Below are positions 1-64,000 of a stretch of 64,000 nt of DNA, piece by piece. This DNA comes from Brachycybe producta. Taxonomy: Eukaryota; Arthropoda; Diplopoda; Playtdesmida; Andrognathidae. Made by a program: the position numbers and the translations under genes. Location: assembly GCA_036925085.1 (NCBI GenBank), contig JAUPFP010000013.1:1985001-2049000 (forward strand). Reading direction: 5' to 3'. How positions within the stretch are numbered: position 1 is the stretch's first letter; the number at the start of each line of letters is the position of its first letter. Below the pieces are notes generated by a model. It saw only the letters and a program-made list of their open reading frames with translations. It had not been told where the DNA came from and did no database searches.

Positions 1-277
1 AATTAATCATCTTAACAGCTAGCAGTTGAATACCTAAAAATAATAGGTATTGTGGACTGCTTTAAGGTGGTTTTAACTCAAACGCCGGTTATACTATTTT
101 TCAGTTGCAAAATTAAGAGAAACTGGAAAGTGTTTTAGAAACTAGAAGGGTAGCTCAATTACTTAAGGCTATTTAAAAAAAATCAGCTGTTCAAAACTAA
201 CTTCCAGCATGAAAGTTAGATGTCAGAGGAACGTGGACAGAAATTTCAATTTGTGAACATGGATTGGATGAACCTAC

Positions 278-1753
278 CTTTTGAGGTCCAAATTCCAGAG
301 CCATAACTTTGGTGATGCTATCGACCGCAGCCTTACAGGCACAATACACGGTATGATTCTTTAGAGCGCACATGGAAGCTTTACTCGATATGTTAACGAT
401 GGATCCACCCTCGTTATGTTCTAACATTCTTCGAATCGCCACCTTAAGATTTTCTATTATTACTTAATTTACAAACAAATATAATTGTAATGTGTGCGAT
501 GTATGCTTACTTGTGATACATTCACAACTCCTTTCACATTAACCGAAACAAGTCTGAAAATTTAATGTTTTAGTATATTTTTTGGCTGAATTTATTTTAT
601 TTTAGATGACGTACTTATCGATGTCTTCTGGCAACACTTCCAAGAACGGTTTCACCGAAGTTACAGCTGCATTGTTGACCAACATATGAATATTTCCTTT
701 CAATTTCTCAAGTTTCTCTCTGGATTCGTTCCAGTTTGACAAATCCGCGCACAGAATTTCAATTCCTGGACACTGTTATTACCGACAAATGTTTGGTTTT
801 TAAGCTGATTCGTTGGAATTATTGAACATTGCCGTTGTCGCACTGTAACTTGAACCTTGTGACGTCAGATGAGTGGATCAAAAATTAGGCTTGTGTCATG
901 TTGCCTCGTAGAAAAGCAATTTTAGCAAACATTTTCAATAGTTTAATTAAAACAAATGGTTTGCAGAGTTCTTTTTTTGTTATTTCAAAATGACTTAAGC
1001 CTGGCTTTTTGATGAAGCCCTCTGACGTCATAAGCTTTAAGTTACAGTGCAGCGACTATAAATGATTCACAAGACAAATTTTACTTCACATAAAGATTTA
1101 CATAAACGGTTGCATACGTTTTTAGAATGGAAGCAACTTTTTTTTTGTAAAAATTCAAAAGTTCAGAAGTAAAGAAAGTGGATACAAACTTTGTTCACAA
1201 AAGACCTAGATATGAGTAAAAAATTGAAATTAACCTCTGCCTTCAAAGTGTCCAGATTCTGTTGAGTTTTACTCAGAGCTACAACTTGAGCTTTGCATTC
1301 TGTCAACTTCTTTACTATTGCTCTTCCAATTCCTATAATTAATAAGATAAATTAAATTTATAAGTAACCATTGGAACCACTTAATTATTTTATTTTCATG
1401 TTGACATATTTTAGAAATCAGAATAAACGTTTTATAGACAAGAATAAAAGAATACCACCTGCTAAGCATTGTCTGCGTAAAGTTGGGTTATTTTTAAACG
1501 GACATAAAAATTTTATTTTAAAAGATAGCAATATAGAAAATATCTTTAAATGATAGAAGATTTCCGATTTCAAGGGGCAATATAAAGTTTGCTCTAAGCT
1601 ACTTTAAAATGCTTATTGTTAATTAAATCTGTTTCTAGACTTCGAAACAGTTTCATGTTTTTTTAGTACATAGGCCTAATAATAAATAACATTTAACAGA
1701 CCTTGTCCTGCTCCAGTGACCAAAACGCGTTTTCCTTCAAAGTTTCTGTACAT
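278..1753 (-). CDS. DCXR-like short-chain dehydrogenase/reductase, 3' end outside window
   Basis: Five exons join in phase: 1753-1702, 1332-1235, 772-615, 553-511 and 442-278, giving 172 residues. The chain starts MYRNFEGKRVLVTGAGQGIG, with the Rossmann TGxGxGIG motif at residues 13-20. NNAAV is at 83-87, the catalytic Asn at 108, Ser at 137 within NISS, and the YxxxK pair at Tyr150/Lys154. Spacing and flanking residues match dicarbonyl/L-xylulose reductase (DCXR), a cytosolic NADPH-dependent enzyme that reduces alpha-dicarbonyls and L-xylulose. The family is about 244 residues long, so roughly 70 C-terminal residues lie left of base 1. The start context is weak, but no upstream in-frame ATG is needed. 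Introns of 68 and 61 nt are near the animal minimum. The 773-1234 intron carries a MITE. The fold is certain; the DCXR assignment over other SDRs is likely. Confidence 0.9.
836..1062. mobile_element. Foldback MITE with TGACGTCA-bearing arms
   Basis: The arms contain CACTGTAACTT and TGACGTCA, and read back as TGACGTCA and AAGTTACAGTG at the far end, about 35-40 bp each. The middle shares the phrase ATTAGGCTTGTGTCA with a second copy near 6275-6465. No clear target duplication was seen. It lies in an intron of the dehydrogenase gene. Confidence 0.65.
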
Positions 1754-2481
1754 ATTATATGTTAGAAATATATTATTTTATATAAATAATTATAAATTTT
1801 ATGATATTTTTGAATTGTAACAAGAATTGTAACCGAAAAAATTCAGATGTTTCCACTGAACTTAGAACCCAACAGTGTCAGCACTGCTTTAATAATAGTT
1901 GGTTTTAAAGTATTATTGCCTTCATAAGTTTATAGCCTTCTTTTACTTAGCGACTTATGTAGTCAATTATTTCTCAAGATTTTTTCTTGATACACTCCTC
2001 AAAAATACAAACGGTAAAAAAACAAGTTAATTAGTCCTGGAGAGTTGGAAAACGACGTTGGATTCCCATCGAAGGTATTGCTATTTGTATGGTTCGTATT
2101 TCATAGCATTGACATATTTTATGTTTATAAATTTTATATATTTTTTTAGAATTTTATTTGTAAGAAAAAATTCTGTCAGCGGTCTGTATGCGGTGGCGCA
2201 GGTAAAAAGTATTAATTTCTTGTAAAAGGTTATTGAACTTGTTAAACTTTTAAACGGCGTCTCAGTGTTGCTTTGCTTTTTCTTCGAAAATGTCAGTTTT
2301 AATTAGAATTGACATGTCTTGAGAAAAAAACAACAACACTTCAAATAAATATAATCAGTAAAAACTATCAATCTTGAAAATATAGACGCCAGATTTAAAG
2401 TTATAGGGGCTCGTTGCTCGTGTTAGAGGGCCCAAAGTGGCTGCGTCCCATTTGCCCCCTTCATACAAATTCAGTCCTATG

Positions 2482-2617
2482 CTTAATATATTATTAAAAA
2501 AAGTTTAAAAAAAAACAATCTACTGTATGGCATTTTAAAAAAATAAATTTTAAATTCCATACCGTAATCATACAGTAGATTGGCTTTTTTTAAACTTTTT
2601 TTAAATAATATATTAAG
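2482..2617. repeat. Foldback element, about 136 bp
   Basis: CTTAATATATTATT at the left end is mirrored by AATAATATATTAAG at the right end. Further in, ATCTACTGTATG pairs with CATACAGTAGAT. Arms are about 48 bp around a short AT-rich loop, like a small Tc1/mariner-type MITE. The superfamily is not established. Confidence 0.7.
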
Positions 2618-2637
2618 TACTTTTGTAAAAATCGTGT

Positions 2638-2681
2638 TTTTTTTAAATGTGACATCACATGTGATGTCACATTTAAAAAAA
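2638..2681. repeat. Perfect 44-bp palindrome
   Basis: The two 22-base halves, centred on CACATGTG at 2656-2663, are exact reverse complements. The core reads TGTGACATCACA on each strand. Confidence 0.9.
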
Positions 2682-3699
2682 CATTATGTTTACATATTAT
2701 GAATCATCTTATCAAGTTCTACATTATCTGTGGTAAACAACCAAACTTTCTTACAGTTATGATTTACTATTTTTCGCTCGCGTTTGCGTTTATGTATTAA
2801 AAAGGTTTAACACAGTCTTGTGTTGCCCAGCTTGACAGAATTTTCAGTGTCTTTAAACTCTAAAAATTGACCAATTAACTTCAAAAATGAAGGGGAAAAA
2901 TAAAATTTCGTATTCAGTGAGAACCTTGTTAATTGACTTAAAGATCAAAATATCTGTAGGGGCAAACTATAAGGGTTTAGAAACTAGACGAGGAAATAAA
3001 TGATTTTGGAAGAGTTCGATGTTGACTAAAAATAATTGACTAAAAATAACTACAATGATTTCTAACAAAATGTTTTATGATTAAAAAACAGCAAAATAAT
3101 GTGATAGATAACATCTGCAAATCGAAATAAAATGCTTTAGACATTAGAAAATTTTTTATCTTATAATATATAAAACACCATTTTGAAAATTTAAAAACTT
3201 TAATAATACTTATTATACTTCATCAATATATTTCAGTTTTTTTATACATATACAATTTTATAGTTTCTGAGGTTTTGATCACATTCTTATAAGTAATTCT
3301 AATTAGAAATTATAGGAATGCTAACATAAGGAAGCTAACATTTAAATGTTATAGCTAATGTCCAGTACTTTCCTAATATTGCTGGACATCAGGTGAGGGA
3401 CTACATTCCTAAATTCAAATTATACATAATTTATATTAAAATTATACATAATTTGAATTTAGGAAAGTGGTCATTCACATGTGATACAATTTACTTGCGC
3501 CGCTTACTATACTGTACGCAAACTCAAATATTAATTGTTAGAAATTGTTATAAATGCATTTTAAACTCTATTTTTATAGATGTAGTTTTTAATTTATAGC
3601 GTTTTTTTAAAAATATTTTTAAGGTTTTTTTTAAACAAATTTATAACGATTTTTAAATATATTTTTAAGTTTTTTTCCCGTCTAAACTTTAAAAAATAA

Positions 3700-4294
3700 A
3701 AAAATAAAAATTGGCGCGCGGCGGCGACTTAAAAAAATCATCTTGTTAATTTGTTGTCGGCGGCGGCTAAGGTAAGTTTGGAATAAAATTTGATAATTTC
3801 TCAAAGTTATCGTATTTTGTTCGATGTTTTCAGGTAAGTTTCATTTCATTTTTCACTTTTATTAACGTATTTCTTGCTGATAATGTGTTTTTCTTTAGTT
3901 TTAGATCCTACACATGATTACTAAATGACATAGGCGTGAAAAAATAAGTTTAAAAGCGACTCTAATGTGAGTTTGTAAAAAGCATTTCGATGGGATATTT
4001 AGGATGGCGGCTAAGGCACAAATTCAAGAAGGAAACTTCACACTTGAGTTTGAACTGGAACCCTCTGAGCAGGCTTCAGCAGCGTAGAGAAATTCTGTTA
4101 CAGGATATTCAATAAATAATAATAGATTTAAAACAAAAGGTCAAGAGGGTTCAAATTAAAAGTTCAAGTTCTAAATTTATTTCTTGAATTTGTATATTTT
4201 TGATGAAGTTCATTTCAATTGATATAATTTACCTGCTCACAAAATAGGTGTTAAGGGTGTATAACGATGTGAATAATAACGAATCTGAACAACA
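3700..4294 (+). promoter_or_regulatory. CpG-rich leader region upstream of the 4295 gene
   Basis: A GC-rich patch at about 3712-3774 (GGCGCGCGGCGGCG, then GTCGGCGGCGGCTAAG) stands out from AT-rich surroundings. It ends at a strong donor, AAG|GTAAGT, near 3774. A second acceptor-donor motif, TTTTCAG|GTAAGT, lies at 3827-3839. At 4003-4086 a 27-codon frame starting ATGGCGGCTAAG and ending TAG has coding-like codon use and could be an upstream ORF or micropeptide. A possible acceptor (AAAATAG) precedes the main exon at about 4247. The exact leader splicing is inferred. Confidence 0.35.
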
Positions 4295-4609
4295 ATGGGT
4301 TTGTTATTGAGAGGAGGAGGAGGAGGAGAAATCGCTGGATTCATCGGTTCGATCCGTCCAACTCTTCTTTTCTTGTTCACATTGGCCTGGAAGTGTCGTA
4401 AAAGGTTACCGGTCATCTTGACAGTCGGTTTCTTGATTCTGGACGTTAGAATGAGGCTTGAAATCAATGTTATTGGACCGGATGGTGAGCAAAATGATGA
4501 AGAAGTTGACAGCGATGATGATGATGATGAAGAAGAAGAAGACGGTGATGAAGGTGAAGATGACGAATACGAAGATTTTGATGAAGAAGAATTATATTTA
4601 CTTCATTAA
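4295..4609 (+). CDS. Small membrane-like protein with acidic tail, unrecognised
   Basis: The frame encodes 104 residues and opens in a favourable context (ACAACAATGG) with an in-frame stop just upstream, so the start is well placed. The order is a Gly-rich start (GLLLRGGGGG), a hydrophobic stretch at about 22-33 (RPTLLFLFTLAW), a basic KCRKR patch, a second hydrophobic stretch at about 39-50 (LPVILTVGFLIL), and a nearly pure Asp/Glu tail from about residue 67. GC content and codon third positions resemble the recognised exons rather than the flanking DNA, which supports real coding. I do not recognise the family. It may be a small ER or plasma-membrane protein with a cytosolic acidic tail. 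The opposite strand is also open for 76 codons but is less convincing. Confidence 0.45.
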   Translation: MGLLLRGGGGGEIAGFIGSIRPTLLFLFTLAWKCRKRLPVILTVGFLILDVRMRLEINVIGPDGEQNDEEVDSDDDDDEEEEDGDEGEDDEYEDFDEEELYLLH

Positions 4610-4679
4610 ACTAAGTTTACTTTTTCATTATAAGTAGAAACCGTCACTAGAACTTTGTGTTTCAGAAACAACAGTAAGG

Positions 4680-4930
4680 AGAGATTGAGTATGTTTTAGA
4701 AACTAGAAGAGTTAATGAATCACTTTTATGTTGATAGGAATTTTATATTGAAAATATTTATGACAGCTGAATAATAGTCAAATTAGATGTTAATGGCAGT
4801 TTTTTATTTCTGAAAAATGAAAAGTGAGATTTTAAAACGGCAATAAAAAGTTTATTTTAAAAAGCTGTCAACATGAAAATGCTCCTTACATGATTCAGTT
4901 ACTATTCTAGTTTGTAAAACACTTTATATT
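4680..4930. repeat. Copy of the dispersed palindromic repeat
   Basis: The left arm has TTTTAGAAACTAGAAGAG; the right arm has ATTCTAGTTTGTAAAACA. Between them are the inner arms around AATAAAAAGTTTATTTT and the phrase CAACATGAAAAT shared with other copies. Confidence 0.75.
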
Positions 4931-5005
4931 TGTGAATTTATTTCCAAAATGCTGAGAATGCACAATTTGATTTCCATCTAAATTCATAAAATGTGTTAAA
5001 TAGAG

Positions 5006-5271
5006 CAGTGGTCTCCAAAGTGGGGTAAGCGTACCCCAGAGAGTACGCCAGTCCATACGTGGGTGTGCATCAAGAAAATGTAATATTTTTTTGTATTTTT
5101 TCGTACGCTTTATATTGACAGAAAAAAATAAGAAAATTAAGTAAAGAATAACAAATATTAACTTGTATTTTTAAATTACATGATCATGAATTGAGGGAGG
5201 GGGGGGGGGGCGTGCTAATTATTTTTTTTCCGTTTTAGGGGTATGTGATCAAAAAAGTTTGGAGACCACTG
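5006..5271. mobile_element. hAT-type MITE with 8-bp target duplication
   Basis: The terminal repeats are CAGTGGTCTCCAAA at the left and TTTGGAGACCACTG at the right, exact reverse complements. The element is flanked by AAATAGAG at 4998-5005 and again at 5272-5279. An 8-bp duplication and CAGNG ends are typical of hAT transposons. At 266 bp it has no transposase. Confidence 0.92.
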
Positions 5272-6274
5272 AAATAGAGGTTGGGTGTCTTTTTTGTTGT
5301 AAATGATTGAAGCGAAACTGTTCCAAAATAAAGGAAAATTCAGTTTTTGTGGTGGGTTAAATAAATCGTGTTGTGTGACGTCATTGCGATGTAAGTTTCT
5401 TTTATTGTTGTACTATTTTTCATTCATAATATTTTTCATCCGATATTTGCAATAATGAAATAGGTGGATTTGTACGGAATCAATTGGTCTAGACATTAAA
5501 GTAAATAATTTTTAGGTCTGAGACTGAAAAGCATATTTTTGAAAAGAATAAAACGATGTCAATCATTACCAAGTACCAAACCAGATGCCATTGATTGTCT
5601 TTGTGCACATTAAACCAATGTCCACAAAGACATTCACATTTTTAGACACCTTTTAGTCCTTTTTTATTGCCTAAAAGTTATATTACTGGCAATGTTTACT
5701 GTTGAAACGTTTCCTTGAATAAATTGAGGTTGCCAGTATAGTATTAATACTTTTGCAAGTATTGTAGTGGTTTCTTGCACATCGACTTGAAGAAAACGTG
5801 GCTGTTTTTCTTTTGGTTTTTTTTTTGTGAGACATTGTACAACATTTACGGCAGTATTATTTTTGTGGCACTACAAGTTATGATTTTAAGAGTTGTTATT
5901 CCTGCCTGCTCTTGAGCTGATTGCAGGTGTTTTTTTGTTAAATTGAATTGATTAAATGATTTCAACACTTTTTTTCTTCTCATGATATTATATATGCGGC
6001 GCTGTTACTATTTGTCAAGGCTGTTATTTATATCTGGAGGTTATTACCTGGAAACTAACAGGTCTCGTGATCTACAAGGATCTAATTAGCTAATGGCTGA
6101 CAATACTCCAACAACCAATTAGAATAATAGTTAAAAAAAATAGTTATGACGCTTATTTAAATAACATGAACAGTAATTTTTAGGGGCAATTAGTATAGTT
6201 TAGTTTTGTTGCTTCAAGCCTGTACTTTTATGATAAGGAAAATTAAACACTTGAAAAGTCGTTTAGTTGCCTCG

Positions 6275-6465
6275 CCAGAAGATGCAGCTTATGACACAAA
6301 TTAGGCTTGTGTCATTTTGTCTGATACAAAAGAGTAACGACAATTAATCTGTTGAGAACATTTACTATCATCTCTTTTCTAGCGGACTAAATGACACAAT
6401 CCTATATTTTCTGTCTACCCTTCTGTGACGTCAGAAGTTTCATCTTACGGTGAAGCGAGGATACA
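6275..6465. mobile_element. Second copy of the TGACGTCA MITE family
   Basis: It shares ATTAGGCTTGTGTCA and TGACGTCAGA with the element at 836-1062. The arms are more decayed. Ends are approximate. Confidence 0.55.
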
Positions 6466-7059
6466 AATCTGTTTAACTTTCTTTTCTACATTCTAAAACT
6501 TATTCTGGCCACAGGATAACAATTGTTCTTAAAAAAAACTATTTTATGAAAAAGAAACCTAAAAAGTACCGAATGACCTCATCTGCCCCTGGTCACTTTT
6601 TTTTTTAAACTTTCTTCAATGGAAAAAAACAAGATTAAAAATATATTCCAAATTGATTGGTGAAGACCCATTAGTGCGCTACAATAATTGCGATAGTGTC
6701 GCCATTTTAAACCTACGCTTTTTTTTTTCTTTCATTACATTTTAAATGGGTTCTATTTCCGTTTCGAATGTACTAGATTGAATTATTTGTTAGGAATCTG
6801 TTTTTTTTTTATTCCAAGATGTAACATGAACGATATTAATGTGATCTGGTAACTGGCACTTGTTACAATAACTGTAAATGTAAATCTCAAATTAAAAAAA
6901 AATAATATCGGTTTATTATGTACATGACATTAGAGATCTACTACATTTTGTAAAAAAAAAATATATATATATATATATACAGTATATATTATGCCCGACC
7001 CACCCAGCTCGTGAGACCCACAAACCCCACGGGTTGCGCTTTTACAGACTCACTTTGCG

Positions 7060-7300
7060 TTCTAATTTTAAACAACTTTTAAAAGTGCAAAGTTTATTTA
7101 AAACTAGAAGAGGAAAGTAAATTTGGGAAAAAGTATTTTTATAACGATAACATTGAAAACTAACTTTTACTTTCATAAACGATTTTATGTTTTTATATTA
7201 AGTTGGTGAAACTGGTTTTCAAAAACATACAAACCCGAACATGAAAACACGTCCATAAAAGTTTATTTTAAAAAATGTAATAATGAAAAATTGATTGTAT
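7060..7300. repeat. Degenerate copy of the dispersed palindromic repeat
   Basis: AAAACTAGAAGAGGAAAG near 7100 and AAAGTTTATTTTAAAA near 7258-7275 correspond to the left arm and inner right arm of the family. Confidence 0.5.
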
Positions 7301-8738
7301 AAAATTAATAAATAATAAAATGCATAAAATTATTGCATAATTTCTTTACTTTTTTTAGTTTTAACATTTTGTTTACTGCCAAGGCTATGCTTGAACATTG
7401 CAAAGCTTAGAATACACACTTTTCTTTTGCAATACGTTATATGTTTAGCTTCATTTTAACATTTCCAAAAGCTGTTTGTCTATGCTTGTAAAAAGAGTGC
7501 ATTGTCAAGTCATATTTATTCTAATTGCATGATCATGTTTTAAAAGTGACTTACAAGGTGTAAGTGTACGTTTTATTTATGCACAATTCAAGACAATGTT
7601 TATTTGTCTAGAACGATGTTTAAATAAATTAAATGAGGAAAAAATAAAATAAAATGTATATTTATGTAATTTTGTTTTGCAAAATATGCATACACTCACA
7701 AAACAAGCATTATTTGCATGAATTCTGAATGTGGAGGACAGTTTAAGACGAAAACAGATAACACACAATATATTTTCGGTCTTGTCCCCTAGAATATACC
7801 ATAAAATTTTTTTAGTTCGGTCCATTCCATTTCTTGTTTAACATGTATTTGGATCAACCTTCTAGCCCTGGTTATTTGTTATACCAGTAAATGCACCTGC
7901 TGTGCAGTTAGTCCCATAAGTTATTATTATTTAAAGTTATAAGCTCTTTTCAGAGCAAGCTTAAATTTTAAGTTTTTGTTAAGCATCCTTTTAATAATAT
8001 AGTTGTACATTTTTGTTTGCTTATTAGTGGAATCGATGAAATTTTTCGGGGATGAGCATTGTTTAATTGGGCCCTACGAGAGAGTGTATGTAAGTCACGT
8101 TCGAAAGTGAATAAACATTCAAATCCATTGAGTTACTGTTTACTATCTTACTGCTATTACAAAGAGCTCTAAACTTATTTATGCATTTCTAAAAATAATC
8201 AAAATGTAAATTTGCTACATGGATGGATTTAACTAAATGTCTTGTTTTTTTTTAAAAGAAAAAAAAAAATAAGAATCCATATAGATGATACTTTTGAGAA
8301 CAAATCGGTTTTTTAACGAAGGTCTTTTTTATTCCACTTTGTAAAAAAAAATACCATGTCTATTTGTTGTGTGTTGTTTTCGAATAAAATGTCTGAGATT
8401 TTTTTTTTACAATGTTTGAAAGAGGGTGGGGGGCACGGAGTGGGGTGAGAATAATACTTGACCAAATTGGGTCTGATGGAATTGTCCACTTTGACTTTTA
8501 TTTTATACTAATTAGTTTTCTTTTTGTTTTCTTATTGGACGGAAATGTGTTCATTAAAAAAAAGAGCGCTTGTAGACTTTTGAGATTGAAAAATGTATAA
8601 AATGCCTTGTTGGTATTGCAATTTGAACCAGACTACATTTTGAGGTTTTACACCTTGGTCCCTTTCACACACAAACACACACACCATCTATCTATCTTTT
8701 TTTTTTTTTGAATGTGTGTGTAATTGTTTCCAAAAGAG

Positions 8739-8769
8739 TATAAGGGGAAAGTTCGCAGTCAAGTCAGTC
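8739..8769 (+). promoter_or_regulatory. Core promoter of the four-cysteine peptide gene
   Basis: A TATA box, TATAAGG, is at 8739-8745. An initiator-like TCAGTC at 8764-8769 follows at the usual distance, within CAGTC-rich sequence. A likely first leader exon runs to a GTAAGT donor near 9089. A branch/acceptor stretch ending TTTGTAG at 9478 would place the second leader exon just before the start codon at 9512. The TATA and TCAGT pairing is the arthropod style. Confidence 0.55.
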
Positions 8770-9511
8770 CAGTTCAATTCAGTCAGTCTTGATTGACAAC
8801 GCACATTTTTTTTTATCAGTCAGTGTCCAGTAGTGTTTAAGTTTTTAAGAGACCCCCCTCTTTATTTGTCCATTCATTTTTACTATAGGACGTGCCTGTC
8901 TGACTTTTCTTCCCCCTTTTTTTCTACACAAATTTCTTTGGAACGGTGTTAACTTTGTTGGGGCTGACGACCATCATAGTCAAAAGTTCTAGGAAAAAAA
9001 AAAGAAATTCTTCAACTCAGTTGAATTTTGAGACCAACAGCAACTTTTTAACTTTTGCATTTTGTAGAAAAGAGGATTTTTTTTTTGGTAAGTCCACTTT
9101 GCGTCAAAGTTCTTCTTTGCATCTTTGAAAATGTATTACAAAAAATTAACAAATTACGGTATATTAGAAATTACAATTTTATTTTTAGTATTTAAGAAAT
9201 TTGATCCATTATTATATTTACAACACAGAACAGATTACAATACAGAAAAGGAATTTTAATTTCTGAAGTTATTTGAAGTAAATATTTTCTTAAAACTCAA
9301 GGTTTTAACCAAGGTTAAAGTAAAAAAAAAACATATGTTCAGTTAATTAAAGGTCATTTAAAATATTTATTATTGGTTGAATCTGTTTTACGTTATACTC
9401 TTGATTCTATTTAAAAGAATTTATATTATATTTTATTTTGTGTTATTTGGATTTTTTTGGGGAAATAATTATTTGTAGAAATCCAAAAGACAGGAAGAGA
9501 AAAGTAGAACT

Positions 9512-11250
9512 ATGGTTTTTCCAGTAACCACTACAACATTGACCATTATGATTGTGGTTATGCTTCTGTGCATAAGTTTCAGTGGATATCACGCACAATC
9601 CATATCAAATACAGTGAATGAAGGCGAGGACCACGAAATACCTTCTTCGGCCACTGGCACTCATCAGGTGACTCATTTTTTTCTTCACCATTTTCTATTA
9701 CGCATGAAATTTAACGTATTTTATTTTAATGAAATGCAATGTCAAATTAAGTGGTGGTGTTTTTTTTACTTCTAAGTAATAGATGGGACAAGGACAAAAC
9801 CCATTCTATGCTATATGTTTTTTAACTTTAAATCTTCAATTTTTTTTAATTTGTAGATGTTATTATTGGTTTTATGTTTTGGATAACAATTTCTTTGTTT
9901 TGTTTGAACAAAACTATATACTTTTTTCTATGTAAATCGGACTTAAATATTGTGGTTGAATTTTTCTTTGCATACTTGTTTTTACTTAGTGGTTGAACAA
10001 AGGCACCATAAGTTTTCATCACTTAGCCTGATTGAAACTATGTGATTAATGTTACTTAAGAAACGGTCAAGGCGAAGTAGAGAGCGACCTTAGCTTACAT
10101 TAACAACAAGTCGTTAATCTTCTGACTATAATTTTATGAACTATTATGTAGGCATTTCGGGGTTTCCCGGTAAGGCGTTTTAAATCATAGCAAAGCAGAT
10201 GAAATAGAAATACTTTTCGAGTAAATCAAATTATTTACTGTGTTTTCATTTTTGCATAAAGACGATGAGTCCTCCTTTTTGAAGCAACATGATGTATAAA
10301 CGAAATTTAAAAATTATTTGAAACTAGAAGAGTAAACAAAAGGTTACACAGGATATCATGAGTCATGACAATATACTTCAGAATTAGGTTTATTTTCGAA
10401 AATAAGCAGTTTTGTTTTTCATAAATATTCGCGTTTTTCAAACTTGTCATAAAAAGTTTTATTTTGACAGTAGTCATCGTCAAAAGTCTTATCAAATACA
10501 TCTTGAAATTAGAAAGTGTATGCCTAGATCAATTTCTTTTCTCTACACCATGTTTCAAAATAAAATTGATTGCAATTCTTAATTAAATTCACTGAATATT
10601 TTAATAATCAGCAGGAGGTTCAAATTAATTTTCATGTAGCAGACAAGCATTGCTATCAGTACGAATAATGTCAATAGCCCACAGTTTTGTTTGGCCCACA
10701 TAGTGTGCGGCCTCTTGTATTAGGTTATCTTGAGGACCTTTTACTATAAAATGTTTTCATATGTTTTTATTTAAATTAATGATGTATATGGCTATAGTGC
10801 AGTCATATTAATTATTTCTGAAGTTTTTATTTAAATTTTTAGGTAGAAAATCCATTGAGGTCGTATCTTTCCCGTGGTGGCCGCCTTCCAAACAACGCGA
10901 ATAATAGAGACCTTAGCAATGTACGAGAAGCTCTACTCTCAGGTAATCTGGAACGTTTTACACCACCTCCAGTTACTGATCCTACTTGTCACGTCGACAT
11001 CCAAGTTGTAAGTTCTGAGACATTTGAGCGTTCTGTACGTAGCGTTATTTAATTATACTTTCAAGTAAAGAGCAAAAACAGAGTTGAAGAATGTAACATG
11101 ATTTTTTTTTCTCTTTTGTTGTTATTTCGTTCATTCACAAACTCCTCAAAGGTTCAACGTGTTCCCGGTCGTTGTATTCGGATTGCAAATGGTTTACCAG
11201 CATGTCAAACGGAACATTGGTTGTCTATCAATACGGACGAATGTTCATGA
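9512..11250 (+). CDS. Secreted four-cysteine protein precursor, unrecognised
   Basis: Three exons, all in phase 0, join as 9512-9667, 10843-11007 and 11152-11250, giving 139 residues. Residues 1 to about 28 are a signal peptide with hydrophobic core MIVVMLLCISF. The middle is polar and Asn/Arg-rich. The conserved-looking part is C-terminal: cysteines at 101, 115, 125 and 138 (spacing 13, 9 and 12), with the phrases PTCHVDIQ, VPGRCIRI, LPACQT and DEC just before the stop. This fits a small extracellular or neurohormone-like protein with two disulfides, but I cannot name a family. The exon 2 donor GTAAGT is strong; if it is not used, the frame continues 14 codons to a stop. The gene stands alone between intergenic stretches. 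Confidence 0.72.
10305..10500. repeat. Copy of the dispersed palindromic repeat inside an intron
   Basis: TTTGAAACTAGAAGAGTAA at about 10317 and CATAAAAAGTTTTATTTTG near 10448 match the left arm and inner right arm. It lies in intron 1 of the four-cysteine peptide gene. Confidence 0.6.
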
Positions 11251-11268
11251 AAATTTGGACAATTCAAT

Positions 11269-11274
11269 AATAAA
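11269..11274 (+). terminator. Poly(A) signal AATAAA
   Basis: AATAAA lies 19 bases after the stop codon of the four-cysteine peptide gene. It is close, but used at such distances in compact 3' ends. AT-rich DNA makes chance occurrence likely too. Confidence 0.4.
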
Positions 11275-12116
11275 AAAAGGAAAGAAAAGCTAAAATGTAA
11301 CTTAAAAAGTGAAGAGGTAAAAAAAAAAAAGCACTGGACCATCATCATGTGTTGTTCATGATGTTTCTTATTTATGATGATTGACTAGTTTTGTTTATGA
11401 AAAAGTCTTGATTTCTTGACAACCGTTTGTGCCTTAATTTTGATTATTATTGATTGTTTGTGCTTTGCCATTTATGACTTATTCTTTTTTTTTAATAATA
11501 TCACTAAGTTATTATAATGCATTGATATGAAGCTGTTCATTAAAAGAAATACTTCAGTCAGAATATAATCGAGAGTTGTACAATAACCATTGCTTGTTTT
11601 TTTTTTTTAATTCGGGTGTGTAATTTTCAAAAAGTGTCGAAAGTAATATTTTATTGTGGTAACATGAAATTATACATACAAATAGTAATGTCAGTAACAA
11701 AATATATTATATAAGGCACTGTTGGGGCTATCGGGACTTCTAAGTTGGCTGCTGGGCTGAGTGAACTGCTGACCTGAGTTGACCACTTTGCTCAGATCAC
11801 TGGGTGTTAATTACAGGACACTATGGGCCAGAACCAAATATACATGTAAATTTGATAGAAAAGCAGGTGCAGTGCACAATCTCTGTAAATTTCACGGTTT
11901 TTAAGAAAATTTAATAGACTGTGGTGCATAAATGGTGAAATGACTTGGCTTTTTCTGGCCTGTGTCATAGCCACCTATAATACAGACCTGATTTGTAGGT
12001 CAATTTTTGTGCCTGTGAATTGCATCATGATTTGGTGCTGTTTAACACTTTAAAGCGCTTAATTTGACAAGCTTAACATTTTTATGGCGCATTCACACTA
12101 TGTGTTGTGTTGTATG

Positions 12117-12310
12117 CAGGCAAGTGTAGCCAGTACTAGCTTTTCGTTTGCTCCGCCTTTTTATGAGCGTCAGACCAAATTTCAGCCAATTAGAAATTGA
12201 AAAGGGGCGGGGGCATGTGACATCAGACCAAGTAACAAACCAATTAGAAATTGATGACGCTCATAAAAGGGCGGAGCAAACGAAAAGATAGTGCTGGCTA
12301 CACTTGCCTG
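12117..12310. mobile_element. Foldback element with 57-bp arms
   Basis: CAGGCAAGTGTAGCCAG at the left is mirrored by CTGGCTACACTTGCCTG at the right, and the arms continue through CTTTTCGTTTGCTCCGCC and TATGAGCGTCA. The interior has two copies of CCAATTAGAAATTG. A target duplication was not resolved. Confidence 0.8.
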
Positions 12311-12356
12311 TGTGTTGCGCTGCATACCCTGCGTCTCTCAATAAGCGCCAGGGCTA

Positions 12357-12564
12357 ACAGGCAATTAGAAATCGGGACATACAGAGAAGTTGGGTCTGCC
12401 CTTTTTATGACGACTGGTAACTTCTAATTAGTTGGTTATGTAGGCTGACGTCACATGCTCCGCCCTTTTCAACGTCGAACCACACGACAAACCAATTAGA
12501 AGTTGCCGGTCGTCATAAAAAGGGCGGAGCCAACTTCTGTATGTTCCGATTTCTAATTGCCTCT
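12357..12564. mobile_element. Related foldback element with direct-repeat flanks
   Basis: CAGGCAATTAGAAATCGG at the left mirrors CCGATTTCTAATTGCCT at the right. CCAGGGCTA flanks both sides (12348-12356 and 12565-12573), an 8-9 bp target duplication. The interior shares CGCCCTTTTTATGA-like arms, CCAATTAGAA and TGACGTCACATG motifs with the neighbouring element 46 bp away. Confidence 0.82.
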
Positions 12565-13865
12565 CCAGGGCTATGACTAGATTGCTGTCTTATACTTTAA
12601 TATAAATACCGTAACGTAGACTATTTATAATGCCACCCACTTAAAAACACTTTCGATTGATTTAATAAAATCAATCAAAATATTAATACAAAAAATGAAA
12701 ATATAATTAAACATGAAAAAAAAAAATATTATAGAAAAGTAAATATCAAATTCAACGTTTTATGATGTGTGTCGTCATTAGTGGATTATAATATATTAAC
12801 TCTCTCCATTTTCTTTCTAGTATCACGTGATAATTTGTGACTTCCGCCCACCATTATAAAATTCAATATGGCGGCCTACAGGTGTGACATTTTCTCTTTG
12901 TAGGCTGTATTCGTAATGTGTTTTATCTCGAACTTTGCGTGAAGGATTCTTAATCTAGTTAAAAATAGGAATTATTTGTATGTAAACTGTTTTATTTGAC
13001 CAGTGGTCATTTTTAAAGGTGTTATTACTGTGTGTGTGTGTGTGCTTTCTAAGCAATGTCTCTCTCTGGACAAAAGTAGTCTTCAGAGTGGCCGAATATG
13101 AAAAGAAGTTTATCAAGGAAGAGGTGGGGGTGGGAAGCAAAACCCACCTCTTAAAAACACAAGATTCTGGTCAGTAAATTGAAGATTTATTATTTATTGG
13201 TTGCCAAGCAATGATCCAAAATCAGTTTCAGTTTAGAGATAAAAAAAAAAAAAAAGATTTACAAACTTGAAGGATACTTGAACAAAAAAAAAATCAATTT
13301 ATTTTAATCCACTTTCTTCATGCACTGTATTGATATAGGCCTACGTATGATTTTTCTTCCTTAAAATGGTTTTGCTATTTTTTTTTAAAGTTCAATAACA
13401 CACGAAATGATTAAATTTTCATAAGAGAGGGTGGGTGTAATGGACGTCCTTCCTGAAGTTGTAGTAACTCTTGTGTGTAAAATACAATACACAAGTATGA
13501 TAAATATGTAATGCAGAGGGATGCAATTTGATTACATTTTATATTTGTTTTTCAAGTGTCTCTCGATTGTGGTAAGAAAATTCTTTACTTTCCTTGTCTT
13601 ATTTGACGGGGGATATGGTCAAAACGGGTACAAATTCGGATGAATGGTTGTCTGTGATTGTACTAACTTTCAGGGAGAGCATATTTGTTGTAAGAGATTC
13701 CTTTCAGGAATCTGAGCGAATCTCGCAGTACTTTTTGGAAGGCTATTATTATGCCACTTATATTACATTGATTCCATATATTATGTAAAAACACTAATAT
13801 TCTTTCATGCATGGTTGTTGTTAATTGCAAAAATACAGCGAATTAACAACATTATTAACCGTGAG

Positions 13866-14438
13866 TAGTGATGTTCCGATAGCGATATGAATATGAATAC
13901 TATCGCGATAGTCACCTACTCGATAGTCAAACTATCGAGTGGTTTAGAAATCGATAGTTCTATCGATAGTTTTACGAACTATCGATAGTTTAAAAAAAAA
14001 ATCAACACACTGTCTCACATAAACAATAATGTATCTGAAATGGTGGATGCTCGATGGCGCCATAATTATTTCAATTTGTCGTTTGTACACATATGCACTG
14101 TGTGCACATTGTGCACCTTGTGAACCATGTACGCCGTGAGCAATGTGCACAATGTGCATATTTTTCACTTCAACATGTACCTTGTGCACCGTGTGCAATG
14201 TAACGTGCGTACCTTGTGCACTATGTGCACTCTTAAACTGCGTTGTATAATTTTGTATTGTAACATTAGTGAGTAATGGTGTAATGGCTTGTAATAAGTA
14301 TGCTATGGAGTCTATGGACTGGTAAAACTACTAAGACAGCTTGTGAGCTTAACAGGTTTTTAATGTAGCTTTTAATTTGCAACCTTGAAAAAAGTTGAAA
14401 ACTATCGATAGTTTATTTTTGACTATCACACATCACTA
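13866..14438. mobile_element. hAT-type element rich in TATCGATA
   Basis: The ends are TAGTGATGTTCCGATAG (left) and CTATCACACATCACTA (right). Flanking 8-mers are ACCGTGAG (13858-13865) and ACCATGAG (14439-14446), a target duplication with one change. The interior repeats CTATCGATAGT and TATCGCGATA palindromes, then a 9-bp GTGCAC-rich tandem repeat. No transposase frame is present. Confidence 0.82.
14094..14225. repeat. Degenerate 9-bp tandem repeat with GTGCAC cores
   Basis: Units such as TTGTGCACC and ATGTGCACA recur with about 9-bp spacing. One frame reads as repeated His-x-Val on the opposite strand, a by-product of the period. Confidence 0.7.
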
Positions 14439-14543
14439 ACCATGAGACGCAAGTTGTCAGACACTTTCAAGCACGTACATGTTCAGTATGTACTTACTAG
14501 TGATGTTCCAATGGCGATATGAATAGGAATACTATCGCGATAG

Positions 14544-14816
14544 TTTTTTTTTTTTCGATGCTTAACGTCCCCATCAACATCGAGGTTATATCAGGGACAT
14601 TACAAGACAGTTTTAATACAAAGACCATTTTTCATACACAAGTCAACTCATCAATACAAACGCAATACAGTATAAATCAATACAAATGTCATGTTCCAAC
14701 CACAAGTCAATTTACAAATCCAAGTCAAATTTCAAAGCCAAGTCAAACTAGGACAACACAAACATCCATGCCCTTGCCAGGATTCGAACCCGGGACCCCC
14801 AACACTGCAATCGGAG
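14544..14816 (-). mobile_element. 5'-truncated SINE with Pol III B box and poly(A) tail
   Basis: Read on the minus strand it has GGTTCGAATCC (a Pol III B box) at 14790-14780. It ends in GGGACGTTAAGCATCG followed by 12 A. It is flanked by ATCGCGATAG (14534-14543) and ATCGCGATTG (14817-14826), a target duplication inside the hAT palindrome. Only about 26 bases precede the B box, so the A box is missing and the copy is probably 5'-truncated. Confidence 0.82.
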
Positions 14817-14934
14817 ATCGCGATTGTCGACTACTCGATAGTCAAACTGTCGAGTGATTTAGCAATCGATACTTCTATCGATAGTTTTGCGAACTATCGA
14901 TAGTTTAAAAAAATCCACAGGCATTTAAGCATAG

Positions 14935-15110
14935 CAAAATACAGTCGTTTGCACCGCCCTTTTATGAAGAACATCAGCTTCTAATTGGTTTTATATTTGG
15001 TCTGACGTCACATGTCCCGCCCTTTTCAATTTTTAGTTGGTTGATATTTGGTATGACGCTCATAAAAGGCGGGGCATTGGTGAGTATTGAGTATACTATG
15101 GAACTTACAG
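14935..15110. repeat. Degenerate third foldback of the CGCCCTTTT family
   Basis: It shares CCGCCCTTTTATGA, TTCTAATTGG, TGACGTCACATG and the mirrored CTCATAAAAGGCGGGGC with the elements at 12117-12564. Ends are approximate. Confidence 0.55.
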
Positions 15111-15251
15111 AGTATGCAACCCTCTAAGATTCATTATTTTTAATAAATATCCACAAAAAGCATTTATTTTCATTTTTCAGATCAACAAGAATTTATCTTC
15201 AAAAACGAACAGCTTTTCAGTTTTAAGTGGGTTTTGTAAACGAAATATTTC

Positions 15252-15400
15252 CAGGGCCGGACTGGCTAGTGGTTGGCCCCACCGGCTATGAAATTGTGTT
15301 GGCCCCATTTTTTTAATTTATTTATTTTTGGCCCCCATTTTCTTTTCACCCCCAATTGACCGGCGATCGCCGGTCAGCCGGCCGGGCCAGTCCGGGCCTG
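15252..15400. mobile_element. 149-bp hAT MITE with exact 8-bp duplication
   Basis: The left end CAGGGCCGGACTGGC is mirrored by GCCAGTCCGGGCCTG. AATATTTC flanks both sides (15244-15251 and 15401-15408). It contains the palindrome CCGGCGATCGCCGG. It sits inside the older hAT copy at 14498-15484. Confidence 0.93.
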
Positions 15401-17487
15401 AATATTTCCACCAATCGGGAAAAGTTGAAAACTATCGATAGTACTATCGATTTTGAAGCGACTATCGATACTTTCTATCGGCTAGTATGTACTGGCTACA
15501 AAAATCCTAGGATGGCAATATTCGCATTGGCGTCTCGCCTGCCACCTCTACCCGGGGTCATATTTTTTTCATTTTTTAGTATAGCATTAAACACACAGAG
15601 CTGTTAAATTTTGGTAATCGTAACTTTGCATTTCATAAATATGAGGGGCTCTTGAGGGCCGCCCAATTTTTAGAAGTTCCCGAGTGCATCACAGTATGCT
15701 TAGGGTTAGGGGGCCCCCTTAGTTTTGAGAGACTACAATGGCTACACAGTTTTGAGAGGTCCTTAGGGAGCCTTTCTGTTTAGAGAGGCTTCTAGGCACC
15801 TTGCAGTTTCCAAAACATCCCGGCACCTTCACAATTTCATTATGCAGTACCTTTTTTTTAAATTTTCAACTAGTATATAGTTCAAATTGTGTGTACACGT
15901 TTATTTTAACATGTTGTTAACAATCAGCTTAAATTACTAAAGTGTAGCTGTTATAGTTTTCGAAATAGGCATCTTTAAACAAAACATGTTATGTGCATCA
16001 CTCGGAAGTGTATAAAAGTGAATGTTTAGCGAATGTTCCGGCGCCTAGAAAGGGCCAACACAGTAGTGACTTGGTTTCTATTACCGAATAAATAAATCCA
16101 TTGTTGGCAACGTTACCAAAGAGGAGTCATCGTATCTAGTCTTTTTTTTTGTTTGTGAAACTTTAAATTTTTTAATAAATTGTTTAAAAATGCTTTAAAA
16201 TATCAAGTGACTTGCAACATCGTTTATAAGCATCAACAGCACACCGTATGCCCTTATGTAGGCTTTTACAACAGGGTTTTTATTAATATGGGGTTGGCAA
16301 TCGAATGTTTGGATTCCTTTCGAAATGTCCTCCTCAGGTTATTATTAATGAAAATGCCTTCTTTCATTACATCATGTATACACGTATATAACTTCTACAA
16401 TAGGTAGCCTCAGTACATATTTTGATATCCACCTTTAACATTGTAAGATTATTCTCTCTATTAGAACAGAAATCCTCTTGGATATTATTATTATTATTAT
16501 TGCCATGAATTCGTAGCATACTTTTTTCTCTCTTGAGATTTATCTAGCTCTTGATTAATTTTAGAAACTACATTGGGAAGAACTTGATATCTTTTCATTA
16601 ACGGAATCATCAATACAGATGGAGTTTTGCGGTTTTTGTTTGAAAGTTATTCTCGACAAGTGGCTCGTTGCTTATTGTTTTGCAGGCCATCGGTTGAGAA
16701 ACCTTTTGCTTTTTCTAAAGAATAGCAACTTCATACGCGACATCAATAGTTTAGATAATATCATATATATAATGATTACAAATTATATTTGAAAGTACCC
16801 AAATTTCGAAACTGAAAACGTCTTTATAAAAGCGGTATATGACATGCTTTAAAAAAATTGAAGTAGAAACAAAGATTGTTTTTTCTTTTTCTTCTCCAAA
16901 ATGGTTTCTTGTTTAGATTTTTATTGTTTCTTTTAGTCTTTTGTGTTTGATCAGTTTTTTTTTTCTGTCTTATTTTTTGACAGGATTATTTTAAAGCTTT
17001 TCAGCCATTAGCATTCTAATGGCGTTCTTGAAAGGCTTCATCTGATTTTTAAAGAAACATAGAAACTCGATCTTATTCTTTTCATCCTAGGCTTACACCT
17101 AGTCTACATCTGTTAAGTTAAATGCATTTTAAATATTAAATGGGTTCTACAGCCCCTGCACTGTCTAAGGACATTTTAACACTTATTTAATTCAAGTTAT
17201 TTGATTAATAACTCAATGTATTGAGTTATCGCAATACAATGAATTAGTATACTAAACACAGTTAACTTGAATATATTTAGCTGAAGTGTAGACTTACATT
17301 ATCTCTTGAGATAGTCAAAGGTAGGGCTAAACTATAGTGAACATTTTATAGGAAGTTTCGTCTAAATCAAGCATGTCAAACTTGCGGCCCACAACGAATA
17401 TATAACGGGTATGTAACAAAAGTTTTAATAAAAATTGCTTAGATTAATTTTTAAAATTTCTAATTATACATACATTATATATATGTG

Positions 17488-17493
<6 letters not shown>

Positions 17494-17540
<47 letters not shown>
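17494..17540. repeat. (TA)n microsatellite
   Basis: Uninterrupted TA run of about 47 bp. Confidence 0.98.
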
Positions 17541-17542
<2 letters not shown>

Positions 17543-17802
17543 CAAAACTACTATACTACTACTTTTTATAGTTTCACTATATCCCAGGTCTGTGTGGCTA
17601 TCTATCTATCTATCTGTCTGTCTGAAGTAACGCTGTACAATCATTGAAGCACATCGGAATTTATATAAATTTAACTAAATGAAGAAATGAACAGCTTTTT
17701 TTTTTTCAAGGTCAACTATATGTCGCACCCTTCCCATCCAAGAACCCCATTGATATTAAATTGGAGAGGGGAAAATGTTGGAAAGTGTAGAAGGGGGGGG
17801 AG

Positions 17803-17806
<4 letters not shown>

Positions 17807-17852
<46 letters not shown>
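17807..17852. repeat. (GA)n microsatellite
   Basis: Uninterrupted GA run preceded by a G-rich stretch. Confidence 0.98.
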
Positions 17853-17855
<3 letters not shown>

Positions 17856-18324
17856 GTGGAGGGGGAAAAAGTGGGAGGGGGTGACTGAAATTGAAATGAA
17901 AGGAGTAGAAAAGGAAAAAACGACGCGCATGTGCACAATTGCCTGTGAATTTTGCTCCCGTCGTTTATGACGGGTTACCCCACTAGTATATTATAATTCT
18001 CATTTTGTGCTGCTGTTATTACATTTCTAAAGTAGGCCTAATAATCTATTTCAAAACATCTAGTACAAATGTGGCCCACATAAACGTAGACCTTGTTTAT
18101 TTGGCCCGTGTTAGCCTTTGAGTTTGACATGCGCTTGGTGTAAATGTAAATAAGTTTAGCACTAGTTAACTATTTTACAGTTAGTAATAATATCATTAAG
18201 AATACGACACTAAATCAATGATCTAACTAATCTCACCTAACACTCAATCTAAATAATAATACAATTTTTATCTTTCAAGAATGCGGATTTCATTTCAACC
18301 CTAATCAAGTTATCATTTTGATTA

Positions 18325-18351
18325 TGTGTGTGTGTGTGTGTGTGTGTGTGT
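18325..18351. repeat. (TG)n microsatellite
   Basis: About 13 TG units. Confidence 0.97.
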
Positions 18352-19524
18352 TTGAATATAATTATGAAGTGTGTGAATAATTTTATTTTAAGCAGGCTTA
18401 GGTTAATTCTTAGGTTTCAAAAATTTGATTAATTTGAACTTTATTTTGGTTTTGTTTAATTTAAAATCGTTTTTAAAACTTATTCATGCGCTCAGTGTCT
18501 AATATTTACTCAAGTTGAACCGATAGCCAAAATTTTCTATAAAATGCAATTTCCAATTATGAGGGTTGTATCTTAATGAATACTAAGTCATATTTTTTAA
18601 TGGGATTAGTAGATGCTAAAAGAGGCATTAGCATACGCTAAACGTAATTACCAAAACTCATGTTAGTTACGAAAATAGACATTTGCTTTGATTTTATTTC
18701 AAAACATGAAATGTGTGTGAGGTGAGCCGCTTCTAAGCTAAACAATTGCCCACCTGAGCTGAGTCAGTGCTCGTCTCTAACCACCCATTAAGAATACTAC
18801 CCTAATGCGTGAATATATACTAATTTTGAAAACAGTCCAAAAGACTATAATCTTATTTTGTATAGATCCTAATGGAAATGATATTTTTCTTATGTGAAAT
18901 TAAATGACATTATGATTTAAATTGTTATGAATGAATGAAGCCCACTTTGGTCCATTTGAACTTTTTGTGTGGAGATGTCACAAAGTTTGGTAGAAGTAGC
19001 AATTGATTGAATATCTTAAATTGTTGACTATTTGCGATTGATCCGTTGATATCAATTCTGAAAGCCAAGTGAAAATTCAATTCAGTTTACTTCTCATTCA
19101 TAAAAAAGGGATAATAAGGGACTTATTTTGTTAGTAAGGGATTAAATCGAAGTGCATCTCACAAAATTAAGAGATGTATGTAACGTTATTGGAAATGTTG
19201 TCTGGTTTTGTGGTTCAATGGATTTGTTTCCATGGATGTTGAAGCTCAACATTTCCATTTCATTATCCCATTAATTTGAAAGTAGCCATTTATTTGAGTC
19301 CATTTTACTCAACTCCACTTGTCAAGTACTTTTTTTTTTTTTTTTTTGCATGAAAACCAATTTTCTCAATTGGATGATCTCAGACCCTTAAATATCTAAC
19401 TATCTCTGAACAGAGTGTTCGCAATGTCTTGTTACCATCTTGTACAAATAATTGAATTACTTAGACTTACGTCATGTTAAGCTGGTTTTTACATTTAAAA
19501 AGAGTGCAATGAATAAAACTTGAG

Positions 19525-19745
19525 TGTTTTAGAAACTGGAAGAATTGCTGAATCAAATTTCTGTTGATACGAGCTCCTCCTCGTATCTTTTAAAATAAAC
19601 TTTTTGCGTGAGTTTGAAAATGACAGGAGTTACTTTTCATATTTTTTTTTAATCCATAAATAGTTTATTTTGAAATATATAAATATGAAAATACTGTTAA
19701 GTGATTTCAGCTACCGTTCTAGTTTCTAAGCCTTTCAATTTCTCC
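19525..19745. repeat. Copy of the dispersed palindromic repeat
   Basis: TTTTAGAAACTGGAAGAAT at the left and GTTCTAGTTTCTAAGCC at the right. The inner arms carry AAAATAAACTTTTTGCG and AGTTTATTTTGAAATAT. Confidence 0.8.
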
Positions 19746-20122
19746 TATGTGTGGCCCCAGAAATGCAAAATAACCAGAGTTTTCAACTTATGAAACGATC
19801 ATGACTGAAGAAACTGCCGCCAAGTGCTTCAAGTTATGCTCGTATCTTTCCATACAATTAATTGTACATGGAGGGCCTACTCTTTGACATCATTACACAT
19901 TTAAAATTTAAAATTTCACATTTTGCACAAGTTTTACTTAAGCCTTAACAGACCTAAAAAGAAGGGTAGTTAAACAGTAGGGGTTAAGAGGCCACGGGAG
20001 TCCTAAAAAAAACTGAAAAAGTTAAAAACTTGCAGAAATGAAAGGGAAAAGAGATATGCCTAGGCTTTGTGGCCACTCTGTAGATGCTAAAATTATCTAG
20101 CTCGTTCATAAGATGTCATTCA

Positions 20123-20429
20123 TACGGAGCCCTGTAAAGGACATTGCAAGATTTTTTTTTTTTAAATCTCGCCATGTCGACTTTTAATCTTTTTTATTTG
20201 GCCATGTTAATTATGCCATGTCGTGCGCATCATACTCTAATAATTAAATTATTGCTGCTGCAAGAGGGCGCTTGCAATAATTTCATTATTAGAGTATGGT
20301 GCGCGCAATATGGCATAATTAACATCACCGAATAAGAGATTAAAAGTCGAGATTTCGAGATTCTGGAAAAAGTGAAAATGTCGAGATTTTGTAAAAAAAA
20401 TGTTCGCATGTCCATTACAGGGCTCCGTA
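20123..20429. repeat. 307-bp imperfect hairpin element
   Basis: TACGGAGCCCTGTAAAGGAC at the left is mirrored by GTCCATTACAGGGCTCCGTA at the right. The symmetry extends inward through ATACTCTAATAAT and its complement to the centre near GCAAGAGGGCGCTTGC at 20260-20275. Two overlapping open frames are by-products of the symmetry. Confidence 0.85.
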
Positions 20430-21099
20430 CAATCATGTTATCTCATTCAAAATGAGGTTTTATGTTTTTTTTATATTTAGATGTATACTTTTCATTAGGT
20501 CAGTTTTGTTTTGTTATGAGATCTATTGAATGATGAAGTCAATATAAATACAAGGCGTATTTTTTTAAATTGAGATTTTTCATTGACAAATTTCTATCAT
20601 TATTGGTGACTTGCCCACAAACTAAAAAATGTTTCGTCACTTTTAGGGCTGCCTTTTGATTTGTTCGTTGGTGTGCCTATTATGTGTGCTGCTTGTTTGC
20701 GTGTGTTTCACTTGAAAAGTTTGTTCGTGTGCGATGTTTGTCAATGTGTTTTTGTTTAACATACTGGTAATATGTTTATTTGCATATAGCCCTAAGAGTG
20801 GCTCTAGACGATGCGTGCACTTGTCATATATTTGTCACCTTGAACCCTTTGACACAGAAATAATACAAAAATAGAAAAGCGTTAGCCTAATAAAGAAGTA
20901 TTAAATTTGTGGCTTATGTTTTTTGATGTTGGAACACCGTGCAAAAGGGTTAAAAATCAATATGTCACAAGTTTACGTATCGTCGAGATCATCAGTCCTA
21001 AGAGTAATTCTCCGATTTCAAATTTTCATCGTAATTTATTTCTTAATTAACGATTATAAAAGTTATTTGGTTTTGAATTTTGAATAATAATAATTCATT

Positions 21100-21370
21100 A
21101 AGGTGGTTTTAAAACGTAAACCGCATTTTGAACTCTGGTTATTTTCTTTCATTTGTAAATGTATAGATAAACTAGAATGTGTTTTAGACACTAGAAGGGC
21201 AGTTCAATCGGATATGGAGATTTTTATGTTGATATCTTTCAAAATAAGGTTTTTATGTATGTAAATGACCTTGACACTTAGCAGACAATTATTTTTAAAA
21301 AATGTTTTTTTTTTTAAAAAAAAAAATGTTTATTATGAAAGAAATTAACATGAAAATACCCGTAAGTGAT
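21100..21370. repeat. Copy of the dispersed palindromic repeat with outer arm
   Basis: It begins TTAAGGTGGTTTTAAAACG, then has TTTTAGACACTAGAAGGGC. The right arm is interrupted: GTTTCTAAAACACTTT reappears near 21590-21605, after a TA array. Confidence 0.7.
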
Positions 21371-21440
21371 TGAAGAGTTATACCTTGTACACACATGGGT
21401 TAAATGAATTCAAAATAAATGTATTGAATTTTGTCAATAG

Positions 21441-21442
<2 letters not shown>

Positions 21443-21511
<69 letters not shown>
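21443..21511. repeat. (TA)n microsatellite
   Basis: Uninterrupted AT/TA run of about 69 bp. Confidence 0.98.
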
Positions 21512-21516
<5 letters not shown>

Positions 21517-21667
21517 TTTAGATTATTAACAGGGCTCTGTAGAATGCGTTTATTATTTAAATGTATTTAAATTATTAGTTGTGTACTAGGTTTCTAAAAC
21601 ACTTTAAAGTTTTTCTTAATAATTTTTCCTCCATCATCCTGAAAGACAGAATAATCAGACACACACA

Positions 21668-21772
<105 letters not shown>

Positions 21773-22036
21773 ACAGGGACACAATTAGACATAGACAGAA
21801 TTTCAATCATAATTTCATAAACCATCTTAAACGTATCAAAACGGTACGAACTGCCAAAAGGGGCTGTTTACGTCATATATAGTTGTGCTAGTTAATTCAT
21901 TTTATGCGAAGACAAAAATGTGATTGTTTTAGTATTATTAATGTATTGAATTTCTAACTTAAGTAAATTAAACTATTCCAATATTTGATTTTCTGTCATA
22001 TTGAATAAACTTTTAACAGGTGGCGTGTGTAGTATA

Positions 22037-22037
22037 T

Positions 22038-22104
<67 letters not shown>
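22037..22104. repeat. (GATA)n-(GA)n compound microsatellite
   Basis: Three GATA units run into an uninterrupted GA tract. Confidence 0.97.
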
Positions 22105-22108
<4 letters not shown>

Positions 22109-22718
22109 CACTTGTTGTTATTACGTTAGATATAAACTATATACAGTGTATAACTCTTATACTTAATATAAATCGAAACTTTTCCTATTGGTTGAAGAAC
22201 CGATTTGTAAAATTTTGTTGAAATACTATTGGTTTATTTGACAAGTAGACATTGTCTTGCTTTCTCTCTAAAGGTGGATTTAAATTTTAATTTCTCTGTA
22301 GTGCTCACATGACTGAAATAATTCCAGGTCACTTGGTTTAACATTTATAGGGTAGAAAAAGAGAAGAAAAACCAAGAGAAATGCTTCTTCTCTAATCTCT
22401 AGTTGCATTTTTCATCAGAATCATTCTACATATAATGAGGATCATACAGCTTCAATAGTATTTATTTATTTTCTTGTAATTGCGTTTTTCTTGTTTAACT
22501 GTTGTGGCACAAGGTTGCAGCTGCTGAGTGTGTTTTTTACTGAGAAAGATTTAGTGATTTGCAGGCAGCAGCTCACTTTCAGTTGTTACATTTTGTTTAA
22601 AGACACTTTCAGGATATTTATTTTTTTTAGATAGGTGTTTAATTTAAAATTTTTTTTTGTTTGAACAGATGAGAGAAATTTTAAAAAAAATATTACAAAA
22701 TATATGTTATACAATAAT

Positions 22719-25700
22719 ATGAAGTTTGTAGTTGGATTTTTTTGCTTATTTATCGCGTTTAAAATATGTCATTTCGAAGTAAATATTTCACCAGTTCTCG
22801 AATTATATCGAGGTATGCTTCAAAATATTGACGCTGATTTGTCCAATTCGAATACGGAAAAGTTTGATTATTTCTGGGCACAATTGGCAATGGCTTCGTT
22901 GCGACAAATATTACAATATGATTACGAACATCATGACGAACAGATGTTGGATGGTGTCGTTGGTTTAAGAATGGCTGAAGGCAAGAATAATTTACATATC
23001 CACGACGTTTGCACCACGTGTGCAGTTTTTTTTTGTTTGTTTTAAGGACTTAAGGATTAGGTTCCACATGCAGAGAGAAGGCCGATTGAAATTACGATGG
23101 AAAGTAGAATTTATTTAATTGAACTTTATTTTGCCTACTTCCTGCTGAATAAATAGAATTGAATTATTTTAACAATATATATAAATTCTGTTTTCTGTTG
23201 CATTTTCAGTTGGCGTTTTCTGCACGTGTTTCACCTCAGTTCAGAAGAGTGGCACAACTCAAAACAACGCTTTTTTTAGGAAAATGAGTTTAAAGTTGCA
23301 TTTTTCCTATCTCCATTCTATTGTAGGGGAGCCAAATAAACGGATATTTTGAATAGTCAAAACGGTTTGCTGAGCTTTTTTTGCTCAGCAAAGTAAGCCA
23401 TTGATTCTTCTCATAACTATAAACTAATTTTCCCCCCCAAAAAAGTGGTTTTTTGAGTTGTGACATTCATCTTGCTGAGGTGCGACGTGTAGGATCTTGG
23501 CTTTTAAGTGTTTTAGAAACTAGAAAAAGTAACAAAGGAATTTTATGTTGATATATTTTACAATTCTTATTTTATGGCAGTTTAAAAATGACGACGTTTT
23601 ATGTATTTTTTTTTAGATGTTTTCAAAAGTGTTTTTGAAAGAACTAAAGTGAAAAACAAAAATGGAAAATCTGAAACTGCAATAAATGGGTTTACAATGT
23701 ATTTTAAATGATTTCAACATAAAAAAAATGTTCGTTTACCATTCTAGTTTCTTCAAGCGCATTAAGTTTCTTTTTTGCATATTTTTTTTTATACATTGAA
23801 ACTACGAATGCCTCATTGATGATTTTCATGCTAGTATTTTTTGTTGTTGTAATAAACATTTCACATAAATTTGAAAATGTTTTTTATTGTTTTTAATGGC
23901 CAAATTATAAAAAGATCGTTTCTTAAACAATCCATAAAGTGTTTATTTTTTCAAGATATTACAAAAATTACCTTTATAACACGTTCGTTTGCGCTTCGAG
24001 TTTCAAGTAAATGGCAGAATTAATTTAATCGCTGTTCGAGTTCGTTATTCGAATCGTTGTTAGTTAACGATTTCGTGTTAATCTTAATATACATTATGTG
24101 TATAATATCACTTCCTTAATTGTTAAGTTTGTAAAATTATTTATTATATTCTTTAGAAATGTTTATTTTTTTTTTTTTTGGTATTGTTTTACTTCCTGTT
24201 GTTGACAGCTTCTTATTTTGACACAGTAGCAAGATTAAGAAGGAACAAAATTCTCAGTTCCTTAGAAACAAGAAAAGCAAGTAACGAATCTTATAATAAT
24301 GCTAAGTAAGCACTTTCTTTAAAAATAAACTTTTTATGGAAATTTCATTTTTATTTATATGCTGATTCAAGTAAAAAAAAAACATTAAATTTGCAATAAA
24401 AGTTTATTTTTTAAAGATGTCATTTATAAAAATGTTATTAACAAATTTAATTTTTTTTTTTTTGGAAGTTGCTTCAGAATAATGTTTTTATTCAATTTAT
24501 TACTAGAAATGTTACTGACATTATTCGGTAAGAGGTGGGGTGAGAGCTATTCGATATCCAACAAAATAAGACATTTTTTGTAGAATATCTGAATAGGTTG
24601 GATAATATTTTGAGAGTTGCCATTTCATTACATTTTGCTTTTCCACCTTTTGTTTTGAAAAAAAAAAAAAATGTACAGATATTTATATTTTTTTACGTTA
24701 ATCGGAATTTCTTGTTTTTCTTTTTTAATTTTTTTTTTTAAAAATTAAGAAATATTTTTTTTTTAGAAACTTCTGATTGTAAACTGAGACATGGTGGACA
24801 GATATCGATTTAGAATACAATAAGCTTATTATAAAAAAAATTGCAAGATGATGTTGATTTGAATTTACATTATTAACTGTAATAACAGTTAAAATTCCAT
24901 GCAATTTCAATGTGTCAAGATCACTAATGGTTACTCTTTCATTATTTTTCTCTTTACAGGGCAGTTGGTGGTTCTATTAAAGAGAGTGCCATCGATTCCC
25001 ACCCATTTAAGAAATGAGATTTTGGAGTTAGTGATGTTTGCCAACAATGTGTCCACTTTATCGATTCCTGCAGTCGCCAAGGAAAATTCTTATTATTATA
25101 CAGGTGTCAGCTGTCTTCTGTTCTTTTTTTTGCCATGCTTAAATTAATTATAGTACATGTAGTGTAAACCATTTAACACGAAATGGAAGGGATCTGAATA
25201 TTTTTTCGTGCTAAACGAATTTTGTGTTAAGATGGTTGATAAATTTAGCTGATTTTGAAACTGTTGATTATTCTGTCTTTCAGGAGCAAACAATTAAGAG
25301 AAATTTCAAACTAGACAGTATTTTGGAAACTAGAATGGTAGCCGAATCACTTAATAGTATTTTCTTGTTGTGGTATACCTTACAAAATTAACTTCTTATA
25401 GACAAAAATTAAAAAAATGTCGTCTGTTATGCGTCCGTCTGCTTAAAGTAGATTCATTTTCAAACTCACATAAAAAGCTTACTTTGAAAGATACCAACAC
25501 ACGAAATACCCTTAAGTTAGCCATCTCGTTTCTAAAACCCAATCATGTTTTTTTTCATTTTCACCTGCAATTGATTTGCATCTATTAGAAGCTTCTTAAC
25601 GACTCACAATTTCAATCGCTCTGAATTGGGATAACTTTTGAGGATAACTTGAGGATAACTGAAATAGGAAATAACCAGAGTTCGAAACACTTTAAAAACC

Positions 25701-28700
25701 ACCTTAAAAGAAAGCATTTTTATGCTATTCTAAGGAACCAGGATTGCAAATATATTTTGTTATCCGATTTCTCATGTTACCCGATTTTTGACTTGTATAT
25801 TTTTGTGGTCTCTTTTTTTCTTCTACTTATTATAGTGTTGGGACCGGTGACAGATGAACACTTTTGGGAGCACGATTATCCGATAAGAAAAACGAAATTC
25901 GATTTAGTGGACAATGTGAATTCCAGTGAAGAATTACTTAATGAAGACATGTCGGATAAATGCATATCTGAAATACTTGGAGCAGGGTAAAACGCCTTTT
26001 TTTTTGGCATAGTTAACTTATTTACGCTTTTTCTAATCAAAAAGACTGGTTAGAGGTTAGATGTCTGGTTACTATGACTTGTTCAACTAGATCTAGATCT
26101 AATCAGTAGTGTTTTTGATTGAAAAAAAAAATCATAATTGTTAGTTGATTTAAACGGGATTGTTACTTTACAATTAGAATTTTGACCACAAATTGGGAAC
26201 ATTTGCTTGATATTGCATAAAAATCCGAGCCCTAGTTATTAATTTTTGTAATAGATTACTTTTGATTTTCCGACACCTTGTTTTATATTTTTTAATATGA
26301 AAGAAAATTTTTCAGTTGCGCATATTACAGTAAAAGTTTTATTTTCTTATTGACTTTAATAATTTTTTATCAAAAATGTTGTATTTTTTACAATTATCTT
26401 TTTTTAATTTCTTAATAATAATTATACATTTTTGTCGAAGTTTCCAAAAAAAAAAAATATACATTTTTGCACAAATTACTTAAGAACTTTTTTAAATTTC
26501 AAGTTTCTGAAAATGCTATAATTTCTTGAGAAAATTATTTTTTAAAAGATAAAATAAATTATAAAAAATGTCTAAGAAATCATGGCAAAGAATGAATGGT
26601 ATTCATAATAAGAAACTAACAGATAAGTTACTTAAATATTGTAGAACTAAATGCAACCTGACATAAATTTGTTTTGCCTTTTTTTTTTCGAGTTTTTAGA
26701 TCATTTCATAATAAACCGTGTTCCATTTCGGACAAATGTTGGGGCATCATGACTGCTCCTAAGTATAAACTCTACTCACTAACACACGAAATTATTTATC
26801 TTTTGATTGGAGAAACAGTGACGTGATTGCAATTTTATTTCACATTTTTATAAATTTATTATAAATTTTAATGTTTATCTTTGTTTTTTAATTGTATATT
26901 GTTCAGATGGGATGTGGCAATGTGATGAGTAATACTGCAAAAAGATATTGTCACATGGATAATCGATGTCACACTTTGTCAGAGTTACATCAAATGTTTT
27001 GTGCCAATGTCATCCATGAAATGAAACAGCTGGAAGAAGCTGATTTTCCTGGTAACAGACAGGATCTTTTCCTGGAACAAGGTAAATGTGGGTTTGAAAT
27101 AGTTTACGTTTACATTGCAGGAAAAAAACAAAATATGTTGAGAATACTTTTTTTATAATGTCTTTCAAGAAATATTAAAAATAATTTTAGCATTTATTTG
27201 AAACTTTTACGAAATTTGATAGAGGATTTTCATATTTGACATCTTTAAAAAGAAAATAAGCCTTTTAGGGCAATTTTGAAATGAAAAGAGCAACAACCAC
27301 CGAGGTGGCTTAACTCTTATGTTAGAGAAAAGTGTCTTGATTGAACGGGGCTGTTAGTTGTATATGAACCTGTCTTTAAGGTAGTGTCCAGATTTGTAAA
27401 ATTAAAAAAGGGACACAAAATATAATTTCAAAAAATAAAAGTAAACATTACTTGAGGTGGTTTTAAATGATAAACGACTTTCAAACTCTGTATTTCGTCC
27501 TTCAGGAGAAAAATTAAAAAAAAAACTTGAAATGTGATTTAGAAACTAGAACGGCAGCTCAATCACTTAACGCCTTTTTGATGTTGATAGCTTTTAAAAT
27601 ACGCGTTTTACGTGAGTTTGAAAATGACATAACTTTAAGAAGACAACGTTTAGCAGACGATATTTTTTTAGTTTTGTCTATAAAAAGTTTGTTATGAAAA
27701 ATATCAGCTTGAAAATGGCTTTAAGTGGCCGAGTCACCCTTATAGTTTCTAAAACTCTTTCCAGTTTCTTTTAATTGTGACTTTGAAATGCCATACAACC
27801 ATGCAGAAAATGAGAAATTGAGTGATTTGTTTAAATTCAAAATATAATCAAAATACGTAATTAGTCACAAATGTATTCACTTTGAAATCAGGCACAAATA
27901 ATTAAAATAGTATGTTCAGATTGGAATCAAAATATTTAATACAAAACATGACAATTTTTTAGTAATATCATTTTTCTTATTATTATTAAGAAATAAATCA
28001 AAATATGGTCAACAAAAAATCACTCCATTTTCCTGAGTAGGTTGCCCACCTCTGCTCTAGAATATAATGTGACAAGGCTGGCCCTTTTGCACCACCATTT
28101 TGTGATGGTGCTGGCTCTGAACCAGCCTCTTGTTTAACTGCACGCGACATTCCGATGGTTCAAGCACTTATACTGATCAATTGCAATTACAATTACAATT
28201 AGTACTCTGCAAGCAGCCAAATAGGCCTATGGAAGAGGGACATAAAAGTCCACATGCAGCATTAAGCATTGTCAAGCACATATACATGCACAATTATAGA
28301 AATGTCAATCTCACAAAACAAAATTATCCCCATTCACCTCTGCCTCAAGAAGAGAGTTCGATTGTCTTATAACTCTAGGAAAAAAAGACCAATAATATGA
28401 ATCTGTCCCTCAGTCTCTCAACGTCCAGTCGTTTTATAAGTCCACAAAAAGACTTCTCAGTTTTAGCCGGGGCCGAATGTGGCCGTCCTCACTCCTCGAG
28501 TTGGAACACTTAGTCTCGACTCGAAAATTTTTGGTATAGATGCATAACAGACTAAACGATCCTGGTTGTCTTTAGCCTGGGTCTGAAGGTGCCAATCAGA
28601 GGGACTCAGAAGGTTTCTGAGGGCCACTGTTGGTGCTGAAGTTGCTGGCTAAAGCCTCTTCCTTGGCTATTTTCACTTGTAGAAAATAAACTCACAACAC

Positions 28701-30643
28701 TTTTATGTGGTATAAAAGTTCTCTTTATATATAACAACTTTGTACTGTTACATGGTTTAATACTTGAAATTGAACATACAATTTACTACTCAAACTGTCG
28801 AATATTACATTCACTCTTTGGAACATTAAGTTAACCAAATCAGCCCAGAATTACTCTCTGTCTGAACTCTAAAAACAGTCTCTTAACTCTTCGAAAACTC
28901 TAATCGAACTGTCCTCAAACATATTTGGCATGGGACTTTCCCCTCTAAGGGAGGAACATCTGTCACCTCAGGGCTCAATGAGTGGCCAACTGGACCAATC
29001 ATTTCCCTGAGCTGAGAATATCACCTTTTAAGGGACTCTTTTCCCAATTTCTCACGGTTCATCTTGGTTCCTCGAATTAACTTGGAATTCGGGCCACCCA
29101 AGTCTATGGACATCTGTGCTCTATGGTGTGCCATCCTGAAATAGGGGAATTTCTACGAGGTGTTCCACAAGTATGGTTATACAGGGTGTCACAATAAACT
29201 CTGCAGAGTCTAAAATGCTAGGTAACTAAAATACTTAGATTTCTAACTAAATTACTTAGAACCTAACTAATCACTTAGGTTATAAAAAGCCTAACTGTGG
29301 TTGCTCTAAAAATTATGAAAATTAACTTTTTTATGCAAAAAGTTGCTGGAAAAAAGTTTATTTTTAAAGATACTGTTGGAAAAGTTATCAATACATTCTC
29401 GGTTACTTTTCTACTTTAAAAAATCGTAAAAAAATATGGAAGTTGCTTTAAAAGTATTCTCGTATTTTTTAAAAACAAATTTGCACGTTACGTATAAAAA
29501 TGAAAAAAATTCAATAATTTTCGTTTTTCATAACATTAAAGTTGCTGTTTGTGGGATTTTGGGCTTCAAGGATGTTTGTAGTATACATTGGTTGAAATTG
29601 ATGCTTTCATGGCAACAGGAGAATGGCTGCTATGTTCGTACCGATATGGCAGGTTTGAAAATGTATTATCACTTTACTTTTAATTGTGGTTCAAAAATAA
29701 AGTTGATAAAACAGTTCATACAAAAATGTAAAATGGTCGACGTTTGTTAACTATAGAATCAACTTTAAGAAACAAATTCATATGTTTGAATTAGAATAGT
29801 AAATGAACTTTGCTAATATGTGTGGACGATATCACAATTTAAATTCTTAATTTTTGTTGGCTAAAAAAGCTAAACTTTGTCATTTTTAAACAGCTACAAA
29901 TGCGTATATTGAAAGATATTATGTGAAAAATATTTTAGCGCACACATCAAGTATCTTCTTTTTCAAACGTTCAGATGATTATGTTTTAGTTAAAAAAAAA
30001 ATTAAAACTTTTTTTGAAATTTTTTTTAGTAATTTTAATTATTGTTGAGCCACATTACTAAATTTGACGAAACTAACAACATTTTGTTTTTCGTTTTGAC
30101 AAAAGTTAAGAAAAAAATGAATCGGAAATTAAATAAGAGGATGGACAAAATACTTTCTGGTAAGTCTCCCTTAAAATTTTAATGTTATACGCTACTTATT
30201 TCTTATACAAAAGTGACATTTAACTTAATTCAACATAAATTATCGAAACTGTTTTAAATTTCATTTTTTTCATAAAAAAACAGATTATGTGTATTTCTAT
30301 CATAAAAAAGCACTTTTTAAAAATGTAATTAAAAAGCATTTAATTTAATTTAAAAACACTTTTTGATTTGCTAAAAGCAGTCGAGAAAAATTATAACAAA
30401 TTCGTTTAGTGACTTTCTCGTGGCTCTTTTATCATGTTCTCGTATTGGCAAATGATGAGTAGAGAAATATGTGATCATGTTCATGTCTTTGTTGTTTTAA
30501 TTTCTTATTCGGATACATTTGGGGGATTTTATTTAGATGGATGTTCTTCTCATAAAACGTCAGTTGCAGCTGGGGCTCTCGGTGTCTGCATTCGTTTTCT
30601 CGTTGAAGATCCACCGTTTTTATCTTCATCTTCTCCTGTCTGA
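22719..30643 (+). CDS. C16orf89/DUF4735 family secreted protein
   Basis: Eight exons join in phase: 22719-22980, 24960-25103, 25836-25986, 26700-26817, 26907-27081, 29542-29652, 30106-30159 and 30537-30643, giving 373 residues. An in-frame ATG at 22704 would add five residues, but the second ATG has the better context and directly starts the signal peptide MKFVVGFFCLFIAF. Family landmarks appear in order: LDGVVGLR in exon 1, FWEHD in exon 3, a PCSISDKCWGIMT-type segment in exon 4, FCANVI in exon 5, CGILGFKDVC and LSWQQENGC in exon 6, and DGCSSHKT at 339-346. These match the C16orf89 family (DUF4735), secreted and thyroid-expressed in vertebrates, of unknown function. The junction after exon 1 uses a GC donor; all others are GT-AG. 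Introns hold copies of the palindromic repeat. Confidence 0.88.
22981..24959 (+). other. Apparent GC-AG intron
   Basis: Exon 1 of the C16orf89 homologue reads into GAAG|GCAAGA, and exon 2 begins after TTTACAG at 24959. Only this junction keeps the frame (phase 1 to 2) and gives an uninterrupted AEGQLVVLLK, matching the family's layout. The intron also contains palindromic repeat copies at about 23508-23760 and 24250-24450. Confidence 0.6.
23508..23760. repeat. Copy of the dispersed palindromic repeat in an intron
   Basis: TTTTAGAAACTAGAAAAAG at the left and CATTCTAGTTTCTTCAAG at the right, with inner arms around 23580-23720. Confidence 0.75.
25285..25710. repeat. Copy of the dispersed palindromic repeat in an intron
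   Basis: TTTGGAAACTAGAATGGTA at about 25325 is followed by inner arms. An outer right end, CGAAACACTTTAAAAACC plus ACCTTAA, is at 25680-25708. It lies in intron 2 of the C16orf89 homologue. Confidence 0.7.
27441..27780. repeat. Copy of the dispersed palindromic repeat in an intron
   Basis: It starts TTGAGGTGGTTTTAAATG, has TTTAGAAACTAGAACGGC, and the right arm has TAGTTTCTAAAACTCTTTCC. Intron 5 of the C16orf89 homologue. Confidence 0.78.
28040..29200. other. Higher-GC stretch inside intron 5, origin unclear
   Basis: Base composition is more balanced here than in the flanking AT-rich DNA. Fragments such as GTTGCCCACCTCTG (28040-28053) look like the end of a hAT element, and TATACAGGGTGTCACAA (29178-29194) resembles a mariner-like terminus. 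It is probably a composite of transposon remnants; no coding frame or long terminal repeat could be confirmed. Confidence 0.3.
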
Positions 30644-31164
30644 TTGATTGAACATCTCTCTTTCTTCTCCATCCTTTTTATCTCTACTTCTTCCAACTTT
30701 CTTTCATTTTTGTTTCATTTTATATTAACTAGAAAAACACTTGAAAATAATTCTTAAACGTAAATACATAATAAGCAAATTAATTATTTTGTATTAAATG
30801 AACTTTTTTTTTATTCATTTCAAAAGGCATTTATTTAACTTAGAAAAATGTATACAATTCATATACTTGTGATTAAATGCTACGATAAATATGTTCCTTT
30901 TTTGTCGTTACTCATTATTTCTTTCATGAGATAATTTGTCAATTTAAATTGCTTAAACTATGACAATCTTTGAATAAAAATTTATTTAAGCATGATAACA
31001 ATTGCCGTTAAATTGCATAAAAAATCAGAAATGGTTATTTTGCACGTTTTATAAACCGCTTTAAAAACTTGTTCATGCAGTTTTAAGTTTTTGATTATCA
31101 ATTTTTTAAATCCAAAATGCATGCCTAATATCTCTATAACTACTTATTTTGCGTTCCAGAAGCA

Positions 31165-31445
31165 GCATTAGGAACTTGAAAGTGTTTATAAACTAGAAGA
31201 GATATAGAAAGAGAGGACCTAAATCACATAGGGGTATTTTCACGTTGATTGTGTTTTAATGAAGCTTTTTATAGTAATTTATGAAATTAACCAAATTCTT
31301 TAGTTTTTTTGACATTACTAGACAATTTTTTTCATTTTTTGTTTGCCAAATTTGAAGTGAATTATATATGCATCAACATAAAATTACCTATAAGGGTTTC
31401 ATTTACGCTTCTAGTTTCTAAAACACTTTCAATTTCTACTTAATG
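31165..31445. repeat. Copy of the dispersed palindromic repeat
   Basis: AAACTAGAAGAG at about 31191 and CTTCTAGTTTCTAAAACAC at about 31410, with CATCAACATAAAATTACC in the right inner arm. Confidence 0.75.
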
Positions 31446-31950
31446 TTAACTTATGAAAACGCGGAATAGTCTAGACTCTAGAGTTCTATTCAATTGCTTT
31501 TTTGCAAACTCTGCATTGAAAGTTGAAAATCCGCCAATATTAATGATTTACTAGTCGAGTTTATAAAACACTAAGTTTTTTTAATTTATTTTCAAAATGC
31601 AAGGATTTAGTTTTGTTTTGTTAAAAGTTTCTTCATTCAACTGAATGTCAGCTTTGATAAATAGTCATATAAGGCATGATTCGCATCAACTCGAATTTCT
31701 CAATACTTATTACGTTAATTCTCTTTAAATTGTATGGAAATTAAATACTGTCACATGATTATTAATGAAAGATTTTTTTTTCTAGACGAAATATGTATTT
31801 TTATATGATATAAAAGAAGAAAAAAATATTAGTCGAAACGGTTTTGTTGTGTAGTTTTCTGATCATCATGGATTAACCATTGATGGATGGATTTCTTTTA
31901 TTAGGCTTTTTTAAAGTAATCTCGTGATTGATCAAAATGATAAATTTCGA

Positions 31951-31966
31951 CCCCCCCCCCCCCCCC
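31951..31966. repeat. C16 homopolymer
   Basis: Sixteen consecutive C followed by ACCC. Confidence 0.97.
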
Positions 31967-32326
31967 ACCCTATACACACACATTTTAGTATTCAATGGAT
32001 ACATCATTAAATAAATATCAGGTACAAGTGTAGGAATTGAATTTTATAATAAGCCTAAACAATCTACATAGGATTACTGAGATTAGTTTTTTTTTATTAT
32101 ACATGTATAATCATATTGATAGTTTCATTGTAAAGTGTATTAATATTTTGCATATTTTTGCCAAATAGATTTACTGTTTAAAATATTATTTTTAAAATTG
32201 GTGTAGAAAACGCAGCAGTTGTTTTGATAATTTTTTTTGAACATTTTTCTAAAAATAAAAACAAAAACTTTTTTTTTGTTGATTTATAAGAAATCTGTAG
32301 CTTAAAAAGAATGTGTAATTGCTATG

Positions 32327-32637
32327 AATCGGATTTTTATGCAATATCAAGCAAATGTTTCTCAATGTGTGACATAAGTGCCAATTGTGAAGTAATCATC
32401 ATGATTAAAGCAACTGCAATTATGCTTTTTCTAATCAAAATGGGTGGTTAGAGGCCCTTAGGTGTCTGGTTACTGTGAGTTATAAACTAGAGTTCTAGCC
32501 TCTAACCAGTGATTTCGATTGAAAAGAAACAATTGTTATTTAATCTAAACAGGATTGTGAAGTCCTGTTACTTCACAATTAGTTCTTGTGCAACAGATTT
32601 AGAAACATTTTCTTGATATTACATAAAATTCCGAACA
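32327..32637. repeat. Foldback element with a partial copy at 26020-26230
   Basis: GGATTTTTATGCAATATCAA at the left mirrors TTGATATTACATAAAATTCC at the right. Inner pairs are GGTTAGAGG/CCTCTAACC and TGTGAAGT/ACTTCACA. The right half also appears, diverged, at 26020-26230 inside the C16orf89 gene (CTTTTTCTAATCAAAA, GGTTAGAGG, TTGATATTGCATAAAA). Confidence 0.7.
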
Positions 32638-33521
32638 ATAGTAATCGTAATTGACCATTTCCTTTATGCAAAGTTATGCATAAATCCAATTACGCTCAAA
32701 ATTTGAAATGCCGGTATTGCTACTAGTCCATATTTCAACAATGTTAAGTTAATAACAATTCTTGCATTAACGATTGTAATTATGGCTAATTATATATTTT
32801 TGTATTAATATTTTGTCTACAGTTTGTTGACATTTAGCCGTTAATGTCAACCTTTTTAATTCAAATAAAAATTCAGAAATGTGCAGAATTGTTTTTGGAA
32901 ATTGTACGTTTTATGCAAATAAAAATAAACCTAAAAATGCAAAATATACAAGAAAATTGTTTGTTTGATGCAGATAAAAAATGTATATTAGATGTATATA
33001 GCAAAAGCACAGTTTTAATTGATGAAATGTCAGAAGCAATTAATAGGTACTGAATCAACAGAAACAATTAACAGAAAACGCAAAATCATAACGATTTGGT
33101 TTAAGAAACTCTTTGTGGAATTTTTTTTTCTAACAAAAGAAATAAGTGAAATTACGTGATTTTATTTAAATTTTCAAAGAGAATGCAATTTGTGCATTTT
33201 ATGCAAACTTTCGGTCTTGTACATTACTTGAATAGCCTCTACTTATCCCAATTCATTCTCGTGTCATGCGAGAACGCATATTATGTATACTAGGTGTGGT
33301 GCCTGCGTTTAAGGTGGGTTATTTGCTATTACCAGAATTAGGAATTAACTTAGAGAGTTAGTTTTGTTAATGTATTTTTTTTTTCCTTTTGATACCGCGT
33401 ACATTTTTTGACTGCTACATAAATCAGCAAATTTAAACATGCACATTTTTTTAAATTTTTAAAACATAAAATTCCTAACCTCAATAATAATTAAATTAAA
33501 AAAACCATGTTTTAAACACAA

Positions 33522-34028
33522 GTCATACCTCACTTAACGTTACCTCTGAGAATGATACTTCGTTATAACGTAGTTGATTCTACAGGAAGCGTGTTTACAT
33601 TTGCAATGACTTCAATGATGACTTGGTTAACGATGATTCGATTAAGATGGTTTATGAACAACGGGTTTTAGAACTCTTGATTATTTTGCCTTTCATTACA
33701 AATTTAAAATAACCTAGAAAGTGTTTTAGAAACTATAAGAGTAGCTCAATCACTTAAGCTAAGGGTATTAACTTTATGTTGAGATCTTTCAGAATAAACA
33801 TTTTGTATAGAATAAATTAAAACAAAGCTTATTTTGAAGATACCAACATGAGAATATCCTTAAGTGACTGAGCTACTCTTCTAGTTTCTAAAACGCGTTC
33901 AAATTTCTCTGAATTTTGCTACTGAAAGACAAAATAATCAAGAGTTCAAGAGGCGTTGTTTACACTTTAAAACCACCTTAACGATACGATTTTTAGAAAA
34001 CGCAATATTATCGTTAAACGAGGTATGA
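33522..34028. mobile_element. Most complete copy of the dispersed palindromic repeat
   Basis: Outer ends: AGTCATACCTCACTTAACG at the left and CGTTAAACGAGGTATGACT at the right. Inside these come GATTAAGATGG / CCACCTTAAC, then TTTTAGAAACTATAAGAG / CTCTTCTAGTTTCTAAAA, then CTCAATCACTTAAG / CTTAAGTGACTGAG, meeting near 33810. The whole unit is an imperfect palindrome of about 507 bp. CATACCTCGTTT-like ends recall Tigger/pogo elements, but no TA duplication is clear. Confidence 0.8.
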
Positions 34029-34190
34029 CTGACTGACTGTGCACGAAGAAATATCACCAAATTCTCTAACATATTTCATATATTTGATATTATTGCTTAC
34101 ATTTTAGTTATAGACATATTTACTGTATGTAGTGCATTTAATTTCATTGTGATATTTTGGTAATATTATCAATATCGGGTGATTATTTTG

Positions 34191-34192
<2 letters not shown>

Positions 34193-34226
<34 letters not shown>
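34193..34226. repeat. (TC)n microsatellite
   Basis: Uninterrupted TC run followed by imperfect TCCC units. Confidence 0.97.
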
Positions 34227-34230
<4 letters not shown>

Positions 34231-34494
34231 CCTCCCTCCCTCTCTCCATCCCTCTTTATCTTTGTAATCGTATATATGATATGGATTTTTGGGGTTTGTG
34301 TGGTTATTAGAACCAAAAACAGAGGGAGAGGATATTGAACGAGATAGAGGTGGGTGAATTAGGACTTAGGTTTAGGTTTTGAGAAGGTCGGAAGGTTACA
34401 TCCTTTAATGCATTGGAAAACATTATCTTTTCTTAATGTAATGTCTTTAATATCTTGGCTTATGCGCTTCGAGCCATGTCCAACTTTTTCCCTT

Positions 34495-34500
34495 TTTATT
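34495..34500 (-). terminator. Poly(A) signal AATAAA
   Basis: On the minus strand AATAAA follows the stop codon of the CUB protein gene by about 29 bases. Confidence 0.45.
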
Positions 34501-34528
34501 TCCTTATTCTGTCTTAAATATGACACTG

Positions 34529-37500
34529 TCAATCTGTTTGAGTACAATATTTCTTTCTCCAAAATAAAGATGCAGCTACAAATAAAACAACTACAAAAGA
34601 ACTGGTGAATGTTATGAAAACCCATTGTAATATCATCCCCATGGACGCACAATCGTTGATCGATTCATCTAAGGGATCCCAAGAGGAATTTGCAACGGGA
34701 CAATTAATCACTCCGTTGCACACCAGATCGGATGATATGCAATAACGACTGGCACGACATCGGTATTCGCAACTGTCAAAATCATTTGTTGGCGCGGTAA
34801 CTTCGATATGCTTGAATAGAGATACTTCGGTCCACATCAATTTAAAACGTGCCGTCGAAGATGCGTTTAGTTCAAGTATGACTTTGTTTGCTGTTTTTGA
34901 AGCCGTAATCGCTTCGTTCCATCCGAGTGGCTCGATATCGATTTGCATTCTGTTCTGGTCGTAACATAATTCTCTTTCCAGTTCTTTGGACCATGGAGCG
35001 TACAATCGTAAGGAACTGACGGAACAGTTCTCCGATAACGAGAGATATGCAAACTTCAGAAGGACGTGTCGATACTGACGAACTTCGATGGTCCATCTGC
35101 AGTGTACGTTTGCTGGAAGTAATCTTGGTGACAGATTAGGAAATATTAATTGGCCTTGTTTGCCGTTTAGGTAACTGTCACCACATCCCACCTGTAAAAA
35201 CTCGTAACGGCCTCTAAAAGAATAGGTATCAGTGTCGCGATATGCAAGTGTCGGTATGTCGTGCAGATGAAGTTGTACTTCTAAGTAGGATTTTGTGGAC
35301 ACCGCTTCGTATGGAAGATAAACTGTTCCACAGAGGCAATCTGTAACTCGGTTTCCGTCGTTGATGAATAAAAGACGGTCGAATGAATGTTGCTCAGAAG
35401 AAGAATCTTGCATAGCGGTGGTGGTACCACATGTTTGTTTCTGTTGACCGTTACAATGTTTTGTTGGATCAAAATGAAGGCGTGTAAAAACAAGGCGTAT
35501 TTTTTCGCTGTGTCGTCCTTCGAAACGAAAAGTACAAACGATTTGGCGTTGCTGTAACCGTAAACGGTTTAGAAAAAAATCAAATCGACCTTGTTTAGGT
35601 CCTCTAATGCTCGAGAAGGTTTCGTTACAGATTGAACCGCTTACGTGGGTTCCAGAAGTCCGTACGTCGACGAACGTGTACAGCACGGAGTATTCGAAAT
35701 TGGAGCCGTCGTAAGATCCCAATTTACTGTCGAATTCTACATAGAAATTTTCGGACGTTGACTGTAAAGTTTCATTCGGTTGTTGCTTGCCACAAAAGAC
35801 GCCACGAAGTGCGCCACCATCTGGAGCGTTGGAGTCGTAGAGCGTAAGTTTGCTGCGACATCCTTCATCACGATTAGCATTGAAGTACGTGAAGTGGAGA
35901 AACACTTTGTGATGTGGCTCGCCCACAAAGCGATATGAGCAACGAGTTCCAGGTGGATACCAGTGACGAAGATTATGAAATTGTCCCTGTGTTGCATTAC
36001 GAGCTTCGAAGAGCCAATGGCAACTGTTAGAGGTTTTCGTGCCAGTGTTTTGTTCTCTTCGCGTTTCGGGTCCAATTGACAAGTAAAAACCATCGTTCGA
36101 AATGGATCCCGCAACCGACGAGAGGAACTCGAGTAAAATCTGTGATCCTTTTGACGCGATACGTGGTAGATGACCTCGGCCACAGAATGTTTGAATTAAG
36201 ATGGTTCCATCTGTCGTAACGTCGTAGATTCGAACAAAATCGTATGGACATAACGTGGTAATCTCTTTGGAAGTGCAGTAGTTAGAGTGACAGCGTGCCA
36301 GAGGACCACCCCAAACGTCGAAGTTGTCGTAATACTGGCCACCGAGGACAACTCTAGAGTCTTCAGCCGTTTCGTTGAAAAGTATCGTGTAGCGGCAAGT
36401 GGCATTGCGAGGATAAAATCCTGGATAGTTTGGAGATGTGACGTCGCAAAAGCCGCGGCAATTGACGTAAAGTCGGTCGCAGTACGTGCCATTGATGGCC
36501 TCGCCGGGACTGTTCATGACTAACTCTTTGTGGCGTTCTTGCGCGAGGCGTTTTGGTAGTACGGACACCTGAGCTCGAAAGTATGTTTGTCTTGTGTATG
36601 ATTCGGCGTGAAAGACTAGTGACAACTGATTAGTCTCTGCGAGGAATGTCCTACTGTACTGTAGTCTACCGCAAAAGAAGCCAGATGCATTAACTCTAGA
36701 TGGATGGTCAACAATCTGAAGGTAGCCATTGGCGCACGATGTGCCATTGTAGTGAGTGCCAATATGAAATGCCTTGAAGTTGAGTTCGTAAAGCAGTTCG
36801 CTCACTTGACCACCATACTTGACTAACCTGTAGACACAGTGTACTGGTTTATTTCTATTGTTGGTGGTTACTCTTGGGCTACGGATCAGTCTGGTGGTGC
36901 GAATGGTTTTATCACAACCTGAAATATTTAAAAAAAATTAAAATCCGATCTATACAAGAACAGTCTTGTCTAGATGCTTAAAATATATGTGGCTAAAATT
37001 CCAACGGTCATCAGCTAGTGAGGCTCTTTTTTGGTCATATGATGATTTTTAGGCCATACTTGAAATTTCAAAGACATTAAAAAAATTAATGTTAGAAACT
37101 TCAACTTGAACGGCATCAACAAGGTTCCAAAATAAAAAAAATAAATGTTCGGAAATGTTCACCTGTTCAGAAGGTTCAAGTTGAGGTTTAAGGCCGGCTT
37201 CACATGAACCACTTTGTGGTGACACAAGGTAGTTGACGAGACTTGTTTTTATACAGACTGCTATTGAAAACAATGGCCTGTTGTCAGTTCCGGCCACTGG
37301 TATCACTTTGGTAATCACTGACAAACAGGCCGTAGTCGCCACTTGCGGCCGAATTCAACTACTCACTGCCACTGTGTTACAAAATAATACACTGGTGGCT
37401 TGTGTGAACACTAATTATGTAATGAATGGTCTGCTAAAGATAACCACTTTATATGGCGCCTGGCGCCACAAGGTGGTTCGTGTGAAGCAGGTCTTAAACA

Positions 37501-38430
37501 ACAACAACTTGAACCTTTTGAACAGGTTTCTTAACATTCATTTGGTGTAAATTGTACATTACACAAACTGTACGTCCCCTTCGCGATTTCTCACTACATC
37601 AAGTTGATCCATTTTGCGAAATGGACACACATTTTGTGTAATGTATAATTACGACAAACGGATGCGACATACTGTATATAATCCCATATTTTTTAAAAGT
37701 ATTAAACTATTAAAAAAAATCGAACAAATGAAATAAAAGTGATGGTTTTGTTTCGTTAAGCCATTTTTTTTTACTCCATCTCTGCTAAGTTTTGAAAGGG
37801 CAATTGCTCACACTACCCCCACCCGTTCTTTAGGGCTTTGTATGTGAAGTTCAAGTTCAAGTGTTAATATATGGTATGTTTTAATAAGTTGTTATGACAA
37901 TATATTTCTAAGACAGTTTGTGGACTAAATTTTACATCTGCCATAGGCCCTCTAAGCTGCTTGCAGCTAGTAACCTAATTATTCAATTTCCAATTTTTTT
38001 TTCCTTCTAATTTGGGTCATTGGGGATTGATGTAATAAATTTTTTAAACATTTGGCTGAAATTTATAAATTGCTTATGAATCAAATCAGAAAATAATCAG
38101 AAAAATATATCTCAGAAAATAATATGACCTTTTAAAATAAACTTTTCACGGTTTTGTTCATATTTACCGTTGGATTTAGTTAAAAGTTGTAAAATTTTAT
38201 AATTTTATGTGCGAAACTTATATAAAAAGTTTATTTTTAAAGGTGTAAAAATACTTTTAACACAGTCTTTCATTTTCTTTAAATTTAACAATAAATATAG
38301 AAATTATTGTATTGCATTCTTCAATTCCAATTTTGTTTTACTTACTCTTATTTGCACTTTTAGATCCTTTGAATTGAGCGATATGTATTAAGCAAACAAA
38401 GACTAAAAAGAACCAAACAATTCTTCCCAT
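34529..38430 (-). CDS. CUB-LDLa transmembrane protein, LEV-10/Culd-like
   Basis: Exon 1 (38430-38346) encodes the signal peptide MGRIVWFFLVFVCLIHIA and ends AAGA|GTAAGT. Exon 2 (36918-34529) follows TTTCAG in matching phase and holds everything else, giving 824 residues. CUB-like domains begin at Cys30, Cys175, Cys328, Cys459 and Cys607; CUB2 shows SPNYPGFYP and the later ones the LxxYD or FCG patterns. A six-cysteine LDLa module spans 745-785, then one membrane helix at about 789-815 and a nine-residue tail RKKYCTQTD. Five CUBs, one LDLa and one span is the layout of C. elegans LEV-10 (acetylcholine-receptor clustering) and resembles Drosophila Culd. A partner-binding surface receptor role is inferred. 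CUB1 and CUB4 are divergent. A 2.4-kb unbroken exon is unusual next to the heavily split neighbours. Confidence 0.88.
37192..37493. mobile_element. MITE with TTAA flanks, piggyBac-like
   Basis: GGCCGGCTTCACATGAACCA at the left is mirrored by TGGTTCGTGTGAAGCAGGTC at the right. TTAA flanks both sides (37188-37191 and 37494-37497). TTAA duplication suggests piggyBac mobilisation. It lies in the only intron of the CUB-LDLa gene. Confidence 0.75.
37551..37650. repeat. 100-bp hairpin
   Basis: AATTGTACATTACACAAA at the left pairs with TTTGTGTAATGTATAATT at the right, around a loop containing CGCGATTTC and GCGAAATGG, which partly pair as well. Confidence 0.75.
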
Positions 38431-40419
38431 TGTCAAATATAGCAACATATTGAATAACTTATTTAAACATCACAACTCGCAGTAAGTTACTTTTATATAC
38501 AATTAATTTTCATCATTTCTTGTTACTAATTCACTTTTAAAACAAGTCAAACTTTTTAAAAACAGTTTTGTTTTTCTTCTTAAGTGTATTTGCTGCTGCT
38601 ACTGATGTTGTGCAACAGTTAAAATGATTTACAATGATAGGTCTTAATTTGATGTTCAGAATCCTTATTTTCTGCTGAAGGATGTTAACTGACTGCAAGT
38701 GGCAGAGAAGAGCCTTACACTAGGACCTACTACAACCTGCAAAACGTACAAAACCACAGAACCATCCTCTCAGAGAGAGAAATATGTCTTGATTCTTTCT
38801 TGTATTGACTGAATAGATTTCTTTTTTAGAAAGGAGGGAGAAAGTGAGGGAGGGGTGGGGTGGGTTAGGGGTTCAGATGGACAAGTAGCTTCGTTTTTCT
38901 TTATTTGATGGGAATATGTGTCTGAGAAAGGGAAAAGTAGTAGTAGGAGGAGGAGGAGGAGGAGGAGAAGAAGGAGGATGAGAGAGGATCTTTTATTTCT
39001 TCTCCAGTAGCATCCTTCTGTCTCCTGGTCTTGGTAAAGTTGCATGCATAGTGAATGAAATGTGGAGGAGAGGGAGGATGTATTTCTTTCAGAACTAATG
39101 GGGCGAACTATGTGGCTTGCTATCACACATTTAATCTTGTTCAATCGATGTCCAATAAATATATAGGGGTTGGTCATTGGTGATGGTGGTTGTGATGGTC
39201 GTTGGTGGTTGTGAGGGTGGTTGTTGGCGGGAAAACGGACCGAATTTATCCATATTAAAAGGATGGAGTGGAATAAAGGAGTTGAATGTGCCTGGTACAA
39301 AAAAAAAAAACATTTTATGACTCTTATGTGTCTGTGTGTGTGTGTGTCACACATACAAATTCAAACACTAGGTAAAGACCGGAAAACACTCGCATAATTT
39401 TGGCATTTATTTTGTCGTTTGTGTCGCCACACAAAAAGTTACTTTAGCTTTTTTTTTTAGTAACGATGGTCATATTTTACAGGATGTTTCGATATACAGT
39501 AAATTGGAAAACAAATGTATTACAATTTATTCATTTAGAAATTTTGTTCTATAGACAACAGCGTCATATACAGTAAACGAGTACTTCTATATTGAAACAA
39601 CCATAATTAGTTATGCCCATAATTATAAAGGCATCTTAAAATCTAGGGCAGTGTTTCTCAAACTGTGGTCTGCGGCGGTGTGCCAGGTGGTCTGGCAAGT
39701 GGGACCATAGCAAAAAAATATTTTTTTATCTCCAACTGTCAGAACTGAAGTTACAAAAACAAAAACTAAGTAAGCAATAAGGAAAAGTAACACACGCATA
39801 ATAAAATGCCTCAGGATTTCTGATTATTTATTTCTATTTCTAATTTCTGTTGGGTTTTCAGCATTGTGTGATTCTTCCCTAACTCTCTCTGAAGTAACCG
39901 CCACTGTACTAATGGAAGAAAGCAGTCTGTGTCCCATTACTTGGCTTACAACTACTTGCGCCAGTCAGTGGCGAATCCAAGATGTTTTCATATGGGGGCG
40001 CAAAATTCCAAGAAGCTGGTTACGTACAGCATCGTGGCAGTGCTATTAGAGCTGTGCGCCGCCGAGCAAAAATGCCGCTGCGATGTTTTTTGAAGCTCAA
40101 AACGCCGCCGCTCGCCGCCTGGCCTTTTTAAAAAAAACCCGCCGCCACTCGCCGCCGGTATGTGATGAAACGATAACATTCGATATTTATCGATTTTGAT
40201 TTATATCGATATTTACTATATCCCATATATCGCTATATGTGATCAATATGTACAATATTCGCTGCCTAGCATTAATAAGTATGAATGGTTTGTTTCTTCT
40301 TATACGCCATTAGTCGCCGCCGCTCATTTTTAACCGAGATGCTACGGCACACACCTATTAAATGCTATGCACTGTCGTGAACCCCACCTATATGTGGCAG
40401 ACTAATCATAGGTTACTTT
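38431..40419. other. Upstream flank of the CUB gene and transposon fragments
   Basis: No gene was recognised. The 5' untranslated part of the CUB gene should lie at its left end. GGA-rich sequence at 38940-38985 creates a long leucine run in one minus frame. CAGTGTTTCTCAAACTGTGG at 39652-39671 and CAGTGGCGAATCCAAGA at 39966 look like single hAT ends. A GC-rich segment at 40045-40165 (repeated GCCGCC) and a mirrored CGCCGCCGCTC near 40315 may belong to another hAT element. Confidence 0.4.
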
Positions 40420-40446
40420 GCGCCATTTTGTGTCCATTTTCGCCGC
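40420..40446. repeat. Inverted copy of the right-flank repeat unit
   Basis: GCGCCATTTTGTGTCCATTT followed by TCGCCGC is the reverse complement of units such as GCGGCGAAAATGGACACAAA found at 48640-49150, on the far side of the satellite block. Confidence 0.85.
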
Positions 40447-43400
40447 ATCCCCCCTTTTCACCCCCCTTTTCATCCCTTTTTTTCATCCCCCCTTTTTCAT
40501 CTCCCCTTTTCACCCCCCTTTTTCATCCCCCCTTTTCATCCCCTATCTTCTCCCCCTTTTTTCATTCCCTCTTTTCATCCCCCCTTTTCATTCACACCCC
40601 CTTTTCATCCCCCTTTTCACCCCCTTTTCATCCCCCTTGCATCCCCCTTTTCACCCCCTCTTCAAACCCCTCTTTTTCATCCCCCTTTTCATCCCTTTTC
40701 ATCCCCCTTTTCATCCTCCCTTTTCATCCCCCTTTTTTATCTCCCTTTCATCCCCCTTTTCATCCCCCTTTTCATCCCCCTTTTTTCAACTCCCCCTTTT
40801 CATCCCCCTTTTTTTGTCTCCCCCCTTTTCATCCCCTTTTCATCCCCCTTTTCACCCCTTTTTCATCCCCCTTTTCCCTCCCTTTTCATCCCCCTCTTTT
40901 CATCCCCCTTTTCATCCCCCTTTTCATTCACCCCCTTTTCATCTCCCCCTTTTCATTCCCATTTTTTCATCCCCCCTTTTTTATTCCCTTTCAACCCCCT
41001 TTTCATCCCCCTTTTTATCCCCCTTTTCATCCCCCTTTTTATCCCCCTATTCATCCCCCTTTTCATCCCCCTTTTTTATCTCCCCCTTTTTCATCCCCCT
41101 TTTCATCCCCCTTTTCATCCTCCCTTTTCATCCCCTTTTCATCCCCCTTTCATCCTCCCTTTTCATCCCCTTTTCATCCCCCCTTTTCATCCCCCTTTCT
41201 TCCCCCTTTTTCACCTCCTTTTCACCCCCTCTTTTTCATCCCCCTTTTCATTCACCCCCCTTTCATCTCCCCTTTTATCCCCCTTTTTTCATCTCCCCTT
41301 TTCACCCCCCTTTTTCATCCCCCATTTCATCCTCCCTTTTCATCCCCTTTTCATCCCTCCTTTTCTCCCCCTTTCATCCCCCTTTTTTTCATCCCCCCTT
41401 TTTCATCCCCCTTTTCATCCCCCCTTTTCATCTCCCCCCTTTTCATCTCCCCCTTTTCATCCCCTTTTCAAACCCCTTTTCATCTCCCTTTTTTCATCTC
41501 CTTTTCATCCCTCTTTTTCACCCCCTTTTCATCCCCCTCTTTTCACCCCCCTTTTCATCTCCCCCTTTTCACCCTTTTTTCACCCCCATTTTTCATCCCC
41601 CTTTTTTATTTCCCCATTTCATCCCCCTTTTCACCCCCTTTTCATCCCCCCTTTTTCATCCCTTTTCATCCTCCCCTTTCATCCCCCTTTTCATTGCCCC
41701 TTTTCATCCCCTTTTTCATCAACCCTTTTTTATCCCCCTATTCATCCCCTTTTCACTCCCTTTTCATCCCCCTTTTCATCCCCTTTTCATTCCCCCCTTT
41801 CATCCCCCCTTTTTCATCTACCCTTTCATCCCCCTTTTCATCCCCCTTTTCATTCCCCCTTTTCATCCCCCCTCTTTTCATCCCCCTTTTCACCCCCTCT
41901 TTTTCATCCTCCCTTTTCACCCCCCTCTTTTTCATCCTCCCTTTTTCACCCTCCCTTTTCATTCCCCCTTGCACCCCGCCTTTTTTTCCCCCTTTTCATC
42001 CCCCTTTTCATCCCCTTTTTATCCCCCTTTTCATCCCCCTTTTCATCCTCCCTTTTCATCCCACCTTTTCACTCCATTTTCATCCCCTCTTTTCATCCTC
42101 CCTTTTCATCCCCCTTTCATCCCCCTTTTTTTCATCCCCCCTTTTCATCCCCCTTTTCATCCCCCCTTTTCATCTCCCCCTTTTCATCTCCCCCTTTTCA
42201 TCCCCCTTTCAAACCCCTTTTCATCTCCTTTTCATCCCTCTTTTTCACCCCCTTTTCATCCCCCTCTTTTCACCCCCCTTTTCATCTCCCCCTTTTCACC
42301 CTTTTTTCACCCCCCTTTTCATCCCCCTTTTTATCCCCCTTTTCATCCCCCTTTTTTCAACTCCCCCTTTTCATCCCCCTTTTTTTGTCTCCCCCTTTTC
42401 ACCCCTTTTTTCATCCCCCTTTTCACCCCCTTTTCATCCTCCCTTTCATCCTCCCTTTTCATCCTCCCTTTTCATCCCCCTTTTCATCCTCGCCTTTTCA
42501 TCCCCCTTTTCATCCCCCTTTCATCCCCCTCTTTTCATCCCCCTTTTCATCTCCCCCTTTTCATTCCCCTTTTTCATCCCCCCTTTTTTATTCCCCTTTC
42601 ATCCCCCTTTTCATCCCCCTTTTTATCCCCCTTTTCATTCCCCTTTTTATCCCCCTATTCATCCCCTTTTCATCCCCCTTTTTTCATTTCCCCTTTTCAT
42701 CCCCCTTTTTTATCTCCCCCTTTTCATCCCCCTTTTCATCCTCCCTTTTCATCCCCCTTTTCATCCTCCCTTTTCATCCCCCTTTCATCCTCCCTTTTCA
42801 TCCCCCTTTCTTCCCCCTTTTCACCTCCTTTCACCCCCTCTTTTCACCCCTTCCCCCTTTTCATTCACCCCCCTTTCATCTCCCCTTTCATCCCCCTTTT
42901 TTCAGCCCCCCTTTTCATCACCCCTTTTCACCCCCGTTTTCATCCCTTTTCACGCTCCTTTTCATCCCCTCTATTTTCATCCCCTTTTTCCGCCCCCTTT
43001 TCATCCTCCCTTTTCATCCCCCTTTTTCATCCCCCCTTTTCATTCCCCTTTTCATCTCCCCCTTTTCATCCTCCCTTTTCATCTCCCCCCTTTTCATCTC
43101 CCCCTTTTCATCCCCCTTTTCATCTCCCCCTTTTCATTCCCCTTTTCACCCCCTTGTCATCCCCCTCTTTTCAACCCCCTTTTCATCCCCCTTTCATCCC
43201 CCTCTTTTCATCCCCCTTTTCATTCACCCCCTTTTCATCCTCCCCCTTTTCATCCTCCCCCCTTTTCATCCTCCCCCTTTTCATCTCCCCCCTTTTTATC
43301 TCCCCCCTTTTCATCTCCCCTCTTTTTCATCTCCCCCCTTTTCATCTCCCCCTTTTCATCTCCCTTTTTCATCCCCTTTTCATCCCTCTTTTCATCCCCC

Positions 43401-43554
43401 TTTTTATCCCCCCTTTTTCATCCCTCCTTTTCCGCCCCTTTTCATCACCCCTTTTCATCCTCCCTTTTCATCCCCCTTTTCATTCCCCCTTTTATCTCCC
43501 CTTTTCACCCCCCTTTTCATCTCCCTTTTTCATACCACCTTTCATCCCACTTTC
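40447..43554. repeat. Pyrimidine-rich satellite, TTTTCATCCCCC unit
   Basis: About 3.1 kb of irregular 11-13 bp units built on TTTTCATCCCCC, with variants TTTTCATCTCCCCC, TTTCACCCCC and TTTTTATCCCCC. The plus strand is almost entirely C and T apart from the single A of CAT. The unit lacks stop codons on the plus strand, which creates open frames of over 1,000 codons that are not genes. Confidence 0.97.
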
Positions 43555-43654
43555 NNNNNNNNNNNNNNNNNNNNNNNNNNNNNNNNNNNNNNNNNNNNNN
43601 NNNNNNNNNNNNNNNNNNNNNNNNNNNNNNNNNNNNNNNNNNNNNNNNNNNNNN
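43555..43654. other. Assembly gap of exactly 100 N
   Basis: A round 100-N run is the usual placeholder for unknown length. It separates the pyrimidine-rich from the purine-rich array, so the true joint is unseen. Confidence 0.98.
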
Positions 43655-46600
43655 TGAAAGGATGAAAGGTGAAAGGATGAAAGGATGAAAGGTGAAAGGA
43701 TGAAAGGATGAAAGATGAAAGGATGAAAGGTGAAAGGATGAAAGGTGAAAGGATGAAAGGTGAAAGGATGAAAGGTGAAAGGATGAAAGGTGAAAGGATG
43801 AAAAGTGAAAGGATGAAAAGTGAAAGGATGAAAAGTGAAAGGATGAAAAGTGAAAGGATGAAAAGTGAAAGGATGAAAAGTGAAAGGATGAAAAGTGAAA
43901 GGATGAAAAGTGAAAGGATGAAAAGTGAAAGGATGAAAAGTGAAAGGATGAAAAGTGAAAGGATGAGAAGTGAAAGGATGAAAAGTGAAAGGATGAAAAG
44001 TGAAAGGATGAAAAGTGAAAGGATGAGAAGTGAAAGGATGAGAAGTGAAAGGATGAAAAGATGAAAGGATGAAAAGATGAAAGGTGAAAAGATGAAAGGT
44101 GAAAAGATGAATGGATAAATGGATAAAAGGATGGAAGGATGAAAGGTGAAAGGATGAAAGGTGAAAGGATGAAAGGTGAAAGGATGAAAGATGAAAGGAT
44201 GAAAGGATGAAAGATGAAAGGATGAAAGGATGAAAGGTGAAAGGATGAAAGGATGAAAGGATGAAAGGTGAAAGGATGAAAGGTGAAAGGATGAAAGGTG
44301 AAAGGATGAAAGGTGAAAGGATGAAAGGTGAAAGGATGAGAAGTGAAAGGATGAGAAGTGAAAGGATGAGAAGTGAAAGGATGAAAAGTGAAAGGATGAA
44401 AGGTGAAAGGATGAAAGGTGAAAGGATGAGAAGGATGAGAAGTGAAAGGATGAGAAGTGAAAGGATGAGAAGTGAAAGGATGAAAGGAGGAAAGGATGAA
44501 AGGTGAAAGGATGAGAGGTGAAAGGAGGAAAGGGTGAAAGGAGGAAAGGATGAAAGGAGGAAAGGAGGAAAGGAGGAAAGGAGGAAAGGAGGAAAGGAAG
44601 AAAGGATGAAAGGTGAAAGGATGAAAGGATGAAAGGTGAAAGGATGAGAAGTGAAAGGAGGAAAGGAGGAAAGGAGGAAAGGAGGAAAGGAGGAAAGGAG
44701 GAAAGGAGGAAAGGAGGAAAGGAGGAAAGGAGGAAAGGAGGAAAGGAGGAAAGGAGGAAAGGAGGAAAGGAGGAAAGGAGGAAAGGAGGAAAGGAGGAAA
44801 GGAGGAAAGGAGGAAAGGTGAAAGGAGGAAAGGTGAAAGGAGGAAAGGTGAAAGGAGGAAAGGTGAAAGGAGGAAAAGTGAAAGGATGAAAAGTGAAAGG
44901 AGGAAAAGTGAAAGGAGGAAAAGTGAAAGGAGGAAAAGTGAAAGGAGGAAAAGTGAAAGGATGAAAAGTGAAAGGATAAGTGAAAGGATGAAAAGTAAAA
45001 GGATGAAAGGATGAAAAGTGAAAGGATGAAAAGTGAAAGGATGAAAGGATGAAAGGATGAAAGGATGAAAGGATGAAAGGATGAAAGGTGAAAGGATGAA
45101 AGGTGAAAGGATGAAAGGTGAAAGGTGAAAGGATGAAAGGTGAAAGGATGAAAGGTGAAAGGATGAAAGGTGAAAGGATGAAAGGTGAAAGGATGAAAGG
45201 TGAAAGGAGGAAAGGTGAAAGGAGGAAAGGAGGAAAGGTGAAAGGAGGAAAGGTGAAAGGAGGAAAGGTGAAAGGATGAAAAGTGAAAGGATGAAAGTGA
45301 AAGGATGAAAAGTGAAAGGATGAAAAGTGAAAGGATGAAAGGTGAAAGGATGAAAGGTGAAAGGATGAAAGGTGAAAGGTGAAAGGATGAAAGGATGAGA
45401 AGTGAAAGGATGAGAAGTGAAAGGATGAAAGGTGAAAGGATGAAAGGTGAAAGGATGAAAGGATGAAAGGTGAAAGGATGAAAGGTGAAAGGAGGAAAGG
45501 AGGAAAGGAGGAAAGGAGAAAGGAGGAAAGGAGGAAAGGAGGAAAGGAGGAAAGGATGAAAGGAGCCGGAAAGGATGAAAGGTGAAAGGATGAAAGGTGA
45601 AAGGATGAAAGGTGAAAGGATGAAAGGTGAAAGGATGAAAGGTGAAAGGATGAAAGGATGAAAGGTGAAAGGATGAAAGGTGAAAGGGTGAAAGGGTGTG
45701 AAAGGTGAAAGGGTGAAAGGATGAAAGGTGAAAGGTGAAAGGATGAAAAGTGAAAGGATGAAAAGTGAAAGGATGAAAAGTGAAAGGATGAAAAGTGAAA
45801 AGATGAAAAGTGAAAGGATGAAAAGTGAAAGGATGAGAAGTGAAAGGATGAAAAGTGAAAGGATGAGAAGTGAAAGGATGAGAAGTGAAAGGATGAAAGG
45901 TGAAAGGATGAAAGGTGAAAGGATGAAAGGTGAAAGGATGAAAGGTTGAAAGGATGAAAGGTGAAAAGTTGAAAGTGAAAGAATGATAGGTGAAAGGATG
46001 AAAAGATGAAAGGTGAAAGGATGAATGGATGAAAGGTGAAAGGATGAAAGGTGAAAGGTGAAAAGTTGAAAAGTGAAAGGATGAAAAGATGAAAGGATGA
46101 AAAGATGAAAGGTGAAAGGATGAATGGATAAAAGGATGAAAGGATGAAAGGTGAAAGGATGAAAGGTGAAAGGATGAAAGGTGAAAGGATGAAAGGATGA
46201 AAGGATGAAAGATGAAAGATGAAAGGATGAAAGATGAAAGGATGAAAGATGAAAGATGAAAGGATGAAAGATGAAAGGATGAAAGGTGAAAGGATGAAAG
46301 GTGAAAGGATGAAAGGTGAAAGGATGAAAGGATGAAAGGATGAAAGATGAAAGGATGAAAGGTGAAAGGATGAATGGATGAAAGATGAAAGATGAAAGGA
46401 TGAAAGGTGAAAGGATGAATGGATGAAAGGTGAAAGGATGAAAGGATGAAAGGTGAAAGGTGAAAAGTTGAAAAGTGAAAGGATGAAAAGATGAAGGATG
46501 AAAAGATGAAAGGATGAAAAGATGAAAGGTGAAAGGAATGAATGGATAAAAGGATGAAAGGATGAAAGGTGAAAGGATGAAAGGTGAAAGGATGAAAGGT

Positions 46601-48577
46601 GTGAAAGGATGAAAGGTGAAAGGATGAAAGGTGAAAGGATGAAAGATGAAAGGATGAAAGGATGAAAGGATGAAAGATGAAAGGATGAAAGGATGAAAGG
46701 TGAAAGGATGAAAGGATGAAAGGTGAAAGAATGAAAGTTGAAAGGATGAAAGGTGAAAGAATGAAAGGTGAAAGGATGAAAGGTGAAAGGATGAAAGGGT
46801 GAAAGGATGAAAGGATGAAAGGTGAAAGGATGAAAGGATGAAAGGATGAAAGGATGAAAGGATGAAAGGATGAAAGGTGAAAGGATGAAAGGATGAAAGG
46901 ATGAAAGGATGAAAGGATGAAAGGATGAAAAGTGAAAGGATGAAAAGTGAAAGGATGAGAAGTGAAAGGATGAGAAGTGAAAGGATGAAAAGTGAAAGGA
47001 TGAAAAGTGAAAGGATGAAAAGTGAAAGGATGAAAGGTGAAAGGATGAAAGGTGAAAGGATGAAAGGATGAGAGGTGAAAGGATGAGAGGTGAAAGGATG
47101 AGAAGTGAAAGGATGAGAGGTGAAAGGATGAGAAGTGAAAGGATGAAAGGTGAAAGGATGAAAGGTGAAAGGATGAAAGGCTGAAAGGATGAAAGGTGAA
47201 AGGATGAAAGGTGAAAGGATGAAAGGTGAAAGGATGAAAGGTGAAAGGATGAAAGGATGAAAGGTGAAAGGATGAAAAGTGAAAGGATGAAAAGTGAAAG
47301 GATGAAAAGTGAAAGGATGAAAAGTGAAAGGATGAGAAGTGAAGGATGAAAAGTGAAAGGATGAGAAGTGAAAGGATGAAAAGTGAAAGGATGAGAAGTG
47401 AAAGGATGAAGGTGAAAGGATGAGAAGTGAAAGGATGAAAAGTGAAAGGATGAAAGGATGAAAGGATGAAAAGTGAAAGGATGAAAAGATGAAAGGATGA
47501 AAGGTGAAATGATGAAAGGTGAAAGGATGAAAGGTGAAAGGATGAAAGGTGAAAGGATGAAAAGTGAAAGGATGAAAAGATGAAAGGATGAAAGGTTGAA
47601 ATGGTGAAAGGATGAAAGGTGAAAGGATGAAAAGTGAAAGGATGAAAAGATGAAAGGATGAAAGGTGAAATGATGAAAGGTGAAAGGATGAAAGGTGAAA
47701 GATGAAAGGTGAAAGGATGAAAGGTGAAAGGATGAAAGGTGAAAGGATGAAAGGTGAAAGATGAAAGGTGAAAGGATGAAAGGTGAAAGGATGAAAGGTG
47801 AAAGGATGAAAAGTGAAAGGATGAAAAGTGAAAGGATGAAAAGTGAAAGGATGAAAAGTGAAAGGATGAAAAGTGAAGGATGAGAAGTGAAAGGATGAAA
47901 AGTGAAAGGATGAGAAGTGAAAGGATGAAACGTGAAAGGATGAAAGGTGAAAGGATGAAAGGATGAAAGGTGAAAGAATGAAAGGTGAAAGGATGAGAAG
48001 TGAAAGGATGAAAGGTGAAAGGATGAAAGGTGAAAGGATGAGAAGTGAAAGGATGAAAAGTGAAAGGATGGAAAAGATGAAAGGATGAAAGGATGAAAGG
48101 TGAAAGGATGAAAGGTGAAAGGATGAGAAGTGAAAGGATGAAAAGTGAAAGATGAGAAGTGAAAGGATGAAAAGTGAAAGGATGAAAAGTGAAAGGATGA
48201 AAAGATGAAAGGATGAAAGGTGAAATGATGAAAGGTGAAAGGATGAGAAGTGAAAGGATGAAAGGTGAAAGGTGAAAGGATGAAAGGTGAAAGGATGAAA
48301 GGTGAAAGGATGAAAGGATGAAAGGTGAAAGGTGAAAAGTTGAAAAGTGAAAGAATGATAGGTGAAAGGATGATAGGTGAAAGGATGAAAAGATGAAAGG
48401 TGAAAGGATGAATGGATAAAAGGATGGAAGGATGAAAGGTGAAAAGTGAAAGGATGGAAGGATGAAAGGTGAAAGGATGAAAGGTGAAAGGATGAAAGGT
48501 GAAAAGATGGAAGGATGAAAGGTGAAAGGATGAAAGGTAAAAGGATGGAAGGATGAAAGGTGAAAGGATGAAAGAGT
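43655..48577. repeat. Purine-rich satellite of 8- and 7-bp units
   Basis: About 4.9 kb of GAAAGGAT (8 bp) alternating with GAAAGGT or GAAAAGT (7 bp), mostly as 15-bp pairs. Local homogenised blocks are visible: GAAAAGT-type at 43800-44060, pure GGAGGAAA 8-mers at about 44650-44820, and mixed blocks further on. The plus strand is nearly all A and G apart from the T of GAT or GT. The minus strand lacks stops and gives spurious frames up to 1,900 codons. Confidence 0.97.
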
Positions 48578-49294
48578 GGCAAACATGGATAAAAAATGGA
48601 CACAAAATGGAAGCAAAATTGGACCAAAAATTGGTGGCAAAAATGGACACAAAATGGCGCCAAAAATGGCCACAACAAGGTGCCTAAAATGGACACAAAA
48701 TGGCGGCAAAATGGACCTAATATGGCGGCGAAATATGGACAAAATATGGACAAAAAATGGATGAAGAATGGACGAAAAATGAACGAAGAATGGACGAAAA
48801 GCGGACGAAAAACAGATAAAAAACAACAGACTAAAATGAAGTGAAAATGGACGATAAATGGATGAAAAATGGACGAAAAACACGGAAAAACGGACGAAAA
48901 AATGGACACAAACTTGCGTCGAAAATACACACAATGTCGGCGAAAATAGTGGCAAAATGGCCGCGAAATTGAACTCAAAATGGCGGCGTAAATAGACAAC
49001 ATGGGTTACATGGGTGTGAAAATGGACACAAAATGGCGGCGAGAAAATGCCGACAATAATGGACAAAAAATTGCGGCGAAAATGAACAAAAAATGGTGGC
49101 GTAAATGGACAAAAAATGGCGCTGAAAATGGACACAAAATGGCGGCGACAACAATGGACAAAAAATGGCGGCGAAAATGAACAAAAAATGGCGCTGAAAA
49201 TGGACAAAAAAAATGGCGCCGAAAATGAACGAAAAATGGCGCCGAAAATGAACAAAAAATGGCGGCGAAAATGGACAAAAAATGGCGGCGAAAT
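48578..49294. repeat. 24-bp tandem repeat with ATGGCGGC cores
   Basis: Degenerate units AAAATGGCGGCGAAAATGAA plus CAAA (about 24 bp) and AAAATGGACACAAAATGG. I count eight exact ATGGCGGC cores plus GGCGCC, GGTGGC and GGCGCT variants. Order increases towards the right end at 49294. Confidence 0.93.
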
Positions 49295-51280
49295 TGAAAT
49301 TCTTCAAGTTTCCTTTTCAGTATTATGGCTAAAATTCAAGAAAAGAAATTTGATACTTGGTCTTAAACTTGAATCCTCAGAACAGGGTTCCAACACAGAC
49401 ACATTTTCAGTTTTGAAACTCTGTAAAACTAAATTTGAACAATAAATAATAATTTGATTTAATTTTAATTTTATGCAATATTTAGGCCTACTTTTGCAAC
49501 TTTTATTGTTTTGGGCTTATTGAAGATAATTCTCTGGTCAACTACACCCTGCACATGATAGAAACATATTAAGGAAACGGTATGAAGTACTAACTGGATT
49601 ATTTCTGTGATAAATACTGATAATCCAATTCTAAATTCATTTATTTTAGGTCATTTGACGTCATTAATCGGCAGTTGCATATTGTGAACTTTAAACCACA
49701 TAGAAAAGTTGTTTCATGGGGCTTTTTTGTAATCTTAAAGCTTTTTTTTTTTTGCCATAAATTTTAGGGCATTCTGGCGAATTTTCAAGATGGTTTTAAC
49801 ACGTGTTTTAAAGTGTAAACATGCCTCTCAAACTTTTATTATTTGTGTCTTTTAGAAGTAACATCTAGAGAAAATTGAAAATGTTTTGGAAACAAGAAGG
49901 GTAGTTCAATCAATTAAGATTCTACATCGCAAAATTACTTTGAAAAATCTCCACAAAGAGTGCTAGCATCGTTGTTTCTATTGAACCCATAGACCCGATG
50001 GTTCAAAGTACAATGTGCACTTTAAATATATGCTGATCGAGTGGTAGAATGACAAAAAATTGTTAAGTGTGGTTATATTTTTTTAAAAAAAATGTCAAAA
50101 TCGCGAATTTCTAACTCTTATGTTAAACTCCATAGAGTACGCGCCCGTAAGCAAAAAAAAATCCATTAAAATGCTCATAAAATTGATGAAATTTTTTTTT
50201 CAAAAAAATGAAAAATCTTCTAAATGCCCCGAAAAACAGTGAAACTAGCTCTGGAGGGCCGAACACACTTGTGAGGACCGGAAAATCCCATAAATTCAAA
50301 AAAGTCCACGAATTTTTTCATTTTTTGACATTTTTTACTTTTTCGAATTTATGGGCTTTTCTGGTACTCCGAAGTCTGTTGGGCCCTTCTGAGTTAGTTT
50401 CAGTACTTTTCAGGGCATCTAAAGACTTTTAATTTTTTTTAAACTTATTTAAAAAAAATTCAGAGGCCTCTGACAAATTTTCATTTTAAAAAAAAAAATT
50501 TAAACCCCTTTGACAAATTTTCATTTTTTGACATTTTTAGTCTCGACGTCGTTAAAGACAATCTGAGCACCTCCTCCTGCAGAAAAAATGACACTTCCCT
50601 TGAAATAAGTGTCGAAATGTCTTCTTAAACATTCTGTTCCTGATGATCGAGTTAAGACATACAATCTACTTCGGAGCTTCTTTCGTAACATCCTTCATTC
50701 ATAGTTAACTTTGTGACGGATTTACGTCTCATTATCTTTGGCTGGTGAATCGTACCTTGCAGGATGTTCTAAAAAACACCAAAACGATTCGAAACTGACT
50801 CGGGAGGGCCCAACCGACTCCTGAATACAAGAAAAGCCCACAAATTCTTTACTATTAAGTATCACCTGACCATTTAACTAAGAGGATCACTGGGTTAGGT
50901 TCACCACTGAGTTTAGTTGACCACTGGGTTAAGTGGACTAATCAGCTTATGCGATTACTGGATGTCCAGATTCCGAGAATTAATTAGTAGATAAGACCCA
51001 AAAAAGGCATTTCCCTTAAAAGAAAAATAAGTGAATTGCAGAATCTTCTTGAATTTTCCAAGTTTTCATTTAGCAACTTATTAATTAAAAGCATGTTAGA
51101 AACTAGAATAGTAAATTTACTGTTTAAAAGTGTTTTTATAATGATATCGTTGGAAACACTACTGCAAAAAAGGTCAACTTCTGACATTTTTACATTTATC
51201 TCGACGTTTCCAACGATTAAAAACGGAACACCTGTAATTGCAACAAGAACGGCACAAGAGGAAAAATTCTTTAAAACACT
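49295..51280. other. Intergenic, repeat-derived
   Basis: No gene was recognised. A half copy of the palindromic repeat lies at 49788-49960. Hairpin sequences are at 50208-50432 with a single arm at 50768-50845. An 18-19 bp degenerate tandem repeat (ACCACTGGGTTAAGT) is at about 50880-50945. Confidence 0.5.
50208..50432. repeat. 225-bp near-palindromic hairpin
   Basis: GTGAAACTAGCTCTGGAGGG at the left pairs with CCCTTCTGAGTTAGTTTCAG at the right. Inner arms are CCCATAAATTC and GAATTTATGGG around a TTTTTTGACATTTTTT centre. A single diverged arm (GAAACTGACTCGGGAGGGCC) recurs at 50790-50809. Confidence 0.82.
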
Positions 51281-51286
51281 TTTATT
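51281..51286 (-). terminator. Poly(A) signal AATAAA
   Basis: Minus-strand AATAAA about 90 bases after the guanylate cyclase stop codon, a plausible distance for the 3' end. Confidence 0.45.
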
Positions 51287-51374
51287 ATTCACAAAAATAT
51301 CTTCATTCATTAAATCGACACAAGGCCAATTTTAGTCTCTTGAGAAAGGTGACACACATACACAAAAACAACAA

Positions 51375-52394
51375 TTACATTGCACTTTCAATATCTTCAT
51401 TGCATTGTGCTATGATACCTTTCTCAACTTCCTCATCATTGCTATGAGGAATTACAACATCCATATTATTAAAGAGTCCAGAAAACAAGTTTTTAAAATT
51501 AATTTTCTGCGTTGTTCTACCAATTTCATCACAGGAGCGCCACCTTTTTCCAGGATCTTTCTCCACATGTCTCTCCAAAAATCCAACATTTTTGGGCAAC
51601 AAACGTACCAATTCTTTGTCATTGGTTGTTTGATCGTCTTTACCTCCTCTATATCTTCTAATTGCACTTGTGTCCCCTACATTAAGATACGTAGCCGTGT
51701 CTGGAAATGACACGACCGGTTCCAGCAACACGTCATACGTTACCAATCCTTTAATGTTACCATTTCCGACATGGTTCATCCCATGCAAACCATCGACTAG
51801 AGGGTCATGGTGACCATTAATGTTGTTATTATTGACTACAGATCCACCAGATTTCACCACTATTCTATTTTCATCCAATGGAAACACTTTCGTCGTCATC
51901 GCCGGTAATTCGGCATCCGACTGAAACGACGTCGTTTCGGAGTCCAAGCTGTCGGTATCACAATAACCATTCGTTAACTGTGGAGGAACGCGTATATCGT
52001 CTTTTCTAGAGCTCCGTATCATGAGACTCCGTACTCTTACAGGGCTACGACTCTTACGTACACGACAAGGAAGATTTGATACACCACTAGCAGATTCTTG
52101 GTTCGTGCAACTAGATGTAGGTTGAGATCCAGGATTTTGTAAAAACGACAGAGGTCCACTAGAAAATGGTGCGTTCGATTCACAATCACTATCACGAGGA
52201 ACGCTAGAAAATCTTCTTATCTGAAGATTAGAGTTTCGATTTTCTCCGGCAATTTTAGGGCTTCGTTTTTTGCTTTCCGTCTCCAACCTTCGTTGATAAA
52301 GACGAGATGTTGGAGACACTTCACGCACGTCTCTGCCTTTCTCAGCACTGTCCGTGTGGTTTAAAAGCCAGTATGTTATCATTTGGCCTTTACC
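51375..52394 (-). other. Last exon of the cyclase gene encoding a long C-terminal tail
   Basis: The exon opens [11 protein letters not shown], the end of the cyclase domain, then runs 328 residues to the stop. The tail is hydrophilic, with basic Ser patches ([13 protein letters not shown]) that could be kinase sites, an Asn run, a hydrophobic island [12 protein letters not shown], a second island [11 protein letters not shown], and the final ESAM. S-x-hydrophobic at a C-terminus fits a class I PDZ ligand. Vertebrate natriuretic receptors stop near the cyclase domain; insect Gyc76C has a tail. Confidence 0.85.
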
Positions 52395-55300
52395 CTAACA
52401 GAAAAAAAAAACATACTACATATTATTAGGATGTTTCACTCCCATCAGTAAAGTTCATGGGATTAACTTAAATTATCCTTAAGGTAAGATTTGCAATACT
52501 CCAACAGACTGTAGTGCAACACTTAAAAATTTTATCATAAAATTACGTTAGAATGGTCTACTGTCCACTAATAAACAACTACTAAAATAACACCACTTGC
52601 TATATATTTGTGTCTTTTGTGGAAAATAGAACAAAGTTTATTATTTTGTGCAGCAGAAGTCATTGTTAACCTAAGGATAGTAGAGGATGCGGGTCTTGTT
52701 AAATAGTATGGAATTTAGTGAAAATTCGCATCAGTTACAGTGGATGCGCGTTTTGTGCTTCCAAATTCAAGTTCTGAGCTGTGGAAAACACAACGCGCAA
52801 CTCACTACGTTTGCCTTCTTATGGTGGGAGACTGGAGTCAACAGTGAACGGGAACACAGCTCCTATTCGTCTTTTCCAGATATCTTACTGTAACCAACTA
52901 ATTGAAAAATTTTAAATTTTAACCGGGTTTGATGACATACTTCAAAATAAACGATTTCCAAGAATTAGAAAATTCTCCATTTTGATCAGGTTTTATGAAA
53001 GTATTCAAAACACTAAGCCTTTTTTTTTAAATGTATGAAAAACTTTTTCAAATAAACGACACCCGTCTAGAAATCACTTTTGAAGAACAAGTTAAATCCA
53101 GGCATAAATTTAAAGATCCCAAAATGAAACAGAAACACAAACCTTAATGTGCATGACACCCCTTTCTGCTATTATGTAGCCACCGAGTCTTTCCAAATGA
53201 TCCTTGCAATCGGGACTAATGTGAATCTTTAAAGCTAAAAGAAACACACACAAAATTAATCGAATGGTATCAGTGAATACGGATAGGCAAAAGCCATAGA
53301 TGAATCGAATCGGATAATTGGATTCCGATTAAAAATCGGAAATCTTACCAGATTCAATATGATTCGAATCAATGTTTTATTAAACCATTATTTTTAATTA
53401 AACCATTATTTTTAATGAAATCATTATTTTAAATGAAATCATTATTTTCTTCTAGTTAAATTGATTGTTAACATTCATCAGATGTCATAGAGTACATTCT
53501 GTTAATCTACTATGTCCAAATCGCTTCAACGCTCGCGTTTTGTAACTACAATATGACGTTATGAAGAGTTAGCAAAACTTGTCAAGTAACTTCGTGTGAC
53601 GTCATGCTGACATTGGGGGTAGACTACGATTTGTAAGAAATTGTTAACAAAATGTGGCGAGGATATATTTTTCACTTATGGAGGAAAAAAATCGAATGAA
53701 GAATCGTGTAAGATTTTAAATCAATTTTTTCTATTTATATGAAAGGTTGAATAAATGCCATTTATATATACTTAATCAGAATGAAAAAATTGATTATCCG
53801 ATTAACTAAATCAGAATAGGGCATATACGATTAACTAAATCAGAATAGGGCATCCGTAATCGACAACAATATAACTTTCAAATAACAAAAAAACGAGACA
53901 ACAGCAGAAAACCAACCTTCCCCGTTCGATTCCATTCTGGACGAGGTATTCACCGTGTCACCAAACAAACAGTATCGTGGCATAGTTTTTCCAACTACAC
54001 CGGCTACGACAGGACCCGTGTGAATCCCAATTCGTAACTTAAGTGTTTGATCTGGTCTGTGAGGAATTGTAAACGTCTTAACGGCAGCTAGTAAATCGAG
54101 TGCCATAGATGCAATTTCCCCCGCGTGACGATCGCCGTTGCGTATCGGAAGACCACTGACGACCATATATGCATCTCCGATCGTTTCCACCTTGTACACA
54201 TCGTAATTGCTGATTGTATTGTCAAAAACTGTGTACAACTCATTCAAAAACGTTACAACCTAAAAAAATAGAAATGAACGGCTCATTACTCAAAGATAAA
54301 ACCTTTAATAAAAATCCTTTATAAAAACGCCCCAAAATGATAATAAAAATCAAACCTCCATCGGAGTGCTTTGTGCCGACATTTCGGTAAAGCCGACAAT
54401 ATCACTAAAGTAGATGGTTACGGCATCAAACGACTCGGGAGTGACAATCTCTCCACGCATCAAAGCCTCGGCTACGGGTCTTTAGTAACAAAAACAAACC
54501 TATTTAAATTACGAATCAAATGGTCCCAGTTGTAAATAACGTCACAGCCATACTGAGGCAACATTCTATGCAAAAGAGCTTCTGTTTTTTTCTTTTCCTC
54601 AATTAACTCGGCTGTTCTTTCTTCCACAGTTAATTCCAAACGATTCGCATAGTTTTCCATTATATCTAACATGTTATCAATGATGTCTGGTTTCCTGTAA
54701 TTGTTTAGAATATTCCATTAAAACTGTACACAGGAAATACAAGTGTCCTAATTCATGTTCAGATATCCAATTCGACTTTACAAGGCTGTTTTCTTGTAAA
54801 CAACTTTCAATAAAAAATGCAACTAAATTAAGAGGCAACTAAACAGAACTAACAAAAACATCTACAAAGTATTGAGTTTTAACCAACATAATTATTCAAG
54901 TTTAAAAAAAACTAACAATCCATTTTGTAGCTTTATAGAAACAACTTGTAAAGTAAATTCAAAGCTAGAATATAAATTGACAAAGATTCCTAGAAACACC
55001 TGTAAGAAATCGAAAGTTTGTTAGAAACTAGAATAGTATCCAAATGTATCAAAAAAATTAACATGAAAATATTTTTATGATACCACATGATACCATATGT
55101 GCAGTAGTGCGTAATAATTTAACCACAAAATAAAAATGCACAATTTGCATAGTCTTTGGAAATCTGCATTATTTCCTCTATTTCTTTAAAAAAAAATTTT
55201 TTACTAGAAAAAAAATTTACAAAGGGTTTTTATAACTGAATTACTTTCACTGTGCATTATTTGTTATTGCTTCTGATGATAGTAGCTATTAATTGCTTAA

Positions 55301-58300
55301 GGCACACTGTATAAATATACAGTATATGTTATGTTATGTATAAAATGAAGTTTTGTTGCAGAATTTGCTTTTTTTTTGGGGAGAATTACCCCCCCCCCCC
55401 CCGGGGGGGGGGGGGGGGGGGTTAATTCTTATTTTCATAAAAACGCCTAATTTATAAAAAGCGATTTGCTAATTTTTTTATTTTTATTTGCATAAAATGT
55501 TTGGCCTTTCTGATTACCTTTGAAAACTAACTTTTCACAAAAAAGTTTATTTTTCAAAAATATCAAATAATTTATCTGTATTCAATTTATTTGGTTTCAA
55601 TTAAGTTTTCAATTTCATTTCAGACCTATTTCTAACGGGCATCAAAGTGAACAATATATTTCTACCTTAGTTCATTTAAAACATGAAACTATAGAATACA
55701 GAGAAAACACATAAAAACGGATGACACAATATATATTTTTGGTCAGTACTTTAAAAGTAGCATAAAATCTTTTTCTTTTAACTCGAAAAAATGTTTTGTA
55801 GTTATTCAGGTTGCTCAATGTTACAGCAGTTAGTGATGGTGAATAATTCGTAAAAACAAGCCTTTCAGAGCTTTTAACTCCTAATATTTATTTTTGTTTC
55901 CCAAATTGTCAAATTGAATATCTGAAATACTGAAACAATATCTGCGAAACTAACATTCCCTCTCGGATCGGCTTTAATCTGTTGTGAATGTGTCTAATAT
56001 CGGGTCTAGCATCTGCTTTCTCATGCCAACAGTCACGCATACATGCAATGATGTAATCCTGGCAGACTAGAGAACTCGTGTCTGGCCTGTAAATTTCTCC
56101 TTCTGCTGGATATTTTACACGTTGAACAATACCTGACAAACAAAAATGTAAAAACAACATTCTTTCCATCATTACAAACATAATAGTTCCATCATATTTT
56201 ATACCGTGTGGTGTCAACTTTTGTATCTGTTCATCCAAATATGGACCTTGGCGACCAAATATTTCATACAATATGATCGCAAATGCATAAATGTCTCCTT
56301 TTTGACTGCCTCTGTAATACATTTCTGGATCACGGAGAATCTCGGGAGCAGTCCATAACTTTCCTGTATTTGTTTTAACATAAAAAAGATGATCACAACT
56401 AAATCTACGAAGAAGTAAACTGCGCCCATACGACTACCACGAAAGATTCACCCCAATATTCTCTATAATCCTCTTGGTCCGAGTGCTCCGCTTGTCTTCT
56501 CAAATCGTGAAGACCATAATCGGTCACCTTCAATACCCAACGACTAGTAACCACACAATTGGAAGTTTTAAGGTTTCCGTGTACTTTCATATCACTGTCA
56601 TGTAAGAAAGTCATGGCCTTTTCAAATATGAGAAACAAAAGAACAGTTAAAAAAATCAGTAAACGAAACTTGGTTACAAAAAAATTGTGATCTTTAAAAA
56701 AAAAATAAAACCAGGTTCATTACTGTTAAAATTTAAATTTCTAAACTGATAAACAATTAAAATAAACTGTTTAGTTTAATGCTACAAGGGTTACCTTTAA
56801 TATGACGAAACAAACATTCAATACAAGTGCATCAGAGGTAAATTGTGTTAAGTCACAAAACCTAAATTTTACAGGGAAGTCATTTCAAAGTTTTTGTCTT
56901 CATCGAAGGGAACAGGACTTAACATGATATACCACCATCTAGCGGCCGATGTGCCACTGATAAAACTTAACACACTGATCTAAAATCGTGTATTTAAAAA
57001 ATGTGACTTAACACAGTTTACCTCTTGTAGTTATTAACAAAATTGTAGCCTATCTATTGAAAGTATCATAAGGTTGTCAAACATAACATACTTTCATAAA
57101 CATCCTAAACTATCCTAATTATACTTAAGTTGAATAATACTGTATGTTTCCCCGTGCAAAAAATGGGTTGATTATATTATTTGCTGAACCATATTTCAAG
57201 ACATCATCCTTTAAGAAAAGCATACATAGGTTTGAAGCGAAACTTCTCACGTAACTGCGTTTTTCTTTTACTGCAAAATCGTTGCATTATTAAAAAGACA
57301 GTTTGCTTATTAATTTATTTGCTTCAAATTGCACTCTTTAAACGATTTAAACTTCGGTATAAATAAAAAAAACCACCCTTTATAAAGAAAAAAAAATTGT
57401 TAGTGAAGTTAGTTTATATTTGACAATGTTATGATAATGTCTATTCATATGGTATTGCCTCTGTTTACACAAATTAAGTTAGTTGAAAACAGCCAACAAA
57501 CAATATCGAATATATCTCCTTAAATGCCAGTTTTGTCTTATTCTGATTCCTCCTTGAAAATGACTGAAGCAAACACAATCAACCCTTTTTTCTATAAAAA
57601 AAAAAGCTAGCTAATGACTAGTTAACAGACACAAAGCTACTATTGGCTCTAAATAAAAGCGTAATTGTGGTTGCTCTGATAATCATAATGTTTTAAGATT
57701 CGTAACAAAAAATATTTAAATTATATGAATATTAGAGGTGGGACTAATCCTAAGTTTTCTCGAATCCGTCATATAAGAATCCTATATTATTCATTAAGAA
57801 GATACAAATAAATGAAATGATATTAAATATTAAATTATTAATAATAATGATTATTGGTGATCCGGGTATCACCGAGATTGCAACAATTGCCGTTTTTTGT
57901 TAGTGAACGCTTCTATTGGACGTCAATAGAGATAAAACTAATATTACCAAAGTTTTTAACAGTTAAATAAAACTGTTAATCTAGGCTAGGATCGAAAGAT
58001 TCGAAAGACGAAAAAAGCGTGAAGATTCGAGTTTTCGAACCACGAATATTTTTCAAGATTGGCGGGATTCAAAGATTCGAATGTCCCATCCCCAATAAAT
58101 ATAAATACATAAATAAAATTTATATATTTTGCATAAATAGAAAGTTTAAATAAAAGACTTCCTTGGCTTGGATTTGATAAAATTAACAATGTTCTTTTTT
58201 TAAAAAACCTTGATTAAAAATATTGGCAAAAGCCAAAAATATTTAAAAGACGACTTAAAAAGATTGATGAATCATTGATCCAAACAACAAATTAAAAAAG

Positions 58301-61300
58301 CTAAAAAAAGTTAGTCAAGCCCTCATAGTTTGAAATTTTTTATGTAAATAAAAAAGAGTAGAGCCTATATATGCTTGTATGTATTTTTATAAAAATTTGA
58401 TTGTTTTGATTTTTTAAACAAAATTATGTGATTCAAAATCACGCAACTGTGCTTCTATTATTATGATTTATTATTATGATGATTTGATTATTCAATAATA
58501 GTAAAGGTAACGAAAATATTCATGACTACCTTGATTAGATCCCAAACAAGAGATGCAATTAACATCGGATCCAATTTGATGTTATCGTTTCCTAAGATAT
58601 CCTTTAAAACAAAAAAAAAAATCATCCTCATGTCCATATATTTTACTCATTACAAAAGCACACAAAAAAGAATAACATTTAAGACGTAACCAGAGAAATT
58701 TTTAACACATTTTAGGCAAAAATCTAGATGCAGCTCCTTCACCTTTTTATCTATGTAACTAGAAATGGTTCAAAGTTTATTTGAAACTAGCAAAATGAAT
58801 CAGATAAAAATATATTCATTAACAACATCTTTGAAAATATTAAGTAATATTTCGTTTTTCTCGTTAAGGTGCTTTTTACATATTTTTGGACGCAAAAGTA
58901 GTAATGTTAGAAGGTTCTGCTAATTTTTTTCATGACATTTTAAAAAATAAAATTTTACAGTAGTTTCAAAATGACCCGTTGCATCAACATTTCATAAAAA
59001 TTACAATCGCTTTTTTAACCTGTCATAAAAATTTTATTTTGAATCTTTCCATATTGTTTCTCCTGAAAAACGTTTACTTCAAAAAGTTCAAAATCTAAAC
59101 TCAAAAACCATTAATTTTTGTCTTTATCCTTTTCAAAGACATCGTCGTTCGTAGCATTTCTTTTGTCTTTCAAGTTTCAAATAAACTTCGAACTTCTTTT
59201 AAAAGATACTTCTTAAAAAGTAAAGGCCTTCCATCTCTTGACTTATGCCCATGTAACATTTTCTCGAGCTAGACCTCATCCTCTGCGGACTTACTACAAG
59301 ACTGCCCTTGCCACAATATTCAGTTACAACGTCGATTTGATTTGGCTCTAAACATGCTCCGATAAACGGATTAATGTTGTCATGACGGATTTCTTTCATC
59401 TTTTAAATAAACAAGCCATTTATTTAAAATAAAAGCGTATCTTGATTTCTGAAAGAGAGAGAAAGAAAGATAACACACCAATCTCATTTCTTTCTTAGTC
59501 TCTCGAGGAACGTCCACAAGTTTCTTGGTGAACCGTAATGACTTCATTACAACGTTTGTTCCCTTGTAACATCTAAAGTGCAAATCAGATAATGGGAATG
59601 ACTGAAAAACAGCACGTAACTCCAAAGACTGCTGACTTGTGACACTCGTCTTGAAAAAAGAAAATTTGATAATTGTTAACTTCAATAAACCAAGAAAATG
59701 TTCTTTCGATGAAGATCCATTTCATCTCTTCCATACCTTGCTCAAAGAACTGAATGCTCCTCGAGGATGAATTTGTAACTCTTTCAAGTATATTTTCCAC
59801 AAGAGACCAGCGATTTCTTGTTCATACTTCCAATTTCTACAAGAAAACACAAGTTCTTCAGAAAACTAACGAAGACACTTTCAAAATGATTACAGTTGAA
59901 AAGAATTTTTTAAAAAAAAATCAGACGTAAACTAAGCGTTGCAAGTTTACATTAACTTTCAATGCATAGTTTATATATTTCTTTAATTGCAGTTTTATGT
60001 TAAAGCATAAATTATTTTTGCACATATTAAATGCTTTCAGATTCACGTTTAGCCATAATTTAAAAGTGAATATAAGGCAATGAACAGCTTTCTTCTTTAA
60101 ACTTTTTTCATAAATATAAAATTATATTAAAACAACTTATGGCAGGTTTCTATTTTTTACTCTATCAAATGGCAAATCCTTGACAAGAAATACAGAAGTT
60201 CCAAGGATAAACTGTTACTTAAAAACGAAGAATTTGAAGTGTCCACGGGCTCATTGTTAAGTGAATGATTGCATGAACAAGCAATTCTGAAAAATACAAA
60301 TGGACGAACAACATCACAGAGCAAAGTGCTTTTATAGGCTTAGAACTGTGTACACCACACCTACGCGGTGCAATCAGGTCCAAGTGACCATACTCTGAGG
60401 AATAGCCTTCCGTGCTCTCAAAACAAGTTTGCAAACAAGAAAGAGGGAGGACCAGCTGAGAATCATGGTCCCCAGGCTAGCATCCATAGGGAATCATGAA
60501 ATACCGGGTGTTACACTATTATCTCAAAATCAACAATTTCTCACTTTTGCAAAATTCTATTCTCGCAACCGAGCGATATCATAGTTGTCTCTATAACTAA
60601 ATTTTATATCTGCATGAAAAAATGTTTATGTTAAGTGGTTAACTAGCTATTTTGACAGTGCATTTCTTATTCAGTTCTTTGGACTAAATTCCCCTCACGG
60701 CTGTTTGTAGAATAATTATTCAAATTTAAATTAAAAAGATACATGAAAAAACAACTTCAGAGTAGTACATGTAAATGCATTATGCAAATGAGCGATGATG
60801 CAGTCGTTTTGAATCGGCTGTACGGAGCAAAAAGGTACAAATAATAACATTTTTTGTGATAGAGAAAATGAGCAAAAAAAGCACATCTTCAGACCAATCA
60901 CGCAGACAAGAGACCCGATCTTTTAACCAAGTGGTTCCCAAAGGATGTGTCATGCGTTTTAGCCAGTCTGCACTCAGCCGTGAAATATTCGATGCTATTT
61001 TTAAGTTAATATTTTCAAATAAATTTTAACTTTATCGTAAAAAAAATCAGATGGACAAAACTTTCTTATATTTACAATAAACCAGTAATCCAGTAAACCA
61101 GTATTTTGCTAGGTGTGCCACAATTTCTAGAGGTAAAAAATACTGTGCCGTGATCAAAAAACGTTTGAGAACCAAACCATTTTAACCGATGGACGGTCTC
61201 TTCTTAAATTTCTTTTCTAAAAGGCTAATTACAAAGAAATCCTATTCCCTTCTGAATGTAAGTTAAAAATCAGTTTAGTTTTACATAAAATATATGCAAT

Positions 61301-63746
61301 TAAAACGAAAACAACAAAAAAATAAGCGAGAAAGAAAGATCATACCTGTATGATATAACTGCAGTCACAATGACGACCACAAGTAGACAACCCAGAAATA
61401 TGACAACAATTTCTCTGTTCTTGTCTAAAACACAAAACAGACGATAAAACAATGGATTCTCAAACTAGTTAAAACAGATAAAAAAAAATAAACAACGAAC
61501 CTGGTTTTGGTAGACATCTTCCTCCATCGAAACCACAAGCAGGTTCATCTTCGGGTGTTTTCCCACCTTTCCAATTGATACTTTTCCCTGGCATCAGGTT
61601 AAATTCCTAAAATGACCAAAATTCGCTTCAGTTAAAATTTTAGAAAAAAACAAAACAAATTTAAATGTTAAAAGTAAAACCCAGTTTACTGGAAGATTAT
61701 CACTGTGTTTAAACATTCCTACAGGCCTCATCGCTTTTGTAAATGAGTCATTGTCCAGCGTCCAATCTTCATCTACCAGGGCCAACACAGAGAAATTACC
61801 TTCAGCATCACCATAGGAATCGATATCAATTTCTAGACCAGTAATACCTAAGTTAACACAAACCATAGTTAGATGCCATTTTTCTGTAAGGAAGAAGAGC
61901 AACAATTAAAGCTAACTTTTGAAGCGTTTCCGCCGAATTATTTCTTCAATAATGGCCGTTCCGTTCAAATGCCTTTCTAACTCGCCTTCGTTCCTCATTA
62001 GAACCGAATGTAAGGCCTCGGCGTAAACTTGTACGGAATCGTACAGATAAACGGCAGAAGCTCCGACGTGCTGAAATAAATCAATATACAACTTGAACCA
62101 AGTTGTTTATAAGCAGCAACTACACACATCGGCAAGTGAAGAGAACAATAGACTAGAACTCTAATTAATCGGCGTTTCAGACAAAACATCAATAAGAAAG
62201 TGAAAGTGTTGCAGTGTATTTTAATAAACAGATTTTGTTAATGCTACTTCTGAAATAGTTCACGTTCACTTTTTACATGTAGAAATTATTAAAGCCAAAG
62301 CGTTTATGCAAACAGCAATTCAAAAATATGCAAATTGTTTTTAAAAATAGTTCATTTTTATGAAAATGAAAATGCAAAACCAAAACAGTTCCAGGTGATT
62401 TTTTATGCATAAATGCCCCTCAAACTCTGAGCGGAAAAACCACTTAATGTGATACTGAAAAGACTGGAATATTTTTTCGTGTTAACCATATTTTGTGTTA
62501 AAAGAAATAAGTTCGAAAAAGTACTTTATAATATTTTTATGTTATTACAATACGAATATCAAAAACTTTCAACTTGGTTCTGACTACTGCTTTTTTTAAT
62601 AAAAATCAGTAATTTTGAATTGCGTATTTTACATATATTATATGGTGTGTTTGTGCATGTATCTAATAATATACAGTATATTTAATCAAGATAAAAAAAA
62701 GAAAGGCAAATTTGAATTTTTCAAATTCGCTTTTTGGCCACTGTTTACCTCAAAGCGAAATTGGAAACAATGTTTTTCCTTTTTTTTTGTTTTAAAATAA
62801 ATTTTTCTCTTTTTCAATAAGTTTCTTTGTTTTAACGAATATTTTCGTCTTGTTCGTTTCGTGTTAAATGAGTTAAAACATACGAAAAACCTTATACTGT
62901 TAGATGGCATCGAAAACATTACGTGTTATCCGATATATTGTGTTATCCGTTTTCATGTTAAACGGTTTTACTGTATACTGCCTTTCAGTTTTGGAAACTA
63001 GAAGGGAAGCTCAATCACTCAGGGTATTTTCATGTTGACATCTTTTTGAAAGATGAAAGATAAGCTTTTTACGTGAACTTGAAAAGGACCCAATTTTAAA
63101 CAGACGTCGCATAGCAGACGATATATTTTAAAATTCATTTTATAAATAATTTTGAAAGATAACAACATAAAAATATCCTTAAGTGTGTTTTAGAAACTAG
63201 AATGATAGCTCATTGAGCTTAAGATTCTTTTCATCTTGACCCTGAATAACAGAATAAATAAGAATTTGGAAATCAACTAGTCATAAACCTTCTTAAAGAA
63301 ATCATTTGTAGAATTTCTTTCTGAGGAAAAAAAGCATTTTTTTTTTTTAGAAAAATAAGTGAAATTATGTGATTTAATGCAAATTTTGAAAGATTTGTTA
63401 ATTTGGATTTGCTTATAACGTATGTGAAATAATCGGTTCAATTATTATTGCACATATGTTAAAAGCAAACTTTTAACCTTAAAAAATAATATTGAACAAT
63501 TAAGTAACTTGAAACACAAAGATAACGAAAAAGTAGAAAAAGGTTTCTGTACCTTCCGATAACTCTTAAAGACGCCGACGCCGGCAACATCGTCAAAGGA
63601 AAAAGGATATTTCTGATTGTATTCACGAATACGTTGAACAAAATCCGAAAAGTTGGAAGAGACTGGAGGAGTTGGAGCAACGACCAAAACGGAACGTGCT
63701 GTCTCGAAATATTCGTCCTTGTTCTCTTGTAATTCGGGATATTCAC
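51375..63746 (-). CDS. Receptor guanylate cyclase, 5' end outside window
   Basis: Seventeen exons agree in phase: 63746-63553, 62070-61917, 61847-61690, 61606-61501, 61424-61346, 59836-59737, 59649-59479, 59399-59295, 58601-58530, 56617-56452, 56363-56205, 56132-55955, 54694-54554, 54479-54356, 54259-53917, 53234-53143 and 52394-51375. They give 1,119 residues, numbered here from the first full codon. Residues 1-203 are the end of an ANF-receptor-type ligand-binding domain. The membrane helix is 209-229. The kinase-homology domain (about 264-546) has HGN at 392-394 and DYG at 412-414 in place of HRD and DFG, so it is a pseudokinase. A coiled linker (548-590) precedes the cyclase: metal Asp620 and Asp664, guanine-selecting Glu660 and Cys732. 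It makes cGMP from GTP at the membrane. A 328-residue Ser/Arg-rich tail ends ESAM. Gyc76C-type orthology is inferred. Confidence 0.95.
53270..53862. repeat. Candidate foldback element in a cyclase intron
   Basis: GAATACGGATAGGC at the left mirrors GGGCATCCGTAATC at the right, and AATCGGATAATT pairs with AATTGATTATCCGATT. A 30-bp direct duplication (CGATTAACTAAATCAGAATA units) sits at about 53798-53850. Ends are approximate. Confidence 0.5.
55389..55421. repeat. C14-G19 homopolymer pair
   Basis: Fourteen C are followed directly by nineteen G, inside the palindromic flanks AGAATTA and TTAATTCT. It lies in the 54695-55954 intron of the cyclase gene. Confidence 0.95.
57733..58094. mobile_element. 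hAT-type element in a cyclase intron
   Basis: TAGAGGTGGGAC at the left pairs with GTCCCATCCCCA at the right with two mismatches. Flanks are ATGAATAT (57725-57732) and ATAAATAT (58095-58102), an 8-bp duplication with one change. The right part repeats ATTCGAA motifs. Confidence 0.75.
58775..59050. repeat. Copy of the dispersed palindromic repeat in a cyclase intron
   Basis: TTTGAAACTAGCAAAATGAA at about 58778 and GTCATAAAAATTTTATTTTG near 59022 correspond to the left arm and inner right arm. Confidence 0.55.
60929..61179. mobile_element. hAT-type MITE with exact 8-bp duplication
   Basis: AAGTGGTTCCCAAAGG at the left pairs with GTTTGAGAACCAAACCA at the right, allowing mismatches. TTTTAACC flanks both sides (60921-60928 and 61180-61187). 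It lies in the cyclase intron just downstream of the transmembrane exon. Confidence 0.85.
62980..63230. repeat. Copy of the dispersed palindromic repeat in a cyclase intron
   Basis: TTGGAAACTAGAAGGGAAGC and TCAATCACTCAGGGTATTTT, then a right inner arm with CATAAAAATATCCTTAAGTG. Unusually, another left-arm phrase, TTTTAGAAACTAGAATGA, follows directly, so two copies may abut. Just left of it, ACGGTTTTACTGTATAC looks like a mariner-type end. Confidence 0.7.
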
Positions 63747-63889
63747 CTAACTCTTATTTCAGAATAAAGAAAAAATGAAAAAATTACTATCGACAAATTG
63801 GATATATATCGATTATCGAAAAAAAATAATTTCACGACAAAAGGTAACTACGAGCTTGTAGAATACTGAACACTGAAAAATAAGAAAAA

Positions 63890-64000
63890 TTTTAAAATGT
63901 GCCTGAAACTAGAAAAGGAATGGAATCACATATAATTTTCAAAATAAACTTGTTGTGGTGGTATTTAAATGACCAAGTTTTTAGTTTTTGAACGTTATTA
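63890..64000. repeat. Copy of the dispersed palindromic repeat cut by the window edge
   Basis: CTGAAACTAGAAAAGGAATG and TTTTCAAAATAAACTTG match the left arm. Confidence 0.55.

Follow-up and report, generated by a model that had tools for sequence, protein, structure and literature searches.

The satellite block described here, part of the window (the whole stretch of 64,000 nucleotides that was analysed), belongs to a dispersed satellite family built in layers. Each of the loci read is a pair of tandem arrays that part at a central axis, with the purine (C-poor) strand pointing outward, 5' to 3', in both. The two-armed block recurs in the 295 Mb genome that surrounds the window, and the family is satellite DNA in the usual sense, with short units repeated head to tail in long arrays at many loci. 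The COX1 of this genome has an open frame under the invertebrate mitochondrial code, cox1 and cox2 lie next to each other, and tRNAs were mapped as well; on our reading the animal would be an arthropod. Small exceptions aside, it is the same strand sense that points outward, and we propose satellite DNA with fixed mirror polarity as a descriptive class for such arrays. No description of this mirror-polar arrangement was found in the open-licence PubMed Central literature.

Layout of the block in the window

The features of the block are listed in Table 1. TRF places the left pyrimidine array at 40446-43548, with 244.5 copies of the unit CATCCCCCCTTTT; the right purine array occupies 43655-48574, with 329.9 copies of TGAAAGGATGAAAGG, and an array of the 23-mer family lies at the right outer end (48592-49293). 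GC skew, taken per kb, changes sign across the block, from -0.975 and -0.987 (41-43 kb) to between +0.989 and +1.000 (44-48 kb). The initial annotation had described a pyrimidine-rich left half and a purine-rich right half, with related units inverted at the two outer ends. The former is borne out by the arrays and the switch in skew, and the latter by the 23-mer family, whose copies at 40420-40446 are in the opposite orientation to those at the right end. The arrays elsewhere that come closest to that of the left arm are at C177 and C5 (75-77%). Judging from other loci, an A-rich inner layer may be hidden inside the 100-N gap. No RNA families at Rfam gathering scores and no tRNAs were detected in the window.

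Table 1. Features of the mirrored satellite block, in window coordinates.
Feature	Position	Strand	Remarks
Outermost left layer	40420..40446	-	~1.3 copies of the 23-mer GGCGGCGAAAATGGACACAAAAT, in the opposite orientation to the right end
Left arm	40447..43554	-	12/13-mer array of GATGAAAAGGGGG type; purine strand on minus, reading outward to the left
Assembly gap	43555..43654	.	100 N exactly; coincides with the mirror axis
Right arm	43655..48577	+	15-mer array of GATGAAAGGTGAAAG (8-mer GGATGAAA family); purine strand on plus
Homogeneous stretch within right arm	44655..44816	+	all-purine GGAGGAAA
Outermost right layer	48578..49294	+	degenerate 11-mers (AAAAATGGACG) and 23-mer AAAATGGCGGCGAAAATGGACA

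Polarity and layers across the genome

Thirteen loci, one of them that of the window, were read across their axis, and every one changes from a pyrimidine left arm to a purine right arm (13/13). The axis has no gap at 11 of them, which lie on C3, C8, C22, C25, C27, C31, C40, C42 and C44; a further axis, on C133, lies 77 bases from the contig end. The large inverted structure that had been suspected in the window is thus supported, and it recurs in the genome. Across 30 arms (155,470 bases), the purine strand points outward in 1534 of the 1537 classified 100-bp segments and inward in 3, GATGAA occurs 7245 times outward and 5 times inward, ATGGCGGC occurs 466 times outward and 0 inward, and every arm has an outward GC skew between 0.20 and 1.00 (30/30). 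Totalled over the pairs formed by 18 arms, distinct 14-mers in common come to 30,150 for the outward sense and 414 for the opposite one. Matching polarity is seen at nine more places from hit tables alone, two of the nine by the A-rich probe only, and the exceptions are two very small reversed pairs with the A-rich probe. Genome-wide pattern counts, strand against strand, were 1336/1420 and 1275/1294, a balance that mirrored arrays require, and reversed-pattern controls gave 0. The loci read at both ends (the window, C22, C42, C8:2.25 and C31) span ~9 to 17 kb.

From the axis outward, the main order of layers is A-rich 9-mers, then GGATGAAA 8-mers, then the 23-mer. Of the 11 gap-free axes, all but that of C3 are bordered by A-rich 9-mers on one or both sides (10/11). 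Growth centred on the axis was rejected, as unit homogeneity does not rise toward it; at C31 homogeneity is 97-100% in stretches ~5.4-7 kb from the axis. In the 23-mer, read on the outward strand, G-to-A substitutions exceed C-to-T (132 vs 46 at CpG), with 102 of the 132 CpG changes at one position, and this excess is not what lagging-template deamination would be expected to leave.

Left arms and right arms compared

The two arms of the window have 0.9% of their distinct 14-mers in common, and no local alignment was found between their inner 3 kb; the arrays are therefore not simple copies, as the initial annotation had already remarked. An alignment of the inner arms at 81-88%, 581 to 2201 columns long, was obtained at 6 of the 13 loci (C31, C25, C42, C27, C8:7.305 and C3), among them C31 (88% over 2040 columns), C8:7.305 (83% over 2201) and C25 (85% over 1286), and a weak one at C8:2.25 and C40. 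The inner 3 kb gave no alignment at the five others (C22, C44, C8:0.007, C4 and the window), the comparison at C4 covering only 528 and ~1170 bases of the arms, and polarity is kept at all five. Only at C27 and C8:7.305 (2/13) is a locus's own right arm the best match of its left arm.

A choice had been offered between a palindrome diverged arm by arm and two arrays wrongly joined at the gap, which proves too narrow, as the block recurs at many loci. A diverged palindrome is possible, given the six loci at which inner arms align, but slow divergence is not the whole story, because inner arms fail to align at five loci, and own-arm best matches are confined to two. A wrong join may have occurred at this one 100-N gap but is not needed as an explanation, because C22, C44 and the locus at 0.007 Mb on C8 switch likewise, with non-aligning inner arms and a gap-free axis.

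Possible origins of the polarity

The mechanism that we prefer, which we regard as possible and hold tentatively, is that replication forks travelling away from the axis give satellite growth its polarity. The axis would be a present or past site sending forks both ways, and under bidirectional forks the outward purine strand of either arm would act as lagging-strand template. Close to the axis, repeats would grow mainly in the lagging-template orientation, each arm on its own, with fork polarity selecting the orientation of the repeats, and such independent growth would give pyrimidine on the left and purine on the right also at loci whose inner arms have ceased to align. The unit types would descend from a unit containing AAAATGG. 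GAA repeats are described as most unstable when the homopurine run lies in the lagging-strand template (PMC10484681); extending this to GGATGAAA units is an extrapolation, because they are not pure homopurine. Counted against the fork proposal are homogeneity without a peak near the axis, the substitution bias of the 23-mer and the two small reversed pairs. A further-reaching form, which we consider rather unlikely, is that the axes are fixed sites of replication initiation in an animal genome and the satellites a record of fork polarity, purine repeats expanding only on the lagging-strand template, such that the sites could be read from the assembly.

The main rival holds that segmental duplication or ectopic exchange spread one ancestral inverted satellite, whose arms later turned over independently, with no current process enforcing orientation. 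An ancestral inverted block could yield identical polarity, because the arms are of one unit family and the outer 23-mer is common at many loci. Unit types and layer order are common to the arms of different loci, arms still align at some (C31, C8:7.305 and C25), the two arms of C31 have an inner junction sequence in common, and collinear pieces are common to the flanks of C8L and of the window's right arm. However, a genome search found that most of the common flank pieces are dispersed repeats present away from the arrays too, and the left arm best matches its own right arm at few loci (2/13). Inherited polarity seems to us somewhat unlikely. Inverted tandem arrays with ordered domains also recall the flanking, outer and inner domains of Tetris of Drosophila virilis as described in PMC4079207, where FB and sea urchin elements are also named (PMC4079207), and the loci would then be old foldback-type DNA transposons with long terminal inverted repeats built of tandem repeats. 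This is improbable, as no target-site duplication was seen at any of the five loci with both flanks (0/5), where the longest common stretch in 60-base flanks was 4-7 bases, within the range of 300 shuffles (ends were set by eye and by a purine walk, and a shifted end could escape). Unlike foldback transposons, the loci also have no common terminus (by inspection, many of 15 outer edges carry sequence of the 23-mer family, but their last bases differ) and no middle domain at gap-free axes, and inner arms align clearly at six loci, weakly at two and not at all at 5/13. No core gene or transposase lies between the arms at gap-free axes, where the pyrimidine/purine switch takes place within bases.

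The outward GC skew of all 30 arms would also fit divergent transcription from the axis, in which purine-rich RNA and R-loops select or maintain C-poor non-template strands in both arms, and a T-tract/A-tract axis might suit an open promoter. Yet the identified genes flanking the window block are on the minus strand on both sides, so the axis is no divergent promoter of those genes, and we give this explanation little credence. Satellite-based holocentromeres are reported in plants, and the loci, many in number and on many contigs, might each be one unit of a centromere dispersed in holocentric-like fashion, with a dyad layout that serves kinetochore chromatin, a reading to which we assign very slight probability. 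An assembly artefact, with array-ending contigs joined in the wrong orientation, would account for the five 100-N gaps in or at arrays (the window, C4, C11, C25 and C40), but 11 axes are continuous without N, and aligning arms are 81-88% alike, against the near-identity expected from chimeric fold-back reads; its probability is close to negligible.

Satellite arrays are usually pictured as head-to-tail blocks with orientation little ruled, and arrays dispersed along chromosomes, like the loci here, occur in Crassostrea gigas and Rhynchospora; in those dispersed satellites we know of neither a consistent mirrored polarity of the strands nor a consistent order of layers. The many loci here share a single rule of strand orientation and a single main order of layers, those with non-aligning inner arms included. 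The GAA/TTC expansions of Friedreich ataxia are alike in being a purine/pyrimidine repeat with instability dependent on fork orientation, as treated in PMC10484681, but they concern a single locus, a trinucleotide and one direction, whereas here there are many two-armed loci and several unit types. If fork polarity is the cause, the arrays would offer a natural genome-scale test of orientation-dependent repeat expansion and would show where replication initiates in a species with no such map that we know of. Mirror arrays may also account for assembly breaks at such places. Long ORFs lying within the arrays, of up to 1928 aa, were rejected as genes, because their stop-free frames are the product of a strand with few stop codons, and very long frames of this kind in such arrays should be read with the same caution.

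Structure and recurrence of the two-armed block

The two-armed block belongs to satellite DNA, is real and recurrent, and is more ordered than the initial annotation could see. Direct reading and Tandem Repeats Finder (TRF) bear out the mirror-organised block proposed at 40420-49294, with both arrays, the gap and the inverted outer 23-mers all found. GC skew per kb is about -0.98 left of the gap and reaches +1.00 right of it, in keeping with the proposed pyrimidine-rich left and purine-rich right halves, and the claim that the arrays are not simple copies also holds (0.9% of 14-mers are common to the two arms). The 23-mer, at 48592-49294 and in other outer layers, contains AAAATGGCGGC, which we take to match the YY1 binding consensus and regard as a putative site. 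Frames without stops, the longest 1928 aa (43517-49303, minus strand; 40362-43688, plus strand), were rejected as genes; they run through the arrays because array composition is stop-poor.

Features of the window and satellite loci elsewhere in the genome (C plus number, contig; after the colon, position in bases or Mb)
Feature	Position	Strand	Description	Basis
Outer left end	40420-40446		about 1.3 copies of AAAATGGCGGCGAAAATGGACA-type 23-mer, inverted relative to right end	
Left array	40446-43548		CATCCCCCCTTTT-type 12/13-mers	direct reading, TRF
Assembly gap	43555-43654		exactly 100 N	
Right array	43655-48574		TGAAAGGATGAAAGG 15-mers	direct reading, TRF
Outer right array	48592-49293		23-mer family (AAAATGGCGGCGAAAATGGACA type), closing right end	
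CUB-domain ORF	34.5-36.9 kb	minus	within window	
Guanylate-cyclase and kinase-like exons	53.8-56.4 kb	minus	within window	
N-free axes (n=11)	C31:2667707; C25:1163229; C22:979660; C44:1188386; C42:122911; C8:2249655; C8:7201; C8:7305362; C27:2063411; C3:13510040; C40:567207			
Axes with 100 N (n=2)	window; C4:6449729			
Further places (7 of 9)	C1:4.03, C1:6.48, C2:8.655, C3:2.105, C5:7.20, C6:5.83, C8:4.69 Mb			match tables
Further places (2 of 9)	C35; C36			match tables, A-rich probe only

The genome surveyed comprised 295,300,729 bases in 442 contigs, with the window at C13:1985001-2049000. Four probes were used (right array, outer 23-mer, left array and A-rich inner layer), with only the best candidates scored, and each matched many places on many contigs among the matches listed. 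A pyrimidine-rich left arm meets a purine-rich right arm at 13/13 loci with both sides of the centre, or axis, read. C31, C25, C27, C8:7.305 Mb and C3 were picked after both strands were visible in the match tables, and are not blind tests. C22, C44, C42, C8:2.25 Mb, C40 and C4 were picked on right- or left-array matches showing one arm or strand only, and the C8 start for looking like an exception; all seven ran from pyrimidine to purine once read. Outside the 13 lie C133, where the axis is crossed 77 bases before the contig end, and C11, left out because merely ~200 bases of pyrimidine arm separate a gap from the purine arm. At nine further places, on match tables alone, a minus-strand array lies left of a plus-strand array, at most ~20 kb apart. 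C70, C92 and C81 finish within a pyrimidine arm and C13 begins within a purine arm, as would follow if assembly breaks near the axis; the exception is C8, whose first bases belong to the outer portion of a left arm. Among the matches listed, loci fall at 0.007, 2.25, 4.69 and 7.31 Mb on C8 and at 1.93, 4.03 and 6.48 Mb on C1, spaced 2.1 to 2.6 Mb apart.

Polarity and layering of the arms

Polarity was sampled in 30 arms (155,470 bases), with limits placed by us from the purine walk, each read outward, on the strand running 5' to 3' away from the axis. Among 1537 classified 100-bp windows (>60% or <40% purine, intermediate windows left out), 1534 were purine-rich outward and 3 were <40%. Outward and inward counts in these arms were 7245 and 5 for GATGAA, 466 and 0 for ATGGCGGC, and 2884 and 13 for AAAATG; the 23-mer (≤4 mismatches) gave 842 and 1 in the 14 arms with at least 8 copies. 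Genome-wide, at ≤3 mismatches, the 40-base GATGAAAG array pattern matches 1336 times on one strand and 1420 times on the other; the 42-base 23-mer dimer matches 1275 and 1294 times, and reversed-pattern controls for both gave 0 matches. Exceptions to the polarity rule came with the A-rich probe: a reversed pair at C113:13.7 kb and another at C1:20.906 Mb, both very small, where matches to other probes were not seen among those listed, and short flips within C25 and C35.

To assign layers, each 100-bp bin was labelled from a set of ten unit seeds chosen after inspection, with TRF alongside. In the one main order outward, A-rich 9-mers (AAAAAACG, AAAAATGCA, AAAAAATGG) are followed by the GGATGAAA 8-mer with its 15/16-mer forms, and then by the 23-mer. 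This order is kept in 18 arms with at least two of the three unit classes, namely 14 of the first labelling (including C44R, where TRF only detected the 23-mer) plus C27R, C8bL, C8bR and C8aL. Departures comprise stray A-rich-labelled bins amid or outside the 23-mers (C3R, the window's right arm, C92L), an additional GGGGGAAAAAG layer beyond the 23-mers at the C8 start, interposed GGACGTT, GGACGAGTGGG and GAGGAAAG stretches, and two 8-mer bins at the axis of C8L, inside the GGACGTT layer. Most of the 14 layer junctions inspected switch within about one unit; the C70L position missed its junction.

Origin of the mirrored arms

The suggestion of a palindrome diverged arm by arm may hold, though hardly as a full account. 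When the inner 3 kb (or the part read) of left and right arms were compared by best alignment at the 13 loci, six aligned strongly (C31, C25, C27, C3, C42, C8:7.305 Mb), C31 at 88% over 2040 columns; C8:2.25 Mb and C40 aligned weakly, and C22, C44, C8:0.007 Mb, C4 and the window itself gave no alignment. The left arm's best partner was its own right arm at 2/13 loci (C27, C8:7.305 Mb). At C22 and C44, whole arms still have 6.6% and 1.7% of 14-mers in common and both C44 arms end outwardly in 23-mers, so the arms are of one family despite the lack of inner alignment. The alternative proposed for the window, a wrong join at the gap, may have occurred but is unnecessary as an explanation.

The mechanism behind mirrored satellite loci is testable. 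We favour fork-polarised growth, in which the axis would be a site sending replication forks both ways and purine repeats around such initiation sites would grow under fork polarity. With forks leaving the axis, the lagging-strand template would be plus in the right arm and minus in the left, which matches the purine strand of each arm in the loci that were read. A passage of PMC10484681 describes a homopurine GAA run as most instability-prone when in the lagging-strand template, and it is this orientation effect, together with the placement of the purine strands, that argues for such growth. Counting against it, unit homogeneity has no peak at the axis, and the 23-mer substitution spectrum gave no support for a lagging-template deamination signature. 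The strongest rival is inheritance of polarity from an ancestral inverted block, followed by foldback-transposon ancestry and divergent transcription. Unlike the foldback transposon Tetris, as portrayed in a passage of PMC4079207, the satellite loci have no target-site duplication (5 loci examined), no common terminus across 15 outer edges and no middle domain between the arms at N-free axes, which counts against a transposon of that kind.

Surroundings and other genomic observations

No Rfam families at gathering score and no tRNAs were found within the window. Directly outside the right arm, 49914-50215 is a high-copy dispersed repeat that frequently occurs in inverted pairs elsewhere in the genome. 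Flank pieces at 49297-49702 are common to C29:3025523-3025882 and copies at C1:1905895-1907419, with no satellite array in the 3.5 kb read at each. TRF also reports long AT and AG dinucleotide microsatellites at 21443-22104. On contig C442, COX1 has an open frame under the invertebrate mitochondrial code and adjoins cox2; we take the source to be probably an arthropod. COX1 is also matched on large contigs at C1:12697416-12698753 and C17:4027703-4029047, where mitochondrial DNA has probably been copied into the nuclear genome. The match on C1 scores nearly as high as that of the mitochondrial contig and has one additional stop.
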